DNA from: Synechococcus sp. CBW1108
GTDB taxonomy: Bacteria > Cyanobacteriota > Cyanobacteriia > PCC-6307 > Cyanobiaceae
Length of the DNA: 64,000 nucleotides
Reading direction: 5' to 3'
Assembly (NCBI RefSeq): GCF_015840335.1
Contig: NZ_CP060395.1
Span: forward strand, 2,517,277-2,581,276
The notes under the pieces are model-generated. The model made no database searches and was not told the DNA's origin. It saw nothing but the letters and a program-made list of their open reading frames with translations. The position numbers and the translations under genes were made by a program. Below are positions 1 through 64,000 of the stretch, piece after piece. The first letter of the stretch is position 1, and every line of letters starts with the position of its first letter.

Positions 1-555
1 GACAGCGCGGGAGCAGACCTGCTGGGCCTTGCCCAGGCGCCCCTTGAGGTAGGTGGCATCCAGGTAGACGTAGGCGTAGCTGCTGCTCTCCAGCGGCCGG
101 CCCAGGAACGCCTGCACCTGCTGGTCGATGTCCTGACAGATGCGGCTCACCTGCGACTTGGAGATGCCGCTCTGGGAACCCAGCGCCGCCACTAGGGAAT
201 CCACCTTGCGGGTCGAGACGCCACTGATGTAGGCCTCCATGATCACCGCGTACAGGGCCTGATCGACCCTGCGGCGGGGCTCGAGGATCGTGGGCAGGAA
301 GCTGCCGGCTCGCAGTTTGGGGATCTGCAGGGCGAGATCCCCCACCTGGGTGGTCAGGGTGCGAGGCCGGTAGCCATTGCGTTGGTTGACCCGCTCCTCG
401 CTGCGCTCATGGCGATCGGCACCGACCACAGCGGAGGCCTCCAGTTCGATCAGCTGCTGCAGGCCGTAGCGGGCCAGCTCGGGGATCAGCTCACCGGCGC
501 TGCTGCCATCGAGTAGCGCCGCCAGTTCAGGCACGGCAGCATGGTGCTTGGGCAT
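1..555 (-). CDS. IS256-family (mutator-type) transposase, N-terminal 185 residues
   Basis: This is the N-terminal part of a DDE transposase that cuts and pastes its own element. The start is the ATG at 555 (MPKHHAAVPELAALLDG), and the frame stays open to base 1. The sequence contains the Mutator/IS256 blocks RNGYRPRTLTTQVGDLALQI, then LYAVIMEAYISGVSTRKVD and SKSQVSRICQDID. It reaches YVYLDATYLKGR, which carries the first catalytic Asp of the family. The remaining catalytic residues lie outside the window, so activity cannot be judged. No stop or frameshift is seen in the visible part. Confidence 0.9.
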   Translation of the reverse strand, partial: MPKHHAAVPELAALLDGSSAGELIPELARYGLQQLIELEASAVVGADRHERSEERVNQRNGYRPRTLTTQVGDLALQIPKLRAGSFLPTILEPRRRVDQALYAVIMEAYISGVSTRKVDSLVAALGSQSGISKSQVSRICQDIDQQVQAFLGRPLESSSYAYVYLDATYLKGRLGKAQQVCSRAV

Positions 556-604
556 GGTTCGTCTGGTTGAGGTGGTACTCGAACCAGGGAAACGGGCCTG
601 CCCA

Positions 605-659
605 CCCGGGGTCCCCACGAATCCAGCGCCCGAGGCGCTGAATTCGCGGGGTGCCCCGC
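605..659. repeat. Imperfect inverted repeat upstream of the IS256 transposase
   Basis: The core arms 618-630 and 634-646 pair with one mismatch around a three-base loop. C-runs and G-runs on either side (613-616 with 648-651) extend the stem. It lies between the transposase start and the presumed element terminus. It could be a transcriptional insulator or a transposase-control structure of the element; that role is inferred. Confidence 0.6.
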
Positions 660-704
660 CCCTTGCAACGCCAGCCGCTGAGCCGATCGCTTGAGGTGCG
701 GACG

Positions 705-731
705 CTCAGCCCCGGCTACGCCGGGGCTGAG
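705..731. repeat. Perfect 12-bp stem, 3-base loop hairpin near the IS256 end
   Basis: The arms 705-716 and 720-731 are exact reverse complements around the loop TAC. No T-run follows on either strand, so it is not a standard intrinsic terminator. It sits just inside the presumed terminal repeat of the IS256-type element. Confidence 0.75.
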
Positions 732-763
732 GCCCAGGGGAATTACACCACTGCGGGGGACGC

Positions 764-1549
764 AGGCCGGATGTGCTGGAGTGAATTTACAGTGATACTT
801 AATGGGTGTTGCGTCCTGAGGGGGGCAGGGGATAAGTTTCATCAAATATGTCAAATATCTGCGGAATTATGTTTATTAGGACAAAAAGAAAGAGTATGCT
901 TAAAAAGTACATGTATGCTTTGCCAGAGGCTAGCAATGTCGTTAAGATCATCTTATCGAGAGTTTGCCACCTATTTTCGCGCACTTCTGGAGATTGGCAA
1001 GCCCTCACTACTCCGGTCTGGGACCTTCTAACCGCCAGGGGCCGGTACGGAGCGCCGCTAACATAATCCTTGAAGAGCTCTTGTCGGTTTGATTTCAGTC
1101 GGCGTCTCGGGTAGTGATTGCTTGAGCTGTCGGCGCGCATTGACCCTACCTACAATCCAGCTAAGCAGATCCGGTGCTAGATCAATCACGGTCACCCTCA
1201 CCCTGCGCTAGCAGGGCCGCGATGTCTGGCAGTTCCTTGAAACTGCCTGGGTACCCATCACCACGGTTGGTCGATGCCATACTTGTTACCTTATTACTTA
1301 GGTCATATGAACAAACAAAGAGTCGTCTCTGACGGCTCAGCGGTAGGCTATAAAGTTTGCATTTGAACGGCGACAAGTTCCGCTTTCTGAATGGATACGG
1401 GAAATTTTGGAAGTGGTTCTGATCATCTTCTGGAGCCCAGTCAAATGTTGCACTTGATGTCATCATTCTTCTCCAATGTGCTATGTGGATTCATGCAAAA
1501 TTGAACTTTGCCTAATGTTTCTTGTCGGTATTATCTGCATATGTGCTAC
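764..1549. other. Lower-GC stretch with no recognised gene
   Basis: This 0.8 kb gap between the IS256 end and the glycosyltransferase is visibly richer in A and T than the core genome. A 94-codon minus-strand frame (1182-1466) ends where another frame opens with GTG, so the two overlap by a few bases. I recognise no domain in either. They may be small genes or remnants. No RNA gene or clear promoter was recognised. Confidence 0.4.
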
Positions 1550-2785
1550 TTAACTTATTTTGCCTAGTCCCTCGAGTAAATCAGCTTCCATTTTTTCCAG
1601 TAAGGTTTTGCGGCAATATCTCTCCTCAGCCAGCTGCCTCCCCTTGCGACCTAAGCGTGTTCTTAGTTCCCTATCCTTCGACAGCCGTCTAATCGCTGTT
1701 GCAAAGCCTTTTGCATCCCCCGGTTCGACGCGAATCCCTGCTTCTTCAGTCAGCCCTCCTAATTCACTGCTGGCCGGGGAGCTGGCTACCACAGGCCGGC
1801 CACTGGCAAGTATCCCTAATAGCTTTGATGGCATTACCAAGTCTGCTGCATCTGCTTTTTGTGGTAGCAAATGTACATCGGCGAGGTTTAGCCAGTCATT
1901 TATTCTTTTTGCAGGCTGCAAGGGCAATAGCATTACATTGCTTAGACCCTCAACGTATCTTTTTAGCAATGCTTTAGTGGGACCTTCTCCTGCAAGTAGC
2001 CAAACTATGCCTGGATTATCGGCCAATATATGAATAGCTTTGGCCAGTACGTCAAGACCCTGCTTGTTATTCATAGAGCCTGAGTATAGTAGCACAATTG
2101 TCTCATTGCTAATATTTAGCTCACGTCGGTAGGGATTGCTTACTCGCTGTATCCCCTCCTGTGGTTGGATTGCTTTTAGATCAACCCAATTAGGCAGCAT
2201 GTATGCCCTCTTTGGTTGGACCCCTTTGGCGATCACCCTTTGTCGCATCGCCTCACTGATTGTGCTGACTTTGCTGAATGCTTGCAGGGTGCTGCTTTCC
2301 CAGGTTTCGGCGAGTCTCCTGATCCATCTGCCCTTCAGCATCCCTAGTTCAAAAGCTGCATCTAGCTCGAAGTCTTGAATATGAAGCCAGGTTGTTGTGG
2401 CCACGCCACAAAGTTTCCCAAGCAGCAGTGCTCCCGGTGCACAGAAGAAGGCAGGCGCCACTGTGATCACTACATCCGGTCGCCAAATCCGTTGGGCCAG
2501 CAGTACTGGCAGGCTACTGAGCGCAAAGCTAGCCAAGTGAATTAATCTGCTAAGTCCACTAGGGCGGCTTGGCACCCATAGGGGGCAGCGCCAGATAGCA
2601 ACTTCCCGCCTTAACTCTTTCCGGTAGCGGTTGGCGACAGCTCGCCATTGAGGAAAGTAAGGTGGAGCGGTTATGACACGCACCTCATGACCCCTGCCAG
2701 CCAGCCATTCAGCCAGCTCACCGCTGTATTTACCTATGCCTACTGGCTCGGGTGAGTAGTTCAGGCCATAGAGAAGTATTTTCAT
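1550..2785 (-). CDS. Family 4 glycosyltransferase, WcaI-like
   Basis: This is a predicted sugar transferase for surface or extracellular polysaccharide assembly, acting in the cytoplasm or at the membrane face. The 411-residue protein starts MKILLYGLNYSPEPVGIGKY, which is the typical N-terminus of WcaI-like colanic-acid glycosyltransferases. It has a GT-B layout: a donor-side motif around LLYSGSMNNKQGLDVLAKAI and the C-terminal nucleotide-sugar block LVMPSKLLGILASGRPVVAS. The length fits the family. It lies in the lower-GC accessory stretch next to a decayed polysaccharide-esterase gene, which suggests a former capsule or O-antigen-type locus. The acceptor sugar cannot be told from sequence. 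Confidence 0.85.
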   Translation of the reverse strand: MKILLYGLNYSPEPVGIGKYSGELAEWLAGRGHEVRVITAPPYFPQWRAVANRYRKELRREVAIWRCPLWVPSRPSGLSRLIHLASFALSSLPVLLAQRIWRPDVVITVAPAFFCAPGALLLGKLCGVATTTWLHIQDFELDAAFELGMLKGRWIRRLAETWESSTLQAFSKVSTISEAMRQRVIAKGVQPKRAYMLPNWVDLKAIQPQEGIQRVSNPYRRELNISNETIVLLYSGSMNNKQGLDVLAKAIHILADNPGIVWLLAGEGPTKALLKRYVEGLSNVMLLPLQPAKRINDWLNLADVHLLPQKADAADLVMPSKLLGILASGRPVVASSPASSELGGLTEEAGIRVEPGDAKGFATAIRRLSKDRELRTRLGRKGRQLAEERYCRKTLLEKMEADLLEGLGKIS

Positions 2786-3692
2786 CCATTACCTCTAGCT
2801 TCTTTGCTAGCTTGAAGCAAGTCACTTTTGAATGACACCTGGGTACCATGAGTTGGAGATTTCATTGCAAGCCAATGAATGATTTCAAGTTGACATTGCC
2901 GAACAAAGGCATTGGCCTAGTTACTAGGCTGTCGTATCTTTTCAGAATTTATCCTTGCATATTTTGAGAACGAATTGTAATATTCTCTCCCCAAAATTCT
3001 AGCCCCCTCTTGGGAAATGTGGCAATCATCATACATGTACGACGGAGTGATTTCCTTATCTGAATCTGCGCTTATAAAGTTCCTTGTATTTGTTAAACGA
3101 CATTTCTTTGGGCTTTACGGATGGATTCCGAGTATTGTTCCTTGCGCAGACTCAGAAGGGTAATGCCAAAATAACTCTCGGAAATTTTTTCGGGTTTTAT
3201 CAATGATCCTGATAAGCTATTTTCATAGGTTTTTTTCTTCCTGTTCATTTTTACATTTTATAGAATCCTCCAAGTGAATATCAGTTTGAGAGCCCGTACC
3301 ATTTTACCCTGGTGCCAAAATAAAACATGTGGCTTGAGCTTTTTACGCACTATAATTTCGAGAACCGCTGCGTGACGGTCTGCCAAATATCCATGTGACC
3401 AATTTAAGGCACTTGACCCACCCTTACCAAAAGCAACAATCAAAATAGGCCCTCTAGCACCCCTGGCCAGCTCAGTCGCATAACTTATAATTTTATTGCC
3501 GCCCATCCCATCCGCGGACAAAAGTGGTTCTTTGTAACGATAACAGCGACCAGTTTCCCAGTCAAGTTGACAAAGATGGTTGAGTATTTCCACCTGTGCC
3601 GGTGAAATACAGAGTTGGCTGAATTTGATTGTCCAAAATAGCCCATAACTATCGAGTCCTTTGGACAGGTAGTTTCTGTATAATCGAATATT

Positions 3693-4928
3693 GGGGACCT
3701 CGAAAAATCAAGAATTTCACACCTACACCCGCTTACAAAAAACGCCTTGCGGCGCCAAAGGATCTAATAATTTGCACATCAATACGGCTGAGTTGAATCA
3801 GGCGGCCTCATGCAAATTATTGCTCATGCGAGCGTAAATGCACTATTTGTTCTTAGAAGATATCGCAGGAAGTTGAATGTCAGGTTCTTGAGATCCCACC
3901 ATGCTTTGTTTCTCTCAAGCCCAATCTTTCTAGTCATCTTGCCACCCATAGACATGGTCATGCAGCCAAAAACATGTTCCACACAAGCTTTTATTGCTGA
4001 TTTAATACGGTTACGCTCTTTGGCTGTGTCGCTTGGCGGGTGATTGCGGCTGCCTTTTTCGTGAATGCAACTTTAAAAACCGCCAAGATTCAGTAGGTTT
4101 TCAAAGCACTCGCCTGCATAGGCAGAATCTGCCCAAACATAATCATTTGTGTTCTCAGGATCGAGAAGCATTGGCAGCATCTGACTGTTATGGATATTGG
4201 CCGGTGTCACGGCATAGCGCCTGATTAATCCATGTTCCACGTCGATACAGATATTGTTCTTGTAGCCGTAGCGATTGATGCCGTTCTTTTTAATCCATCG
4301 CGCATCTAAGTCCCTCTGCCGCAATCGATTTGGGTTCTCTTCCAAACCTTCAGGCATGCGATTCTCTTTGATCTCCTTGTTGTCTTCTCTGCTATTTCGC
4401 TGCCTTGGAACTGGTACTAGCGTTGCATCAATGATCTGACCGCCACGGGCTTCGAGACCATGGGACCGAAGGTATGACTCAAACTTTTCAAATAGCTCTT
4501 CGATCACTCCGGCCTTGCGAAGCCTTTCTCAAAAAAAGGCGAGAGTAGTAGCATCGGGAATATCGTTGATTACGCCTAGGCCAACAAACTCTTCAAAAGA
4601 ACGGCGATCATTTACCTGTAATTCAGTTTCATCATCGCTCAAATTGAAAAGCTGTTGAAGTACCAGCATTTTGAAGAGGATCAGCGGATCAATTCTCCGC
4701 CGATCAGCATTGCTTTTGCGCATAACCTTTTTCGAGCAGTGGGCGAAATGATTCCCAAGGAATCGACTGGGAGAGTCGCTCAAGAACAGGCTTTTAGTTT
4801 TGAGCTTTTCAGCCTGTGCTGCTCGTCTCAGAAGCCTCTCTGGCCCATACAAGGCATGCAATCAACTATTCAAATTTTAAGCTATTGTCGCCTTAGCGCA
4901 AGGGCGAATCGTATTTTTCGAGGCGCCC
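3693..4928 (-). mobile_element. IS5-family-like element, copy 1 (inactivated), 1236 bp
   Basis: The ends are GGGGACCTCGAAAAAT at 3693 and, inverted, GGGCGCCTCGAAAAAT ending at 4928. It is flanked by a 4-bp direct duplication TATT (3689-3692 and 4929-4932). Its length, ends and gene match the intact copy at 54381-55628, but in opposite orientation. Small deletions account for part of the 12-bp length difference. It is inserted in the esterase-like pseudogene. Confidence 0.9.
3824..4848 (-). pseudogene. Inactivated IS5-like transposase
   Basis: Comparison with the intact copy (54461-55495) shows several lesions. There is a stop a few codons after the ATG at 4848. A 1-nt deletion is followed by an 8-nt deletion, so the frame is lost and then regained. 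In-frame stops replace AGA (to TGA, after DATTLAFF) and GAA (to TAA, after NLLNLGGF). The catalytic blocks IIDATLV, WADSAY and EHVFG are still readable. The protein cannot be made, though the ends might be moved by the intact transposase elsewhere. Confidence 0.9.
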
Positions 4929-4932
4929 TATT

Positions 4933-5445
4933 GTCGGAAACCAAAATGATCCCGATTGGTAAACTTGCTCAAATATCTGATAAGCACGTATAGCCTTGTT
5001 TTGAAAAAATATAAATGCGACACCCAGGATGTGTGTTGCTGTCATTAAGGCAGCCATGGCCAGCTTTAGTTGTTTTCGTGCCTGCATCACATTTGTTGCT
5101 AAGGCTATGGCTGTGCTGACGCGCCTTCATTGCAAACAGTATGTCGATTTGATACACCTTGTCGAGACCTTCCTGATCCGTTTGGAGCATTCTGCGGCCA
5201 TTCCCCGATTCACTTCGCTTGATCCTTTGACGAGGAGGTCTAGGGATCAGATCAGGGCTTCCATTTCTTCTGAATTGTCGATTTGCCCTGGCTCTTCACT
5301 AATTTTACATTTCGTAATCACTCCGGCAGCGTGCAGCCGCTTGCGTAACCGTTTCTGTCAGCTTGCCAAGATCGACCCCCTGGCCTGGGTTTTGGCCGAT
5401 TGCTAGTGCTACGGTCCAGGCCAGCTGCGTCGATTAGATCCCGCC
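4933..5445. other. Region between IS copy 1 and apcF
   Basis: Bases up to about 5090 may belong to the decayed esterase gene on the minus strand. The rest has no frame I can assign to a protein. It must hold the apcF promoter if apcF is transcribed alone, but I cannot name a -10/-35 pair with confidence. The plus-strand open frame here (from 5029) has no recognisable domain. Confidence 0.4.
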
Positions 5446-5964
5446 ATGCGCGATGCCATCACTGGGCTGATTGGTCGTTACGACCAGCAGGGCCGCTACC
5501 TCGACCGTTCCGCGATCGATCGGATCTCCTCCTACTACTCCGAGTCTGGCTTGCGCCTGGCGGCGGTGGAGCTGATCAACCGGGAGGCGGCGGCGATCGT
5601 GCGTGAGGCCGCCCAGCGCCTCTGGTTGGCCGATCCCGAGCTGATTCTGCCAGGGGGCAACGCCTACACCACGCGCAGGCTTTCCGCCTGCCTGCGGGAC
5701 ATGGACTATTTCCTCCGCTACGCCAGCTACGCCCTGATCGCCGGCGATTCAACCATCCTCGATGAGCGGGTGCTCAACGGGCTCGACGACACCTATAAGA
5801 GCTTGGGGGTGCCGACCGGTCCAACCGTGCGCAGCATTGCCCTGCTGGCTGATGTGGTTTGCGAATTGCTGCTGGATACCGGTGTGAGCGACACCACGGC
5901 TGTGCGCGCCCCCTTTGAGCACCTCTGCCGCGGCCTTGGCGCCACCAACCTGCGGGCGCGTTAG
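5446..5964 (+). CDS. apcF: Allophycocyanin beta-18-type subunit
   Basis: ApcF is a minor core subunit of the phycobilisome that sits near the terminal emitters and passes excitation to photosystem II. The 172-residue protein starts MRDAITGLIGRYDQQGRYLD and carries the chromophore region NAYTTRRLSACLRDMDYFLR. Cys82 is the expected phycocyanobilin attachment site, and Asn72 is the residue methylated in beta-type subunits. The length and N-terminus match ApcF better than ApcB (about 161 residues). It is the first core gene after the transposon-rich stretch. It is followed after 13 bp by an aminotransferase gene on the same strand. Confidence 0.88.
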   Translation: MRDAITGLIGRYDQQGRYLDRSAIDRISSYYSESGLRLAAVELINREAAAIVREAAQRLWLADPELILPGGNAYTTRRLSACLRDMDYFLRYASYALIAGDSTILDERVLNGLDDTYKSLGVPTGPTVRSIALLADVVCELLLDTGVSDTTAVRAPFEHLCRGLGATNLRAR

Positions 5965-5977
5965 GGCTTCAGGTTCC

Positions 5978-7189
5978 ATGCTGTTAACCCAGGCCCCGTC
6001 TTTCCTCCCTGTGCTGCCTCCAGTCAATTCCGCCCATCGCCTCGCGCTGGCCCCGATCGCCACCCCCCACCGGCTGCTGCTCGGTCCGGGCCCATCCAAC
6101 GCCCATCCGACCGTGCTGGAGGCCCTGGCCCGCACCCCGATCGGCCACCTGGATCCCCTCTACATCGAGCTGATGGGGGAGGTGCAGGAGCTGCTGCGCT
6201 ATGCCTGGCAAACCGACAACCGTCTCACCATTCCTATGAGCGGCACCGGCAGCGCCGCCATGGAGGCCACCCTGGCCAACACGATTGAGCCCGGTGAGAA
6301 GGTTCTGGTGGCAGTGAAGGGCTATTTCGGCCTGCGCCTGGCCGACATGGCTGGTCGCTACCGGGCCGAGGTGGTGACGATCGAGAAGCCCTGGGGGGAG
6401 GCCTTCAGCCTCGAGGAGCTGGAGCAGGCCCTCTTAAGCCACCGCCCCAAGATCCTGGCGATCGTGCATGCCGAAACCTCCACCGGTATTTGCCAGCCCG
6501 TCGAGGGGATTGGCGATCTATGTCGCAAGTACGACTGCCTGCTGCTACTGGACACGGTGACTTCCCTGGGGGCAGTGCCCATCTACCTGGATGAGTGGAA
6601 GGTGGACCTGGCCTACAGCTGCTCCCAGAAGGGCCTGAGTTGCCCACCGGGGCTGGGCCCCTTCAGCATGGGGCCGCGGGCGGAGGCCAAGATGCTGGCC
6701 CGGCAGGGCAAGGTGCCCAACTGGTACCTCGATGTCAGCTTGCTCAACAAGTATTGGGGCAGCGATCGGGTCTACCACCACACAGCGCCCGTAAATATGA
6801 ATTTCGGTCTGCGCGAGGCCTTGCGACTGCTTGCTGAGGAGGGCTTGGAGGCGGCCTGGGCCCGCCACCGCAGCAATGCGGAGCGCCTCTGGGCTGGCAT
6901 GGAGCGCCTGGGACTGGAGCTCCATGCCCCCCAGCACCTGCGCCTTCCCACCCTCACCACCGTGAGAATTCCCGCCGGAGTGGACGGCAAGGCCTTCACT
7001 TCGCACCTGCTCAACAGCCACGGCATCGAGGTGGGCGGCGGCCTCGGCGCCCTCGCTGGCAAGGTGTGGCGCATCGGTCTGATGGGCTACAACAGCCAGC
7101 CCGAAAATGTTGACCGCCTGCTCAATCTGTTTGAAAGCGAGTTGCCGGCGTTCCGCCCCGGGGCCGCCCTTGCTGGCGCCGCCGTTTAA
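5978..7189 (+). CDS. Serine/alanine--glyoxylate aminotransferase (class V, PLP)
   Basis: This PLP enzyme transaminates glyoxylate to glycine with alanine or serine as donor, a step of cyanobacterial photorespiratory salvage. The ATG at 5978 gives 403 residues. HRLLLGPGPSNAHP opens the fold, and SGTGSAAMEA binds the cofactor phosphate. Asp192 (LLLDTVTSLGAVP) contacts the pyridine nitrogen. Lys218 in CSQKGLSCPPG forms the Schiff base. An upstream in-frame start would overlap apcF, so the ATG after the gap was chosen. The 3' end overlaps the convergent tadA by 68 bp. Donor preference cannot be set from sequence. Confidence 0.9.
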   Translation: MLLTQAPSFLPVLPPVNSAHRLALAPIATPHRLLLGPGPSNAHPTVLEALARTPIGHLDPLYIELMGEVQELLRYAWQTDNRLTIPMSGTGSAAMEATLANTIEPGEKVLVAVKGYFGLRLADMAGRYRAEVVTIEKPWGEAFSLEELEQALLSHRPKILAIVHAETSTGICQPVEGIGDLCRKYDCLLLLDTVTSLGAVPIYLDEWKVDLAYSCSQKGLSCPPGLGPFSMGPRAEAKMLARQGKVPNWYLDVSLLNKYWGSDRVYHHTAPVNMNFGLREALRLLAEEGLEAAWARHRSNAERLWAGMERLGLELHAPQHLRLPTLTTVRIPAGVDGKAFTSHLLNSHGIEVGGGLGALAGKVWRIGLMGYNSQPENVDRLLNLFESELPAFRPGAALAGAAV

Positions 7190-7655
7190 ACCACTCCCCC
7201 AGCTGGGCTGAGGCCTGCTCCGCCAGTAGGCCGCCGACCACCTCCAGCCGGTGGTGGGCACTGGCGTGGCTGGCCAAGTTCAGACAACTTCCCAGGGCCC
7301 CGCGCTTGGTATCGGCTGCGCCGAACACCACCCTGCCGACCCGCGCCTGCACCAGCGCCCCGGCACACATGGGGCAGGGTTCCAGATTGACCACCAGGGT
7401 GCAGTCGTTGAAACGCCAGTCGCGCCGAAGCCGTGCAGCCTGCCCCAGGGCGACCAGTTCGGCATGGCCCAGGGGGTCCCCTGTGTTTGAGCGGCGGTTG
7501 CTGCCCCAGCCAATGCACTTGCCGCATCCATCTAGCAGCACTGCCGCCACGGGAATTTCGCCCCTTTCCCCAGCCCTGGCGCCCTGGCGCAACACACGCC
7601 CCATCCAGAGCTCCAGCAGGGCAGGAGGCGGTTTGTTTGCTGGTGGAACTGCCAC
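7122..7655 (-). CDS. tadA: tRNA adenosine(34) deaminase
   Basis: TadA converts the wobble adenosine of tRNA-Arg(ACG) to inosine. Zinc-binding motifs of the cytidine/deoxycytidylate deaminase fold are present: HAEL, with the catalytic Glu, and EPCPMCAGALVQARV. GEIPVAAVLL is the usual N-terminal strand. The GTG at 7655 gives 177 residues; the ATG at 7604 (MGRVLRQGARAG) is an alternative that would trim a proline-rich lead of 17 residues. The much longer frame upstream is an antisense shadow of the decarboxylase gene. The 3' end overlaps the convergent aminotransferase gene. Confidence 0.9.
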   Translation of the reverse strand: MAVPPANKPPPALLELWMGRVLRQGARAGERGEIPVAAVLLDGCGKCIGWGSNRRSNTGDPLGHAELVALGQAARLRRDWRFNDCTLVVNLEPCPMCAGALVQARVGRVVFGAADTKRGALGSCLNLASHASAHHRLEVVGGLLAEQASAQLGEWFKRRRQQGRPRGGTPATRFQTD

Positions 7656-7712
7656 TGGCAACTGCTGGCGCGGTTCCCCCCCCTTGTAGTCCACTCTCCA
7701 GGGGGCCCGCAG

Positions 7713-9158
7713 GTGAGAATGGGGAGATCTGTTGCTGACCCGTTGGCAAGCTCGCCACCTGCCCCGCAGGCGATCCAGCCCCTGCCCTTTGCCAGCCCAG
7801 AGCATCTGGATCCCCAGCTTCAGGATTTCCTGGAGCTGGCCTCGCGCCAGCTGTGCGCCTGGCTGGGCAGTGCCAGCCAGCGTTCCCCCCTGCCGGGTCT
7901 GGGCGTGCTGCCTGCGGTGGAGCCCGAGGCCCAGGGCCTGGCCCCCGAGCTGCTCCTGTCCGATCTGCAGCTGGTGATGGATGGGGCCTACAACCCCAAC
8001 CATCCCGGCGCCCTGGCCCACCTGGATCCCCCGCCCCTGGCGGCCTCCATTGCAGCCGATCTGATCTGCGCCGGCCTCAACAACAACCTGCTCGCCGAGG
8101 AGCTCTCGCCGAGCCTTACCCGGCTGGAGCGCAGCCTCACCGCCTGGTTGGCCGGCCAGCTGGGCATGCCCCCGGGCAGTGGCGGCGTGGGGGCCAGTGG
8201 CGGCACCCTCTCCAACTTGATGGCCCTGGTTGCCGCCCGGCGCAGTCGGGGTCTGGCCACCGATAGTCGGGCGGTGGTGGTCGCCAGTGCGGATGCCCAT
8301 GTCTCGATGGCCAAGGCGCTGGCGGTGATGGGCCTGCCGCCCGAGGCCCTCTGCCCGATTGCGGTGGATGGCGCCGGCCGCCTGCTTCCCCACGCCCTCG
8401 AGCAGGAAGTGGACCGGTTGGAGCGGGCCGGCCAGCCGGTAATTGCCGTGGTGGCCACGGCCGGCACCACCGTGCGCGGCGCCGTGGACCCCTTGGAGGC
8501 GATCGCCGATCTCTGCGTGAGGCGAGATTTGTGGCTGCATGTGGATGGGGCGATCGGTGCCGTTTTCGGCCTGGTGCCAGCGCACCGTTTCCGGGTGGCC
8601 GGGCTGGAGCGCGCTGATTCGATCACGATCAATCCCCAGAAGGTGCTGGGCATCACCAAGACCTCCTCCCTGCTGTTGCTGGCCCAACCCCAGGCCCTGG
8701 CCCAGGCCTTTCAAACCGGCCTGCCCTACATGGAGCCCAGCTGGGGCGGGGGCCATGGCGGTGAAACGGGCCTGCAGGGCACCCGCCCGGCGGAGGTGCT
8801 CAAGCTCTGGTTGGGCTTGCGTCAGCTAGGTCTCAGTGGCATCGGCGCGGTGCTGGATGGGGCCATAGCTCGGCGCCGCCAGCTCCAGGCCCTGCTGGGT
8901 GCCAGCGAGCGTCTGCAGTTGCGCTGCGGCTCCTTCCACCTGCTGGCCTTTACCCCCCGGCAGCTGGATGTCGAGGCGGCGGCGCACTGGAGCCAGCAGA
9001 CACGCCAACTCCTGCTCCAGCATCAATTGATGCTCTCGCGGCCCCAGTACGTCGGCCGCCACCATCTCAAGGCCGTGCTGGGCAATCCCCACACCCGCAG
9101 CGAGCACCTCGAAACTCTCGCCAGCCTCGTGCAAGCCAGCCTGGATGGCCTGCCATGA
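7713..9158 (+). CDS. Group II PLP-dependent decarboxylase family protein
   Basis: The protein resembles the aromatic-amino-acid/glutamate/diaminobutyrate decarboxylase family, which removes CO2 from amino acids. Its substrate is not clear. Of the 481 residues, GASGGTLSNLMAL is the phosphate-binding part and LHVDGAIGA carries Asp278. Lys310 in ITINPQKVLGITKTSSLLLL is the probable Schiff-base lysine. The usual His before this Lys (PHK) is Gln here. GTG at 7713 and ATG at 7719 are both possible starts. It is divergent from tadA, and its stop overlaps the ATG of the next small membrane-protein gene. Confidence 0.8.
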   Translation: MRMGRSVADPLASSPPAPQAIQPLPFASPEHLDPQLQDFLELASRQLCAWLGSASQRSPLPGLGVLPAVEPEAQGLAPELLLSDLQLVMDGAYNPNHPGALAHLDPPPLAASIAADLICAGLNNNLLAEELSPSLTRLERSLTAWLAGQLGMPPGSGGVGASGGTLSNLMALVAARRSRGLATDSRAVVVASADAHVSMAKALAVMGLPPEALCPIAVDGAGRLLPHALEQEVDRLERAGQPVIAVVATAGTTVRGAVDPLEAIADLCVRRDLWLHVDGAIGAVFGLVPAHRFRVAGLERADSITINPQKVLGITKTSSLLLLAQPQALAQAFQTGLPYMEPSWGGGHGGETGLQGTRPAEVLKLWLGLRQLGLSGIGAVLDGAIARRRQLQALLGASERLQLRCGSFHLLAFTPRQLDVEAAAHWSQQTRQLLLQHQLMLSRPQYVGRHHLKAVLGNPHTRSEHLETLASLVQASLDGLP

Positions 9159-9391
9159 GCGGGCCCGAACCCCAGCCGGGCCGCTGGGTTGCGATCGTGA
9201 CCGGTGCGATTTCGATCCTGATCGGCGTCCTCTATCTGGCCTTGATCGCAGTGCTGGATAGCCGCGGTCCACTCCAACCCCCGCCACCGGAGGCGATGGG
9301 CGGGGGGGCGGCAGAGGTGCAGTTCACTCGCTCGGAGGCCGGGGCGCCAAGCTCGGCTGCCTCGCCTGCAGGGGCTGCACCACCCGGTTGA
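9155..9391 (+). CDS. Small single-span membrane protein, unknown function
   Basis: The 78-residue protein has one clear hydrophobic segment (about residues 11-35, VAIVTGAISILIGVLYLALI) followed by a proline-rich, polar tail. The ATG overlaps the stop of the decarboxylase gene (ATGA), so the two are probably translated together. The last 68 bp overlap the 3' end of the convergent GTPase gene, and codon choice in the tail may be set by that overlap. I do not recognise a named family. Confidence 0.65.
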   Translation: MSGPEPQPGRWVAIVTGAISILIGVLYLALIAVLDSRGPLQPPPPEAMGGGAAEVQFTRSEAGAPSSAASPAGAAPPG

Positions 9392-10874
9392 GGGCCGCCT
9401 CGAGGAAACGGCTTAGGGCCCCCTCGCGCCGGTTGAGGTCGTATTGCTGCTGCACCACTTCCTGCAGGCCGCCATCGCCCCAGTCTTGGTCTCGCTCGAA
9501 GTAGGTGATGAAACTCAGCCCGGCAATCCGGGTCAGCCAGGCGGCACTGACGGCCTGCAGGGCCCGACTCACCACCAGGGCGGGCACATTGAGGCTGAGG
9601 GCCGTGGCGAGCAGCCCCACTCCCCCCTTGACCAGCCCTAGGCCGGCCATGGTCCGCCCCACCGACAGGGCCAGGTCTTGAGCGCTCTTGCGGCTGAGGC
9701 TGATGCCATACACCCGGGCAATCTCCACCACCATCTGGGCATTTACCGCCGCCGCGCCGAGCAGATCCAGGCCCGGCAGGGGGGTGACTGCCAGCACCCC
9801 AGCTCCTATCCACATGTGGCGATCGACAATCGCCTCGCTGTCGCTGCGGCGTTGACGCGCCAGCAGGGAGCGGCTCGCTTGGCTGAGGCGCCGGCACTGG
9901 AGCAGCAGGTTGTCGGCGATCAACTCCTCCCCATCGGCATGCAGCACCACGGCGATGCGGCGCAGCAGGGGCTCCACCTCAGGGGCGGGCTGCAGGGGCC
10001 TGCCCCCCGGCATCGGCACGCTCTGGGGGGCCGCACTGGCTGCAACCACATCCTCGGCGGCCACCCTGCCGCGGCTGCGCTGGCGCAGCAGCTGCAGCAG
10101 GCGGGCCTCTTCCTGCTCACCGCGCAGGTCGCATTTATTGAGAACGAGCATCAGGCGCTTGCCCAGGCTGGCCAGGGCATCGAACACCTCCAGTTCGGCG
10201 GCGCGCAGGTCCCCATCCACCACCAGCAGCAGCAGGTCGGCCTTGCTGGCCTGCTCCCGGGCCAGGAGTTCGCGCTCCAACCCCGCCGCCCCGGCCTCCA
10301 GGATGCCAGGGGTATCCACCAGCCACACCCCCCGCTGCAGGCCCTTGAGTCGCAGGCGGTAGCGCTGGCTCTGAACGGTGGAGCCCATGGCGGCGCCAAC
10401 CTGACCCACCAGCTCCTGCAGCAGGGCCCGGATCAGGGAGGTCTTGCCGGCCGAACCGACCCCAAACAGCACGATCACCAGGTCGCCCCGCTCCAGTTCG
10501 GCGGCCATCCGTTTGCGTTCCTGCTGCAGGGCTTCCCGCTCCACCGCATCCCTGACCCGCTCAAGGGTCTGGTCGATGCCCGCCAGGTTCTGGGCGGCTG
10601 CCTGGCGGCGGTTGGTCGGCGCTGGCCTCTCGGCCCCTCCTGCCGGCCGGCCCCTGGCCTCCCAGGCGCTCCGCAGCCAGGGCCAGGCCAGCTGCACCAG
10701 CAACAGGGCCCCAGCCGCAAAAATCAGCAGAAAAACCGGCTGGACTATCCAGTAGGGCAGATACCAGCTCAGCTGCAGGTAGAGGGTGTTGATGCCCTGC
10801 AGCACCAGCCCCACGGCGATCAGGGCCACCAGGGCCAGGCCGGCCAGGAGCCACAGGCGGATGCGGGTTTTCAC
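9324..10874 (-). CDS. Membrane-associated GTPase with DUF697 domain
   Basis: The 516-residue protein starts with two hydrophobic segments (about 8-28 and 42-66). A Ras-like GTPase domain follows: P-loop GVGSAGKTS (about 138-146), switch II DTPG, and base-recognition motif NKCD. The C-terminal third has the glycine- and hydrophobic-rich DUF697/YcjF-type region (LAVTPLPGLDLLGAAAVNAQ). Proteins of this kind occur widely in cyanobacteria, but no reaction or partner is established. It is 18 bp downstream of the PBP gene on the same strand and could share its transcript. Confidence 0.85.
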   Translation of the reverse strand: MKTRIRLWLLAGLALVALIAVGLVLQGINTLYLQLSWYLPYWIVQPVFLLIFAAGALLLVQLAWPWLRSAWEARGRPAGGAERPAPTNRRQAAAQNLAGIDQTLERVRDAVEREALQQERKRMAAELERGDLVIVLFGVGSAGKTSLIRALLQELVGQVGAAMGSTVQSQRYRLRLKGLQRGVWLVDTPGILEAGAAGLERELLAREQASKADLLLLVVDGDLRAAELEVFDALASLGKRLMLVLNKCDLRGEQEEARLLQLLRQRSRGRVAAEDVVAASAAPQSVPMPGGRPLQPAPEVEPLLRRIAVVLHADGEELIADNLLLQCRRLSQASRSLLARQRRSDSEAIVDRHMWIGAGVLAVTPLPGLDLLGAAAVNAQMVVEIARVYGISLSRKSAQDLALSVGRTMAGLGLVKGGVGLLATALSLNVPALVVSRALQAVSAAWLTRIAGLSFITYFERDQDWGDGGLQEVVQQQYDLNRREGALSRFLEAALNRVVQPLQARQPSLAPRPPSE

Positions 10875-10892
10875 GCGAGGGGTTGCATCAAT

Positions 10893-13049
10893 TCAGGGCC
10901 GCGTTGAGCGGATGATCTCGCCCCAGAGACCTGCAGCAAGGGCGCTGCTGGCCCGGCTGGGACTGTTGTCATCGTTGCCCAGCCAGATCCCCACCACCCA
11001 GTGGCGCCTGGGTTCGTAGCCGACGAAGAGCAAGTCGCGGCTGGAGTTGGTGGTGCCCGTCTTGCCCCCCTCCGCTCCCCCCAGGCTGGCCATCTGGCCC
11101 GTGCCCCGCTGCACCACGGCACGCAGCAGCTGCTGCATTGTCTGGGCGGTTTGGCTACTGGTCACTCGCCGGCCCGCCGCCAGGGTGGCCGTTTGACGGC
11201 ACTGGGCCGAAGCCTGGCCGGCGCAGGCCTCGGCGTCGGTGAGGCGGCGGATCGTGGTGGGCATATGCCAGGTGCCACCGTTGGCGATGGCGGCGTAGGC
11301 AGCGGTGAGCTCCAGCAGGGTCACCTCGCTCTGGCCGAGGGCGAGTCCCGGAACCGGCGCCAGCGGGCTGGTGATGCCGAGATCCTGGGCCTTCTGCACC
11401 AGGGCCTCCAGGCCTACCCTTTGGGCCAGGCGCAGGGCGGCCGTATTGCTGCTGAGTGCAAAGGCTGAGATCAGGCTCTGGCTGCCCTGGCAGCTGCTGG
11501 CAAAGGTCTGACCCCGCCAGTTCAGGGGAGCGCAGCTGATCCGGTCTGTGGGTTTGCTGCCCCGTTCCAGGGCCACCAAGTAAGGAATCAGTTTGAAGGT
11601 GCTGCCGGGTTGCCTCAGGGCCATGGAGGCCCGGTTGAACTGGCTCTGGCGGTAGTCCCGCCCGCCGGCAATGGCCAGGATGCCGCCTGAGCGGTAGTCG
11701 ATCACCACCACGGCCCCTTCCCCCACCCCCAGCCCCTTGCTGATGTTGAGCCGCTGGCGCAGGAGCCGTTCCACCTGTTCCTGCAGGCCCCGGTCGAGGT
11801 GGGTGTCGATCAAAAAGTTCCCCTCCACCGCCACCTCCTCACCCACCAGGGCGATCAGATCGCGGCGCGCCTGGTCTGAATAGAAGGGAGCCCCCCGCAG
11901 GGATGCCCTGGCGGCGCAGGCTTTGGGGGAAAGGCGTAAGGGGCTGCGTCTGGCGCGGCGGGCCCGATCCGCCGAGATGCGGCCGGTTTCGGCCATTTTG
12001 GCCAACACCCCATTGCGGGCCTCCAGGGCCGCCTGGGGATCGAAACAGGGGTCGTAGCCATTGGGCGAGGGCAGCAGACCCACCAGCAGGGCGGCCTCCT
12101 CAAGCTCGAGCCCGCTGGCGGCTTTGGCGAAGTAGTGGCGGGAGGCGTCTTCAAATCCCCAGCCCACCCCCAGATACACCCGGTTGAGATAGTTCAGCAG
12201 CAGGTCGCGCTTGCTGAAACGGGCTTCGAGCTGCAGGGCCACCAGCAATTCGCGCCACTTGCGCCCCAGGGTTTCCCCCTGGCCCACCTGGTCGGGGTAG
12301 AGGCTGCGGGCCAGCTGCTGGGTGAGGGTGCTGCCCCCTTCGAGCACCCGCCCACCCAGCACGTTGGTCACCAGGGCCCGCGCCGTGCCCACCGGATCAA
12401 CGCCGGGATGCCACCAGAAGCGGCTGTCCTCACTGGCCAACAGTGCATCGATGAGTACCGCGGGGTAGTCGCGTAGGCCCTGGCGCTCCCGGTGCTCCAG
12501 GGTATCTGCTGTCGTCAGGGGTTTGCCCTTGCTGTCGTAGAGCACCAGCGGGCCGCGCACGGTGGCGAGACTGCCCCGGATCGGCACCTGGAGCAGCGAC
12601 AGGCCCAGCAGGCTGAGCCCCCCAAATGCCACGGCCGCCAGGGCCAGGCTGCCCCCCCGCAGCAGCCGCTGCAGGCGGGGCAGGGGCCGGATCTGGAAAT
12701 CCAGTTCGGGCAGGCCCGCCTCCTGGCTGGGTCCAAACCGCAGACAGTCGCCATCGCGCAGCAGCAGTTGTGCCACCCGCCGACCCTGCCACCAGAGCCC
12801 ATTGGTTGAGTTCTCGTCGCTCAGCAGCCAGTGGGGCCCGCGCCTCTCCAGCAGGGCGTGGTGGCGGCTAACTGCCTGGTGATCAACGCAGATCTGACAG
12901 TCGCTGTCCCGACCGATGCGATAGGCGCCAGGGTGCAGGGCGAGCAGGCGGGTGGGCTGGCCGGGCAGGTGGATGCGCAGCTGGGCCGTCGCCGGCTGGC
13001 TAAACCGCTGCCAGCGACGGCGCAGGCCTTCAAGGCTGGCGTTGGCCAT
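10893..13049 (-). CDS. Class A penicillin-binding protein with N-terminal FHA domain
   Basis: This bifunctional peptidoglycan polymerase and cross-linking enzyme is anchored in the plasma membrane. In order, it has an FHA phosphothreonine-binding domain (about 41-105; GRDSD, SRHHALLE, ENSTNGL), one membrane span (about 134-156), a GT51 glycosyltransferase with Glu207 (SEDSRFWWHPGVD), and a transpeptidase with S483-TFK, SSN (533-535) and KTGT (663-666). The ATG at 13049 (MANASLEGL) was chosen because the upstream codons lie inside lspA and look non-native. It overlaps lspA by 20 bp. FHA plus PBP suggests control by Ser/Thr kinases, which is an inference. Confidence 0.9.
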   Translation of the reverse strand: MANASLEGLRRRWQRFSQPATAQLRIHLPGQPTRLLALHPGAYRIGRDSDCQICVDHQAVSRHHALLERRGPHWLLSDENSTNGLWWQGRRVAQLLLRDGDCLRFGPSQEAGLPELDFQIRPLPRLQRLLRGGSLALAAVAFGGLSLLGLSLLQVPIRGSLATVRGPLVLYDSKGKPLTTADTLEHRERQGLRDYPAVLIDALLASEDSRFWWHPGVDPVGTARALVTNVLGGRVLEGGSTLTQQLARSLYPDQVGQGETLGRKWRELLVALQLEARFSKRDLLLNYLNRVYLGVGWGFEDASRHYFAKAASGLELEEAALLVGLLPSPNGYDPCFDPQAALEARNGVLAKMAETGRISADRARRARRSPLRLSPKACAARASLRGAPFYSDQARRDLIALVGEEVAVEGNFLIDTHLDRGLQEQVERLLRQRLNISKGLGVGEGAVVVIDYRSGGILAIAGGRDYRQSQFNRASMALRQPGSTFKLIPYLVALERGSKPTDRISCAPLNWRGQTFASSCQGSQSLISAFALSSNTAALRLAQRVGLEALVQKAQDLGITSPLAPVPGLALGQSEVTLLELTAAYAAIANGGTWHMPTTIRRLTDAEACAGQASAQCRQTATLAAGRRVTSSQTAQTMQQLLRAVVQRGTGQMASLGGAEGGKTGTTNSSRDLLFVGYEPRRHWVVGIWLGNDDNSPSRASSALAAGLWGEIIRSTRP

Positions 13050-13497
13050 GGCTCCCCAGCAGTTCGATGGCGAAACACAGCACCGCCAGGTTGATTGACA
13101 CATCGGCCAGGTTGAACACCGGAAAGGACACCGGCACCAGGGCCAGGAAATCCACCACCGCCCCCAGCCGCCAGCGATCGAGCCCATTGCCGAGCGCCCC
13201 GCCCAGCAGCAGCCCTACCCCGAGGCAGCGGGCCAGGGGCATCGCCGCCTGGCGCCGGATCCAGAGGGTCGCCCCGATGGCCACCAGCAAACTCACCAGG
13301 CCGAGGAGCTGGGGGTTGCCGCTGAACAGGCTGAAGGCCGCTCCCGTGTTGTGGGTCAACTGCAGGGCCAGCAGGCCCGGCAGCAGGGTTGTGGTGCCGG
13401 TGGCCGGCAGCTGGGCCAGCGCCCAGGCCTTGCTGAGCTGGTCGAGCAGCACCACCAATGCAGCTATGGCGAAGGCCAGGGCTCGGGGCCTTCTCAT
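13030..13497 (-). CDS. lspA: Lipoprotein signal peptidase II
   Basis: LspA cleaves the signal peptide of prolipoproteins after lipid attachment to the +1 Cys, within the plasma membrane. The 155-residue protein has four hydrophobic spans and conserved blocks LLDQLSKAW, NTGAAFSLF, LGNGLDRWRLGAVVDF and FNLADVSI. The catalytic aspartates should be Asp116 and Asp132. The ATG at 13497 overlaps the bioY stop (ATGA), and the 3' end overlaps the PBP start. The order bioY-lspA-PBP therefore looks like one tightly coupled operon. Confidence 0.93.
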   Translation of the reverse strand: MRRPRALAFAIAALVVLLDQLSKAWALAQLPATGTTTLLPGLLALQLTHNTGAAFSLFSGNPQLLGLVSLLVAIGATLWIRRQAAMPLARCLGVGLLLGGALGNGLDRWRLGAVVDFLALVPVSFPVFNLADVSINLAVLCFAIELLGSHGQRQP

Positions 13498-14069
13498 GAT
13501 TCCACCAGCAGCAGCCGGCGCAGCAGCAGGGCCACCACGGCCACGGCACAGCAGAGCAGCAGCTGGGGCAGCAAGGGGGCGAGGCTGTAACTGATCAGTA
13601 GGTGGCCCAGGTTTGCCCCCCAGCGGCCGGCCAGGGCCCCCAGTAGGAGGTTGGCGAGGCCGCAGAGCTGCACCGTCGCCAGCCCCACCACCGCTGCCCC
13701 AAAGAGGTTGACCAGGTCGTTCATGCCCGCCTGGCGGGCCAGCTTGCCGCTCAGCCAGGCGGCCGGGATGAAGCCAGCCAGGTAGCCGAAGCCTGGGTCG
13801 AGCAGGTAGGCGGTGCCCCCTCCGCCCTGGAACACCGGCAACTGGAACAGGCCCAGGCTCAGGTAGGCGACCGCCGCCAGCATGCCGCTGCGGGGGCCAC
13901 ACACCAGGGCCGCAACCAGCAGGGCGGGCACCTGCAGGGTGATCGGCAGGTTTGCCAGCATCCAGCTGCCGTTGCCGGCGGGCAGGGGGGCGGCGGCCTG
14001 AATCAGCCCACCGACCAGGATCAGCAGCACACCGGCGATTGAGCCGCTCCAGGTGGCTAGGGCCCGCAA
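13494..14069 (-). CDS. bioY: Biotin transporter substrate-binding component
   Basis: BioY is the membrane S-component that binds biotin. It works either alone or with an ECF energizing module. The 191-residue protein has about six hydrophobic spans and BioY-type segments ITLQVPALLVAALVCGPRSG and LLDPGFGYLAGFIPAAWLSG. No ecfA/ecfT genes are nearby, so it may work alone or use a shared module. The start is probably TTG at 14069, because the nearby ATG at 14074 is in another frame. It leads an overlapping unit with lspA and the PBP gene. Confidence 0.9.
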   Translation of the reverse strand: MRALATWSGSIAGVLLILVGGLIQAAAPLPAGNGSWMLANLPITLQVPALLVAALVCGPRSGMLAAVAYLSLGLFQLPVFQGGGGTAYLLDPGFGYLAGFIPAAWLSGKLARQAGMNDLVNLFGAAVVGLATVQLCGLANLLLGALAGRWGANLGHLLISYSLAPLLPQLLLCCAVAVVALLLRRLLLVES

Positions 14070-14140
14070 GTCATACCCCGTGGTTGCAATCCATTTTGGG
14101 GGGTCGCGCCATCGGCCTCGCTACCCTTAAACCAGCTTTT

Positions 14141-14362
14141 ATGCCCATGGACCAGTTCGACTTGGGAGCAGGCGTGCAGCTCAGGGTCCAGCCCCGATAC
14201 CTCAAAACCGCTGACGCGATGCCGATGCTGCGTCCGCCCGACCTGGTTGATCCGGCCGAGGTGGGTGAGGTGATGGCGATCAAGGCCGGCAACCAGCTGG
14301 CCGTTCGCTTTCGCCGCGGCATTTTTTTGTTTGAGAGGAGTCAGTTGAGATTGGTCAGCTAA
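14141..14362 (+). CDS. sipA: SipA-like (DUF3148) regulatory protein
   Basis: The 73-residue protein has the compact SH3-like DUF3148 pattern LGAGVQLRVQPRYLKTADAM, then PMLRPPDLVDPAEVGEV and VRFRRGIFLFE. In other cyanobacteria SipA binds the histidine kinase NblS (Hik33) and affects stress and high-light signalling. Neither that kinase nor a target is in this window. The ATG at 14141 (MPMDQFDLG) was chosen; ATG at 14147 is an alternative. It is divergent from bioY, and its 3' end overlaps the convergent M16-like gene by 8 bp. Confidence 0.82.
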   Translation: MPMDQFDLGAGVQLRVQPRYLKTADAMPMLRPPDLVDPAEVGEVMAIKAGNQLAVRFRRGIFLFERSQLRLVS

Positions 14363-15653
14363 AGACCCGGCTGAGCGGATGGTTTTGCCAGGCCTGCTGG
14401 GCCGCAGCCAGGGCCTGGGCCGGACCACAGAGGCTGAGGGCCGGGGACCCCAGGTGCCGCTGGGCCACGGCCATCAGGGTTTCGGCGTCGAGCCGCTCGG
14501 CCCGATCCAGGCACTCGGATACAAAGTGCTCGCCCAGGCCATGGCCGAGCACCAGGGCCTGGCGATCGGCGATCTGGCTGCAGGTCTGGCGCCCCATGGC
14601 GTCCTGGCCGCGGTATTTGGCTTTGGCCAGGGCCAGTTCGCCTTGGCTGAGTGGCGTTTCAAGCAGCCTTTGCCACTCCTCGAGCACTGCGGTGGTGGCT
14701 TCCCCCGCCCGCTCAGCAGAGGTGGAGAGGTGCCAGATGAAAGGTGTGGCGCCGCGCCGGGCCGGCAGGTGAACGCCCACGTCGTAGGCCAGGCCACGCT
14801 CTTCGCGTAGGGCCATAAACAGCCGGCTGGACATCCCCAGGCCGAGGTGGGCATGGAGCACCCTCAGGGCCAGGGCATCGGGATCGCCCAGGGGCACGGT
14901 GGCAACTCCGAGCAACAGCACCAGCTGTTCGGTGTCCTGTTCAAGCAGGGCGATGGGCTGGCCGCAGGCGGGGGCCAGCGGTCCCGGCTCGTAGCGCGGA
15001 GCTGCCGTGGTCCAGGGAAAGTGCCCCAGGGCCCCATCGAAGCTCTCGGCTAGCTGGGCGGGCAGATCCCCGCAGGCCACTAGCAGGGCGCCCCCAGCCC
15101 CCAGGGGCGCCACCAGCGCTGCAAGTTGGTCCCTCTGCAGTTCAGCCAACTCCTGCTCCACCCCCAGGGGGTCGTGGCCGTAGGGGCCGCCGCCGAACAG
15201 TTGCCCGCGCAGCTGGTCGTGGGCCAACTGGAAGGGATCCTCGCGCTGGCGCAGCAGGTTCTGCAGGTTGAGATCCCTCTCCAGCTCAAATTGGTCCTGG
15301 CTCAGCCAGGGATCCCGCGCCATCGCCACCAAAAGGGGCAACAATTGCTCTGCGTCACTGCTGGCACATTTGAGGCTCAGCACCAGGCTGTCTTCACTGG
15401 CTTCGCAGCGCAGGGCCGCGCCTCTGCCCTCCACCAGATCGGCCAGGGCTTCGGCGCCGTAGTCACCACAGCCCCTGGTCATCAACCCTGCCAGCAACTG
15501 GGCCGCTCCCCGCTGCCCCGGCTGATCGGCGCTGCTGCCGCCCCGAATCCAGAGCCGGCTGGCCACAATTTCCGGACCGGGCCGGCGTTGCCAGACCAGG
15601 GGCAGCCCCCCCGAGAGGTCCGTGCTCTGCCAGCTGGCAAGTTGACTGGTCAT
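14355..15653 (-). CDS. M16-family protein lacking the zinc motif
   Basis: The 432-residue protein has the two-domain architecture of processing-peptidase-like M16 proteins. The HxxEH zinc site found in its neighbour is replaced: the equivalent position reads AQLLAG (about 51-56). It is therefore probably the non-catalytic partner of a heterodimer, as in other bacterial M16 pairs. Its start overlaps the stop of the catalytic gene (ATGA), which fits equal expression of the two. Substrates are unknown. Confidence 0.85.
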   Translation of the reverse strand: MTSQLASWQSTDLSGGLPLVWQRRPGPEIVASRLWIRGGSSADQPGQRGAAQLLAGLMTRGCGDYGAEALADLVEGRGAALRCEASEDSLVLSLKCASSDAEQLLPLLVAMARDPWLSQDQFELERDLNLQNLLRQREDPFQLAHDQLRGQLFGGGPYGHDPLGVEQELAELQRDQLAALVAPLGAGGALLVACGDLPAQLAESFDGALGHFPWTTAAPRYEPGPLAPACGQPIALLEQDTEQLVLLLGVATVPLGDPDALALRVLHAHLGLGMSSRLFMALREERGLAYDVGVHLPARRGATPFIWHLSTSAERAGEATTAVLEEWQRLLETPLSQGELALAKAKYRGQDAMGRQTCSQIADRQALVLGHGLGEHFVSECLDRAERLDAETLMAVAQRHLGSPALSLCGPAQALAAAQQAWQNHPLSRVFS

Positions 15654-16918
15654 GCCGGCACCGCTTCAAGTACGCAGGCCCGGCTCGGATCCAGCAGGGG
15701 CACCACCTGGTCCAGCAGCTCCTGGCTGCTCCAGCTCTCGATCTCGGCCAAGGGCAGGGCCAGGGCCTGGTGCCGCCCCCAAAGCCTGTTGTTGCCGATC
15801 AGGCCGGCCAGTCCACCCGCGGCCTCCAGGCCAAAGCGATAGCCGTTGGCCACCAGGCGCTGGGCCCGCAGCCACTCCGGCTTGGTTAAGCCCTGCTCCT
15901 GGAGCTCTGCCCAAACCTGGGCGATCGCCCGGTGCACGGCGCCGAGTTCATCGGCTTCGCAGATCGCCTCCAGCAGGGCGAAGCTGCCGCTCTCCATCAC
16001 GTGCAGGTCCAGATCGATGCTCTCGACAATGCGCAGCTGCTCCCGCAGCCGCTCCACCAGCAGGCTGCGCCGCCCCTCGGCCAGCACGGTGGTGAGCAGG
16101 TCTGCTCCCATCACGCCGTGGAGATCGCTGGCGGGGGGCAGGCCCCAGAGCATCAGCAGCCGGGCCGATTCCAGCCTAGGCACCGTGATCCGGTGCAGCC
16201 CGGGCTGCACCGCCAGGGCTGGTGGCGGCGGCGGTTCGTCGATCGCGCCCAGTTGGGCCAGGGCGCTCGCACCGATCCCTTCTTTGAGCTGCAGGAAGTC
16301 GGCGCCCCCACAGAGGGCCAGTACGCAGCGATTGGCGCCGTAGAGACGCCGGTGGAAATCGGCCATGGCCTCGGGTGTCTGGGCGGCCAGCAGCTCGCGG
16401 CGCCCCAGGATCGGTTCGCCGTAGGCATGGCCCGGACAGCCCAGCCGCAGCAGCTGTTGCAGGGCGATTTCGTCGGGCTGGTCCTCGCTTTGGGCCAGCT
16501 CTTCGAGCACCACCTGGCGCTCCATTTCAAAGGCCCGGGGTTCGAGGCTGGGATGGAGCACCAGATCCAGCAGCAGCTCCAGGGCCTGGGCTGCCGACTC
16601 GGGGGGCACCAGCACGTGGTAGTGCACGTCATCGAAGCCCGTGGCGGCATTGCTGCTGCCGCCCATCGCTTCAATTTTGAGGTCAAATTCGCCCGGACCC
16701 AGCCGCTGGCTGCCCTTGAAAACCATGTGCTCGAGAAAGTGAGCCAGACCGCTTTCCGGGGCTTTCTCAAAGATGCTGCCGGCCCGGCACCAGAAGTCGA
16801 GACACACCAGGGGAGAATCGGCCAGCTGCAGCTGGACAAGCGTGGCGCCGTTGGCCAGCTGGAGCTCAGTGGGCTCGGCCAGGCCTGGCAACTGGGGTGC
16901 GGTCGGGGCCGATGTCAA
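15650..16918 (-). CDS. M16-family zinc metallopeptidase (catalytic subunit)
   Basis: The 422-residue protein carries the inverted zinc motif His60-Phe-Leu-Glu63-His64 ([14 protein letters not shown]). About 75 residues later it has the usual downstream acidic segment ([12 protein letters not shown]). [12 protein letters not shown] is also typical of the family. It is expected to form a heterodimer with the product of the next gene, which lacks the motif. It is divergent from pcyA across 48 bp, so the two promoters must be close together. Confidence 0.9.
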
Positions 16919-16966
16919 GGCTCAGATGCGTGGCAGGATCTGCATTCTGCTGGCTGCCATCTCCCC

Positions 16967-17728
16967 TTGAGTTCCGCTGCCCCATCCCGTCAGGATCCAG
17001 CCATTGCCAGCCCCGGGGGGATCCACCCCCTGGTGGATCGCCTGGCAGGGCTGATCCGCCAGGCCTGGCTGGAACTGCCCGAGTTGGCCCCCCTGGCAGT
17101 CAACCCCGAACTTGAGGCCATCAGCGGCAGCCTGGATGGGGAGGCCCTGTTCATCCGCAATGAATTGCGCCAGTGCCGCGGCCTGCGCAAGCTGCACCTG
17201 GAGACGGCCCGGCTCGGCTCTGGTTTGCAGATCTTGCACTGCGTACTCTTCCCCGATCCGCGTTTTGATCTGCCCATCTTCGGTGCAGACATCGTGGCTG
17301 GCCCGGCCGGAGTTTCCGCCGCCATCGTCGATCTCTCCCCGGTAGGGCCAGCCCTGCCGGCTGGCATCAGCGCCGCCCTCGCCGCCCGGCCCCGGGTTGG
17401 CTTCAGCCAGGAGCGAGAACTGCCTGGCTGGGGGTCGATTTTTTCCCCCTTTGTGCGCTTTGTGCGCCCCACCAGCCCGGCGGAGGAAACGGCCTTTCTC
17501 GCGGAGGTCTCAGGCCTGCTGGAGGTGTTGACGGCGGCAATCAATTCGGCCAGCGCCGAGCCGCCGCAGCATCCGGCTACGGTTGAGCGATGGCAGGGCC
17601 AGCTCCACTATTGCAAGCAGCAGAAACAAAACGACAAAACCCGCAGGGTGCTGGAGAAGGCTTTCAACCCCGCCTGGGCGGACCGCTACATCGAGGAACT
17701 GCTCTTCGACGATCCGCCGGCTCCGTGA
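16967..17728 (+). CDS. pcyA: Phycocyanobilin:ferredoxin oxidoreductase
   Basis: PcyA reduces biliverdin IX-alpha by four electrons from ferredoxin to phycocyanobilin, the phycobilisome chromophore. Catalytic residues known from Synechocystis PcyA (Glu76, His88, Asp105) are matched with identical spacing as Glu79 (LHLET), His91 (ILHCV) and Asp108 (FGAD). [19 protein letters not shown] is the conserved C-terminal segment. The start is taken as TTG at 16967, because no ATG or GTG lies in frame between it and the preceding region. That gives 253 residues. The stop overlaps the GTG of the next gene, a membrane fusion protein. Confidence 0.93.
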
Positions 17729-18663
17729 AAAGGGCGCTCACGGCCGTGCCGAGCTGGGCCTGGTGGCTTGGCGGCGGGGTTCTGCTGCTGTTGCTGGTGG
17801 TGGGCATCACCCGCCACCAGCGCCCTGCCCAGGCCCCCCCCCCGGCCGTTCCGGTCCAGCCTGGTCGGCCGGAGCCGGTAGCAGCCCTCGGCCGCCTGGA
17901 ACCCGACGGGGATGTGCGCGTGCTGGCCGCGCCGATCAGTGGCATTGGCAGCAGTCCGCGGATCAGCCAGTTGCTGGTGGAGGAGGGCGATGAGGTGCGC
18001 CAGGGCCAGTTGCTGGCCAGTTTTGATTCGGGCCCCAGCCTGCGGGCCCAGCAGGGGTTGCTCGCCGCCCGAATTGGCAATCTCGACCAGCGCCTGGCGG
18101 TCCAGACCCGAGACATCCACCGCTATCGCAGCCTGAGCCGCTCCGGGGCCATACCCAGCGGCGAATTGGACACCCGGGAAACGGCCCTGCTCGCCCTCCA
18201 GGGGGAGCGCCGGGAGGCCTGGTTGGAACTGCAGAAGGTCTACAGGGAACTCGAGCTCACCGAGCTGCGAGCCCCCATTGACGGCACCGTATTGAAGTTG
18301 CATGCCCGGGTGGGGGAGCGTCCTGGGGACAGGGGTGTGCTCGAGCTTGGGGCCAGCAGCCGGATGCAGGCCCTGGTTGAGGTTTACGAAAGCGATGTGG
18401 GCCGGGTGCGTCCCGGCCAGCCGGTCACCTTGATCAGCGAAAACGGAGGTTTCCAGGGCGAGCTCCAGGGTCGGGTGATCCGGATCAGCCCCCAGGTGAG
18501 GCAACGCACCTTGCTCTCCACCGACCCCACCGGCGACGCGGATGCCCGCATTGTCGAGGTGCGGGTGGCCCTTGCCCCAGCCGATAGCCAGCGGGTGCGC
18601 GCCCTGACGGGCCTGAAGGTGATTGCCCGCCTCGGGGCCGGCAGCTCCCCGCCAGGTCGCTGA
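17725..18663 (+). CDS. devB: DevB-type membrane fusion protein of an ABC exporter
   Basis: The 312-residue HlyD-type adaptor has an N-terminal membrane anchor (about 11-27, [15 protein letters not shown]). A lipoyl-like half ([35 protein letters not shown]) follows, with a helical hairpin and then [18 protein letters not shown]. It would link the DevC permease to the outer membrane side. In heterocyst formers DevBCA exports glycolipids. This appears to be a unicellular strain, so the cargo is open. The GTG at 17725 overlaps the pcyA stop (GTGA) and its stop overlaps devC, so pcyA-devBCA may be one transcript. Confidence 0.85.
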
Positions 18664-19835
18664 TGTTTGCCCGCCTGTGGCAGGGCCGCCGCATCCCCTT
18701 GGCCTGGTTGTTGCTCACCCGTCAGCCGATGCGCCTGCTGGTGGCCCTGGCCGGCATTGCCTTTGCCGGCATTTTGATGTTCATGCAGCTGGGCTTCCGC
18801 GATGGCCTCTTCGATGCCAGCGTGACGATCCATCGCCTGCTCGATGCCGATCTGGTGCTGATCAGCCCCCGCTCCAGCAGCTCGGTGAGCATGGCGGGGT
18901 TCCCCCGGCGCCGGCTGGTGCAGGCCATGGCCGATCCCGCCGTGGTCGGCATCACGCCGGTGCATTGGAACCTGCTGCTCTGGCGCAATCCTGAAAACCG
19001 CGCCACCCGTTCAATCCTCACCCTGGGCTTTGAGCCAGCCGACCCCCTGTTCACCGATCCTTCCCTGGCCCGCAAGGCGAAGTTGCTGCAAGACCGGGGC
19101 CGGGTGCTGTTCGACGAGCTCTCCCGGCCCGAATTCGGGCCGGTGGCCGCTTGGTTCCGCTCCGGCCGCACCGTGGAAAGTGAAATCAGTGGTCAGCGGG
19201 TGCGGGTGGCGGGCCTGGTGGCGCTTGGCACCTCCTTCGGCGCCGACGGCAACCTGCTCACCAGCCACGAAACCTACCTGCGCCTGTTGCCCAACACCCC
19301 GCCCGGCAGCATTGAGGTGGGCCTTATCCGGCTTGCGCCCGGCTCAGATCCGGCTGAAGTGGCGGCTCGGCTCAAACAGCGGCTGCCCGCCGACGTCACC
19401 GTGCTCACCAAGGACGGCTTCATCGCCTTTGAGCAGGATTACTGGCGTTCCAGTACCTCGATCGGCTTCATCTTCACCCTCGGCGCCGCCATGGGCTTTG
19501 TGGTGGGCTGCGTGATCGTCTACCAGATCCTCTACTCCGATGTGAGTGATCACCTGCCCGAATACGCCACCTTGATGGCCATGGGCTACCGGCTGACCAG
19601 CCTGCTTGGGGTGGTGGCCCGCGAGGGCCTGCTGCTGGCCACCTTCGGCTACCTGCCGGCCTACGCGGCCGGTCAGGGGCTGTATCTCGTGGTGCGCAAT
19701 GCCACCCAGCTGCCGGTGACGATGGACACCACCAGGGCCATGACCGTTTTCATCATGATCCTGGTGATGTGTATGGGTTCGGCCCTGCTGGCCATGCGCA
19801 AGCTGGCCGATGCGGATCCGGCGGAGATCTTCTGA
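18663..19835 (+). CDS. devC: DevC-type ABC exporter permease
   Basis: The 390-residue protein has one N-terminal span (LVALAGIAFAGILMFMQLGF), a large extracytoplasmic domain, and three C-terminal spans typical of MacB/FtsX-like DevC permeases. YQILYSDVSDHLPEYATLMA with the following AMGY is the characteristic coupling region. It is the membrane part of the exporter formed with the devB and devA products. It overlaps both neighbours by one or a few bases (TGATG at the devA junction). Confidence 0.9.
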   Translation: MFARLWQGRRIPLAWLLLTRQPMRLLVALAGIAFAGILMFMQLGFRDGLFDASVTIHRLLDADLVLISPRSSSSVSMAGFPRRRLVQAMADPAVVGITPVHWNLLLWRNPENRATRSILTLGFEPADPLFTDPSLARKAKLLQDRGRVLFDELSRPEFGPVAAWFRSGRTVESEISGQRVRVAGLVALGTSFGADGNLLTSHETYLRLLPNTPPGSIEVGLIRLAPGSDPAEVAARLKQRLPADVTVLTKDGFIAFEQDYWRSSTSIGFIFTLGAAMGFVVGCVIVYQILYSDVSDHLPEYATLMAMGYRLTSLLGVVAREGLLLATFGYLPAYAAGQGLYLVVRNATQLPVTMDTTRAMTVFIMILVMCMGSALLAMRKLADADPAEIF

Positions 19836-20527
19836 TGGCACCGATGGTGCGCCTCTGCGCTCTCAAGCATCACTTCGGCAGCGGCGCCATGCGTCGCCAG
19901 GTGCTCATTGATATCAGTCTCAGTGTGGAGGCCGGTGAGGTGGTGCTGCTGACGGGCCCCTCCGGCTGCGGCAAGACCACCCTGCTGACCTTGATCGGTG
20001 CCCTGCGCCAGGTTCAGGAGGGTTCGGTGCAGGTGTTCGGCGAGGAGTTGCGGGGCGCCAGCGCTGCCGCCAGGCTGCGCCTGCGCCGCCGGATCGGCAT
20101 GATCATCCAGGGGCACAACCTGCTGCGCTGCCTCAGTGCCGAGCAGAACGTGCAGATGGGCGCCGACCTGCTTGAGGGCCTCAGCTATCGGGCCCGGCGC
20201 GACCGCTCCCGCGAATGGCTGCGCGCCGTCGGCCTCCAGGACCACCTGGGCAAATTGCCCCATGACCTCTCCGGAGGCCAGAAGCAGCGGGTGGCCATAG
20301 CCCGGGCCCTGGCGGCCAGGCCCGAACTGCTGCTGGCGGATGAACCGACTGCCTCGCTCGATTCCCGCACCGGCCGTGAGGTGGTGGAGCTGCTTAAGGG
20401 ACTGGCCAAGGACCAGGGCTGCGGCGTGCTGATGGTCACCCACGATCCCCGCATTCTCGATGTGGCCGACCGCCTGGTGCAGATGGAGGATGGCCGACTC
20501 AGCCAGGGGGCCTATGCGATTGATTAG
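19835..20527 (+). CDS. devA: DevA-type ABC exporter ATPase
   Basis: The 230-residue ATPase drives the DevBC exporter. Visible motifs are Walker A (GPSGCGKTT), the Q-loop at IIQGHNLL, the signature LSGGQKQR, Walker B (LLLADEPT) and the H-loop THD. The GQKQR variant and the overall length fit the MacB/LolD/DevA group. The ATG at 19835 overlaps the devC stop. No terminator is obvious directly after it; the next gene starts 35 bp further on. Confidence 0.9.
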   Translation: MAPMVRLCALKHHFGSGAMRRQVLIDISLSVEAGEVVLLTGPSGCGKTTLLTLIGALRQVQEGSVQVFGEELRGASAAARLRLRRRIGMIIQGHNLLRCLSAEQNVQMGADLLEGLSYRARRDRSREWLRAVGLQDHLGKLPHDLSGGQKQRVAIARALAARPELLLADEPTASLDSRTGREVVELLKGLAKDQGCGVLMVTHDPRILDVADRLVQMEDGRLSQGAYAID

Positions 20528-20562
20528 GCTTGTGTTCTGACCCACCCCAGGTTGCCTTCCGC

Positions 20563-20718
20563 ATGTCCAAGCGCAGAAATCTCAAGAAGGAAAAGCAGGA
20601 GCGCAACCGCGCCTACGCCCGCAAGTTCAAGAAGCGCAAGCTGCGCAACGACGGCCGGGGCGAGGGCGCCGGTAATGGCGTGACTGGCACCGCCAACAAC
20701 GGTGGCGCCGCTGATTGA
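20563..20718 (+). CDS. Small highly basic protein, unknown function
   Basis: This 51-residue protein starts MSKRRNLKKEKQERNRAYAR. Its first half is almost entirely Lys, Arg and Glu, and its tail is Gly/Asn-rich. The lysine-rich helix suggests binding to nucleic acid or ribosomes, but this is only inferred from charge. An intrinsic terminator follows 25 bp downstream, which supports it as a real gene ending the devBCA-side transcript. Confidence 0.7.
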   Translation: MSKRRNLKKEKQERNRAYARKFKKRKLRNDGRGEGAGNGVTGTANNGGAAD

Positions 20719-20743
20719 TCAGCGCCTCTAACGCCTTGCTTGG

Positions 20744-20767
20744 GGGATCCGCAGGGATCCCTTTTTT
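20744..20767 (+). terminator. Intrinsic terminator after the small basic-protein gene
   Basis: A perfect 7-bp stem (GGGATCC paired with GGATCCC) with a short GCAG loop is followed by six T residues. It separates the devBCA-small protein unit from the downstream glycosyltransferase gene. Confidence 0.85.
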
Positions 20768-20791
20768 CTTGTTCAGCCCACCTGGCGAGCC

Positions 20792-21745
20792 ATGTTCCTG
20801 AGCGTCGTCATCCCCACCTACAACCGGCTGCCAATCCTGCGCAAGTGTCTGCTGGCCCTGGAAGACCAGCAGCTGGCCGCCCCGATAACGGGCTATGAGG
20901 TGGTGTTGGTGGACGACGGCTCCACCGATGCCACCTTGAGCTGGCTGGCTGACCATGCAGCAGCGCTGCCCCACCTACGGCTGATCAGGCAGGAGCATGG
21001 GGGGCCAGCTGCAGCCCGCAACCGGGGGGTGCAAGGGGCAAGGGGCGATGTAATCGTCTTCATCGACAGCGATCTGGTGGTTACCCCCAGCTTCCTGAGT
21101 TGCCACGCCCAGGCCCTGCAACGCCACTGGAGCCGGCCCGGTCATCGCCCTTGCTTCACCTATGGCGCAGTGATCAACACGGCCAACTTTGACCATCCCA
21201 CCGGCGAGCCCCACAAGCTGCGCGATCTCTCCTTCGCCTATTTCGCCACGGGCAACGTGGCCATCGAGCGCCAGCTGCTGGAGCGGGCGGGCCTGTTCGA
21301 CACCCGCTTCCGGCTCTATGGCTGGGAAGACCTCGAACTCGGTGAACGGCTGCGCCGGCTGGGCGTTGTGCTGGTGCGCTGCCCCGAGGCGGTTGGCTAC
21401 CACTGGCATCCGGCCCTGCGACTGGAGCAGATCCCCGATTTGATTCGGGTGGAGCGGGAGCGGGCGAAAATGGGCCTGGTGTTTTTCCTCAAGCACCCCA
21501 CCCTGCGGGTGAGATTCATCGTCCAGTACACCTGGTTGCATCTTCTGCTCTGGGAGCTTCTCACCCTGGGTGGCCTGCTCAACGAGCGCAGTTTGAGGCC
21601 CCTGCTCGCCTGGCTGATCCGCGTCGGCCAGGCCGCCATGGCGATGGAATTGCTGCGACTGCCACTCAACCGCCTCGGGGTCAGGAGCCTGTTTGCTGAG
21701 GCCCGGATCCTCGCTGCCACCAAGGTTCAAAGCAGCCCGATTTGA
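20792..21745 (+). CDS. Family 2 glycosyltransferase
   Basis: This 317-residue GT-A-fold enzyme transfers a sugar from a nucleotide donor. The N-terminus MFLSVVIPTYNRLPILRKCL, the motif VDDGSTD and the metal-binding IDSDLV are typical. GWEDLELGERLRRLG is the acceptor-side ED motif of GT2 enzymes. The C-terminal third is hydrophobic and may associate with the membrane. Donor and acceptor cannot be set. It starts right after the terminator and precedes rpsB. Confidence 0.85.
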   Translation: MFLSVVIPTYNRLPILRKCLLALEDQQLAAPITGYEVVLVDDGSTDATLSWLADHAAALPHLRLIRQEHGGPAAARNRGVQGARGDVIVFIDSDLVVTPSFLSCHAQALQRHWSRPGHRPCFTYGAVINTANFDHPTGEPHKLRDLSFAYFATGNVAIERQLLERAGLFDTRFRLYGWEDLELGERLRRLGVVLVRCPEAVGYHWHPALRLEQIPDLIRVERERAKMGLVFFLKHPTLRVRFIVQYTWLHLLLWELLTLGGLLNERSLRPLLAWLIRVGQAAMAMELLRLPLNRLGVRSLFAEARILAATKVQSSPI

Positions 21746-21747
21746 TA

Positions 21748-21833
21748 GAGTGATCAAGTTCAAATCACTCCGCACACCTGCGTGTTTCGGGTGATCCGAG
21801 CGAGTTCTCCCATCGGCCATCCGTGCCGGATGG
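21748..21833 (+). promoter_or_regulatory. rpsB leader with two hairpins
   Basis: The 143-bp gap before rpsB holds two inverted repeats: GAGTGAT/ATCACTC (21748-21770, 9-base loop) and CCATCCG/CGGATGG (21817-21833, 3-base loop). Neither is followed by a T-run. Leaders upstream of rpsB regulate S2/EF-Ts synthesis in several bacteria, so this may be such a leader. I did not match it to a known RNA family. Confidence 0.4.
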
Positions 21834-21888
21834 ACAGCTTCGGATCCCTGGCAGGTGGAGGCAAACCCGAAACCCCCCACACCCCACC

Positions 21889-22602
21889 ATGGCTGTCGTC
21901 ACTCTCTCCGAAATGATGGAGGCGGGCGCCCACTTCGGGCACCAGACCCGTCGCTGGAACCCGAAGATGTCGCGCTACATCTATTGCGCGCGCAATGGCG
22001 TACACATCATTGATCTTGTGCAGACAGCCGTCTGCATGAACAACGCCTACAAATGGACCCGCAGCGCCGCCCGCAGTGGCAAACGCTTCCTGTTCGTCGG
22101 CACCAAGAAGCAGGCCTCTGAGGTGATCGCCCTTGAGGCCAACCGCTGCGGGGCCTCCTACGTCAACCAGCGCTGGCTGGGCGGCATGCTCACCAATTGG
22201 ACCACCATGCGGGCCCGCATCGACCGTCTCAAAGACCTGGAGCGGATGGAGAGCTCAGGTGCCATCGCCCTGCGCCCCAAGAAGGAAGCGGCGGTGCTGC
22301 GCCGCGAGCTGGAGAGGCTCCAAAAATATCTCGGCGGCCTCAAAAACATGCGCCGCCTGCCCGACGTGGTGGTGCTGGTGGATCAGCGCCGGGAAACCAA
22401 CGCCGTGCTCGAGGCGCGTAAATTGGATATCCCGCTGGTGTCGATGCTTGACACCAACTGCGACCCCGATCTCTGCGACGTGCCGATTCCCTGCAACGAC
22501 GACGCCGTGCGCTCGGTGCAGCTGGTGCTCGGGCGCCTGGCTGATGCGATCAACGAAGGTCGTCAGGGTGCCCATGACCAGGGCCGTGAAGAGGAGGGCT
22601 GA
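21889..22602 (+). CDS. rpsB: 30S ribosomal protein S2
   Basis: S2 binds the 30S subunit between head and body and is needed for S1 binding. The 237-residue protein shows the S2 signature [30 protein letters not shown] and [29 protein letters not shown] and [13 protein letters not shown] are also conserved. The ATG at 21889 was chosen because the longer frame upstream lies in the leader. tsf follows after 43 bp, the classical rpsB-tsf pair. Confidence 0.97.
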
Positions 22603-22645
22603 TCCCTCCAACCCCCTATCTATTTTTTCCGTTCCCCATCCCCCC

Positions 22646-23305
22646 ATGGCTGAGATTTCGGCAAAGCTCGTCAAGGAACTGCGCGACCAAACCGGCGCAG
22701 GAATGATGGACTGCAAGAAGGCCCTCACGGAATGTTCCGGCGATGCCTCTAAGGCCGTCGAATGGCTGCGCCAGAAAGGGATTGCCACCGCTGAGAAGAA
22801 GTCGGGTCGCGTTGCGGCCGAAGGTGCCATCGGCAGCTACATCCATACGGGCGCCCGCGTCGGTGTGCTGGTGGAGGTCAACTGCGAAACCGACTTCGTC
22901 GCCCGGGGCGAAGTTTTCCAGGAGCTGCTGCGCAATGTGGCCATGCAGATTGCGGCCTGCCCGAGCGTCGAATACGTGAGCGTTGACCAGATTCCTGCGG
23001 CGGTTTCCGATCGTGAGAAGGCCATTGAGATGGGTCGCGATGACCTGGCGGGCAAGCCAGACCAGATGAAGGTCAAGATCGTCGAGGGGCGAATTGGCAA
23101 ACGACTCAAGGAACTGGCTCTGCTGGACCAACCCTTCATTAAGGACAGTTCCGTCACCGTGGCCGAAATGGTGAAGCAGGTGGCAGGCAAGGTGGGCGAA
23201 AACATCCAGGTGCGTCGCTTCAACCGCTTCACCCTTGGTGAGGGCATTGAGGTGGAGAAAGCTGATTTCGCCGCTGAGGTGGCAGCGATGTCCCAGGCCA
23301 GCTGA
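22646..23305 (+). CDS. tsf: Elongation factor Ts
   Basis: EF-Ts exchanges GDP for GTP on EF-Tu. The 219-residue protein has the N-terminal UBA-like domain ([20 protein letters not shown]) and the core TDFVAR motif ([18 protein letters not shown]). A single-domain core makes it shorter than the E. coli protein, as is usual in cyanobacteria. It is co-directional with rpsB. The next gene starts only 11 bp after its stop. Confidence 0.96.
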
Positions 23306-23316
23306 GCGGGCGCTCC

Positions 23317-24468
23317 TTGCTGGTTCTGGAGGCCGCAGCCCGCCAGCTCAAGGAGCTGGAAGGCCAGCTGCTGGCATCCAATCCGAAGCTGGAAAACCAC
23401 CTAGCCCTCTACCTCCAGGTGTTGCGCGATGGCCTGCTGGCAGCAGTCCAGCAGGCCTGCTTCCATCTGGCAACCCAGGTCTACCCCGACCGCTACGGCG
23501 GCCTGGAGCCTTCCAGCCGCCTGTTGTTGCACCGGCGGCTGGTTCAGCTGGTGCAGCGCACCAACGGCCTGCTCAGCTTGGAGCGGGTCGTGGGTCACGC
23601 CGCCCAGATCGCCCGGCAGCAGCAGCGGGAGCGGCGCAGCCAGCGGCGCCGGGTGCTCGACTCGATTGCCGAGTTCGGGGCCGAGCAGGAGGAGGGGCCA
23701 GAGCAAGGGCCGGAGAAAGGCACGGAGAAATGGCCCGAGCAAGGGCCAGAGGGCTCGGTCCACCTGGGTATGGCCTTGCCGATAGCCTCAGATTTCCTTA
23801 CCCCCCGGGTTGAGCGCCCCCAGCCAGCTGGGCCCGTCAAATTCGATGGGGAGGGAGATGGCGATGACGATAGGGAGGGCGATGGAGATGGGGAAAGCGA
23901 TGGCGATGGCGGCCAGGATTCCATGCTTTCGGTTTTGGCTGAGGTCTTCCAGGATTGGCAGGGCAAGGCCCCTACCCCCGCTCCAACTCCATGGGATGGG
24001 GAGGGGCTGCCAGCCACCCCAGACATGCTTTTGGCCTGGATTGGTGGTTTCGAGCTGGCCCTCAGTCGTCGCCTGCGCAACCTCTCCCATGCCCTCAATG
24101 GGGAGCTGCTGCGGCTTGGCATCAGCCGCACCGTGGTGCCGTTGAACCTGCTGGATGCGGCCCTCGCCGGGGAGCTTGAGCTGGTGGAAGCTCCAGCCAA
24201 CCTGTTGCGCTTGCCCCTGCCCCTGGGGATAGAACCCGACCTGGGGCGCATTGAGGCGATGGCGGTTTTGCTGCGGCCGGCGGATCTCGAACTCGAGCTA
24301 GCCAAACTGCGCACCTGCCGCACCCGCATCCAGCAGCATGTCCACGAAGTGCGCAGAATGGCTCAGCACTATCGCCGTATCCAGCGGCGCGTTCAGGCGC
24401 TCGAGGCGGAACAGTTGTGGCTGCAGGACATCAACCCAGCCCCGCCAGCGCCGAGCCTGCCGCCCTAG
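23317..24468 (+). CDS. Conserved-looking hypothetical protein with acidic repeat linker
   Basis: The 383-residue protein (TTG start at 23317, as no ATG is near) has three parts. There is a helical N-terminal domain (about 1-110), a low-complexity linker, and a helical C-terminal domain with LRTCRTRIQQHVHEVRRM near the end. The linker holds GPE/KGTE-type repeats (around 23690-23757) and then a run rich in Gly, Asp and Glu (GEGDGDDDREGDGDGESDGD). I know no function. The 3' end overlaps recG by 52 bp, so it is probably co-transcribed with tsf and recG. Confidence 0.7.
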   Translation: MLVLEAAARQLKELEGQLLASNPKLENHLALYLQVLRDGLLAAVQQACFHLATQVYPDRYGGLEPSSRLLLHRRLVQLVQRTNGLLSLERVVGHAAQIARQQQRERRSQRRRVLDSIAEFGAEQEEGPEQGPEKGTEKWPEQGPEGSVHLGMALPIASDFLTPRVERPQPAGPVKFDGEGDGDDDREGDGDGESDGDGGQDSMLSVLAEVFQDWQGKAPTPAPTPWDGEGLPATPDMLLAWIGGFELALSRRLRNLSHALNGELLRLGISRTVVPLNLLDAALAGELELVEAPANLLRLPLPLGIEPDLGRIEAMAVLLRPADLELELAKLRTCRTRIQQHVHEVRRMAQHYRRIQRRVQALEAEQLWLQDINPAPPAPSLPP

Positions 24469-26939
24469 ATCCCTGGCTGCAGGCCCTGCAGCAGGCGTTG
24501 GAGCTGGAGGCGACCCGGGGCTTCGCCAACCTCAAGGGGCGGCAGAGCTGCTTCAATGCCTTCCTGGCCCAGCAGTTGCAGCAGGGCCCCCAGGGGCTGC
24601 CAGCAGCGGAGTTGGAGCGGGTGCTAGCCCTGCGCGAGGGTTTCCTCCGCTATGACGAGCTCTCCCTCGCCAGACGTCAGTCGCTAGTGCGCCAATGCCG
24701 CGAGCGCCTGCATGCCCTCCGCCAGGCCCATCGCCCCGTGCTGGCCGTGGCCCCACCCCGGTTGCGGCTGGTGCCAGCCAGTCAGCCAGGCAGCCAGCCA
24801 GGCGGCAAGGCTGGGGCAGTCAGGAACTTCAATGCCGATACCCCCCTCGCCGAGATCCCCGGAGTTGGCCCCAAGACGGCCAGCCGGCTGGCCCAGCTGG
24901 GGCTGCTGCTGGCACGCGACCTCCTTCACTACTACCCACGCGACTACCTCGACTACGCCAATCTGGTGCGGATCGCTGCCCTGGAGCCCGGGCGCACCGC
25001 CACGATCGTGGCCACGGTGCGCCGCAGCCACGCTTTTGCCAGCCCCCGCAATCCCAACCTCTCGATTTTGGAGTTGCAACTTGTCGACTGCACCGGTCGC
25101 ATCCGGGTCAGCCGTTTTTTTGCCGGCCAGCGTTTTTCGAGCCCAGGCTGGCTGAAAACCCAGCAGCGCCAGTATCCGCCCGGGGCCACCGTCGCCGTCA
25201 GTGGGCTGGTCAAGGAAACTGCCTACGGCCCGGCATTTCAGGATCCCCTGATCGAGGTGCTCGAGTCGGCCCAGGCGCCGGTGCGCTCAGGCGCCATCGG
25301 CCGGATGCTGCCCGTCTATGGACTCACCGAGGGCCTGGGGGCCGACCGTCTGCGCCAGCTGGTGGAAGCTGTGATGCCCTTGCTGCGGGATTGGCCTGAC
25401 CCCCTGCCGGAGCCGATCCGCCGCAGCCAGGGGCTGATAGGCCGTGCCGATGCCCTCACCCAGATCCATGCCCCGGCCAACAAAGAGCAGTTGCAGGCCA
25501 GCCGGCGGCGATTGGTGTTTGATGAATTCCTGCTGCTCCAGCTCTCTCTGGCCCAGCGCCGCCACCAGCTCCGTCAGCGGCCGGCCCCACCCCTGCTGTT
25601 GCTGCCCGGTGGGGAGGGCTTGGTGGAGCGTTTCCTTGCCATCCTGCCCTTTGCACTGACGCGGGCCCAGGAGCGGGTTTTGGCCGAAATCCGGGCCGAC
25701 CTGGCCCGCCCCCAGCCGATGGCCCGCCTGGTGCAGGGCGATGTGGGCAGCGGTAAGACCGTCGTCGCCCTGGCCTCCCTGCTCTGCGCCATCGAGGCCG
25801 GTTGCCAGGGGGCCCTGATGGCCCCGACCGAGGTGTTGGCTGAGCAGCACTACCGCAAGCTGGGCGTGTGGCTGCCCCAGCTCCATGTCAGCTCGGCCCT
25901 GCTCACCGGCTCAACCCCCGCCCCCCGGCGCCGGGCCCTGCTGCAGGACCTGGCCAATGGCCAGTTGCAATTGCTGGTGGGTACCCACGCCCTGCTGGAA
26001 GACCCGGTGCAGTTCGACCGCCTGGGGCTGGTGGTGGTGGATGAACAGCATCGCTTCGGCGTGCGCCAACGCAATCGCCTGCTGGCCAAGGGGCTTCAGC
26101 CCCACCTGCTGACGATGACGGCCACGCCGATTCCCCGCACCCTGGCCCTCTCCCTGCATGGAGACCTCGACGTCAGCCAGATCGATGGTCTGCCCCCCGG
26201 GCGCCAGCCGATCCGCACCCTCCTGCTCAAGGGCAGCCAGCGGCAGCGGGCCTATGGGTTGATCCGGGAACAGGTGGCCCTGGGCCAACGGGCCTATGTG
26301 GTGCTGCCCCTAGTGGAGGAATCGGAAAAACTCGACCTGCGCTCGGCCGTGGAGGTCTATCACCAGCTCAAGGAAGAGGTATTTGCCGAACTGCGGGTGG
26401 GTCTGTTGCATGGTCGGCTCAACAGCGCCGACAAGCAGGCTGCCATCGCTGCCTTTGCCGCCGGTGACACCCAGGTGCTGGTGAGCACCACGGTGGTGGA
26501 GGTAGGTGTGGATGTTCCCGAGGCCAGTGTGATGCTGATCGACCATGCCGAGCGCTTCGGCCTAGCCCAGTTGCACCAGCTGCGCGGCCGGGTGGGCCGG
26601 GGGGCGGCCGCCTCCCACTGTCTGCTGATCAACGAGAGCAGCAACGTGCTGGCCCGCCAGCGGCTGGAACTGCTGGTGCGCTCCAGCGACGGCTTCGAGA
26701 TTGCCGAGATGGACCTGCGCCTGAGGGGGCCGGGCCAGGTGCTGGGAACCCGTCAGTCGGGCCTGCCCGATCTCGCCCTGGCCAGCCTCACCGACGATGG
26801 CGACGTGCTGGAACGGGCCCGGGCCGTGGCCCAGGAAATCACTCAGGCCGATCCCAACCTGCAGGCCCATCCGGGTCTGGCCCAGGCCCTGGCCGAGCAA
26901 CGGCGCCGCCAGATGGACCAGGCCGCCCGCCTCAATTGA
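24417..26939 (+). CDS. recG: ATP-dependent DNA helicase
   Basis: RecG remodels stalled replication forks and Holliday junctions. The 840-residue protein has a cyanobacterial N-terminal extension (about 130 residues), then a wedge/OB domain beginning PLAEIPGVGPKTASRLAQLG. The helicase core shows motif I GDVGSGKTVVA (about 440), the DEQH box VVDEQHRFG (about 540), TATPIPRT, and the C-terminal VGVDVPEASVMLI and QLRGRVGRG. The start is placed at a GTG overlapping the upstream gene. A later start is possible, because the extension is poorly conserved. Confidence 0.95.
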   Translation: MAAGHQPSPASAEPAALDPWLQALQQALELEATRGFANLKGRQSCFNAFLAQQLQQGPQGLPAAELERVLALREGFLRYDELSLARRQSLVRQCRERLHALRQAHRPVLAVAPPRLRLVPASQPGSQPGGKAGAVRNFNADTPLAEIPGVGPKTASRLAQLGLLLARDLLHYYPRDYLDYANLVRIAALEPGRTATIVATVRRSHAFASPRNPNLSILELQLVDCTGRIRVSRFFAGQRFSSPGWLKTQQRQYPPGATVAVSGLVKETAYGPAFQDPLIEVLESAQAPVRSGAIGRMLPVYGLTEGLGADRLRQLVEAVMPLLRDWPDPLPEPIRRSQGLIGRADALTQIHAPANKEQLQASRRRLVFDEFLLLQLSLAQRRHQLRQRPAPPLLLLPGGEGLVERFLAILPFALTRAQERVLAEIRADLARPQPMARLVQGDVGSGKTVVALASLLCAIEAGCQGALMAPTEVLAEQHYRKLGVWLPQLHVSSALLTGSTPAPRRRALLQDLANGQLQLLVGTHALLEDPVQFDRLGLVVVDEQHRFGVRQRNRLLAKGLQPHLLTMTATPIPRTLALSLHGDLDVSQIDGLPPGRQPIRTLLLKGSQRQRAYGLIREQVALGQRAYVVLPLVEESEKLDLRSAVEVYHQLKEEVFAELRVGLLHGRLNSADKQAAIAAFAAGDTQVLVSTTVVEVGVDVPEASVMLIDHAERFGLAQLHQLRGRVGRGAAASHCLLINESSNVLARQRLELLVRSSDGFEIAEMDLRLRGPGQVLGTRQSGLPDLALASLTDDGDVLERARAVAQEITQADPNLQAHPGLAQALAEQRRRQMDQAARLN

Positions 26940-26944
26940 CCGCC

Positions 26945-27670
26945 ATGCCTCTGCGTCCCTGGAGTCCGATTCCGATCCACGACTGCGGTGAGCCGCTGCT
27001 GCCCCTGGCTGGGGCCCTGTGGCGGCTGGAACCCCATCCCTACCTGGCCCTGGGAGCTCCCTACGGCCCCGATGGCAACCCCTTTTTGCTGCGCACCGGG
27101 GTGGTGGATCGGTTGCTCCAGGCGCAGCATTCGCTCCGGCAGGAGCACCCAGACCTGCGCCTGGCCATCTTTGATGGCTGGCGCCCCCTGGCAGTGCAGC
27201 GCTTCATGGTGCGCCACGCCCTGGTGGGTGAATGCCGCCGCCTCGGCGTTGATCCCGATGCCGATTCGCCGGAGCGGGCCCTGGTGGCCGCTGAAGTGGG
27301 GCGTTTCTGGGCGCCCCCGAGCGGGGATCCCGCCACGCCGCCCCCCCACAGCACTGGAGCGGCGGTCGACCTCACCCTGGCCGCCGGCTGCGGAGCGCCC
27401 CTGCCCATGGGTGGCGCCATCGATGCAATCGGGCCCATATCGGAGCCGGACTTCCATGCCGCCGCCGCCCGGCTAGATCCTGGTGGGGAGGCGGCTCGCT
27501 GGCACCGGCACCGGCACTGGCTGGCCGAGGCGATGGCTGCCGCCGGCTTTGTCCAGCATCCCAACGAGTGGTGGCACTTCAGCTGGGGAGACCAGCTGTG
27601 GGCCTGGCGCAGTGGTGCCAGCCAGGCCCGCTACGGTCGGGTGGGCAAAGACGAGGAGTCGGAACTTTGA
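26945..27670 (+). CDS. VanX-type D-alanyl-D-alanine dipeptidase (M15D)
   Basis: The protein is predicted to hydrolyse D-Ala-D-Ala dipeptide in cell-wall turnover. The 241-residue zinc peptidase has FDGWRPLAVQRFMV, the zinc motif HSTGAAVDLTL (His and Asp) and EWWHFSWG (catalytic Glu and zinc His). In non-resistant bacteria such enzymes recycle murein D-Ala-D-Ala. No vanHA genes are present, so resistance is not implied. The ATG at 26945 follows recG by 5 bp; a TTG at 26936 would overlap recG. It overlaps the convergent sir 3' end by 40 bp. Confidence 0.85.
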   Translation: MPLRPWSPIPIHDCGEPLLPLAGALWRLEPHPYLALGAPYGPDGNPFLLRTGVVDRLLQAQHSLRQEHPDLRLAIFDGWRPLAVQRFMVRHALVGECRRLGVDPDADSPERALVAAEVGRFWAPPSGDPATPPPHSTGAAVDLTLAAGCGAPLPMGGAIDAIGPISEPDFHAAAARLDPGGEAARWHRHRHWLAEAMAAAGFVQHPNEWWHFSWGDQLWAWRSGASQARYGRVGKDEESEL

Positions 27671-29457
27671 AGCCCGGCAGCTAACCAGGCATCAACTGCC
27701 GAGCGGCCACTCTTGGTTACGAAATCCCCCAGGCTGCTGCGCCCGCCGGCCCCTTGCCAGGCCTGCAGCAGGGGCTCCAGGGTGACTTCCAGATCGGCCA
27801 GCGCCATTTTTTCAAGGTAGGGCTCCGCCAGACGGCTGAGGTTGGGGGTGCCGCCGAGCCACAGTTGGTATTGGTCGACTCCACTGCCCACCAGGCCGAT
27901 CTCGGCCATGTAGGGGCGGGCACAGCCATTGGGGCAGCCGGTCATGCGCACCAGCACCGACTTGGAGATGCCATTGCGCTGCAGCAGCGTGTCGAGTCGC
28001 TCCAGCACCGCTGGAAGAATCCGCTCTGCCTCGGTCACCGCCAAGCCGCAGAGGGGCAGGGCGGGGCAGGCTAAAGCGTGGCGCGCCAGGGGGGCGGTCT
28101 GCTCCGGAGTTTCGTAACCCAGAGCCGCCAGGGCCTCGCGCACGCTTGAGCGCTGGGCCGTGCCGATGTTGCAGAGCAGCACGTCCTGGTTTGGGGTGAG
28201 CCGCACCTCGAGTTTGTAGGTGGCCACCAGCTGACGCAGGCCGGCTTTGAGCTCCCCGGCCAGCCGCCCGCTGAGCACCGGCAAGCCGACAAACCAAAGG
28301 CCCTTGGACTGGCGGTGCCAGCCGAGGTAATCCTCGAGCTTGCCCTTGGGCTCTGGCCGCAGGGGCTTGATCGGATGGCCGAAATAGCTGGCCTGGAGCT
28401 CCTGCTTGAACCAGGCCACGCCGCGGTCGTGGATCAGGTACTTCATCCGGGCATGGCGCCGCTGCTCCCGGTCACCGTGGTCGCGCTGCAGGGCCAGGAT
28501 CGACTGCACCAGATCGAGCAGATGTTCGCTGGCTACGTAGCCGAGGGGGTCGGCCGTGCGGGCGAAGGTTTCCTCCTTGTTGTGGGTGCGACCCATGCCA
28601 CCTCCCACGTAGACGTTGCAGCCCTTGGCTCTGCACTGGGGATCACAGAACAGCACCAGGCCGATGTCCTGGGTGAGTAGGTCGACCGAGTTGTCCCCGG
28701 GAACGGTGACGGCCACCTTGAATTTGCGCGGCAGATAGGTGGCCCCATAGAGAGGTTCGCTGCTGTCGCCGCTGAATACTCCGCCCTCCTGCTGGCGGGC
28801 CCTGGCTGTTTTTACGCTGTTGCTGGGCTTGATCCGGTAACTGAGCTCGCCGTCCACCCAGATGTCGAGGTAGGAGCCTTCGGCTGCCTGCGGGGTGAGC
28901 AGGTCGGCGATGTCATCGGCCAGCTGGCGGGCAGCCGGGTAGGCACCTTTCTCGAAGGGTGCGGCCGGAGCCATCACATTGCGGTTGATGTCCCCACAGG
29001 CCGAGAGGGTGGAGCCGAGTTGGCGCACGATCGTGCCGATCACCTCCTTGAGGTTTTCCTTGTGGACGCCGTGCATCTGGAAGGCCTGGCGGGTGGTGGC
29101 CCGCAGGGTGCCATTGCCAAGCCTGTCGGCCAGCTCGTCGATTGCCAGATAGAGCCCGCCGGGAACCCTGCCGCCGGGGTTGCGCAGCCGCAACATCATT
29201 TGCCAATCCTTTTCCTCCCCCTTGCGGCGATTGTCACGGTTGTCCTGTTGGTAGCTGCCGTGAAATTTCAGGATCTGGATCGCGCCATCACTGAAATTGG
29301 GAGCTTCGTTGCCGAGTTCCCCGAGCAGGGGCTCCTTCAGGTGGCCGCTGTTGGTCTTGAGCTGTTCAAATTTGGACGGGGTCTTTGACGGAAGCTTTGA
29401 CGGGGGCTTACTGGTAGAAGCTTGGCTACTACTGGATCCGTCCATGACATCTGGCAT
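27631..29457 (-). CDS. sir: Ferredoxin-dependent sulfite reductase
   Basis: Sir reduces sulfite to sulfide with six electrons from ferredoxin, feeding cysteine synthesis. The 608-residue protein has duplicated siroheme/[4Fe-4S] domains. The cluster ligands are Cys464-x5-Cys470 (ACPALPLCGL) and Cys508-x3-Cys512 (TGCPNGCARPYM). The stretch TTRQAFQMHGVHKENLK is typical of the ferredoxin-type enzyme. The first 30 residues contain repeats SKPPSKLPSKTPSK that look disordered. It is convergent with the dipeptidase gene and divergent from glyS. Confidence 0.94.
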   Translation of the reverse strand: MPDVMDGSSSSQASTSKPPSKLPSKTPSKFEQLKTNSGHLKEPLLGELGNEAPNFSDGAIQILKFHGSYQQDNRDNRRKGEEKDWQMMLRLRNPGGRVPGGLYLAIDELADRLGNGTLRATTRQAFQMHGVHKENLKEVIGTIVRQLGSTLSACGDINRNVMAPAAPFEKGAYPAARQLADDIADLLTPQAAEGSYLDIWVDGELSYRIKPSNSVKTARARQQEGGVFSGDSSEPLYGATYLPRKFKVAVTVPGDNSVDLLTQDIGLVLFCDPQCRAKGCNVYVGGGMGRTHNKEETFARTADPLGYVASEHLLDLVQSILALQRDHGDREQRRHARMKYLIHDRGVAWFKQELQASYFGHPIKPLRPEPKGKLEDYLGWHRQSKGLWFVGLPVLSGRLAGELKAGLRQLVATYKLEVRLTPNQDVLLCNIGTAQRSSVREALAALGYETPEQTAPLARHALACPALPLCGLAVTEAERILPAVLERLDTLLQRNGISKSVLVRMTGCPNGCARPYMAEIGLVGSGVDQYQLWLGGTPNLSRLAEPYLEKMALADLEVTLEPLLQAWQGAGGRSSLGDFVTKSGRSAVDAWLAAGLQSSDSSSLPTRP

Positions 29458-29537
29458 CGGGTCCTGGGCACAACGCTCGACGACCCTGAAGTTAGCGAAC
29501 GGCGTTCAATACAGTCGCGCTGGTTTGCCCTGGCCCC

Positions 29538-31703
29538 TTGTCGACCTTCCTGCTCGAAATCGGCACCGAGGAAATGCCCGCCGATTTTGTCCGGCTGGCC
29601 CTGCCCCAGCTCCAGCAACTGGTGGGCCGCGATCTGGCCAGCCTGCGGCTGTGTTCCAGCCAGATTCGCTGCACCAGCACGCCCCGGCGGCTGGTTGTCT
29701 GGGTGGATGGGCTGCCGGAGCGCCAGCCAGACCTGGAAGAGGAGCGCAAGGGACCTCCTTCGGCCCAGGGCTGGAAGGACGGCCAGCCGACCGCGGCGGC
29801 CCTGGGTTTTGCCAGACGATGTGGTGTGGCCGCCGAGGCTTTGCGGAGCCGCGATACCCCCAAGGGTCCCTTTGTCTTTGCCCGCTGCGTCGCGGCGGGT
29901 CTGCCGACGGTGACCGTGCTGGCAGAGCAGATCCCGCTCTGGCTCGCTGCCCTTCAGGGACGCCGTTTCATGCGCTGGGGCGCCGGGGAGATCCGCTTTT
30001 CCCGGCCCGTCCGCTGGCTTTTGGCCTATCTGGATGCCATGCCGATACCGGTCTCCCTGGTAGGTAGCGACCCGGGCATCAGCACCACTACGGTGAGCCG
30101 GGGCCATCGACTCCACAGCGCCGCCGTAGCTATTGGCAGCGCCCAGGCCTACTTCCCTGCCATGGCTGCTGCGGGGGTCGTGGTGGATCGGGATCGCCGC
30201 GCCGAACTGATCCGGGCGGCCGTGGACCAGGCCGCCGCCGCCCACCAGGCAGATGCCGACCTGCCCGACAGCCTGTTTGACGAGTTGGTCGATCTGGTCG
30301 AGTCGCCCTCCCTGCTGGAAGGCCGCTTTGCTGAGCGCTACCTCGACCTCCCCGCCGAGGTGCTGTGCACCGTCATGCGGTCCCACCAGCGCTATGTGCC
30401 GCTCTATCGCCAGGGGCGCAGCAACGACCCCCTCGGCCTAGATGCCCGCCAGAGCCTGCTGCCCCGCTTCCTCTGCATCGGCAATGGCCTGCCTGCGGCG
30501 GCGGCCACCGTGGCCCGCGGCAATGAGCGGGTCTTGAGGGCCCGCCTTGCCGATGCCGAGTTCTTTGTCAGTGCCGACCGCGCCGTGGCCAGTATTGATC
30601 GCCGCGACCAGCTCGCCCGCGTCACCTTCGCCGCTGGTCTGGGCAGCCTGCTGGAGCGCACTGAACGGCTGGAATGGTGCACCGATGTGCTGCTCCAGCA
30701 GCTGGAGCTCCCGGCCGGCTCGCCTGAGCTGGCCCGCCGGGCCGCCCACCTCTGCAAACACGACCTGGTGAGCCAGATGGTAGGCGAGTTCCCGGAACTC
30801 CAGGGCGCCATGGGCGGCAAGTACCTCCTGGCCGAGGGAGAGCCCCGTGGGGTCGCCCTGGCTGTGTTGGAGCACTACCTCCCCAGGGGAGCAGGAGATG
30901 GCCTGCCCAGCTCCCCTGCCGGCGCTGTGTTGGCCCTTGCTGAACGACTGGAGCTGCTCTTGAGCATCTATGCCATGGGAGAGCGACCGACGGGCTCCTC
31001 CGACCCCTACGCCCTTCGCCGCGCCGGCCAGGGACTGCTGCAGATTCTCTGGGATAGGGGCTGGCGCCTGGACCTTAACGCCCTGCTGGACCGTTGTTCC
31101 CTCCACTGGGCCCAGCTGCTGCCGCAGCTTGGCGTAGACGCGCAGGCCCTCGCCAACGATCTGGCTGAATTCCTGCGCCAGAGGTTATTGACCCTGCTGG
31201 AGGAGGACGGTCTGGACGGCGACCTGGTGCAGGCCGCCGCAGGCGAGACCGTCGCGCTGGAAAGGGTGCTGGGGGACCCGGAGGACGCGCGGCAGCGGGC
31301 TGCCCTGCTGGTGCAGTTGCGCCGCAGCGGGGAGCTGACGGCCGTTCAGGCGGTAGTTACCAGGGCCACCCGGCTGGCGGAGCACTCTGAGCTCAGCACC
31401 ACCGTGCTCAGTGCCGACGGGGTGGTCAATGCCGACCTGTTCGAAAAGGAGAGCGAGTCGGCCATGCTCGCCGTTCTTTCCGCCCTTGAACCGATAGCCC
31501 TGGCCGGCTCGCCTGAACGCTATGGCCAGCTGGCCCGGGACCTAGCCGCAGGGGCAGACGCCCTGGCGGCATTTTTCGATGGCCCCCAGAGCGTGATGGT
31601 TATGGCCCAGGATCAGGTAGTGCGCACCAACCGTCTCAATCTGTTGGCAGTGCTGCGCAATCAGGCCTCGGTGTTGGCCGACTTCAGCCGAATAGGCGGC
31701 TGA
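29538..31703 (+). CDS. glyS: Glycyl-tRNA synthetase beta subunit
   Basis: GlyS is the beta subunit of the alpha2-beta2 enzyme that charges tRNA-Gly. It gives tRNA recognition to the alpha subunit (glyQ), which is not in the window. The 721-residue protein starts TFLLEIGTEEMPADFVRLAL and contains FMRWGAGEIRFSRPVRWLLA. MGERPTGSSDPYALRRAGQG is also highly conserved in GlyS. The TTG at 29538 was chosen from that N-terminal motif, as no ATG is nearby. The intergenic region to sir is short (80 bp), so the promoters are back to back. Confidence 0.95.
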   Translation: MSTFLLEIGTEEMPADFVRLALPQLQQLVGRDLASLRLCSSQIRCTSTPRRLVVWVDGLPERQPDLEEERKGPPSAQGWKDGQPTAAALGFARRCGVAAEALRSRDTPKGPFVFARCVAAGLPTVTVLAEQIPLWLAALQGRRFMRWGAGEIRFSRPVRWLLAYLDAMPIPVSLVGSDPGISTTTVSRGHRLHSAAVAIGSAQAYFPAMAAAGVVVDRDRRAELIRAAVDQAAAAHQADADLPDSLFDELVDLVESPSLLEGRFAERYLDLPAEVLCTVMRSHQRYVPLYRQGRSNDPLGLDARQSLLPRFLCIGNGLPAAAATVARGNERVLRARLADAEFFVSADRAVASIDRRDQLARVTFAAGLGSLLERTERLEWCTDVLLQQLELPAGSPELARRAAHLCKHDLVSQMVGEFPELQGAMGGKYLLAEGEPRGVALAVLEHYLPRGAGDGLPSSPAGAVLALAERLELLLSIYAMGERPTGSSDPYALRRAGQGLLQILWDRGWRLDLNALLDRCSLHWAQLLPQLGVDAQALANDLAEFLRQRLLTLLEEDGLDGDLVQAAAGETVALERVLGDPEDARQRAALLVQLRRSGELTAVQAVVTRATRLAEHSELSTTVLSADGVVNADLFEKESESAMLAVLSALEPIALAGSPERYGQLARDLAAGADALAAFFDGPQSVMVMAQDQVVRTNRLNLLAVLRNQASVLADFSRIGG

Positions 31704-31721
31704 GGGGCGCTGGCAGACTGC

Positions 31722-33104
31722 CTACTTGGCAGCCAGCGCAGGTTCACGCTCCTCCTGATCTGCCTTGCCCGGTTCTGACCGGGGCCCTTGGCCAGTCACC
31801 TTGATGCTTCCCTTGATGCTGCTCACCGCCAACATGGCGTTGACCTCGGCATCTTCCCGAACTGCACTGCTGACAGGCTTATAGCCCTGGGGCGCCAGGG
31901 CATTGCCCCTGAACACCGAACCCAGGGTGAGGAGGGTGAGCTTGAGTTGTTGCCAGGGATTCATCATGACAACGCGCTTATATAGGTAGCTGTCAAATGT
32001 AAGCCGCTGAACATCTTTGTCATCGCACATCTCGACGAAAGCCTCGCGGGCTGCGTCGTTGCGATAGAAAATGTTTTGAAGAATCTCCAGTACTTTGTAG
32101 GTGGCCCCGTATTTCCGGTCCCATTTCTTTAGATATTTTTTGAGGTCCTGCTCTGTTGGAATCCGGCTGCCAGCGGAGCTGGCTTCGACAATTTGCTCTG
32201 CGCACATACGACCGCTCTTGGCCGCAAAGTAAATCCCTTCACCGGAGCTCTTGGTCACGTAGCCGGCCGCATCGCCAACCAGGGCCATGCGACCCACAAC
32301 CCGCCGCGGCCTGGGATGTTCGGGGATTGGGTGGGCCTCCACCTTGATTACCTCGCCGTTGACCAGACGCTTCTTGGCCCGTTCGCGAATGCCTACCTGG
32401 AGGCTCTTGATCAAGCCCTGGTTTTGTTGCATGGTGCCGGTGCCCACGGCCACATGATCGTACTTGGGGAAGACCCAGGCATAAAAATCTGGGGAAACGT
32501 CCGTACCCACGTACATCTCGGCGAGATCTTCGTAATACTTCATTTCCTCCATAGGCAACCTGATACGTTCCTGAAAGGCGATCGCCACGTTGTAGTCGCC
32601 AGCATCCATGGCCTTGGCTACGCGGCTGTTGGCGCCATCAGCACCAACGATCAGGTCCACCTCCAGGCTTTTAGACTCGCCAGTGGCCTCGCCGCTGGAA
32701 TAGTCGGAGTAGGTGAGGGTGTAAGGACCCTGGCGATTGGCGCCGGTTTCAATCTTGGTCACCAGACCGTTCACCAGTTGGGCGCCAAGCTGGGAGGCCC
32801 TTTCACGCAGGTAGGCGTCGAGAACCTCGCGGCGGCACATGCCGATGTATTCATCTTCGTTTTCAAGATTGATATCCACCTCTCGGTTTGAGGGGGAAAT
32901 CATCTTCATGTGACGCACCTTGCGATCGATAATCGACTCGGGCAGGTCAAATTCGCTGACCATGCAGAGCGGAATGGCGCCCCCACAGGGTTTGGCGTTA
33001 TCGAGCTTGCGCTCAAAGATCCAGGTTTGAATCCCGGCCTTGGCCAGCACTTCAGCCGCACAGGAACCACTGGGGCCGCCACCCACCACTGCCACACGCA
33101 ACAT
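31722..33104 (-). CDS. chlP: Geranylgeranyl diphosphate/chlorophyll reductase
   Basis: ChlP reduces the geranylgeranyl side chain to phytyl for chlorophyll, tocopherol and phylloquinone. The 460-residue flavoprotein starts MLRVAVVGGGPSGSCAAEVL, the FAD-binding Rossmann motif. RMALVGDAAGYVTKSSGEGI is the second FAD motif. CGGAIPLCMVSEFDLPE and the NPWQQLKLTLLTLGS C-terminus also fit. The ATG at 33104 is required by the FAD motif; codons upstream are non-native. It is convergent with glyS. Confidence 0.96.
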   Translation of the reverse strand: MLRVAVVGGGPSGSCAAEVLAKAGIQTWIFERKLDNAKPCGGAIPLCMVSEFDLPESIIDRKVRHMKMISPSNREVDINLENEDEYIGMCRREVLDAYLRERASQLGAQLVNGLVTKIETGANRQGPYTLTYSDYSSGEATGESKSLEVDLIVGADGANSRVAKAMDAGDYNVAIAFQERIRLPMEEMKYYEDLAEMYVGTDVSPDFYAWVFPKYDHVAVGTGTMQQNQGLIKSLQVGIRERAKKRLVNGEVIKVEAHPIPEHPRPRRVVGRMALVGDAAGYVTKSSGEGIYFAAKSGRMCAEQIVEASSAGSRIPTEQDLKKYLKKWDRKYGATYKVLEILQNIFYRNDAAREAFVEMCDDKDVQRLTFDSYLYKRVVMMNPWQQLKLTLLTLGSVFRGNALAPQGYKPVSSAVREDAEVNAMLAVSSIKGSIKVTGQGPRSEPGKADQEEREPALAAK

Positions 33105-33241
33105 CGGAAAACCGCTCCGCCAGGATGGATCTTGCTTTGAAGCTAACACTGCTGCTTGGTCCGCCGGCGGCCCCCCTGGCACTGCCCACCTAGGATCCGT
33201 CTCAAATAGGGCGGTAATTCGGTGACAGTGGGGGGAGCCGC

Positions 33242-34003
33242 GTGAACCTTCGCAATCCCAGTGGTTTCGGTCGCTCTTCGGCTGCGGGGCCCCGGGCAGT
33301 GGATGATATACCGGTCGCCCGAAGGACAGCCCCACCGGCGAGTCGAACCAACCGGTGGCTTCTGCGCCTGAGCCTCGGCAGTGCCAGCCTGCTGATTGGG
33401 CTTGGCGCATTGCTGGCTCTGCGACCCAGGTTTCTTGTGGACCTGCTCGGCTTGCCTCCGGTCATTGGCCTCGACGCCCGGATGGGTCCGGATGGTCGTC
33501 TGTTGGGCCATTTCCCCTACGCGGAGCTTCCAGACTCGGAGCTGGCTCCGGTGGCCCCTGGGTTGGCCCTGCACCGCGATGCGGCCGGGCCCCTGCTGGC
33601 CATGCAGCGCGATGCCGCTCAGGACGGGGTGAGTCTGGTGGTGCTGAGTGCTTTCCGTCCGGTGGGACTCCAGAAGGAGTTGTTCTTTGACGTCAAGGCG
33701 GAACGCAGCCAGAGCGCCAGGGAAAGGGCCATGGTTAGCGCTCCTCCCGGCTTTTCCGAACACAGCACTGGCTATGCGGTGGATCTGGGCGATGGGAGCG
33801 AGCCGGCAACCAACCTGGCTCCCTCCTTTGACCAGACAGCAGCATTTGCCTGGCTTCAGGCCCATGGGGCCCGCTACCACTTCACCCTCTCATTTCCGCG
33901 GAACAATCCCCAGGGGGTGAGTTATGAGCCCTGGCACTGGCGATTCGAGGGCAGTGCCGAGGCCCTCAAGGTATTCGAGCCTGCCCAGCGTCTTTCCCGC
34001 TGA
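33242..34003 (+). CDS. VanY-type D-alanyl-D-alanine carboxypeptidase (M15B)
   Basis: The 253-residue membrane-anchored zinc peptidase is predicted to trim the terminal D-Ala of peptidoglycan stems in the periplasm. There is an uncleaved N-terminal span (about 40-60, LRLSLGSASLLIGLGALLAL). The catalytic domain follows with SAFRPVGLQKELFF, the zinc motif SEHSTGYAVDLGD and YEPWHWRFEG. The start is a GTG at 33242. It is divergent from chlP. It is the second M15-type peptidase in the window, along with the VanX-like gene at 26945. Confidence 0.87.
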   Translation: MNLRNPSGFGRSSAAGPRAVDDIPVARRTAPPASRTNRWLLRLSLGSASLLIGLGALLALRPRFLVDLLGLPPVIGLDARMGPDGRLLGHFPYAELPDSELAPVAPGLALHRDAAGPLLAMQRDAAQDGVSLVVLSAFRPVGLQKELFFDVKAERSQSARERAMVSAPPGFSEHSTGYAVDLGDGSEPATNLAPSFDQTAAFAWLQAHGARYHFTLSFPRNNPQGVSYEPWHWRFEGSAEALKVFEPAQRLSR

Positions 34004-34129
34004 CCATGGGGCTGGGGGCTTGGTCAGGGGTGCGGGACAGGGCAAGGTGGGTTAGGATTAACATTGGCCATACATTTGCCTCATCTGGAGGCGGGGCCAT
34101 CAATTCTTTTAAAAGAAGCTTTCAAATTT

Positions 34130-35941
34130 ATGAGTAGCGGCGCACACACTGGCACGCCGATTCGCAACATTGCGATCATCGCCCACGTTGACCATGGCAA
34201 AACAACCCTGGTAGACGCCCTGCTCGGTCAGTCGGGCATTTTCCGTGAAGGAGAGGCGGTGCCCACCTGTGTGATGGATTCCAACGACCTAGAAAGGGAA
34301 CGGGGAATTACCATTCTCTCAAAAAATACCGCTGTTGATTATGAAGGCATACGGATCAATATCGTTGATACCCCTGGGCACGCTGATTTCGGTGGTGAGG
34401 TGGAGCGGGTTTTGGGAATGGTCGATGGCTGTCTCTTGATCGTTGATGCCAATGAGGGGCCCATGCCCCAAACTCGCTTTGTGCTCAAGAAGGCTCTCGA
34501 AAAAGGGCTCCGTCCGATCGTGTTTGTCAACAAGATTGACCGGGCCCGAGTCGATCCGGAAGTTGCCGTCGACAAGGTGCTCGACCTATTTCTTGAGCTT
34601 GGCGCTGACGACGATCAATGCGACTTTCCCTACCTCTTTGGTAGTGGCATGGGCGGCTATGCCAAGCCCGACATGAAAACGGAGAGCGCCACCATGAAGC
34701 CGCTCTTTGATGCCATCTTGCGCCACGTTCCACCCCCGGTTGGCGATCCTGAGAAACCCTTGCAGCTGCAGGTGACCACCCTGGATTACAGCGATTTTCT
34801 CGGCAGGATCATGATCGGCCGCATTCACAACGGCACCATCAAAGCTGGCCAGCCGGCGGCGTTAATCCGTGATGACGGCAGCATCAAACGTAGCCGTATA
34901 AGCAAGTTATTGGGCTTCCGCGGTCTGCAGCGCGTCGAGATCGAAGAGGCCCGAGCTGGTGATTTGGTTGCAGTGGCTGGCTTTGACGAGGTGAATATCG
35001 GCGAGACGATTGCCTGCCCGGACCATCCAGAAGCCTTGCCCCTGATCCGGGTTGATGAACCAACCCTGCAGATGACCTTCGTCATCAACGATTCTCCCTT
35101 TGCCGGCAAGGAAGGCAAATTTGTCACCAGTCGCCAGGTGCGTGATCGGCTCCAGAAAGAGCTGCTCACCAACGTGGCTCTGCGGGTTGAAGATACCGAT
35201 TCGCCCGATCGCTGGTCAGTAAGCGGCCGCGGTGAGCTGCACCTCGGCATTTTGATTGAAACGATGCGTCGGGAGGGCTATGAGTTTCAGGTTTCCCAGC
35301 CCCAGGTGATTTTCCGCACCATCGATGGCACCCCATCGGAGCCCTATGAAACCCTGGTGCTCGATGTCCCTGAGGAAGGGGTGGGAGGCTGCATTGAAAA
35401 ACTCGGCACCCGCAAGGCCGAGATGCAGAACATGGAAAATACCAACGATGGCCGCACCCAGCTGGAATTTGTTGTGCCGGCCCGGGGCCTGATCGGCTTC
35501 CGCGGCGAGTTCATTCGCGCCACCCGCGGTGAGGGAATCATGAGCCACTCCTTCCTGGACTATCGGCCCATGCAGGGCGATATGGACAATCGCCGCAACG
35601 GTGTTCTGATTGCCTTTGAGGAGGGCACGGCCACTTTCTATGCCCTAAAGGGTGCGGAGGATCGGGGCCAGTTCTTCATTACGCCTGGCACTAAGGTTTA
35701 CAAAGGCATGATTGTCGGTGAACACAACCGCCCCCCTGATCTGGAGCTGAACGTCTGCAAGGCCAAGCAGGTGACCAACATCCGTTCAGCCGGAGCGGAG
35801 GTTCTTGATACCCTGCAGGCACCGATCCAGATGACCCTGGAACGAGCCCTGGAGTACATCGGCCCCGATGAGATGCTTGAAGTGACTCCCGAATCGATTC
35901 GTCTGCGCAAGCTGCCTTCCAAAAAGGCAGCCAAGCGCTGA
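34130..35941 (+). CDS. typA: Ribosome-associated GTPase TypA/BipA
   Basis: TypA is a translational GTPase that binds the 70S ribosome and aids 50S assembly and stress growth. The 603-residue protein has P-loop AHVDHGKTT (residues 18-26), switch [21 protein letters not shown] and NKIDR. The C-terminal BipA-specific region [20 protein letters not shown] is present. The ATG at 34130 was chosen because the family starts just before the P-loop. A longer in-frame start (34064) is less likely. DUF309 follows directly. Confidence 0.96.
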
Positions 35942-35944
35942 TTG

Positions 35945-36355
35945 GTGAGCCTGTCGGAGCCACCGCTGCTGTCCCAGGATCCAGAAGAGCAGGGCTTGGT
36001 TGGCGACCCTCGGCTGGCCAGGGCCATTGCCCTCTTCAATGCGTGCGACTGGTACGCCTGCCACGACGGCTTCGAGGAGCTGTGGCACGAGACCGCTGGC
36101 AGGATGCGGCCCCTCCTGCAGGGAATCCTGCAGATTGCTGTGGCAGAGTTGCACCATGAACGCGGCAACCTGCGCGGAGCCACCATCCTCATGGGCGAGG
36201 GGCTTGGCCGCCTTCAGGGGAACCTGGAAGGCGGCCTCGGCCTCGACCTGGACAGCCTGCGGCACCAGGTGGGTGAGCGTTTGCAGGCCCTGCAGCAGCA
36301 GCGACCACTGCGAGGCCTGGATTTGCCATATTTGGCAGTTAAGAATCAGGCGTAA
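35945..36355 (+). CDS. DUF309 family protein
   Basis: This small helical protein of the DUF309 family has the conserved patterns ALFNACDWYACHDGFEELWH and LQGILQIAVAELHHERGNLR. The arrangement of His and Glu (HDGFEELWHE) suggests metal binding, but no reaction is established. It starts within 5 bp of the typA stop, using GTG at 35945 or TTG at 35942. Co-expression with typA is likely. Confidence 0.8.
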   Translation: MSLSEPPLLSQDPEEQGLVGDPRLARAIALFNACDWYACHDGFEELWHETAGRMRPLLQGILQIAVAELHHERGNLRGATILMGEGLGRLQGNLEGGLGLDLDSLRHQVGERLQALQQQRPLRGLDLPYLAVKNQA

Positions 36356-36428
36356 ATATCATCATATTGGCTGATTAATTGCTCGACATCCGGTGTATTT
36401 GACCCATTTGAATCCCATTTCTGGGCCC

Positions 36429-36950
36429 ATGCTTAGGCTTCTCCTACTTCTATTCCTCTCTGCCCATATTGCCTATCCTGTTTCAGCTCAGATCGAGCCT
36501 CCTGTGACCCAGCCAATCACTTCCGGTCTTGACGTTGGCGAGCCAGCCGAGCTGAGCAGGGGAAGTCTCTCCCCAGAGGGTCGTCAGGTAACACCACTAA
36601 CTGGTTTAGTTACTATCGAATCTGATCTCCAAAAGGCTGATAATAGCACTGGCGTTGTCACTGCGACCGGCAACGTCCGCATTCTCTACCCTGATCGGGG
36701 AGTTGTTGCTACGGCTAGGCAAGCCCAATATTTTAGTAAGGAGGGCAGAGTTGTACTCAGTGGTGATGTTGATATTATTCAGGATAACGGCAATAGTCTG
36801 CGGGCCGAGCGCATTGTTTACCTGGTAGAGCGCGAAAGAATTATCGCCGATCCGGCAGAGGGGCAGCAGGTGATTATCCGCTACTATCTTAATTCACCGG
36901 TGGGTGCTGGAATGGGATTTCTTGATGGACAACAGGCTCCACGCCCATGA
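36429..36950 (+). CDS. lptA: LptA/OstA-like periplasmic protein
   Basis: The 173-residue protein has a signal peptide (MLRLLLLLFLSAHIAYPVSA, cleavage near SAQ). A single OstA/LptA-type beta-jellyroll follows, with repeats TATGNVRILYPDRGVVATAR and LSGDVDIIQDNGNSLRAERI. LptA bridges lipopolysaccharide from the inner-membrane transporter to the outer membrane. The start codon at 36429 is set by the signal peptide. The stop overlaps lptB (ATGA), so the genes act in one pathway. Confidence 0.85.
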   Translation: MLRLLLLLFLSAHIAYPVSAQIEPPVTQPITSGLDVGEPAELSRGSLSPEGRQVTPLTGLVTIESDLQKADNSTGVVTATGNVRILYPDRGVVATARQAQYFSKEGRVVLSGDVDIIQDNGNSLRAERIVYLVERERIIADPAEGQQVIIRYYLNSPVGAGMGFLDGQQAPRP

Positions 36951-37675
36951 GTTTAGAGTTACTTGATGTGGTGTTAGCCATTGGTAAGCGTTGCCTTGTC
37001 AACCATGTTTCCCTGAATTTTGAGCAGGGAGAGGTGGTTGGCCTGCTTGGTCCAAATGGAGCCGGTAAAACCACCACCTTCGGATTAGTTACGGGTTTGC
37101 TGCGTCCTGATAGCGGCAAGGTGTTGATGAATGGCAAGTCGATCGCCCATCTACCAATGCCTAGGCGCGCCCAGCTGGGGATTGGTTACCTCCCTCAGGA
37201 ACCTAGCGTTTTCAGGCAGTTAACCGTTCGAGAAAATTTAAATCTAGCCCTGCAGGAAAGCGGAGCCCCACGCCGCCTGAGAAGGGATCGAATCGACTCA
37301 CTGATCAAGGATTTTCATCTGAGCGAGTTTCAAAATCGACTCGGCTATCAATTGTCAGGCGGCGAGCGCCGACGCTGTGAGGTTGCCCGAGCCTTGGCAG
37401 TCGGGGAGGAGGGCCCGCGCTACCTGCTGTTGGATGAACCCTTCGCTGGGGTTGATCCGATTGCTGTTGGAGATCTGCAAAGTTTAATTCAGCAGTTGCG
37501 CTCTCGTGGCATGGGATTGCTGATTACCGATCATAATGTCAGAGAAACCTTGGCGATCACTGATCGTGCCTATATTCTATCTGAGGGGCGTATATTAGCT
37601 TCTGGCACATCTCATTCCATTGCGGCTGATCCCCTCGTGCGCCGCCACTACCTTGGTGAGGATTTTAAAATTTGA
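36947..37675 (+). CDS. lptB: LPS export ABC transporter ATPase
   Basis: LptB energizes extraction of lipopolysaccharide from the plasma membrane. The 242-residue ATPase has Walker A (GPNGAGKTTT), the Q-loop in YLPQEPSVFRQLTVRENL, the signature LSGGERRRCEVARAL, Walker B (LLLDEPFAGVDP) and H-loop DHNVRETL. This exact YLPQE/ERRR pattern is characteristic of LptB. Base composition around lptA-lptF is noticeably lower in GC than in the flanking genes. It overlaps the lptA stop and the start of the permease gene. Confidence 0.95.
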   Translation: MSLELLDVVLAIGKRCLVNHVSLNFEQGEVVGLLGPNGAGKTTTFGLVTGLLRPDSGKVLMNGKSIAHLPMPRRAQLGIGYLPQEPSVFRQLTVRENLNLALQESGAPRRLRRDRIDSLIKDFHLSEFQNRLGYQLSGGERRRCEVARALAVGEEGPRYLLLDEPFAGVDPIAVGDLQSLIQQLRSRGMGLLITDHNVRETLAITDRAYILSEGRILASGTSHSIAADPLVRRHYLGEDFKI

Positions 37676-38850
37676 ACATTTCAAAAATATTTAGCCGTCA
37701 ATGGGCAAGGTTCCCCCTATTGGATCGGTGGATTCTTTCCGAGCTTATTCCTCCCCTATTGTTTGGTATCGGCGCGTTCACAGCCGTAAGTTTCTCGGTG
37801 GGCGCTGTTTTCGAGATTCTACGTCGTATTTCGGAGACCTCAGTTCCGCTTAGTGATGTCGTAAAGATACTTTTGCTCCAGCTTCCGTCTTTTATGGTTA
37901 TTTCTTTTCCGATGGCCACATTAATGGCCGCTCTGCTTAGCTATGGCAAACTAGCCTCAACTAGTGAGCTCACCGCTTTGCGAAGTGTTGGGGTATCGGA
38001 ATGGCGCATGGTGATACCTGGGGTTTCGTTGGCATTAGTCATGATGCTTTTGACTTTGACATTTAATGAGTGGGTCGTCCCCAATACTATGTACCAGTCC
38101 AAGGCCCTGCTTGACCGCTCCCTAGGTAGGGCTGTTATTGGCCAGTCTGCTGAAAATATAACCTATTCTAAATTTGGAGAGATCAAAAATGGTGAGGCCC
38201 CGAGCTCTAGGGGGCTCACCACTTTTTTTGCTGCTCGGGAGTTTAAGGAAGGCAATATGTTCGGGATTACCGTTCTCGATTTCGCCGATACCAATCGCCA
38301 AATTCTGCTCCAAGCCCAATCGGGAAGTTGGCTTGAGAGAGAAGGAAGTTGGGAATTCAGGGATGGAGTTATTTCAGTTTTGCCCTCGGGTAAGGATAAG
38401 CAATTGACAACAGGAGCCTTTGAGAAATATATTTTTAAACTCGGCATGGAGCCTATCCAGGCCGCGAAGCTGCCTAAAGACTTTGATGTTTTCTCCAATA
38501 CCCTCACCGTCGGTCAAGCAATGACTGCGGAGCGCCTGCTAAGGGAGTCAGGACAGACAAAGCGGGCTCGCAAATTCCAGGTGCGAATCCAGGAGAAATT
38601 TTCCTTTCCAGCCGTCTGTCTCGTTTTTGGCTTGCTGGGTTCCACCCTGGGCAGCCGGCCAACTTCTCGGCAGAGCAGCAGCAAGGGTTTTGGCATGACG
38701 GTCATTTTCCTTTTCGTCTATTACCTTGGCGCCTACATCTTTAGTATGATCGGCGTTAATGGTTTTTTGCCCCCATTTGTTGCTGCATGGTCCCCGGTTT
38801 TATTGGGGCTGGGCACGGGATCATTTATTTTATATCGCTCCAGTCGATAG
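37672..38850 (+). CDS. LptF/LptG-type permease (YjgP/YjgQ)
   Basis: The 392-residue protein has six predicted spans with a large periplasmic domain between the third and fourth. That is the layout of LptF and LptG, the membrane pair that feeds LptA. Segments LLLQLPSFMVISFPMATLMA and FGLLGSTLGSRPTSRQSSSK are typical. Only one such gene is seen here, as is common in cyanobacteria, so it may act as a homodimer. Translation probably begins at TTG 37672, which overlaps the lptB stop. Confidence 0.88.
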   Translation: MNISKIFSRQWARFPLLDRWILSELIPPLLFGIGAFTAVSFSVGAVFEILRRISETSVPLSDVVKILLLQLPSFMVISFPMATLMAALLSYGKLASTSELTALRSVGVSEWRMVIPGVSLALVMMLLTLTFNEWVVPNTMYQSKALLDRSLGRAVIGQSAENITYSKFGEIKNGEAPSSRGLTTFFAAREFKEGNMFGITVLDFADTNRQILLQAQSGSWLEREGSWEFRDGVISVLPSGKDKQLTTGAFEKYIFKLGMEPIQAAKLPKDFDVFSNTLTVGQAMTAERLLRESGQTKRARKFQVRIQEKFSFPAVCLVFGLLGSTLGSRPTSRQSSSKGFGMTVIFLFVYYLGAYIFSMIGVNGFLPPFVAAWSPVLLGLGTGSFILYRSSR

Positions 38851-39034
38851 GCATTAAGGTCTCAACTTCTTGTTCGCAGGTTTTGCGACTTTGCCGCTCT
38901 GTTGGCACCTGACGTACTCGCAATAGCTCGCTTATCTAGCGTGCAACATGGTATCTTTTTTAATTATTTTATGAGCCAAACGCCTCTCCCCGGTCCTGGT
39001 TTCGATTAAGCTGTTAATACATTGGTTTTCTCTA

Positions 39035-39967
39035 ATGTTGCCGGATCCTGTCATTGCCCTGGGCCTTACGGCCTTTGCCCTGTTGCTGTTTGTGTTGCCC
39101 TGGGCCTTCTGGGCCTTGAGTGGTGGCAACTCCAGCAAGGCGGTCCGCCTGCTCGTGGCTGCCGCCAACCTCTGCTTGACGGCCCAGCTGGTGCTGCGCT
39201 GGTGGGATTCGGGCCATTTCCCGATCAGCAACCTCTATGAGTCCCTCTGTTTCCTGGCCTGGGCCTCCACCCTGACCCAGCTCCTTGTGGAAAGGAACTG
39301 GCCTTCCCCTTTGGTACCCGCTGCAGCGACTCCAATGGCTCTTGGCTGTGTGGCTTTTGCCAGTTTTGCCCTGCCGGATCGGCTGCAGGAGGCCTCTCCC
39401 TTGGTGCCGGCGCTGCGCTCTAGCTGGTTGGTTATGCACGTCAGCGTGATCATGGTCAGCTATGCGGCTTTGCTGGTGGGATCCCTGTTGTCGCTGGCGG
39501 TGCTCTTCACAGATCGTGGCAACAGTTTCGAGCTGCGCAGCAGTTCCATTGGCAGCGGCGGCTATCGCCAGGCCAAGCTGGTCACAGCAGCCGACAGCAG
39601 CGGGGCAGGGGTGGCTCCCCTCCAGCTAAGCAGTGTGGCCATGCCAGTAGTAGAGCAACTTGATTCACTCAGTTACCGCACTATCACCGTGGGTTTCCTG
39701 TTGCTCTCAGTTGGGCTGGTGAGTGGGGCCGTGTGGGCAAATGAGGCATGGGGTAGCTGGTGGAGCTGGGATCCCAAGGAAACCTGGGCCCTGATTTGTT
39801 GGCTCGTCTACGCCGCCTACCTCCACACGCGCCTGATTCGTGGCTGGCAGGGCCGCAAGCCTGCGCTTGTTGCCGCAGCAGGCCTGGTGGTGATTGCGGT
39901 TTGCTATATAGGCGTAAACCTATTGGGTATCGGTTTACATAGCTACGGATGGTTTTTTGACAGCTAA
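39035..39967 (+). CDS. ccsA: Cytochrome c biogenesis protein (Ycf5-type, CcsA/CcsB)
   Basis: System II cytochrome c maturation protein that handles heme on the lumenal side of the thylakoid for cytochrome f and c6. The 310-residue protein has about eight spans and the tryptophan-rich heme-handling motif [39 protein letters not shown] is the conserved N-terminal loop. The partner with the ResB fold is not in the window. Naming differs between databases (ccsA or ccsB). The ATG at 39035 was chosen. Confidence 0.92.
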
Positions 39968-40007
39968 GAGCTGCTTCTAACCACCTCGTAGCTAGCAGCC
40001 ATGTCTC

Positions 40008-40691
40008 CTAGGCGACTACGGCGCTGGGGCGTTTGCTGTTGCGAATGCCGGTGATGGCAGCCCCATAGTCCGGCTGGTTGAAGATGCCCGAACCGCTCAC
40101 GATCGCGTTGGCACCGGCCTCGATCACCTTCCAGGCATTTTCTGCCTTGATGCCCCCATCCACCTCGATCCAGGGATCCAGACCGCGTTCATCGCAGATT
40201 CGGCGCAGGGAGCGAATTTTCTGAACCTGGTTCTCGATGAAGCTCTGACCGCCAAAGCCCGGGTTGACGCTCATGATCAACACCAGATCACAGAGCTCCA
40301 GGCAATACTCGAGGCTGTCCAGGGGTGTGCTGGGGTTGAGCACGGCCCCGGCCAGTTTGCCGAGATCCTTGATCTGGGCAAGGTTGCGGTGCAGGTGGGG
40401 ACAGGCTTCCACCTGTACGGAAATGATGTCGGCGCCGGCATTGGCGAAGTCGGCGACGTAATTCTCCGGCTCCACGATCATCAGGTGCACGTCGAGGGTC
40501 TTGCTGGTAACCGGTCGCAGGGCCTTCACGATCAGGGGACCGATCGTAATGTTGGGCACGAAGCGGCCATCCATTACGTCAACGTGAATCCAGTCAGCGC
40601 CTGCCTCGTCGACGGCACGCACGTCTTCACCAAGACGGGAGAAATCGGCGGAGAGGATCGATGGAGAGATCACCAGGGGCTTGGTACTCAT
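40008..40691 (-). CDS. rpe: Ribulose-phosphate 3-epimerase
   Basis: Rpe interconverts ribulose 5-phosphate and xylulose 5-phosphate in the Calvin and pentose phosphate cycles. The 227-residue TIM barrel has [53 protein letters not shown] and VDGGI, all hallmark blocks. Metal-binding His and Asp residues are present. The ATG at 40691 follows the usual N-terminus ([11 protein letters not shown]). It is divergent from glpX over 174 bp, which may hold shared control for the two Calvin-cycle genes. Confidence 0.97.
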
Positions 40692-40865
40692 GCTGAAGTG
40701 ACCGAGGCGGCGCGTTTGATTGTAGGTAGTTGCTGGGAGGGGCCATCGGCACTGATACACTTGCGGCCGCTTCAAGTCTGAAAGGCCCGGCAGCAGCAGG
40801 ACTCTGCTCCCCTCTCCTGCCTGGCCCTAGCCACTCCCTGAAGCCCATTCCCCTGCCGGATCACC

Positions 40866-41870
40866 GTGGATCGCACCCTTATCCAGGAAATTCTCGAGGT
40901 TGTTGAGCAAGCCGCCATCGCCTCAGCCGAACTGACCGGCTTGGGCAAGAAAGACGAAGCCGATGCTGCTGCTGTGGAGGCCATGCGCACGCGCATGGGC
41001 CAGATCCAAATGCAGGGCCGCATCGTCATCGGCGAGGGAGAGCGCGATGAAGCTCCCATGCTCTACATCGGTGAGGAGGTCGGCAGTGGCACTGGCCCTG
41101 GGGTCGACTTTGCGGTGGATCCCTGCGAGGGCACCAATCTGTGCGCCAACAGCCAGCGGGGTTCCATGGCTGTGCTGGCGGCCTCCGATCGGGGTGGCCT
41201 TTTCAATGCCCCTGACTTTTATATGAAGAAATTGGCAGCTCCGCCGGCGGCCAAGGGCAAAGTTGATATACGCAAGTCTGCTACGGAGAATATCGCCATC
41301 CTCAGCCAGTGCCTCGGATTGGCCGCCACCGAGCTCACGATCGTGGTGATGGACCGGGCCCGCCACAAGGATTTGATTGCCGAGATCAGGTCCACTGGTG
41401 CCCGGGTGCAGCCGATTTCCGATGGGGACGTGCAGGCCGCCATTGCCTGTGGTTTTGCCGGTACCGGCACCCACTGCCTGATGGGCATTGGGGCGGCCCC
41501 TGAAGGTGTCATCTCTGCGGCTGCCATGCGCGCCCTCGGTGGCCACTTTCAGGGCCAGCTGGTCTATGACCCCGCCGTCGCCCAAACCTCGGAATGGGCC
41601 GACTACACCAAAGAGGGCAATATCGCCCGCCTCAATGAAATGGGGATCACCGATGTCGATAAAATCTATGAAGCCGAGGAACTGGCTTCCGGAGAAAACG
41701 TCGTGTTTGCTGGAAGTGGCATCACTGACGGCCTGCTCTTCCATGGCGTTAAGTTTGAGAAGGACTGCACCCGCACCAGCTCCCTGGTGATCAGCACCCT
41801 CGATAATTCCGCCCGCTTCACCAACACCATCCACATCAAGCCAGGTGCCACAAACATCGCCCTGAGCTGA
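40866..41870 (+). CDS. glpX: Class II fructose-1,6-/sedoheptulose-1,7-bisphosphatase
   Basis: The cyanobacterial dual-function phosphatase dephosphorylates FBP and SBP in the Calvin cycle. The 334-residue GlpX-type enzyme shows [35 protein letters not shown] and [20 protein letters not shown] with the expected acidic metal ligands. The GTG at 40866 was chosen ([20 protein letters not shown]). It is followed by hemA after 34 bp. Confidence 0.96.
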
Positions 41871-41904
41871 CACCTACGCCAACCGAGCACAGCCGCCAGC
41901 CTTC

Positions 41905-43215
41905 ATGCACATTGCCGTCGTAGGCCTCAGTCATCGCACGGCCCCAGTGGAGATCCGGGAGCGTCTCAGCATCCCGGAACAGAGCATGGAGGCTTCGCTC
42001 CAATTGCTCAAGGCTGACGACCAGGTGCTTGAGGCCTCAATCCTCAGCACCTGCAACCGGCTGGAGATCTACACCTTGCTCAGGAACCCCGAGCAGGGCA
42101 TCGCCTCGGTCGGTTCGTTCCTGAGCCAGCACTCCGGCCTCGCCGTTGACCAGCTCGTTCCGCACCTCTTCACCTTCCATCACGAGGAGGCGATCGCCCA
42201 CCTGTTGCGGGTCTCGGCGGGACTGGACTCCCTCGTGCTGGGTGAAGGCCAGATCCTTGCCCAGGTAAAGAAGATGGTGCGCCTGGGCCAGGAGCACCAT
42301 TCCGTTGGCCCCATTCTCAATCGCCTGCTGAACCAGGCGGTGAGCAGTGGCAAACGGGTTCGTACGGAAACAAATCTGGGCACCGGAGCGGTATCGATCA
42401 GCTCCGCAGCTGTGGAACTTGCCCAACTCAAGCTTGGCCAGGCCCGCGGTATCGATGAACTTGTGCCCCTGGACCAGGAGCAGGTGGCGGTGGTGGGAGC
42501 TGGCCGAATGGCTCGACTGTTGCTCCAGCACCTCCAGGCCAAGGGTTGCCGTGGCGTGGTCCTGCTCAACCGCACGGTCGCCAGGGCTGAGCTACTGGCA
42601 GCTGATATCCCGGCCCTACCTGTTCAGTGCCGGCCCCTCGATGACCTGGACCACTGCCTGAGCACCTGTTCACTGGTGTTCACAAGCACCGCGGCCGAAA
42701 CCCCGATCATCACGGCGGCCAGGCTCGGCGGCCTGAACAGACGATCCAGCTTGATGCTGATAGACATCGGCGTGCCCCGCAACATCGCTGCTGACACCTC
42801 GGCACTGGCGGGCGTCCAGTCCTACGACGTGGATGATCTGCAGGAGGTTGTCAACCGCAACCAGGAAGCCCGCAGGGAGATGGCTGCTGAAGCAGAGGTA
42901 CTGCTGGAGCAGGAGGCCAGGCTGTTTCTGGAATGGTGGGATGGCCTGGAGGCGGTGCCCGTTGTGAACCGGCTGAGATGCCAGCTGGAGGACATCCGCG
43001 AGCAGGAACTTCAGAAGGCTCTGAGCCGCATGGGCCCAGACCTTTCGGTGCGGGAACGCAAGGTGGTTGAGGCTTTGAGCAAGGGAATCATCAACAAGAT
43101 CCTCCATACCCCCGTGACCAACCTGCGGGCGCCCCAGCCGCGCCAGCAACGGCACAGTGCTATGCGGGTGCTGCGGGAGCTCTTTGAACTCAATGACCAT
43201 CCCTCCGAGGCCTGA
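41905..43215 (+). CDS. hemA: Glutamyl-tRNA reductase
   Basis: HemA reduces glutamyl-tRNA with NADPH to glutamate-1-semialdehyde, the first committed step to heme, chlorophyll and bilins. Cys50 in LSTCNRLEIY is the catalytic nucleophile. LGEGQILAQVKKMVRLGQEH and the NADPH-binding VVGAGRMARLLLQHLQAKG are also clear. The length (436 residues) is normal. It is 34 bp after glpX, so co-transcription is possible. Confidence 0.97.
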   Translation: MHIAVVGLSHRTAPVEIRERLSIPEQSMEASLQLLKADDQVLEASILSTCNRLEIYTLLRNPEQGIASVGSFLSQHSGLAVDQLVPHLFTFHHEEAIAHLLRVSAGLDSLVLGEGQILAQVKKMVRLGQEHHSVGPILNRLLNQAVSSGKRVRTETNLGTGAVSISSAAVELAQLKLGQARGIDELVPLDQEQVAVVGAGRMARLLLQHLQAKGCRGVVLLNRTVARAELLAADIPALPVQCRPLDDLDHCLSTCSLVFTSTAAETPIITAARLGGLNRRSSLMLIDIGVPRNIAADTSALAGVQSYDVDDLQEVVNRNQEARREMAAEAEVLLEQEARLFLEWWDGLEAVPVVNRLRCQLEDIREQELQKALSRMGPDLSVRERKVVEALSKGIINKILHTPVTNLRAPQPRQQRHSAMRVLRELFELNDHPSEA

Positions 43216-43351
43216 GCCGGGCGTTTTCCCCTGCCGGCTTGGCTGGTTCGGTCGCCTCTGCAACAGTTCGTGCCACCGCTGACCAAAAGGCTCGCCCTCG
43301 GGACATCTGCTCCAGTACGGTCAGCCCCAAGACCCGCCGGCAGCAAGGTTT

Positions 43352-44647
43352 ATGAAGCGTGTACTGGCGATCATTCTCGGTGGCGGCGCTGGAACCCGCC
43401 TCTTTCCGCTCACCAAAATGCGTGCCAAGCCAGCCGTGCCGCTGGCAGGTAAGTATCGACTGATCGATATTCCCATCAGCAATTGCATTAACTCAGAAAT
43501 TAATAAAATTTATGTGTTAACCCAGTTCAACAGCGCCTCGCTCAACCGTCACCTGACGATGAGCTACAACCTTTCGGCCGGGTTCGGCCAGGGGTTTGTT
43601 GAAGTGCTGGCGGCCCAACAAACCCCGGATAGCCCCAGCTGGTTTGAAGGCACCGCCGATGCCGTCAGGAAGTACCAGTCCCTCTTCCATGAATGGGACG
43701 TGGACCACTACCTGATCCTCTCTGGGGATCAGCTCTACAGGATGGACTACGGCCGCTTCGTTCAGCACCACATTGATACCGGCGCCCAGCTGACCGTGGG
43801 GGCCTTGCCAGTGGATGCCGCCCAGGCAGAAGGATTTGGGTTGATGCGCACCAGCGCTGATGGACGCATCCAGGAATTCAGGGAAAAGCCAAAGGGTGAA
43901 GACCTGGCCCAGATGCGAGTCGATACCCAGGCCCTGGGCCTCTCCGCCGAGGAAGCCCTCAAGAGACCCTATCTGGCTTCGATGGGTATTTATGTGTTCA
44001 GCCGGGAGACGATGTTTGATCTGTTGAATAATCATCCTTCCTCAACGGATTTTGGCAAGGAAATTATTCCGGCTTCATTACAGCGCGGTGACCGGCTCCA
44101 GAGCTACCTGTTTGATGACTACTGGGAAGACATTGGTACTATCGGTGCCTTTTATGAGGCCAATCTTGCCCTCACCGATCAGCCCAACCCCGCATTCTCC
44201 TTCTACGATGAGCAGTTCCCCATCTACACCCGCCCCCGCTACCTACCACCCAGCAAGCTCCAGGACGCCCAAGTAACTGCCTCGATCATCGGCGAGGGTT
44301 CCCTGCTGAAGGCCTGCAGCATCCACCACTGCGTGCTGGGCGTTCGCTCCCGGGTTGAGGATGAGGTGGTGCTTCAAGACACCCTGTTGCTGGGAGCGGA
44401 CTATTTCGAATCCGCCGAGCAACGGCTCGCCCTGCGTCAACAGGGAGGGATACCCGTGGGGGTGGGCAAGGGCACCACGGTGAAGCGGGCCATCCTCGAC
44501 AAGAACGTTCGCATCGGGAACAATGTGACTATCGTCAACAAGGACCACCTGGAGGAGGCCGACCGGCCGGAGCACAGCTTTTACATCCGCAACGGCATCG
44601 TGGTGGTTGAGAAAAATGGCTCCATTGCCGATGGCACCGTTATCTAG
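43352..44647 (+). CDS. glgC: Glucose-1-phosphate adenylyltransferase
   Basis: GlgC makes ADP-glucose for glycogen and is activated by 3-phosphoglycerate in cyanobacteria. The 431-residue enzyme has the N-terminal [20 protein letters not shown], the sugar-phosphate region [18 protein letters not shown] and the C-terminal beta-helix ([20 protein letters not shown]). These regions and the C-terminal activator sites match plastid-type enzymes. The ATG at 43352 was chosen from the conserved [12 protein letters not shown]. Confidence 0.97.
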
Positions 44648-44779
44648 GGACCAATACCAGTAGGCCGACCCTGGCCCATGCCAGGGGTTGCTGACAAGAT
44701 TGCCACCAAGTTGTGACGGAACCTCAGGCCCCAGGCCGCCCCTAGCCACACTGAAGCGCAAACGGTTTCAGTTTCAGCC

Positions 44780-46198
44780 ATGGGCAAGGCGCATTTCGGC
44801 CTGATCGGGCTCGGGGTAATGGGTGAAAACCTGGTGCTCAATGCCGAGCGCAACGGTTATTCCTCGGTCGTCTACAACCGCACCTACGCCAAAACGGAAG
44901 AGTTCCTGGCCGGTCGAGGTTCCGGCAAGGACATCGTCGGCGCAGCGACCCTGCAGGATTTTGTGGCGGCACTGGAGCGCCCGCGGCGGATCCTGATGAT
45001 GGTCAAGGCCGGCCGGCCCGTTGACGACACCATTGAGGCGATCTCCCCCTACCTGGAAGAAGGGGACCTGCTGATCGACGGGGGCAATTCCCTCTATGCC
45101 GATACGGAACGTCGGGTGGCGGAGCTGGAACGCAAAAGCTTCGGTTATATCGGCATGGGTGTATCCGGCGGAGCCAAAGGGGCCCTGGAAGGGCCAAGCA
45201 TGATGCCCGGGGGCACCATGGCCGCCTACGACGCCATTGAACCCCTGGTGCGCAAGATGGCCGCCCAGGTTAGTGATGGGCCCTGTGTCACCTATATCGG
45301 CCCCGGCGGTGCCGGCCATTTCGTCAAAACCGTTCACAACGGCATCGAATACGCCATCGAGCAGATCCTGGCTGAGGCCTACGACTTGATGAAGCGGATC
45401 GCCGGCATGAACGGCGACCAGATGGCCGATGTGTTGGCTGGCTGGAATGACACCGAAGAACTCGCCTCCTTCCTGGTGGAGATCACCGAAGTGTGCCTGC
45501 GCACCAAGGATCCGGAGACCGGCGCCGATCTGGTCGAGGCGATCGTGGATGCGGCTGGCCAGAAAGGCACGGGCCTTTGGACCGTGGTCAGCGCCCTGGA
45601 GATGGGGGTGCCCGTACCGACGATCTACGCAGCTCTCAATGCCAGAGTCTTGAGCTCTCTGCGCCCCGAAAGGCTGGCCGCTGGCGCCATGCTGCCCGCG
45701 CCCCCAGCCCATTCCTTTTCCCTCGGTGAGCCGGCCGATGGTATGGCCCCCCTGCGGGATGCCTGCATCGCAGCCTGCATCGTCAGCTACGGCCAGGGCA
45801 TGGCCCTGCTGCAGGAGGCTTCAAAGCTGCACGATTACAACCTCAATTTCTCGGCGATCGGCCAGATCTGGAAGGGAGGCTGCATCATTCGGGCCCGATT
45901 GCTGCAACGCATTCAAAATGCCTACAGCGCCAACCCCACCCTGGCGAACCTGGTGCTTGATCCCTGGTTTGCCGAGCAAATCAACAGGCGCCTGCCCGGC
46001 CTGCGCCAGGTGGTGGCTGGAGCGGCCCTTGCGGGCATACCCGTGCCCTGTCTGAGTAGCACCCTCGACTACATCGACAGCTACCGCAGCGGCCGCCTCC
46101 CCCAGAACCTGGTGCAGGCGATGCGCGACTGCTTTGGCTCCCACACCTATGAGCGGACCGACAAACCCGGCAGCTTCCACACCGAATGGCTTGACTGA
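44780..46198 (+). CDS. gnd: 6-phosphogluconate dehydrogenase (decarboxylating)
   Basis: Gnd oxidises 6-phosphogluconate to ribulose 5-phosphate and CO2, making NADPH in the dark. The 472-residue enzyme has HFGLIGLGVMGENLVLNAER (NADP fold), IGMGVSGGAKGALEGPSMMP, YIGPGGAGHFVKTVHNGIEY with the catalytic Lys, and a C-terminal LPQNLVQAMRDCFGSHTYER. The ATG at 44780 was chosen. It is 35 bp upstream of pgl, the preceding enzyme of the same pathway. Confidence 0.97.
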   Translation: MGKAHFGLIGLGVMGENLVLNAERNGYSSVVYNRTYAKTEEFLAGRGSGKDIVGAATLQDFVAALERPRRILMMVKAGRPVDDTIEAISPYLEEGDLLIDGGNSLYADTERRVAELERKSFGYIGMGVSGGAKGALEGPSMMPGGTMAAYDAIEPLVRKMAAQVSDGPCVTYIGPGGAGHFVKTVHNGIEYAIEQILAEAYDLMKRIAGMNGDQMADVLAGWNDTEELASFLVEITEVCLRTKDPETGADLVEAIVDAAGQKGTGLWTVVSALEMGVPVPTIYAALNARVLSSLRPERLAAGAMLPAPPAHSFSLGEPADGMAPLRDACIAACIVSYGQGMALLQEASKLHDYNLNFSAIGQIWKGGCIIRARLLQRIQNAYSANPTLANLVLDPWFAEQINRRLPGLRQVVAGAALAGIPVPCLSSTLDYIDSYRSGRLPQNLVQAMRDCFGSHTYERTDKPGSFHTEWLD

Positions 46199-46232
46199 AG
46201 CACTGCCCCCCATCCCCCTTGCCCTTTTGTCC

Positions 46233-46970
46233 ATGACCTCCTCGCCCGCCCCGCCACCGAGCTACCGGGTGGTGGTGGCCGATTCGACTGAAGATCTGGC
46301 CCGTCGCACGGCCCAGACGATCGGCTCGGCGCTGGATTTGGTGCTGTCGCAGCGGGATCGGGCCCAGATCGCCCTGGCGGGGGGTGGTACCCCCCGAGCT
46401 GCCTATTGCCTTCTGGCCCAGCAGCATCTGCCCTGGGGGCGGGTGGATGTGCTGTTGGGTGATGAGCGCTGGGTTCCAGCGGACGATCCCTCCAGCAACG
46501 CCCGCATGGTGCGAGAAACCCTGATGGCCGCCGAACCCGGCAGCCATGCCTGCCTGCATGCGGTGCCAACTGGCCTGCCAACCCCGGAGCAGGGGGCCCA
46601 GGCCTACGCAGAGCTGCTGCACTATCTCTGTGGGGGCGAGCCGCCAGCCCTGGATTTGGTGCTCCTGGGCCTCGGCGACGATGGCCACACAGCTTCTCTG
46701 TTTCCGGGAACCGCCGCTCCCACCGTGGTGGATCGCTATGTGACCCTCGGTGAGGGCAAGGGGCTGCCCCGGGTAACCCTCACCGCGCCGACCCTCTCGG
46801 CGGCGCGGCAGGTGATATTCCTGGTGAGCGGCAGCGGCAAGGTGCAGGCGCTCAGGCGTTTACTCGATCCCCTGGAGGCCCCGGAGCGCACTCCTGCAAA
46901 GCTCGTGCGCCCCAGCGGCGAAGTGCTCATCCTGGCTGACCGGGCAGCGGCTGGGGGCCTGGAGCCGTGA
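46233..46970 (+). CDS. pgl: 6-phosphogluconolactonase
   Basis: Pgl hydrolyses 6-phosphogluconolactone between G6P dehydrogenase and Gnd. The 245-residue protein shows IALAGGGTPRAAYCLLA, VLLGDERWVPADDPSSNARM and LVLLGLGDDGHTASLFPGT, the DevB/NagB-like sugar isomerase motifs. Its length is normal. The ATG at 46233 follows gnd; the stop overlaps the GTG of the CIA30 gene (GTGA). Confidence 0.93.
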   Translation: MTSSPAPPPSYRVVVADSTEDLARRTAQTIGSALDLVLSQRDRAQIALAGGGTPRAAYCLLAQQHLPWGRVDVLLGDERWVPADDPSSNARMVRETLMAAEPGSHACLHAVPTGLPTPEQGAQAYAELLHYLCGGEPPALDLVLLGLGDDGHTASLFPGTAAPTVVDRYVTLGEGKGLPRVTLTAPTLSAARQVIFLVSGSGKVQALRRLLDPLEAPERTPAKLVRPSGEVLILADRAAAGGLEP

Positions 46971-47509
46971 TACCCATCGCCAGCGGGGACGGCTTTAGCG
47001 GATGGCATGCCCTCAATGACACGGTGATGGGTGGTCGCAGCCAGGGAAGCTGCCGCATAGGCCCTGGGGGACTTGTGTTTGAGGGCACCGTGATCGAGGC
47101 GGGTGGTGGCTTCATCAGCTGCCGATCCCCCCTGTTTTCCCCCCCGCTTGATCTTTCTGCCTGCCTCGGCCTGGAGCTGGAACTGGTGGGCGAGGGGCGG
47201 CGTTTCAAGCTCGCCGTGGCCTGCGCCGATGGTCTGGCGGGATTGACCAACCTGATCCCAGGAGGCCTGCGTTGGGTGTTTGAGTTCGCTACGGAGGCCA
47301 CTGGCTCCAGTGTGATCCGGATTCCCTTCGCCGATCTGCGGCCTTCGGTGCGAGCCAAACCCGTGGGTTTGCCGTTGCGCTTCGATCCGAGCCGCATCAC
47401 CCGGCTGCAAGTGCTGCATTCCCGTTTCGCCGATGATGGGGGGCCGAATACGGGTTTTCGAGCCGGCGAGATCCATCTCGAATTGCATGCAATCCGTGGC
47501 TTTGTCTGA
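46967..47509 (+). CDS. CIA30-family (NDUFAF1-like) protein
   Basis: The 180-residue protein has the CIA30 domain signature WHALNDTVMGGRSQGSCRI followed by GGFISCRSP and a beta-sandwich of alternating hydrophobics. In mitochondria CIA30 helps assemble complex I. In cyanobacteria the role of these proteins is not settled, though a link to NDH-1 or other complex assembly is possible. Its GTG overlaps the pgl stop, so the gene shares the pentose-phosphate operon. The 3' end overlaps the next gene. Confidence 0.85.
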   Translation: MIPIASGDGFSGWHALNDTVMGGRSQGSCRIGPGGLVFEGTVIEAGGGFISCRSPLFSPPLDLSACLGLELELVGEGRRFKLAVACADGLAGLTNLIPGGLRWVFEFATEATGSSVIRIPFADLRPSVRAKPVGLPLRFDPSRITRLQVLHSRFADDGGPNTGFRAGEIHLELHAIRGFV

Positions 47510-47888
47510 GCCCCTTGCCGCCAACCTGCCCCAGCTGGTGGCAGCGGCAGCCGACCTTTGCCGCAAGCCCCTGAGACATGCGGTTGTTCCCATCTCAGAC
47601 CAGTCGGCAGAGCAGGAATTCATACTGCGCCTGGAGGCCCGCAACCTTGACGGTGTGCGCTGCGCTGAGCAGGACCTTGAGCTGGAGATCTATCCCAGTG
47701 GCCAAGCCCTGAACCTCACCCTGGCCTGGAGCAACGATCCCGATCGCCCCCTGCTCTGGCATGGCAGTCACCCGGTGTGGATGGAGGCTGGCACGGGATT
47801 GCGCTGTGTGCGGCCCCAGGATGGGGCCCCGCTTGAAAGCCTGGCCCGACGTCTCAGGGCCCAGCTGGCCTTTATGCCTGGTCTGTGA
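47487..47888 (+). CDS. Conserved-looking hypothetical protein
   Basis: The 133-residue protein (ATG at 47487) overlaps the CIA30 gene by 23 bp in a different frame and the convergent ilvD 3' end by 17 bp. It has no membrane segment. Its second half, [20 protein letters not shown] with [18 protein letters not shown], looks like a small beta-rich domain. I do not recognise a named family. Its tight overlap with the CIA30 gene suggests a linked role. Confidence 0.65.
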
Positions 47889-49542
47889 CTGCCCCCAGGC
47901 TGCTGCTGCTCACCTGGCGGGCGTATTTACCGAGCACCCCGGTTTTGTAGCGCGGTTCGGGCTGGACCCAGCTGGAGCGGCGACGGGCCAGCTCGATATC
48001 GTCCACGTTCAGCTGGATCAGCAGCTTGTTGGCATCTACGGTGATGTTGTCGCCTTCCTCCACCAGGGCGATGGTGCCGCCCACGGCGGCTTCGGGAGCC
48101 ACATGGCCCACCACCAGGCCAAAGGAGCCACCGGAGAAGCGTCCATCGGTGATCAGCGCCACCGAATCGAGCAGCCCCTGGCCCACGATTGCAGCGGTGG
48201 GGCTGAGCATCTCCCGCATGCCTGGGCCGCCCACCGGACCCTCCTGGCGCACCACCACCACATCACCGGGCTTGATCTGCTTGTCGAGGATGGCGGCAAG
48301 GCAGGTTTCTTCGCTCTCAAATACCCGAGCCGGGCCGGTAATGACTGGATTTTTGACACCGCTGATCTTGGCCACAGCACCCTCGGTCGCCAGGTTGCCC
48401 TTGAGAATTGCCAAGTGGCCCTTGGCATAGAGGGGATTGCTCAGGGGCCGGATCACGTCCTGGCCAGCTGGCGGCTCAGCCGGAACATCGACCAGGACCT
48501 CCTGGAGGGACTTGCCTTCGATCGTGCGGCAATCCCCGTGCAGCAGTCCCGCATCCAGCAACAGCTTCATCACCTGGGGGATACCGCCGGCCTGGTGCAG
48601 ATCCACGGTCACATAGCGGCCGCTTGGTTTGAGGTCGCAGATCACAGGTACCCGCTGGCGGATCGTCTCAAAGTCGTCGATCGTCAGTTCGACTCCGGCC
48701 GTGCGGGCCGCCGCCAGTAGGTGCAGCACCGAATTGGTGGAGCCGCCCACCGCCATGATCACGGTTATGGCATTTTCGAAGGCCTGGCGGGTCATCAGAT
48801 CCCGGGGGCAGATATTGGCTTGGATCGCCTCGGCCAGTACCTCGGCGCTGCGGGCGGCGGAATCGGCCTTCTCCGGATCCTCAGCGGCCATGGTGGAGCT
48901 GTAGGGGAGGCTCAGGCCCATCGCCTCAAACGCCGCGCTCATCGTGTTGGCAGTAAACATGCCACCGCAACTGCCGGCGCCGGGGCAGGCATTCTTTTCG
49001 ATCGCAGTTAGCTCCTGCTCGTCGATGCGGCCGCCGCTGTACTGGCCTACCGCTTCAAAGGCACTCACTACGGTGAGGTCGCAGGCGCCGAGCTTGCCCG
49101 GCTTGATCGTGCCGCCATACACAAAGATCGACGGGATGTCCATGCGTGCCATGGCCAGCATGGCGCCGGGCATGTTCTTGTCACAGCCGCCGATAGCCAG
49201 CAAGCCATCCATGCTTTGGGCGCTGCAGGCGGTTTCGATCGAATCCGCGATCACCTCCCGGCTCACCAGGGAATACTTCATTCCCTCGGTGCCCATCGAG
49301 ATGCCATCGCTCACCGTGATGGTGCCGAACATCTGGGGCATGGCCCCGGCGCCATGGGCAGCCGCTTCGGCCCGGTGAGCCAGGTCGTTGAGGCCCAGGT
49401 TGCAGGGCGTGATTGTGCTGTAAGCGTTGGCGATGCCGATGATCGGCTTGTTGAAATCGCCATCACCGAAGCCCACGGCACGCAGCATGGCCCGGTTGGG
49501 AGAGCGCTGGATCCCCTGGGTAATCGCGGCGGAGCGGAGCAT
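47872..49542 (-). CDS. ilvD: Dihydroxy-acid dehydratase
   Basis: IlvD dehydrates dihydroxyvalerate and dihydroxymethylvalerate in branched-chain amino acid synthesis. The 556-residue enzyme has the three expected Fe-S ligands, Cys47 (ITPCN), Cys120 ([13 protein letters not shown]) and Cys192 ([16 protein letters not shown]). [20 protein letters not shown] and [11 protein letters not shown] are also conserved. The start ATG at 49542 matches the family N-terminus ([20 protein letters not shown]). A small hypothetical gene lies just upstream on the same strand. Confidence 0.97.
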
Positions 49543-49595
49543 GGCAGTGGGTCGGCTTCAGAAAACCTACCGACCGGACCAAACCAGGCCCGCAT

Positions 49596-49886
49596 TCAGC
49601 CCCGGGTATTCATGGTTTCCAACTGGCGGCGCACATCCTCGATTGCCTGATTTAGTTCATGCACCCGGTCATGGAGCTCCCGGTCTGGAGCTGCTTCCAG
49701 GGCGGCGGGCGGCGGCGGCGGGTTGGCCCCCTGGCGCCTGGCCTGGCGCTTGCCCTGGCGCCGCTGCTCCGCCTCGGCCAGCAACCACCAACCCAGCCCG
49801 GCAGCACCGAGTGCGGCGCCGGCCAGCAGGATCAGCATCGAACCGCTGGCTCCCGAATTGGATTTGCCGTTGCGATCACCCATCAT
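49596..49886 (-). CDS. Small membrane protein with C-terminal coiled coil
   Basis: The 96-residue protein starts MMGDRNGKSN. It has one hydrophobic span (about 16-34, SMLILLAGAALGAAGLGWWL), a basic stretch (QRRQGKRQARRQG), a proline run and a C-terminal amphipathic helix (RELHDRVHELNQAIEDVRRQ). This looks like a single-pass protein with a cytoplasmic coiled coil. No function is known. It lies 53 bp upstream of ilvD on the same strand. Confidence 0.65.
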   Translation of the reverse strand: MMGDRNGKSNSGASGSMLILLAGAALGAAGLGWWLLAEAEQRRQGKRQARRQGANPPPPPAALEAAPDRELHDRVHELNQAIEDVRRQLETMNTRG

Positions 49887-49908
49887 CCTGATCCAGATTA
49901 GTGCCAGC

Positions 49909-50574
49909 CTAGGGAGTAGGAACAGCCATTTCGAGCAGCGGGCCAACGAAAAGACGCTCGGCTACAACGCCAATGCCGGGGACAATCTGGCCGTCCCCGT
50001 CTAGTTCGGGATCGATGCCAGCGGTGTAAATGGTGAGATCACCGTGGCGTTCGCCCACTAACTGCAGGCCCGGCCCGGAGGCCAGGGCGGTGACAACACG
50101 CAGCCGATCCCCACGCACCCCAAGCTCGGCCAGGCGATCCAGCACCTGGTTCAGGCTTTCTCCCGTGGCCACAGTTGCGCAGAAAACCAGCACCCCGGAG
50201 CGGGGGGGGATTGGCCTTTCCAGGCCCCTGATTCCCTGCTGCTGCAGCCCTAGATGCCGCACCTGGGCGCTTGGAATCACCGCTTGGGCCCCCTGCCAAA
50301 GCCCTAGGCCTGCGGTGAGTAGGGGAAGGGCCAGCAGGGGCACGTCCCCATCGACGATCTCTGCCTGGGTGGCGGCCAGGGGGGAGTCCACCTGGATGGA
50401 ACGATGGGGCAGCCAGTCCCTGAGGGCTTCGTAGCTGAGCCAGCGTCCGAGTTCGGTGGTGGCGCTCGCGTACAGCGGCCCAGGGGTGTGGCGGTCCCGG
50501 AGCACGGCCAGCCAGTGGCCGATCAGGGGGTGGGGTGGAACCACCACCCGCAGGGCCATGGCCATGGTTGACAT
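49909..50574 (-). CDS. Uracil phosphoribosyltransferase-like protein
   Basis: The 221-residue protein resembles UPRT overall: LALPLLTAGLGLWQGAQAVI matches the N-terminal core, and GIDPELDGDGQIVPGIGVVA matches the uracil-binding C-terminus. The PRPP-binding stretch, normally VDPMLATGGS, reads FCATVATGES here, so the Asp is missing. Either the protein binds its substrates in a changed way or it is not a UPRT. Cyanobacterial homologues are commonly annotated upp, but this motif casts doubt on activity. The ATG at 50574 gives MSTMAMALRV. Confidence 0.65.
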   Translation of the reverse strand: MSTMAMALRVVVPPHPLIGHWLAVLRDRHTPGPLYASATTELGRWLSYEALRDWLPHRSIQVDSPLAATQAEIVDGDVPLLALPLLTAGLGLWQGAQAVIPSAQVRHLGLQQQGIRGLERPIPPRSGVLVFCATVATGESLNQVLDRLAELGVRGDRLRVVTALASGPGLQLVGERHGDLTIYTAGIDPELDGDGQIVPGIGVVAERLFVGPLLEMAVPTP

Positions 50575-50604
50575 AACTTGAGGTGTCAGCCTAATAGCCC
50601 GCCC

Positions 50605-51093
50605 ATGGCCCCTCTTTTGACAGCCCTCGCCACCGTGATGGCCTGGCTGCTGGTGCTGGCGCCTGCCTGGGCCATCACGGCACCTGAGCTGCGCAGCCAA
50701 AGATCGCTTCAGGATCTTCAGCCCAACATGCATGGCCGCAACCTCCAGCAAGCTGAATTTCTCAAGGCATCCCTGGCTGGCTTTGATTTCAGTGACAGCG
50801 ACCTGCGCGGCGCGGTTTTCAACAACAGCGACCTGCGCGGCGCCGATCTGCAGCAGGCAAACCTCGATGACAGCGTCGCCTTCGCCAGCCACTTTGAAGA
50901 TGCGGATCTGCGCGGAGCGCTGCTGCGCAACGCGATGATGCTGCAGAGCCATTTCAAAGGAGCTTCGATCGAAGGGGCGGATTTCACCGACGCCGTGCTC
51001 GATATGCCGGAGAAAAAGGCCCTCTGCCTGCGTGCGGCCGGTACCAATCCAGTCTCCGGAGTGGCCACCCGAGAGAGCCTGGCCTGCCGCTAG
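50605..51093 (+). CDS. Secreted/lumenal pentapeptide-repeat protein
   Basis: The 162-residue protein has a signal peptide (MAPLLTALATVMAWLLVLAP, cleavage near AWA). About ten pentapeptide units of the A(D/N)LxX type follow (SDLRGAVF, SDLRGADLQ, DADLRGALL, ASIEGADFT). Such repeats form a right-handed quadrilateral beta-helix. The C-terminus with two Cys (ALCLRAAGTNPVSGVATRES, then LACR) is typical of thylakoid-lumen pentapeptide proteins. Its partner is unknown. Confidence 0.82.
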   Translation: MAPLLTALATVMAWLLVLAPAWAITAPELRSQRSLQDLQPNMHGRNLQQAEFLKASLAGFDFSDSDLRGAVFNNSDLRGADLQQANLDDSVAFASHFEDADLRGALLRNAMMLQSHFKGASIEGADFTDAVLDMPEKKALCLRAAGTNPVSGVATRESLACR

Positions 51094-51111
51094 GGATGAA
51101 GCCAGATAGCA

Positions 51112-51240
51112 TTGACATCCCGGTTTCGGTGGGGAACAGCCACCGGAGGTAAGGGGGAAAGTCCGGTGTGAATCCGGCACTGTCCCGCAGCTGTGAAGGC
51201 GTGTCCCCGGACCGTCCAGTCAGAACGCCCGCCGGTTTTG
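51112..51240 (+). promoter_or_regulatory. Cobalamin (B12) riboswitch upstream of hupE-cobW
   Basis: The 5' UTR carries the class's landmarks in order: a paired GGTGGGG/CACC arm, the core GGGAAAGTCCGGTGTGAATC, CCCGCAGCTGTGAAGG, and the B12-box AGTCAGAACGCCCGCCG (51218-51234). The first coding ATG follows about 30 bp later (51267). It would switch off hupE-cobW when cobalamin is abundant, which fits a cobalt-uptake role. Confidence 0.9.
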
Positions 51241-51266
51241 TTCTTCCTACGGCGCGGACCGGCTCC

Positions 51267-51956
51267 ATGAAAGTTTCCACGCACCAGCCCTCCGGCCTGA
51301 GCGCCCCAGGGCTGCCCAGTCCTTCACTTTTCAGTTCTTTACTTTTCAGCCCCTCACTTTTCAGGCCTTACCTTTGGCTTGCAGCAGCCCTGGTGGCTTC
51401 GCCGCTGCTGTTCAGCTCGCCTGCTCTGGCCCACCACTTCGCCGATCTGGGCCAGATGAAGCCCACCTTGAGCAACGGTGTGCTGAGCGGGCTGGCCCAC
51501 CCCCTGCTGGGCCCAGATCACCTCCTTTTCCTGCTGGCACTCTCCCTGGTGGCTCTGCAGTGTCGTTGGGGTTGGGCCCTGGGTTTGCTCCTCGTTGGTT
51601 TGCTTGGTGGGGCAGCAGGTCTGGCCTGGCCTGGCCTGCCGGGGGCCGAGGCGCTGGTGGCCTGCACCCTGGTTGTGGAGGCCCTGGTGCTACTGCGCCG
51701 CCTGCCCCCAGTGTTGCTGTTGCCTGCGATTGCTCTGCATGGCTACGTGCTGAGCGTGCCGGTGTTCGGCTGGTCAACCATGCCGGTGGCTGCCTATGGG
51801 GCCGGACTGCTGCTTAGCCAGGGCAGCCTGCTACTGGTTGCCCTCTGGTTGCTGCGCCCGATCGCCAAACGCCTCTCCCCAGCGAATTTGCGCTGGCTGG
51901 CCCTGGCCCTGGCCGCCTGCGGAACCACCTGGGCTTTCTCAGCCTGGGCAGGCTGA
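51267..51956 (+). CDS. hupE: HupE/UreJ-family metal transporter (probable cobalt uptake)
   Basis: The 229-residue membrane protein has a signal peptide (cleaved near ALA|HHFADLG) and about six spans. It contains the family motif His78-Pro-x4-Asp84-His85 (LAHPLLGPDHLLFLLAL). HupE/UreJ proteins carry nickel or cobalt; the cobalamin riboswitch upstream points to cobalt. The N-terminus contains a 15-bp tandem repeat, 3 copies. The ATG at 51267 was chosen. cobW follows after 1 bp. Confidence 0.88.
   Translation: MKVSTHQPSGLSAPGLPSPSLFSSLLFSPSLFRPYLWLAAALVASPLLFSSPALAHHFADLGQMKPTLSNGVLSGLAHPLLGPDHLLFLLALSLVALQCRWGWALGLLLVGLLGGAAGLAWPGLPGAEALVACTLVVEALVLLRRLPPVLLLPAIALHGYVLSVPVFGWSTMPVAAYGAGLLLSQGSLLLVALWLLRPIAKRLSPANLRWLALALAACGTTWAFSAWAG
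51321..51365 (+). repeat. Three copies of a 15-bp tandem repeat within hupE
   Basis: ACTTTTCAG occurs at 51326, 51341 and 51356, exactly 15 bp apart. The in-frame period of 15 bp encodes pentapeptides close to PSLFS in the signal-peptide region. The period preserves the frame, so copy number could change by slippage without a frameshift. Confidence 0.85.
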
Positions 51957-51957
51957 G

Positions 51958-53046
51958 ATGCAGGCAGTAACAAAACGCCTTCCCGTCACCGTGGTGACTG
52001 GCTTTTTGGGCGCTGGCAAAACAACCCTGCTGCGCCACCTGCTTCTCCATGGCGGCCAGCGGCTGGCCGTGCTGGTCAATGAGTTCGGGGAGGTGGGCAT
52101 CGATGGGGCACTCCTGCGCAGCTGTGGCTTTTGTCCTGATGAGGAGCTCGATTCCAGGCTGGTGGAACTGGCCAACGGCTGCCTCTGCTGCACGGTTCAA
52201 GACGAGTTCCTGCCCACCATGGAACGGCTGCTGGAGCGGGCTGACAGCCTTGACGGCATCGTGGTTGAAACCAGTGGTTTAGCCCTTCCAGAACCACTGA
52301 TCGCGGCCTTGAATTGGCCCGACATCCGTACCCGGATCAGGCTCAACGGGGTGGTGGCCGTCGTCGACGGCGAGGCCCTGGCCGCTGGTGCGGTGGTGGC
52401 CAACCCGGCCGCCCTAGAGGCCCAGCGCCTCTCCGATCCCAGCCTGGACCACGCCAGTGATATCGATGAACTCTTCGGCGAACAGCTGGAAGCGGCCGAT
52501 CTGGTTTTGATCAGCAGGGCGGACTGTCTCTCCAAGGATGCCCTTGAGGGGGTCGAACGGCAGCTAGCCCCCCGTCTTCGCTCCGGCGCCGCCGTGGTTC
52601 CGATGGGGCGGGGGGAGGTATCTCCCGAACTGGTTTTGGGCATGGCCCTCTCCAGCAGCCCAGCAGCTGGAGAGGGCCACGACCACAGCCACGGGGGCGA
52701 CACCCACGAGCACAGCCACGTGCACAGCCACGTTGCAATTGAATCGGTGGCCCTGCAGCTAGGCGGAATATTTGAGCGCCCAGCCCTGGAAGAAAAGTTG
52801 CACCACCTGCTGCTCCAGCCTGGACTGATCAGGGTCAAGGGCCTGTTGTGGAGCCCCGGCAAGGCCCGTCCCCTGCAGATCCAGGCCGTGGGCGCCCGCC
52901 TGGAGTGCTGGTATGAAGCTGGGGCCATAGGCTCCCAGTCCGGTCAGACGGGGCGATTACCCGGCCTGGAGTTGGTGTTTCTGGGCTTCCAACTCAATCG
53001 CCCAGCCATCGAAGCATTGCTGCTCGAGGGGGTTACACCGCCCTGA
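51958..53046 (+). CDS. cobW: CobW-family metallochaperone GTPase
   Basis: The 362-residue G3E GTPase has P-loop GFLGAGKTTLL (about 15-25), Cys75-x-Cys77-Cys78 in ELANGCLCCTV for metal binding, and a His-rich loop (HDHSHGGDTHEHSHVHSH) for metal storage. CobW proteins deliver Co(II) for cobalamin, while related ones handle zinc. The riboswitch and HupE upstream favour cobalt here. The C-terminal domain (GIFERPALEEKLHHLLL) is typical. It begins right after hupE. Confidence 0.92.
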   Translation: MQAVTKRLPVTVVTGFLGAGKTTLLRHLLLHGGQRLAVLVNEFGEVGIDGALLRSCGFCPDEELDSRLVELANGCLCCTVQDEFLPTMERLLERADSLDGIVVETSGLALPEPLIAALNWPDIRTRIRLNGVVAVVDGEALAAGAVVANPAALEAQRLSDPSLDHASDIDELFGEQLEAADLVLISRADCLSKDALEGVERQLAPRLRSGAAVVPMGRGEVSPELVLGMALSSSPAAGEGHDHSHGGDTHEHSHVHSHVAIESVALQLGGIFERPALEEKLHHLLLQPGLIRVKGLLWSPGKARPLQIQAVGARLECWYEAGAIGSQSGQTGRLPGLELVFLGFQLNRPAIEALLLEGVTPP

Positions 53047-53062
53047 GGGGGGGGTAGCCAGT

Positions 53063-53352
53063 TCAATCGAGGGGAATGTCGCCCTGGGCACAAACCCCGT
53101 TCCAACAGAGGGCCGGGCCGGCAATCCAGCTGGTTTGCACCGGAATCCAGCCCTTACCCCGGGGCAACTTGCTCAGGGGACCATCTGGCGGATTGTTCAT
53201 CGTCACGGTGCCGCTGCCGTCGTGGCGAAAGCTAATCCGACTCCCCGCCACCCGAATTTCCCAACGTTCACCGGGGCTTTCCACGACCATGGTGCAGTTT
53301 TGCCACGGCCCATCCCCCAGGCGACAGCGCAGGGGCACGGGCTCGGCGGCTA
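53063..53352 (-). pseudogene. Mature part of a secreted-protein gene split by IS630
   Basis: The minus-strand frame reads AEPVPLRCRLGDGPWQNCTM through to CWNGVCAQGDIPLD and a stop, about 96 residues. It lacks its own start and enters the IS630-like element at the TA 53351-53352. Removing the element joins it in frame with the signal-peptide part at 55749-55842, restoring PAALA|AEPVPLR. Four Cys and a beta-rich pattern suggest a small periplasmic or lumenal protein. The function is unknown. Confidence 0.75.
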
Positions 53353-53424
53353 GTATGCCGTCCCGGAAATAACAGATAGAATTCGGAGTGTCACCCGAGG
53401 TGCCCCTTGGCGCTTGGACGTCCG

Positions 53425-54447
53425 ATGCCTCCGCTGGTTCTCAGCGAAGAAGAGGTTCAGCATTTGCAGGCCCTTGCCCATTCCCGATCCCTGCCGCATT
53501 CGATCGTTCAACGCGCCCAGATCGTCCTGGCCTGCGGCGCCGGTGAAAGCAACACCGCTATCGCCAAGCGAATGGGCCTGACGGGGATGACCGTCGGCAA
53601 GTGGCGCAAGCGCTACCGGGATCTCGGTCTGGAAGGGCTGCACGACGAGCTCCGCCCCGGCCGGCCGCGCACCTACGAGGACGACAAGGTTGCTGAGGTG
53701 ATCAACCGAGCCCTGCAGACCAAACCCGCCGATGGCAGCACCCAGTGGTCAGCGCGTTCTCTCGCAGCCGCTACAGGAATTTCAAAAACCACCGTTCACC
53801 GCTGGCTGCAAACCTTCTCGGTCCAGCCGCACCGGCAGAAATCTTTCAAGCTCTCCACCGATCCGTTCTTTGTCGAGAAGGTTCGCGACATCGTCGGCCT
53901 GTATCTCAATCCACCCGAGAACGCTGTCGTGCTCTGCGTAGACGAGAAGACGCAGATTCAGGCTCTGGACAGGACGCAGCCGCTGCTGCCCATGGGATTG
54001 GGCTACGTGGAAGGTGTGACGCATGACTACATCCGCCACGGCACCACCACCCTGTTTGCAGCCCTGGATGTGGCCACCGGTGCGGTGATCGCCGAGTGCA
54101 AGCCGAGGCACCGGCACCAGGAGTTCCTGAGCTTCCTGCGGCGGATCTACAAGGAGGTGCCCAAGGATCTGGAGCTGCACCTGATCGTCGACAACTACTG
54201 CACCCACAAGCACGCAAAAGTGAAGGCCTGGCTGGTGCAGCGACCGCGCTTTCACGTCCACTACACACCCACCTATGCCTCCTGGCTTAACCAGGTGGAG
54301 CGCTGGTTTGGACTGATAACCCAGAAGGCCATCCGACGTGGCAGTTTCTCCAGCGTTAAAGAGCTGATCAACAAAATTGAGGGCACCTCGAAAAATACGA
54401 CCAGCCCTTGCGTTGAGGCGACAATAGCTTATAATTTGGATAGTTAA
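53425..54447 (+). pseudogene. IS630-family transposase, truncated by the IS5-like insertion
   Basis: Of the transposase, the HTH part (TAIAKRMGLTGMTVGKWRKR) and the DDE core are readable: CVDEKTQIQALDR, LHLIVDNYCTHKHAKV and PTYASWLNQVERWFG. The last 40 or so residues are replaced by codons from the IS5-like end. The displaced C-terminus resumes at 55629 (LFVAAYDKTQ), then needs a 1-nt shift to read PFKWTATADSILEKLQRLCS. The ATG at 53425 was chosen; the TTG at 53407 is an alternative. Confidence 0.85.
54408..54435 (+). promoter_or_regulatory. Sigma-70-like promoter of the IS5-like transposase
   Basis: TTGCGT (54408-54413) and TATAAT (54430-54435) are separated by 16 bp and lie about 25 bp before the transposase ATG. 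Copy 1 has TTGCGC and TAAAAT at the same place, a weaker match. Confidence 0.65.
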
Positions 54448-54460
54448 TTGCATACCTGGT

Positions 54461-55495
54461 ATGGGCCAGAGAGGCTTCTGGGACGAGCAGCAGAGGGTTG
54501 AAAAGCTCAAAACTAAAAAACCTGTTCTTGAGCGACTTTCCCAGTCGATTCCTTGGGAATCATTTCGCCCACTGCTCGAAAGAGGTTATGCGCAAGAGCG
54601 GAAAAGCAATGCTGGTCGGCGGAGAATTGATCCTCTGATCCTCTTCAAAATGCTGGTGCTCCAACAGCTTTTCAATTTGAGCGATGATGACACTGAGTTC
54701 CAGGTAAATGATCGCCGTTCTTTTGAAGAGTTTGTTGGCTTAGGCGTAATGAACGATATTCCCGATGCTACTACTATCGCCTTTTTTAGAGAAAGGCTTC
54801 GTAAGGCTGGGGTAATCGAAGAGCTGTTTGAAAAGTTTGAGGCCTATCTCCGGTCCCAAGGCCTCGAAGCCCGTGGCGGGCAGATAATTGATGCAACGTT
54901 GGTTCCAGTGCCACGGCAGCGGAATAGCAGAGAAGACAACAAGGAGATTAAAGAGAATCGCATGCCTGAAGGATGGGACGAAAACCCAAATCGATTGCAG
55001 CAAAAGGACTTAGATGCGCGATGGGTTAAAAAGAACGGCATCAATCACTATGGCTACAAGAACAGTATCTGTATCGACGTTGAACATGGATTTATCAGAC
55101 GCTATGCCGTGACACCGGCCAATATCCATGACAGTCAGATGCTGCCGATGCTCCTCGATCCTGAGAACACAGATGATTATGTTTGGGCAGATTCTGCCTT
55201 TGCAGGCGAGCGCTTTGAAGACCTACTGGATCTTGGCGGTTTTGAAAGTTGCATTCACGAAAAAGGCAGCCGCAATCACCCGCTAAGCGACGCAGCCAAA
55301 GAGCGTAACCGTATTAAATCAGCAATTAGAGCTTGTGTGGAACATGTTTTTGGCTGCATGACCATGTCTATGGGTGGCAAGATGACTAGAAAGATTGGGC
55401 TTGAGAAAAACAAAGCATGGTGGGGTCTCAAGAATCTGACATTTAACTTCTTGCGATATCTTCTAAGAGCAAATCGTGCATTTGCACTCGCATGA
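54461..55495 (+). CDS. IS5-family-like transposase, apparently complete
   Basis: The 344-residue protein starts MGQRGFWDEQQRVEKLKTKK and has the N-terminal region RRRIDPLILFKMLVLQQLFN. The DDE residues are found in GGQIIDATLVPVPRQ, WADSAFAGERFEDLL and ACVEHVFGCMTMSMGGKMTR. There is no interruption, unlike copy 1. It should move its own element, and its ends are close enough to those of copy 1 to act on it too. Transcription would start at the promoter just upstream. Confidence 0.92.
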   Translation: MGQRGFWDEQQRVEKLKTKKPVLERLSQSIPWESFRPLLERGYAQERKSNAGRRRIDPLILFKMLVLQQLFNLSDDDTEFQVNDRRSFEEFVGLGVMNDIPDATTIAFFRERLRKAGVIEELFEKFEAYLRSQGLEARGGQIIDATLVPVPRQRNSREDNKEIKENRMPEGWDENPNRLQQKDLDARWVKKNGINHYGYKNSICIDVEHGFIRRYAVTPANIHDSQMLPMLLDPENTDDYVWADSAFAGERFEDLLDLGGFESCIHEKGSRNHPLSDAAKERNRIKSAIRACVEHVFGCMTMSMGGKMTRKIGLEKNKAWWGLKNLTFNFLRYLLRANRAFALA

Positions 55496-55564
55496 GTAAT
55501 AATTTTCATGAGGCTGCCTGATTCAATTTAGTCGTTTTGTTGTGCAAATTATTAGATCGTTTGG

Positions 55565-55584
55565 CGCCGCAAGGCGTTTTTTTT
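55565..55584 (+). terminator. Terminator at the end of the IS5-like transposase unit
   Basis: A short stem CGCC/GGCG with a GCAA loop (55565-55576) is followed by eight T residues. It sits between the transposase stop and the right terminal repeat. Confidence 0.6.
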
Positions 55585-55748
55585 GCAAGCGGCTGTAGGT
55601 GTGAAATTCTTGATTTTTCGAGGTCCCCTTGAGCTGTTCGTGGCGGCCTACGACAAGACCCAGCGCCGTTCAAGTGGACCGCCACCGCGGACTCAATCCT
55701 GGAGAAGCTCCAGAGACTTTGCTCGCAAATCTCCGGGACGGCACACTA

Positions 55749-55842
55749 GGGCCGCGGGCAGCCCGAGCCAGCCAAGCGCCAGCCCAATCGCCACACTCGC
55801 CTTCAGCCATGCCTGCACGCCTGCTTGCACGCCTCTTTCCAC
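55749..55842 (-). pseudogene. Signal-peptide part of the gene split by IS630
   Basis: The minus strand encodes a basic start and hydrophobic core, VQAWLKASVAIGLALGWLGL, then PAA, before the element at TA 55747-55748. The possible starts are GTG at 55842, 55830 or 55818. Joined to 53063-53352 it would make a normal precursor with an Ala-x-Ala cleavage site. The promoter therefore lies between this part and purS, while the mature part lies on the far side of the insertion. Confidence 0.7.
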
Positions 55843-56000
55843 CAGCAATGGCTGGCTCGACGGGGCTTTCCTTGCCGCCATTCCACTCAGAAGTTCAAGC
55901 TGGGGCACGGCCCTACAGGGGGGGCTTCCTCCAAGTTGGCCAGGGGCGGCGAAAGGGGACCATCGAGCTGGCAAGATTTAACAAACCTCCAGCTCTTCTG

Positions 56001-56273
56001 GTGCCCCTCTTTCGCGCCCGTGTTCAGGTATCCCTCAGACCATCGGTGCTTGACCCGGCGGGCGAAGCCACCAGGGCTGCGGCAGCGCGCCTTGGGGTTG
56101 GCGGCCTGCGCAAATTGCGTATCGGCAAGGCCATTGATCTGGAACTCGAGGCCGACGACCGCGCCACGGCCCAAAGCCAGCTGGAATTGCTCAGCGATCG
56201 CCTGTTTGCCAACCCCGTGATTGAGAACTGGTCTTTGGAACTGCTGGAAGATCGCGGGGAGCGGCCCGCATGA
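56001..56273 (+). CDS. purS: Phosphoribosylformylglycinamidine synthase, PurS subunit
   Basis: PurS is the small subunit that bridges PurL and PurQ in the fourth step of purine synthesis. The 90-residue protein reads [20 protein letters not shown], then [20 protein letters not shown] and [14 protein letters not shown], the full PurS pattern. The GTG at 56001 was chosen to give the family length; longer frames upstream run into the IS. The stop overlaps purQ (ATGA). The IS630 insertion lies about 250 bp upstream. Confidence 0.93.
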
Positions 56274-56932
56274 GCATCGGGATCGTGGTCTTTCCCGGAT
56301 CCAACTGTGATCGGGACGTGCGCTGGGCCCTGGAGGGTTGCCTGGGCCTGCCAACCCGCTTCCTCTGGCATGGGCAGGCATACCTGGGCGATGTCGACGC
56401 CGTGGTGATCCCAGGTGGATTCAGCTATGGCGACTACTTGCGTTGCGGGGCCATCGCCCGCTTTGCGCCCCTCCTAGATGCCGTGCGGGAATTCGCCGCC
56501 GCTGGCGGGCCCGTGCTGGGAATTTGCAACGGCTTCCAGGTGCTTACGGAAATGGGCCTGCTGCCTGGAGCGCTCACCCGCAACGCCCGCCTCCATTTCA
56601 TCTGTGAACCTGCTCCCCTGCTGGTTCACCCAGGCAATTGCGGCTGGCTTGGGGCCTACGGGGAGGGGGAGCGGATCGTCCTACCGATAGCCCATGGGGA
56701 AGGCCGCTACCAGTGTGAGCCAGACCAGCTAGCTGCCCTAGAAGTCAATGGTCAGGTAGTACTGCGCTATGCCAGCAACCCAAATGGTTCGGTGGGGGGT
56801 GTGGCGGGCATCGCCAATGCCGAGGGAAATGTGCTGGGATTGATGCCTCACCCTGAGAGGGCGACAGATCCCAGCACCGGCGGCCTAGATGGGCAGCGCT
56901 TGTTGACCAGCCTGAGGGCCTGGGTCAGTTGA
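56270..56932 (+). CDS. purQ: Phosphoribosylformylglycinamidine synthase, PurQ subunit
   Basis: PurQ is the glutaminase subunit that supplies ammonia to PurL. The 220-residue class I amidotransferase has the nucleophile Cys86 (VLGICNGFQ) and the His194/Glu196 pair (MPHPERA). [20 protein letters not shown] is the oxyanion region. It overlaps purS and the convergent peroxiredoxin gene (8 bp at 3' ends). purL is not adjacent. Confidence 0.97.
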
Positions 56933-57515
56933 CGGCGGCGAAAAACTCCTTGCTCTTGATTGGGTCTGGATTCATCGTCTTTTCCCCAGGGGTCCAGTTG
57001 GCGGGGCAGACCTCGTCTGGGTTGCTGCGAATGTGCTGGAAGGCCTGAAGCAGGCGCAGGGTTTCGTCGACGCTGCGGCCCACGGGTAGGTTGTTGATGG
57101 TGCTCTGCATGATCACACCATCGGGATCGATTATGAAAAGGCCGCGGAGCGCCACGCCGGCTTCCTCATCGAGCACCTCGTATGCCCGGGCGATGTCCTT
57201 CTTGAGATCGGCCAGCAGCGGGTAGGCGATGTCGCCTAAGCCGCCATTTTTGCGGTCGGTCTGGACCCAGGCAAGATGGCTGAACTGACTGTCTACCGAC
57301 ACCCCAAGCACCTCACAATTGCGGCTGGAGAAATCGCTGTAGCGATCTGAGAATGCCGTGATCTCGGTGGGGCAGACGAAGGTGAAATCCAGGGGGTAGA
57401 AGAACAGCACCACGAATTTGCCGCGGTAGTGAGAAAGGGTGATCTCCTTAAATTCCTGATCCACCACGGCAGTGGCGCTGAAGTCGGGTGCCTGGAGGCC
57501 AACGAGCCTGGACAT
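56925..57515 (-). CDS. 2-Cys peroxiredoxin
   Basis: This AhpC/TSA-type enzyme reduces hydrogen peroxide and alkyl hydroperoxides with thioredoxin. Peroxidatic Cys48 is in [18 protein letters not shown] and resolving Cys170 is in [14 protein letters not shown], the typical 2-Cys arrangement. The YF motif region near the C-terminus is not obvious (ends FFAAVN), so overoxidation sensitivity may differ. The 196-residue length is normal. Confidence 0.95.
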
Positions 57516-57691
57516 GCTGAGTGGGTGGCAAAGGGGGGGCCACTGGACTTGTCGCAGACCACACCTGCCCCGGCAAGGGAGCTTTAGGCAAAGTCGGATC
57601 GACTACCAGTTGGTTGCTCAACAATTTATCACAGCTTTCCTGCCAGGCGTCACCATAGGCTCAGTAAATAACCCATTGAGGAAATGACAGC

Positions 57692-58003
57692 ATGGGCTGG
57701 GAGCCGACCGTATTGCGCAAGTACAACACCACAGGCCACTTCCGCCTGCTTAGCCAGCTGCGCTCCGAGCTGAAATCCAACCCCCTCGTCCGTCCCAAGG
57801 AAGGCCAAAGCATCGGCGAGGTGAATCGCAGCAAGTCGTTGATACGGGCCATTGAGGGGCGCTCCCAGGGCTACGGCAGGTCCCGGCGCGGCGGTTCAGG
57901 CCAGCTGCCAGCCCCTGTGCAGCCAGCTCTTGCTGCCCCGCAGCAGGAGAGCCCGGATTCACCCTCCTTGCGCGGACGACTCATCGGCGTAGAGCTGCGC
58001 TGA
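57692..58003 (+). CDS. Hypothetical basic protein
   Basis: The 103-residue protein starts MGWEPTVLRKYNTTGHFRLL and is rich in Arg and Ser in the middle (GRSQGYGRSRRGGSGQ), then proline/glutamine-rich. It has no membrane span. It looks like a conserved cyanobacterial protein with a disordered tail, but I know no function. It is divergent from the peroxiredoxin gene and ends shortly before the tRNA terminator. Confidence 0.65.
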   Translation: MGWEPTVLRKYNTTGHFRLLSQLRSELKSNPLVRPKEGQSIGEVNRSKSLIRAIEGRSQGYGRSRRGGSGQLPAPVQPALAAPQQESPDSPSLRGRLIGVELR

Positions 58004-58027
58004 GCCCCGCTGGGATCCGGAGCCCAT

Positions 58028-58049
58028 AAAAAACCCCGCCAGAGCGGGG
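58028..58049 (-). terminator. Intrinsic terminator after tRNA-Met
   Basis: On the minus strand a 6-bp GC stem (CCCCGC/GCGGGG, loop TCTG) is followed by six T residues, starting about 11 bases after the tRNA 3' end. The plus strand gene upstream (to 58003) could also use the stem but has no T-run on its side. Confidence 0.87.
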
Positions 58050-58059
58050 CAGCAAACTA

Positions 58060-58133
58060 TGGCTCGGGGGAGACTTGAACTCCCGACCTTGGGGTTATGA
58101 ATCCCACGCTCTAACCAGCTGAGCTACCGAGCC
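58060..58133 (-). tRNA. tRNA-Met (CAT), elongator type
   Basis: The 74-nt gene folds into a cloverleaf: acceptor GGCTCGG/CCGAGCC, D arm GCTC...GAGC, anticodon loop TTCATAA (anticodon CAT) and T arm GGGAG/CTCCC with TTCAAGT. The G1-C72 pair suggests the elongator rather than the initiator tRNA. The 3' CCA is not encoded. Confidence 0.93.
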
Positions 58134-58173
58134 GCGGTAGTTGGATTTTATCAGGCCCTGATGCCTGCTCAGC

Positions 58174-59196
58174 TCAGGCCCGAGGCGGCAGCAACTGCAG
58201 GGGATTGACCGCCCCAGAGCTGGCTGGATGAATTTCGAAGTGGAGGTGGGGTCCGGTGCTACGGCCGGTGCTGCCCATCTGGGAGATGACAGAACCCTGA
58301 TCCACTTCCTGGCCCACCTGAACCAACAGGCGGCTGTTGTGGGCATAGAGGGAGCGGCTTCCATCCGCATGGGCCAGGGTGACCAGGTAGCCATAGCCGC
58401 CATCGTGCCAACCCGAAAACACAACCCGGCCGGCCTTGGCTGCCACGATTGGCGTGCCGACGTTGTTGGCCACATCGATACCCTTGTGCATCCGGCCCCA
58501 CCGCCAGCCGTAACCTGAGCTAAAAACCCCCTTGGTGGGCCATATCCAGCCCTGGGCTGAGCTGGGGCCATCAAAGGGCTTGGTAAGACCTTCGAAACCG
58601 GGCAACTCAGGCCAACTGACGCCGCCACTAGTCGTGGGCTTGAGGCCCAGCACCATCCGGGTGCGACCCGGAGCAGATTGGGCCAGGCGAACCTGGCTGC
58701 CCACCACCAGCCTGGCCGTCTCGAGGCCCGGGTTGAGCCGTAGCAACTCCTGCAGGGTTAGGCCGTAGCGATGGGCAATTTTGGCCAGAGTGTCCCCGTA
58801 GCGCACCGCCGTCCCCTCCTGGACCGGTGGCAGGGAATGGAGGGGGGGGCTGCGACGCAGGTCACTGGTGTCAATCGAGGCCAACTGCTTGATCTGCCGG
58901 GCCTGCTGGCTGGGCAGCACCAGCCAGTCACCGCGGAGGAAGCTGTGGTCTTCATCGACCTCATTGAGCTTGGCCAGCCGCTCTTCGTCGACTTTCAGGG
59001 AGTCTGAGAGCTCCTCGACGCTGATCGACTCGCGCACCTTGACCCAAATTCGGTCACTGCTGGGGGTCGGCAGGGCCGCCACCAGGGTGTCGATGGAGCC
59101 ACCTTGAATTTCGTCAGGAGCCAGTGCCATCACCACCGCAGGCACAGCTGCGGCGCAGGGAATCAGGATTCTCAGACAAAAATTCAAAGGCTTCAT
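58174..59196 (-). CDS. LysM-containing M23 metallopeptidase
   Basis: This is a probable murein endopeptidase, or LytM-type activator of amidases, in the periplasm. The 340-residue protein has a signal-like N-terminus (MKPLNFCLRILIPCAAAVPA), a LysM domain (YGDTLAKIAHRYGLTLQELL with LNPGL), then the M23 fold with GMHKGIDVANNVGTPIVA-type His-x3-Asp and GPHLHFEIHP. Zinc ligands His, Asp and the HLH motif are present. The ATG at 59196 follows the signal peptide. Confidence 0.87.
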   Translation of the reverse strand: MKPLNFCLRILIPCAAAVPAVVMALAPDEIQGGSIDTLVAALPTPSSDRIWVKVRESISVEELSDSLKVDEERLAKLNEVDEDHSFLRGDWLVLPSQQARQIKQLASIDTSDLRRSPPLHSLPPVQEGTAVRYGDTLAKIAHRYGLTLQELLRLNPGLETARLVVGSQVRLAQSAPGRTRMVLGLKPTTSGGVSWPELPGFEGLTKPFDGPSSAQGWIWPTKGVFSSGYGWRWGRMHKGIDVANNVGTPIVAAKAGRVVFSGWHDGGYGYLVTLAHADGSRSLYAHNSRLLVQVGQEVDQGSVISQMGSTGRSTGPHLHFEIHPASSGAVNPLQLLPPRA

Positions 59197-59302
59197 CCAG
59201 ATTTCTCCGTTGGACAGGCTTGTGGAGAAGCCAGCACCCACAAGTCGGCCAGAAGTTAGCGGACGAAGCTGGGGGGCACAAGGGGGCCGGACAGCAGCCC
59301 CC

Positions 59303-59824
59303 TCAGCGAGCAGCCCTGATCCCTGTACTGGTTGGCGATCCCGGCAACGTCAGCAAATCCTGTTGACGCAGAGCTTCGAACAGCACCACCCCCACCGCCA
59401 CCGAGAGGTTCAGGCTGCGCACCCCTGGCTGGGTCGCCCGGGCGGTTCGGGCCATCGGAATGGCGAGGATGGCGTCGGCGCCGCTGAGGACGGTGGCGGG
59501 AAGGCCGTCGCTCTCGCGGCCGAACAACAGCCAGTCTTCAGGGCCAAAAAGCCAGTCGCAGTAGGACTCGCCCCCGTGACTGCTGAGGGCGATGAGCCTG
59601 CCGCCCTTGCTGTTGCGATGGTTCAGGAATGCGTCCCAGCTCCCGTGGCGCACCAGGCTTACCAGGGGCCAATAGTCCAGGCCGGCTCGCTTGAGCTGGC
59701 GATCGTTGATCTGGAAGCCCAGGGGTTCCACCAGGTGCAGCTCGGTGTCTGTGGCGGCACAGGTGCGAGCCACGTTGCCTGTGTTGGGTGGGATCTGGGG
59801 CTGGTACAAAACTATGCTCGGCAT
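59303..59824 (-). CDS. trmL: tRNA (cytidine(34)-2'-O)-methyltransferase
   Basis: TrmL methylates the 2'-OH of the wobble base of tRNA-Leu isoacceptors. The 173-residue SPOUT enzyme starts MPSIVLYQPQIPPNTGNVAR and has LLFGRESDGLP and the knot motif SLNLSVAVGVVLFEALRQ. The length is that of the minimal TrmL family. The ATG at 59824 was chosen. cobU lies upstream on the same strand. Confidence 0.92.
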   Translation of the reverse strand: MPSIVLYQPQIPPNTGNVARTCAATDTELHLVEPLGFQINDRQLKRAGLDYWPLVSLVRHGSWDAFLNHRNSKGGRLIALSSHGGESYCDWLFGPEDWLLFGRESDGLPATVLSGADAILAIPMARTARATQPGVRSLNLSVAVGVVLFEALRQQDLLTLPGSPTSTGIRAAR

Positions 59825-59843
59825 GGATTTGACCCTGCTGCCC

Positions 59844-60407
59844 TCAGATCTCTGGAACGGCAAGGCTATGGCTGCGGAGGTCAAGGGCCCGGCCTGCGAT
59901 CACCAGCCACAGGCCGCTGCATAGGGGAGCCAGTTGCTGTTCCAGGCTGCCAAGCCGATCTCGAAACAGGCCACCGATAGCCGTTGGCGGCACCACCCCC
60001 CAACCGGTCTGCTCACTGACCAGCACGGCCGGCATGGGCAGGGCAAGCAGGCAGTCGTAGAGGTTGGAGCAGCGCTGCTGCCAGTCCACGGCGTCGAGCT
60101 CGAGGCCGGCCGCCACCCAGGTGCCCAGGGAGTCCACCAGGGCCAGCCCCGGGGGGCTCAGGCTGGCCAGGCTCTCGGGCAGGGCTGCTCCCACCTCCCT
60201 GGTGCTCCAGTTTGGCGGGCGCCGTTGGCGATGGGCCAGGACCCGGGCCAGCCAGGCAGGGTCTTCAGCTGAGGCGCCAGGTCCGGTGGCCAGGTATGTG
60301 ACCGCCAGACCGGAGCGAAGGGCCAGATATTCGGCCCAGCGACTTTTGCCACTGCGGGCAGGTCCGAGAACCAGATGGCAGCCCAGCAGGGCCTCAGCCT
60401 CCACCAT
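59844..60407 (-). CDS. cobU: Adenosylcobinamide kinase/guanylyltransferase
   Basis: CobU phosphorylates adenosylcobinamide and adds GMP in the lower-loop assembly of cobalamin. The 187-residue enzyme has P-loop GPARSGKS (15-22) and YLATGPG, TREVGAALPESL and VSEQTGWGVVPPTAIGGLFR, with LGSLEQQLAP typical of the family. It overlaps pxcA by 14 bp. It fits the cobalt-linked riboswitch operon 8 kb away, but I see no riboswitch upstream of it. Confidence 0.94.
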   Translation of the reverse strand: MVEAEALLGCHLVLGPARSGKSRWAEYLALRSGLAVTYLATGPGASAEDPAWLARVLAHRQRRPPNWSTREVGAALPESLASLSPPGLALVDSLGTWVAAGLELDAVDWQQRCSNLYDCLLALPMPAVLVSEQTGWGVVPPTAIGGLFRDRLGSLEQQLAPLCSGLWLVIAGRALDLRSHSLAVPEI

Positions 60408-61539
60408 TCATATTGCGCAGGGTTGCCACCGACGAGGGCGAAACACGGTTGAGGTAGCGGAAGATCCAATACTTGAAGACCGTGGCCAGTACCACAGGAA
60501 AGGTGGCAATAAAAAGCATGATGAAATTTTCCCGGGCCGGCAGGCCGAGATGGTGTGCGACCCCATCGAGCAGCACAGTCCAGCCTTCCGGACTGTGAAA
60601 GCCCACAAAGATGTCGGTTGCAAGGATGATCGCGAAGGCCTTGGCGCTGTCACTGAGGCCATAAATCAGTTCATCGAGAAAGCCCCTCAGCACCTGGATA
60701 TCCCGCTGGCCGAAGAGACAGACCAGCACAAAACCCACTAGGCCGCCCAGGTCGGAGAGCACATTCTTGATGGCGTGGGTGCTCTGTAGATCTGCCTCCT
60801 CCTTCAGTTCATCCGCCTTCAGGGCAAGTTGGGTTTGCAGCTCTTCACGGCTGGGCAGGGGTTTGCCCTTAAGCAGGGCATCAAACTCAATTTCGGCCTG
60901 GAAGACGCGCAATTTCTCGACCGCCTGTTCCTCCAGCTGTGGTTTGGGGTAGGTGAGGAAAGAGTTGTCTGGAGCAAAGCGATCAACCAGCGGCGAAATC
61001 ACGTAGGTGCGACTGACCTGCTGCACCAGCACGGGGACCAGAATCAACAGCAGCAGGATACGCAGCGAAACCAGGGTGGAATCGCGGCGGCGGCGAAAAC
61101 CTGCCACCACGTTGGCTTCTGCGTCTGGGTCCAGCTGGCGCCTGACTTGGTCAACCACGCCGATCAGGCTGCGCGGTAAAACCTCCGGCGAGCGGCTGAT
61201 CGTGGGCAGGGGATCTCGCCTATCGCTGTAGCGAGCGACCACCGACTGGATCAACTGAAGTTGGCGAACTTCCTGACCGGCGATTTCACCCCGGTGGGAT
61301 TCCAGGCTGGCCAGGGTCTGGCGGCAGACCTCCAGGGCTGCCCTAAATCGCCGTAGTAACTGGGACTGGGAGGCCCGGGGGATGCGCAGGTCGAGCTCGG
61401 GCCTGACCGGGCGATCGTTGTAGTGCTCAAGTTCAATGCTCTGAATCAACAGGGCAGCTTCGTAACCCCGCTCCAGATCGTTGCTGAGGTCTAGGGACTG
61501 GGCGCGCCCGAAGCTTCCCATCCAATCGGTGAGTGCCAT
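60394..61539 (-). CDS. pxcA: Proton extrusion protein (CemA/PcxA family)
   Basis: PxcA/PcxA aids light-driven proton release and Na+/CO2 handling. The 381-residue protein has an N-terminal helical region and a C-terminal membrane domain with about four spans (LRILLLLILVPVLVQQVSRT, NVLSDLGGLVGFVLVCLFGQ, FIMLFIATFPVVLATVFKYW). FRYLNRVSPSSVATLRNMN is the conserved C-terminus. The start ATG at 61539 fits. Homologues in chloroplasts are CemA (ycf10). Confidence 0.93.
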   Translation of the reverse strand: MALTDWMGSFGRAQSLDLSNDLERGYEAALLIQSIELEHYNDRPVRPELDLRIPRASQSQLLRRFRAALEVCRQTLASLESHRGEIAGQEVRQLQLIQSVVARYSDRRDPLPTISRSPEVLPRSLIGVVDQVRRQLDPDAEANVVAGFRRRRDSTLVSLRILLLLILVPVLVQQVSRTYVISPLVDRFAPDNSFLTYPKPQLEEQAVEKLRVFQAEIEFDALLKGKPLPSREELQTQLALKADELKEEADLQSTHAIKNVLSDLGGLVGFVLVCLFGQRDIQVLRGFLDELIYGLSDSAKAFAIILATDIFVGFHSPEGWTVLLDGVAHHLGLPARENFIMLFIATFPVVLATVFKYWIFRYLNRVSPSSVATLRNMNGGG

Positions 61540-61543
61540 CGGT

Positions 61544-62239
61544 TCAGCGAGAGAAAACCCACCAGGTGAGCATCGGCACCAGGGTTCCTACCACCAGTAG
61601 GACAACAACCCAGGTGTAGGCGTTGCTGGAGGCGGTTTCCTCCTTGGTTGGGATATTGGTGGGTTGGCTTACAACTTCCGTCAGGACCGGCTCACCCGGA
61701 TCCAGGCCAGCCTCAAGCACGCTGAGCAGGCGATTCATGGCATCGAGACTGCCCTGGCGGTAACGCCCGCCTTCCCGGATCGGCAGGGTCATGGTGGTGC
61801 GGCCAGTGCTGCGCAGCAGGTTTGGATCCAGTTGACCGCCGAGTTCAGGCGAGGCGGCCACCGTGGCGCTGTTGGTCTGGCTGTCGATCAAGAACAAAAG
61901 CTGGTTCGGTTCATCTGCCGCCTGCTGCCACCGCTCGACGAGCTGGGCTCCGAGCTGGGGGAGGCTGAGGCCGTAATCCAGCCGACTCACTGTGACCAGG
62001 TGGGCATCGACCCGGTCTGGGCTGAATCGTTCCAGGGTTTTGCCGAGTTCTGCGACGGCTGACCGGCTGAGCACCCCAGCCGAATCCAGGACCCTCTCCT
62101 GGGGCGGAGCAGCGGGGAGGTTGCTGGCTGAAACGGCCAGGGCCGGTGTGGCGAGCAAAAGGCTGAGCAGGCTGCCGGTCAGGGCAGCAAGCAGACCCAG
62201 GAGGGGGAGCCAACGGCTCGGTTGCGAAGAATGCAGCAA
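61544..62239 (-). CDS. Psb32-like TPM-domain protein
   Basis: The 231-residue protein has a signal peptide (LPLLGLLAALTGSLLSLLLA with TPALA) and a TPM (TLP18.3/Psb32/MOLO) domain: ERVLDSAGVLSRSAVAELGK, VTVSRLDYGLSLPQLGAQLV and LLFLIDSQTNSATVAAS. A C-terminal span (YTWVVVLLVVGTLVPMLTWW) anchors it. Psb32 protects PSII during repair, but the exact role is inferred. It is 4 bp upstream of pxcA on the same strand. Confidence 0.82.
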   Translation of the reverse strand: MLHSSQPSRWLPLLGLLAALTGSLLSLLLATPALAVSASNLPAAPPQERVLDSAGVLSRSAVAELGKTLERFSPDRVDAHLVTVSRLDYGLSLPQLGAQLVERWQQAADEPNQLLFLIDSQTNSATVAASPELGGQLDPNLLRSTGRTTMTLPIREGGRYRQGSLDAMNRLLSVLEAGLDPGEPVLTEVVSQPTNIPTKEETASSNAYTWVVVLLVVGTLVPMLTWWVFSR

Positions 62240-62307
62240 CGGAAGAGGCCACGCTTCGCCCTAGTTTGCCTCTAGCTGACCCTGTTGTCGCCTCCTGCTG
62301 TGTGGAC

Positions 62308-63009
62308 ATGACCGCCTCCATCCCCGCGCGGATCTGTCTTTGCTCAGGTGGGCTGGCTCTGGCATTGGTGGTGCTCAACCAGACCACCGCCGCCTCGATT
62401 GATCCGGCCCTGGAGAGGGCAGCCGTTCTCGCCAGCATGCTGGCCGTTGGTTTGATGCTGGTGGGGGTGGTGTGGACCCGGGCGGTACCTGAGGCGGCGG
62501 CCCGGGTGGAGCTCCAGGGCAGCCAGGGGTTGGAGCTGGCCGCTGGACTTCCCGCCGAGCTGGCCGAGGAGCTCGGCTGGGGCAGCCAGATGCTGCTCAC
62601 CGCCAGCGCTGCGGCAGTGGTCGTCGTGTTCTGGCAGGGACGCTGTCTGCTGCGCCGGGGCCTGCTGGCAGAAACCGCATTTGTGCCCGGAGCGACCTGT
62701 GAGCTTGCCCAGAGCAGGGGCAGGGTCGTTTCTCTAGTGGATCTGCGGCTCTATCCGGGGCGTTCCGAATTTGAGCGCCTGAGCCCCGGTTTACCGGCCG
62801 TGGTGGTCCAACCCTTTGGCTCCCAGGGTCTGGTGGTGCTCGGGGGCTGGTCGCCGCGCTGCTTCAGTCGCAGCGACCTCAGCTGGCTGGAGGGCTGGAC
62901 CCGCCGCCTTACGGGGCGAATGGAGGGGGTTGGGCCGATCGACGGGGCCCCGATCCAGACCGGGGTGGCACCTTCACCTGACTCAGCACCCGATTCCCCG
63001 GATTGCTGA
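62308..63009 (+). CDS. Cofactor assembly of complex C subunit B-like protein (CCB2/CCB4)
   Basis: CCB proteins help attach the extra heme c to cytochrome b6 of the b6f complex. The 233-residue protein begins with two spans (LALALVVLNQTTA, VLASMLAVGLMLVGVVWTRA), then a cytosolic or stromal domain with GWGSQMLLTASAAAVVVVFW, QGRCLLRRG and LPAVVVQPFGSQGLVVLGGW. The match to CCB2/4 is by these patterns. The ATG at 62308 was chosen. Its 3' end overlaps the convergent lptC-like gene by 101 bp. Confidence 0.75.
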   Translation: MTASIPARICLCSGGLALALVVLNQTTAASIDPALERAAVLASMLAVGLMLVGVVWTRAVPEAAARVELQGSQGLELAAGLPAELAEELGWGSQMLLTASAAAVVVVFWQGRCLLRRGLLAETAFVPGATCELAQSRGRVVSLVDLRLYPGRSEFERLSPGLPAVVVQPFGSQGLVVLGGWSPRCFSRSDLSWLEGWTRRLTGRMEGVGPIDGAPIQTGVAPSPDSAPDSPDC

Positions 63010-64000
63010 ATTCGGCTCGTCCCTCTTTGCTCAGCAGACCCGTGAGCCGCTCGGCTCGGGTGATCTGGTTGAGGCTCTGGCGGCGCAACACCACGCCCCC
63101 ATCGGCGGCAACCTCGTTGGTCTGCCAGTTCCAGCTGCACCTGTTTGCCTCCAGGGAATCTCCGGGCTGCTGGATCCGGCAGACCTGGGGAATCAGCACG
63201 GTGTGGCTGCGTCCCAACACCTCAAAGCCCTGGCCGCTCAAACGGGACTGGTCGAGTTGGGCAGTGAAGGGGTGGGGACTGCTGATGCGCTCAAGGGCCA
63301 TTTCAATGCGGGTGTCGCTGGCATCGAGGCGGGCCTTGCGGCTCGGGTCGAGCAGTTGCACGGGGGCAGCCAGATCAATCACCCGCGTAAGGGAATTGCC
63401 GCTGAGGCGTGGTGCAGTGAGGGTCTGTACGACGTTGGCCGGGAGGCGCCGCTCCCCCCGAACCGGGCCCATGCCTACCAACTGGCCAGTGCGGGCATAC
63501 CAGTCGACAGCCTTCAGGGCCAGTTTCAGCTGGTCGCTGCCGCTGCGTTCCAGCACGGGTTTGCCGCGCAGTTCCAGTTTTTCCTGCTGCAACAACACCA
63601 GGGCTCGCCTCGATCTCAGGCGCAGATCCCCCTGGCTGGCCTGGGGGCTGTGATCAATCACCATGCGCTCCTGGCGCGGGTACCAGCGCAGCCTCTGGGC
63701 TGTGATCAGCAGGGGTTTGGGCCCCAGCTTGACCAACCTGGTCAGGCCTTCGAGCTGCACCACTTCGCCGTCATTGATCACCGTGCCACTGGTTGCCTTG
63801 AGGCGATAGGCGGGCTGGCCCTTGGCATAGATCGTGCCGCTGAGATCACGGGCCTGGGCCACCCTGCGGCCGAGGTCATAACGGGCTTCCGGACTGCTCA
63901 ACTCCCAGAGAGGCAGTCCATCGGTGCCCTTCTGGCGCAGGTTTAGGGAGCGAAACACAAAGGGCTGGGGAGGCTCTTCCTTAGCGTCCTGCGGTCGACA
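62909..64000 (-). CDS. LptC-like LPS export periplasmic protein, 5' end missing
   Basis: The frame is open to the right edge, so the N-terminus lies outside the window. The visible part has a LptC-type beta-jellyroll: FRSLNLRQKGTDGLPLWELS, SPEARYDLGRRVAQARDL and TIYAKGQPAYRLKATSGTVI repeats. NDGEVVQLEGLTRLVK then GPKPLLITAQRLRWYP also fit the OstA-like superfamily. It is expected to link LptB/F/G to LptA. A start such as GTG 63958 would cut a well-conserved region, so it is not used. Confidence 0.78.
   Translation of the reverse strand, partial: CRPQDAKEEPPQPFVFRSLNLRQKGTDGLPLWELSSPEARYDLGRRVAQARDLSGTIYAKGQPAYRLKATSGTVINDGEVVQLEGLTRLVKLGPKPLLITAQRLRWYPRQERMVIDHSPQASQGDLRLRSRRALVLLQQEKLELRGKPVLERSGSDQLKLALKAVDWYARTGQLVGMGPVRGERRLPANVVQTLTAPRLSGNSLTRVIDLAAPVQLLDPSRKARLDASDTRIEMALERISSPHPFTAQLDQSRLSGQGFEVLGRSHTVLIPQVCRIQQPGDSLEANRCSWNWQTNEVAADGGVVLRRQSLNQITRAERLTGLLSKEGRAEFSNPGNRVLSQVKVPPRSGSGPRRSAQPPPFAP

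Follow-up and report, generated by a model that had tools for sequence, protein, structure and literature searches.

According to the accessible parts of the papers cited here and below, hupE genes of marine cyanobacteria stand under a B12 riboswitch, and the HupE protein of Synechocystis has a cobalt-related role (PMC4284471, PMC7689651). For cobW, 54 of 65 orthologues analysed were placed in B12-regulated clusters in 2009; the text available from that paper describes cyanobacterial cobW as neither clustered with B12 genes nor regulated by a riboswitch (PMC2770081). A riboswitch, a cobalt permease and CobW are united in an adenosylcobalamin-riboswitch unit of Novosphingobium (PMC7689651); metagenomic B12-elements precede cobW, hupE and cobU, with cobW and hupE both among the genes placed first, without operon or taxon in the accessible text (PMC2211319); and a table in PMC11633204 gives UreJ-HupE (AM1_5965) and CobW (AM1_5964) as consecutive genes of Acaryochloris. 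Nearly all of 132 picocyanobacterial genomes have both cobW and cobN (PMC9361551), and a cobalamin riboswitch that precedes a B12-uptake cluster in Anabaena has been put to the test by cobalt starvation (PMC10878165). Our literature search, mostly among papers open without subscription, returned no description of a cyanobacterial riboswitch-hupE-cobW unit and none of the start-codon hairpin reported below.

Such a unit is present in the window, the 64-kb stretch of Synechococcus sp. CBW1108 DNA analysed here (Table 1). It shares with the marine cyanobacterial and Synechocystis systems the aptamer before hupE and, likened at the family level, the HupE/UreJ permease itself, whereas cobW as a second gene goes unmentioned in the accessible parts of those reports (PMC4284471, PMC7689651). 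It has a CobW under a B12 riboswitch in common with the proteobacterial cobW clusters, but those are biosynthesis clusters (PMC2770081). All three kinds of part recur in the Novosphingobium unit, where, however, the permease is a NiCoT protein and a TonB (outer-membrane) receptor is included (PMC7689651). We read the locus as a B12-repressed cobalt uptake-and-delivery operon, with a probability of roughly 85%; the roles of its parts are predicted from family membership and conserved linkage. The unit is real and ordinary in kind, and it occurs in other cyanobacteria as well. B12 feedback on cobalt uptake is a principle already well known, and the unit and its start-codon hairpin are modest extensions of that theme.

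Table 1. Features of the riboswitch-hupE-cobW locus and its downstream surroundings (window coordinates)
Feature	Position	Strand	Basis or remark
Putative -10 element TAGCAT	51107-51112	+	inferred; at 5' edge of aptamer
Cobalamin riboswitch aptamer, RF00174	51104-51250	+	Rfam, 56.8 bits, gathering score 31.5, E 1.9e-11
Small hairpin ACGG-CGCGGA-CCGG, probable expression platform	51249-51262	+	leader comparison
hupE, HupE/UreJ-family metal permease, probable cobalt importer	51267-51956	+	PF04955 and translation
cobW, G3E GTPase, probable Co(II) chaperone for CobN	51958-53046	+	TIGR02475, PF02492, PF07683, translation
Transposase gene, DDE_3 with HTH_32	53407-54447	+	directly behind cobW
Transposase gene, DDE_Tnp_1 with DUF772	54461-55495	+	behind first transposase gene
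CobU	59847-60407	minus	PF02283, 147.5 bits

The leader had been annotated initially as a cobalamin riboswitch, and the Rfam search bears this out: the RF00174 match exceeds its gathering score and spans the whole model (positions 1-189). The locus had been placed correctly, although the start given for it, 51112, falls 8 nt inside the match. Only one other Rfam match, a tRNA, was returned for the window. When the whole genome (3.23 Mb, single contig) was searched with RF00174, two matches at E <= 0.001 were obtained, both above the cut-off. The second riboswitch (L002; C1:86853-87000, minus strand, 43.4 bits) precedes a HupE paralogue (match 86245-86778) with no CobW match behind it, and its leader contains a start-codon hairpin of the same type as that of the window.

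A candidate for the promoter was found at the 5' edge of the aptamer. In leaders positioned by covariance-model coordinates, TANNNT occurs within the first 16 nt of 34 out of 36 (the window, 34 hupE-cobW leaders and L002), compared with 3 of 1039 control windows; the two misses are L002 and L104, a leader cut at its 5' end. An earlier count with a poor anchor, in which many rows were mis-anchored, gave 15 of 58 usable rows (of 80). A sigma-70 scan of the region returned no promoters, and TAGCAT has no -35-like partner there. The recurrence of TANNNT at the aptamer edge suggests a transcription start at the closing stem of the aptamer.

The genes behind the leader encode, as had been proposed, a HupE-type transporter and a CobW chaperone, with PF04955 and TIGR02475 both above their cut-offs. 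The 229 aa product of hupE matches Pfam HupE_UreJ (PF04955) at 66.3 bits (cut-off 23) and has no match in NCBIfam; its HPLLGPDH fits the HPXXGXDH signature of HupE/UreJ permeases (PMC7689651). Because that Pfam score is modest and many HupE/UreJ proteins carry nickel and are encoded next to urease and hydrogenase genes (PMC7689651, PMC4284471), this HupE might be taken to import nickel in place of cobalt, its riboswitch-cobW pairing being secondary. We regard this as very unlikely, given that at least 111 of the 132 aptamers listed in 121 genomes of the window's family have a HupE at most 500 nt downstream, that the genome has no CbiM match, and that a Synechocystis hupE mutant is rescued by cobalt or methionine (PMC7689651, PMC4284471). 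By analogy with such relatives, the HupE of the window would transport cobalt. Early in the gene (51326-51364), ACTTTTCAG occurs three times at 15-nt spacing, and these repeats encode a repetitive N-terminal stretch (SLFSSLLFSPSLF) ahead of a signal-like hydrophobic segment.

A single base separates the hupE stop from the cobW start (TGA G ATG). The 362 aa CobW product matches the Pfam domains cobW (PF02492, 169.7 bits) and CobW_C (PF07683, 46.8 bits), and its translation contains a P-loop (GFLGAGKTT), the CxCC motif (as GCLCC) and a His-rich stretch. It passes the NCBIfam CobW equivalog TIGR02475 narrowly, by ~5 bits (337.5 against 332.1), and cyanobacterial genomes often encode several COG0523 proteins (PMC2770081), two points in favour of a ZigA/YciC-type zinc chaperone. 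Such an identity is very unlikely in view of a score of 133 bits with the ZigA model (cut-off 600), of the position of the gene behind a B12 riboswitch, and of the fact that this is the only strong TIGR02475 match of the genome, as it is in 105 of the 106 family genomes that have one. Taken as CobW, the protein probably works with GTP to supply Co(II); CobW has been described as a Co(II) supplier (PMC7689651).

Other cobamide genes of the genome agree with this assignment of the metal. A type I cobaltochelatase, CobN (TIGR02257, 1630 bits, cut-off 822), and MetH (1431 bits, above cut-off) are encoded, and searches of the genome for CbiM and NrdJ_Z gave no match. The matches to CobN and MetH, with none to CbiM, fit HupE as the cobalt entry route, and they are consistent with a cell in which cobalt is inserted late in cobamide synthesis, MetH is at least one user of the product, and the cobalt supply depends on HupE. 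A second CobN-like match (G000:C1:318566-321796) is sub-threshold, at 608 bits versus 822, and is presumably the magnesium chelatase subunit ChlH. The initial annotation also mentioned a CobU about 7 kb away. The gene is there, at 6.8 kb, but its nearness was rejected as a sign of linkage because it lies on the opposite strand with two transposase genes, which we take to be IS630-like and IS5/IS1182-like, respectively, among the genes between.

Conservation of the unit was followed from close relatives to the class. A comparison of HupE found eight loci, with Synechococcus sp. CS-1331 (93%) as the nearest named relative and other Synechococcus, Cyanobium and cyanobacterial bins as the others; CobW is encoded at all eight (58-96% identity). 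Across the 121 family genomes, the aptamer is matched in 88, HupE in 109 and the CobW model, at any strength, in 116. Neighbours were counted from the 132 listed aptamers, 150 listed HupE rows and 107 strong CobW rows, all scoring at least 279 bits; CobW rows at ~150 bits or below were not counted. Among the matches listed, 36 HupE-CobW neighbours occur in 35 of the 121 genomes, and every one of the 36 has an aptamer upstream, in agreement with the proposal that the gene pair is tied to a riboswitch. The strong CobW matches are distributed over 106 genomes, all with exactly one except G119, whose two copies lie on separate contigs; the cobW behind hupE is therefore the only strong CobW of its genome and not an extra copy. 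Among the matches listed, 71 of the 107 strong CobW rows have no HupE beside them. Most family genomes that have a strong CobW match carry the gene apart from hupE, so the hupE-cobW coupling is not obligatory.

The class sample (106 genomes, 9 of them from the window's family) was surveyed with all 81 HupE and 98 CobW rows and with 58 aptamer rows picked by eye on contigs bearing HupE or CobW, so that its aptamer counts are lower bounds. HupE-CobW neighbours are present in 24 of these genomes, with an aptamer upstream in at least 17; for the 97 genomes outside the family the corresponding numbers are 23 and at least 16, and at least 13 further class genomes have an aptamer within 2 kb upstream of a cobW that has no HupE neighbour. 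With the riboswitch-hupE-cobW arrangement in at least 35 of 121 family genomes and at least 16 of 97 others of the class, the 2009 statement that places cyanobacterial cobW outside riboswitch control (PMC2770081, in its accessible text) needs to be updated and is corrected here. The arrangement suggests that one B12 signal governs both cobalt import and the transfer of the metal to the chelatase in many cyanobacteria.

A CobW tree of 101 proteins was used to trace the operonic state (left out were L107, one of the two copies of G119, as well as G002, G021, G067, G117 and G049 [L075]). All 35 operonic copies in the tree fall within a single group that comprises 51 rows and is well supported (100/100). 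Within the tree the state requires at the fewest 10 changes, 7 of them forced by starred branches, compared with a shuffled mean of about 29. A single origin is not supported by these numbers, and the tree points to repeated gain or loss.

Comparison of leaders reveals a small hairpin that follows the B12 box and precedes the start codon, present in 76 of 80 distinct leaders with a six-base loop of CG(C/A/T)GGA or CTCGGA; 0.77% of 4000 dinucleotide shuffles carry it, or 6.5% if any NNNGGA loop is allowed. The leaders were collected by a sequence pattern from 94 loci, of which 13 have duplicate leaders and one, the cbiM locus L057, yielded none. An ATG follows the hairpin after 1-11 nt in 71 of 75 leaders with hairpin. 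Stem variants including CCGG/CCGG, TCGA/TCGA, CTGG/CCAG and TCGG/CCGA constitute compensating changes; the inner pairs are kept in 76 of 76 by construction, because the search demanded GGA and three inner pairs. In the window, the outermost position of the stem holds a mismatched A and G, and the Shine-Dalgarno-like GGA of the loop stands 8 nt ahead of the hupE ATG, a spacing that makes control of translation start the likely mode of action of the riboswitch. The recurrent hairpin thus offers a concrete, testable platform. It is absent from the leaders L063, L065, L066 and L067, the first three of which precede CbiM, CbiN, CbiQ or ABC-transporter genes (cbiMNQO-type cobalt transporter); hupE-type and cbi-type leaders therefore seem to differ in platform, with a different one likely before cbiM/cbiN/cbiQ-type genes.

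The same operon and ligand could instead be served by transcription termination or RNA decay, with no hiding of the ribosome site. A terminator function has been postulated for a cobalamin riboswitch of Synechococcus sp. PCC 7002, and the transcript of an Anabaena riboswitch gene rises about 100-fold without cobalt (PMC10878165, accessible part). The GGA in CGCGGA is a short Shine-Dalgarno match only, and the hairpin is missing from both the minimum-energy structure and the centroid of the window leader. Folded alone, this leader is not more stable than shuffled sequences (z +1.34), 187 out of 200 of which fold at least as well. We nevertheless think this mode rather unlikely, since the hairpin lies 1-11 nt before the ATG in so many leaders and a terminator between the aptamer and the hupE ATG had to be rejected: no terminator-like site occurs there, and the nearest (51308-51323) is inside the hupE frame and has a weak tail. 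The region as a whole has 5 terminator-like sites, against a shuffle mean of 2.4.

Cobalamin riboswitches are described as forming an L5-L13 kissing loop (PMC9600662, accessible part). In the leaders compared by eye, no complementarity was seen between L5 and the loop of the hairpin, a possible P13 equivalent, and no aptamer partner for the loop was found. One conceivable alternative to such textbook docking is that the riboswitches of the family share one fixed, portable translational platform in which CGNGGA pairs with the UCCCG loop of P6 and not with L5, with cbiMNQO-type genes using another platform. If this were true, five pairs would form with N bulged, and B12 binding would hide the GGA directly. 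We consider it a long shot; no covariation backs the CGNGGA-UCCCG pairing, because the search pattern itself demanded part of the L6 motif and both loops hardly vary.

In the B12-repressed operon that we favour, transcription would probably start at the aptamer edge. When plentiful, adenosyl-(pseudo)cobalamin would bind the leader RNA, a response expected from relatives of this riboswitch, and the small hairpin of the bound leader would be held so that the ribosome could not use the GGA of its loop. No HupE would then be made, and CobW, with its start so close behind the hupE stop, would drop together with it by translational coupling. Under scarce B12 the ribosome site would open, HupE would import cobalt, and CobW with GTP would pass the metal to the CobN chelatase for synthesis of the cobamide that MetH needs. 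Such a switch probably lets the cell import cobalt only when B12 is scarce.

Several riboswitches of other genomes are arranged differently. Back-to-back pairs ~50 nt apart are found at G005:C16:30114-31705, G090:C1:1907769-1909372 and G113:C26:53739-55358, each member driving a HupE, in opposite directions. At L058 (riboswitch near 595, ORF 880-1917) and L072 (ORF 1257-2306, minus strand), a riboswitch with the GGA hairpin precedes a gene for a fatty-acid desaturase (PF00487; 103 and 106.5 bits, respectively), which may be the one it regulates; in G099 the desaturase-associated riboswitch stands behind a riboswitch-hupE unit. The cobalamin riboswitch L059 (G075:C1:1449985-1450135, minus strand) precedes the gene for an SLH-OprB porin (PF04966, 66 bits), perhaps with a short ORF in between; this porin is possibly an outer-membrane entry route.
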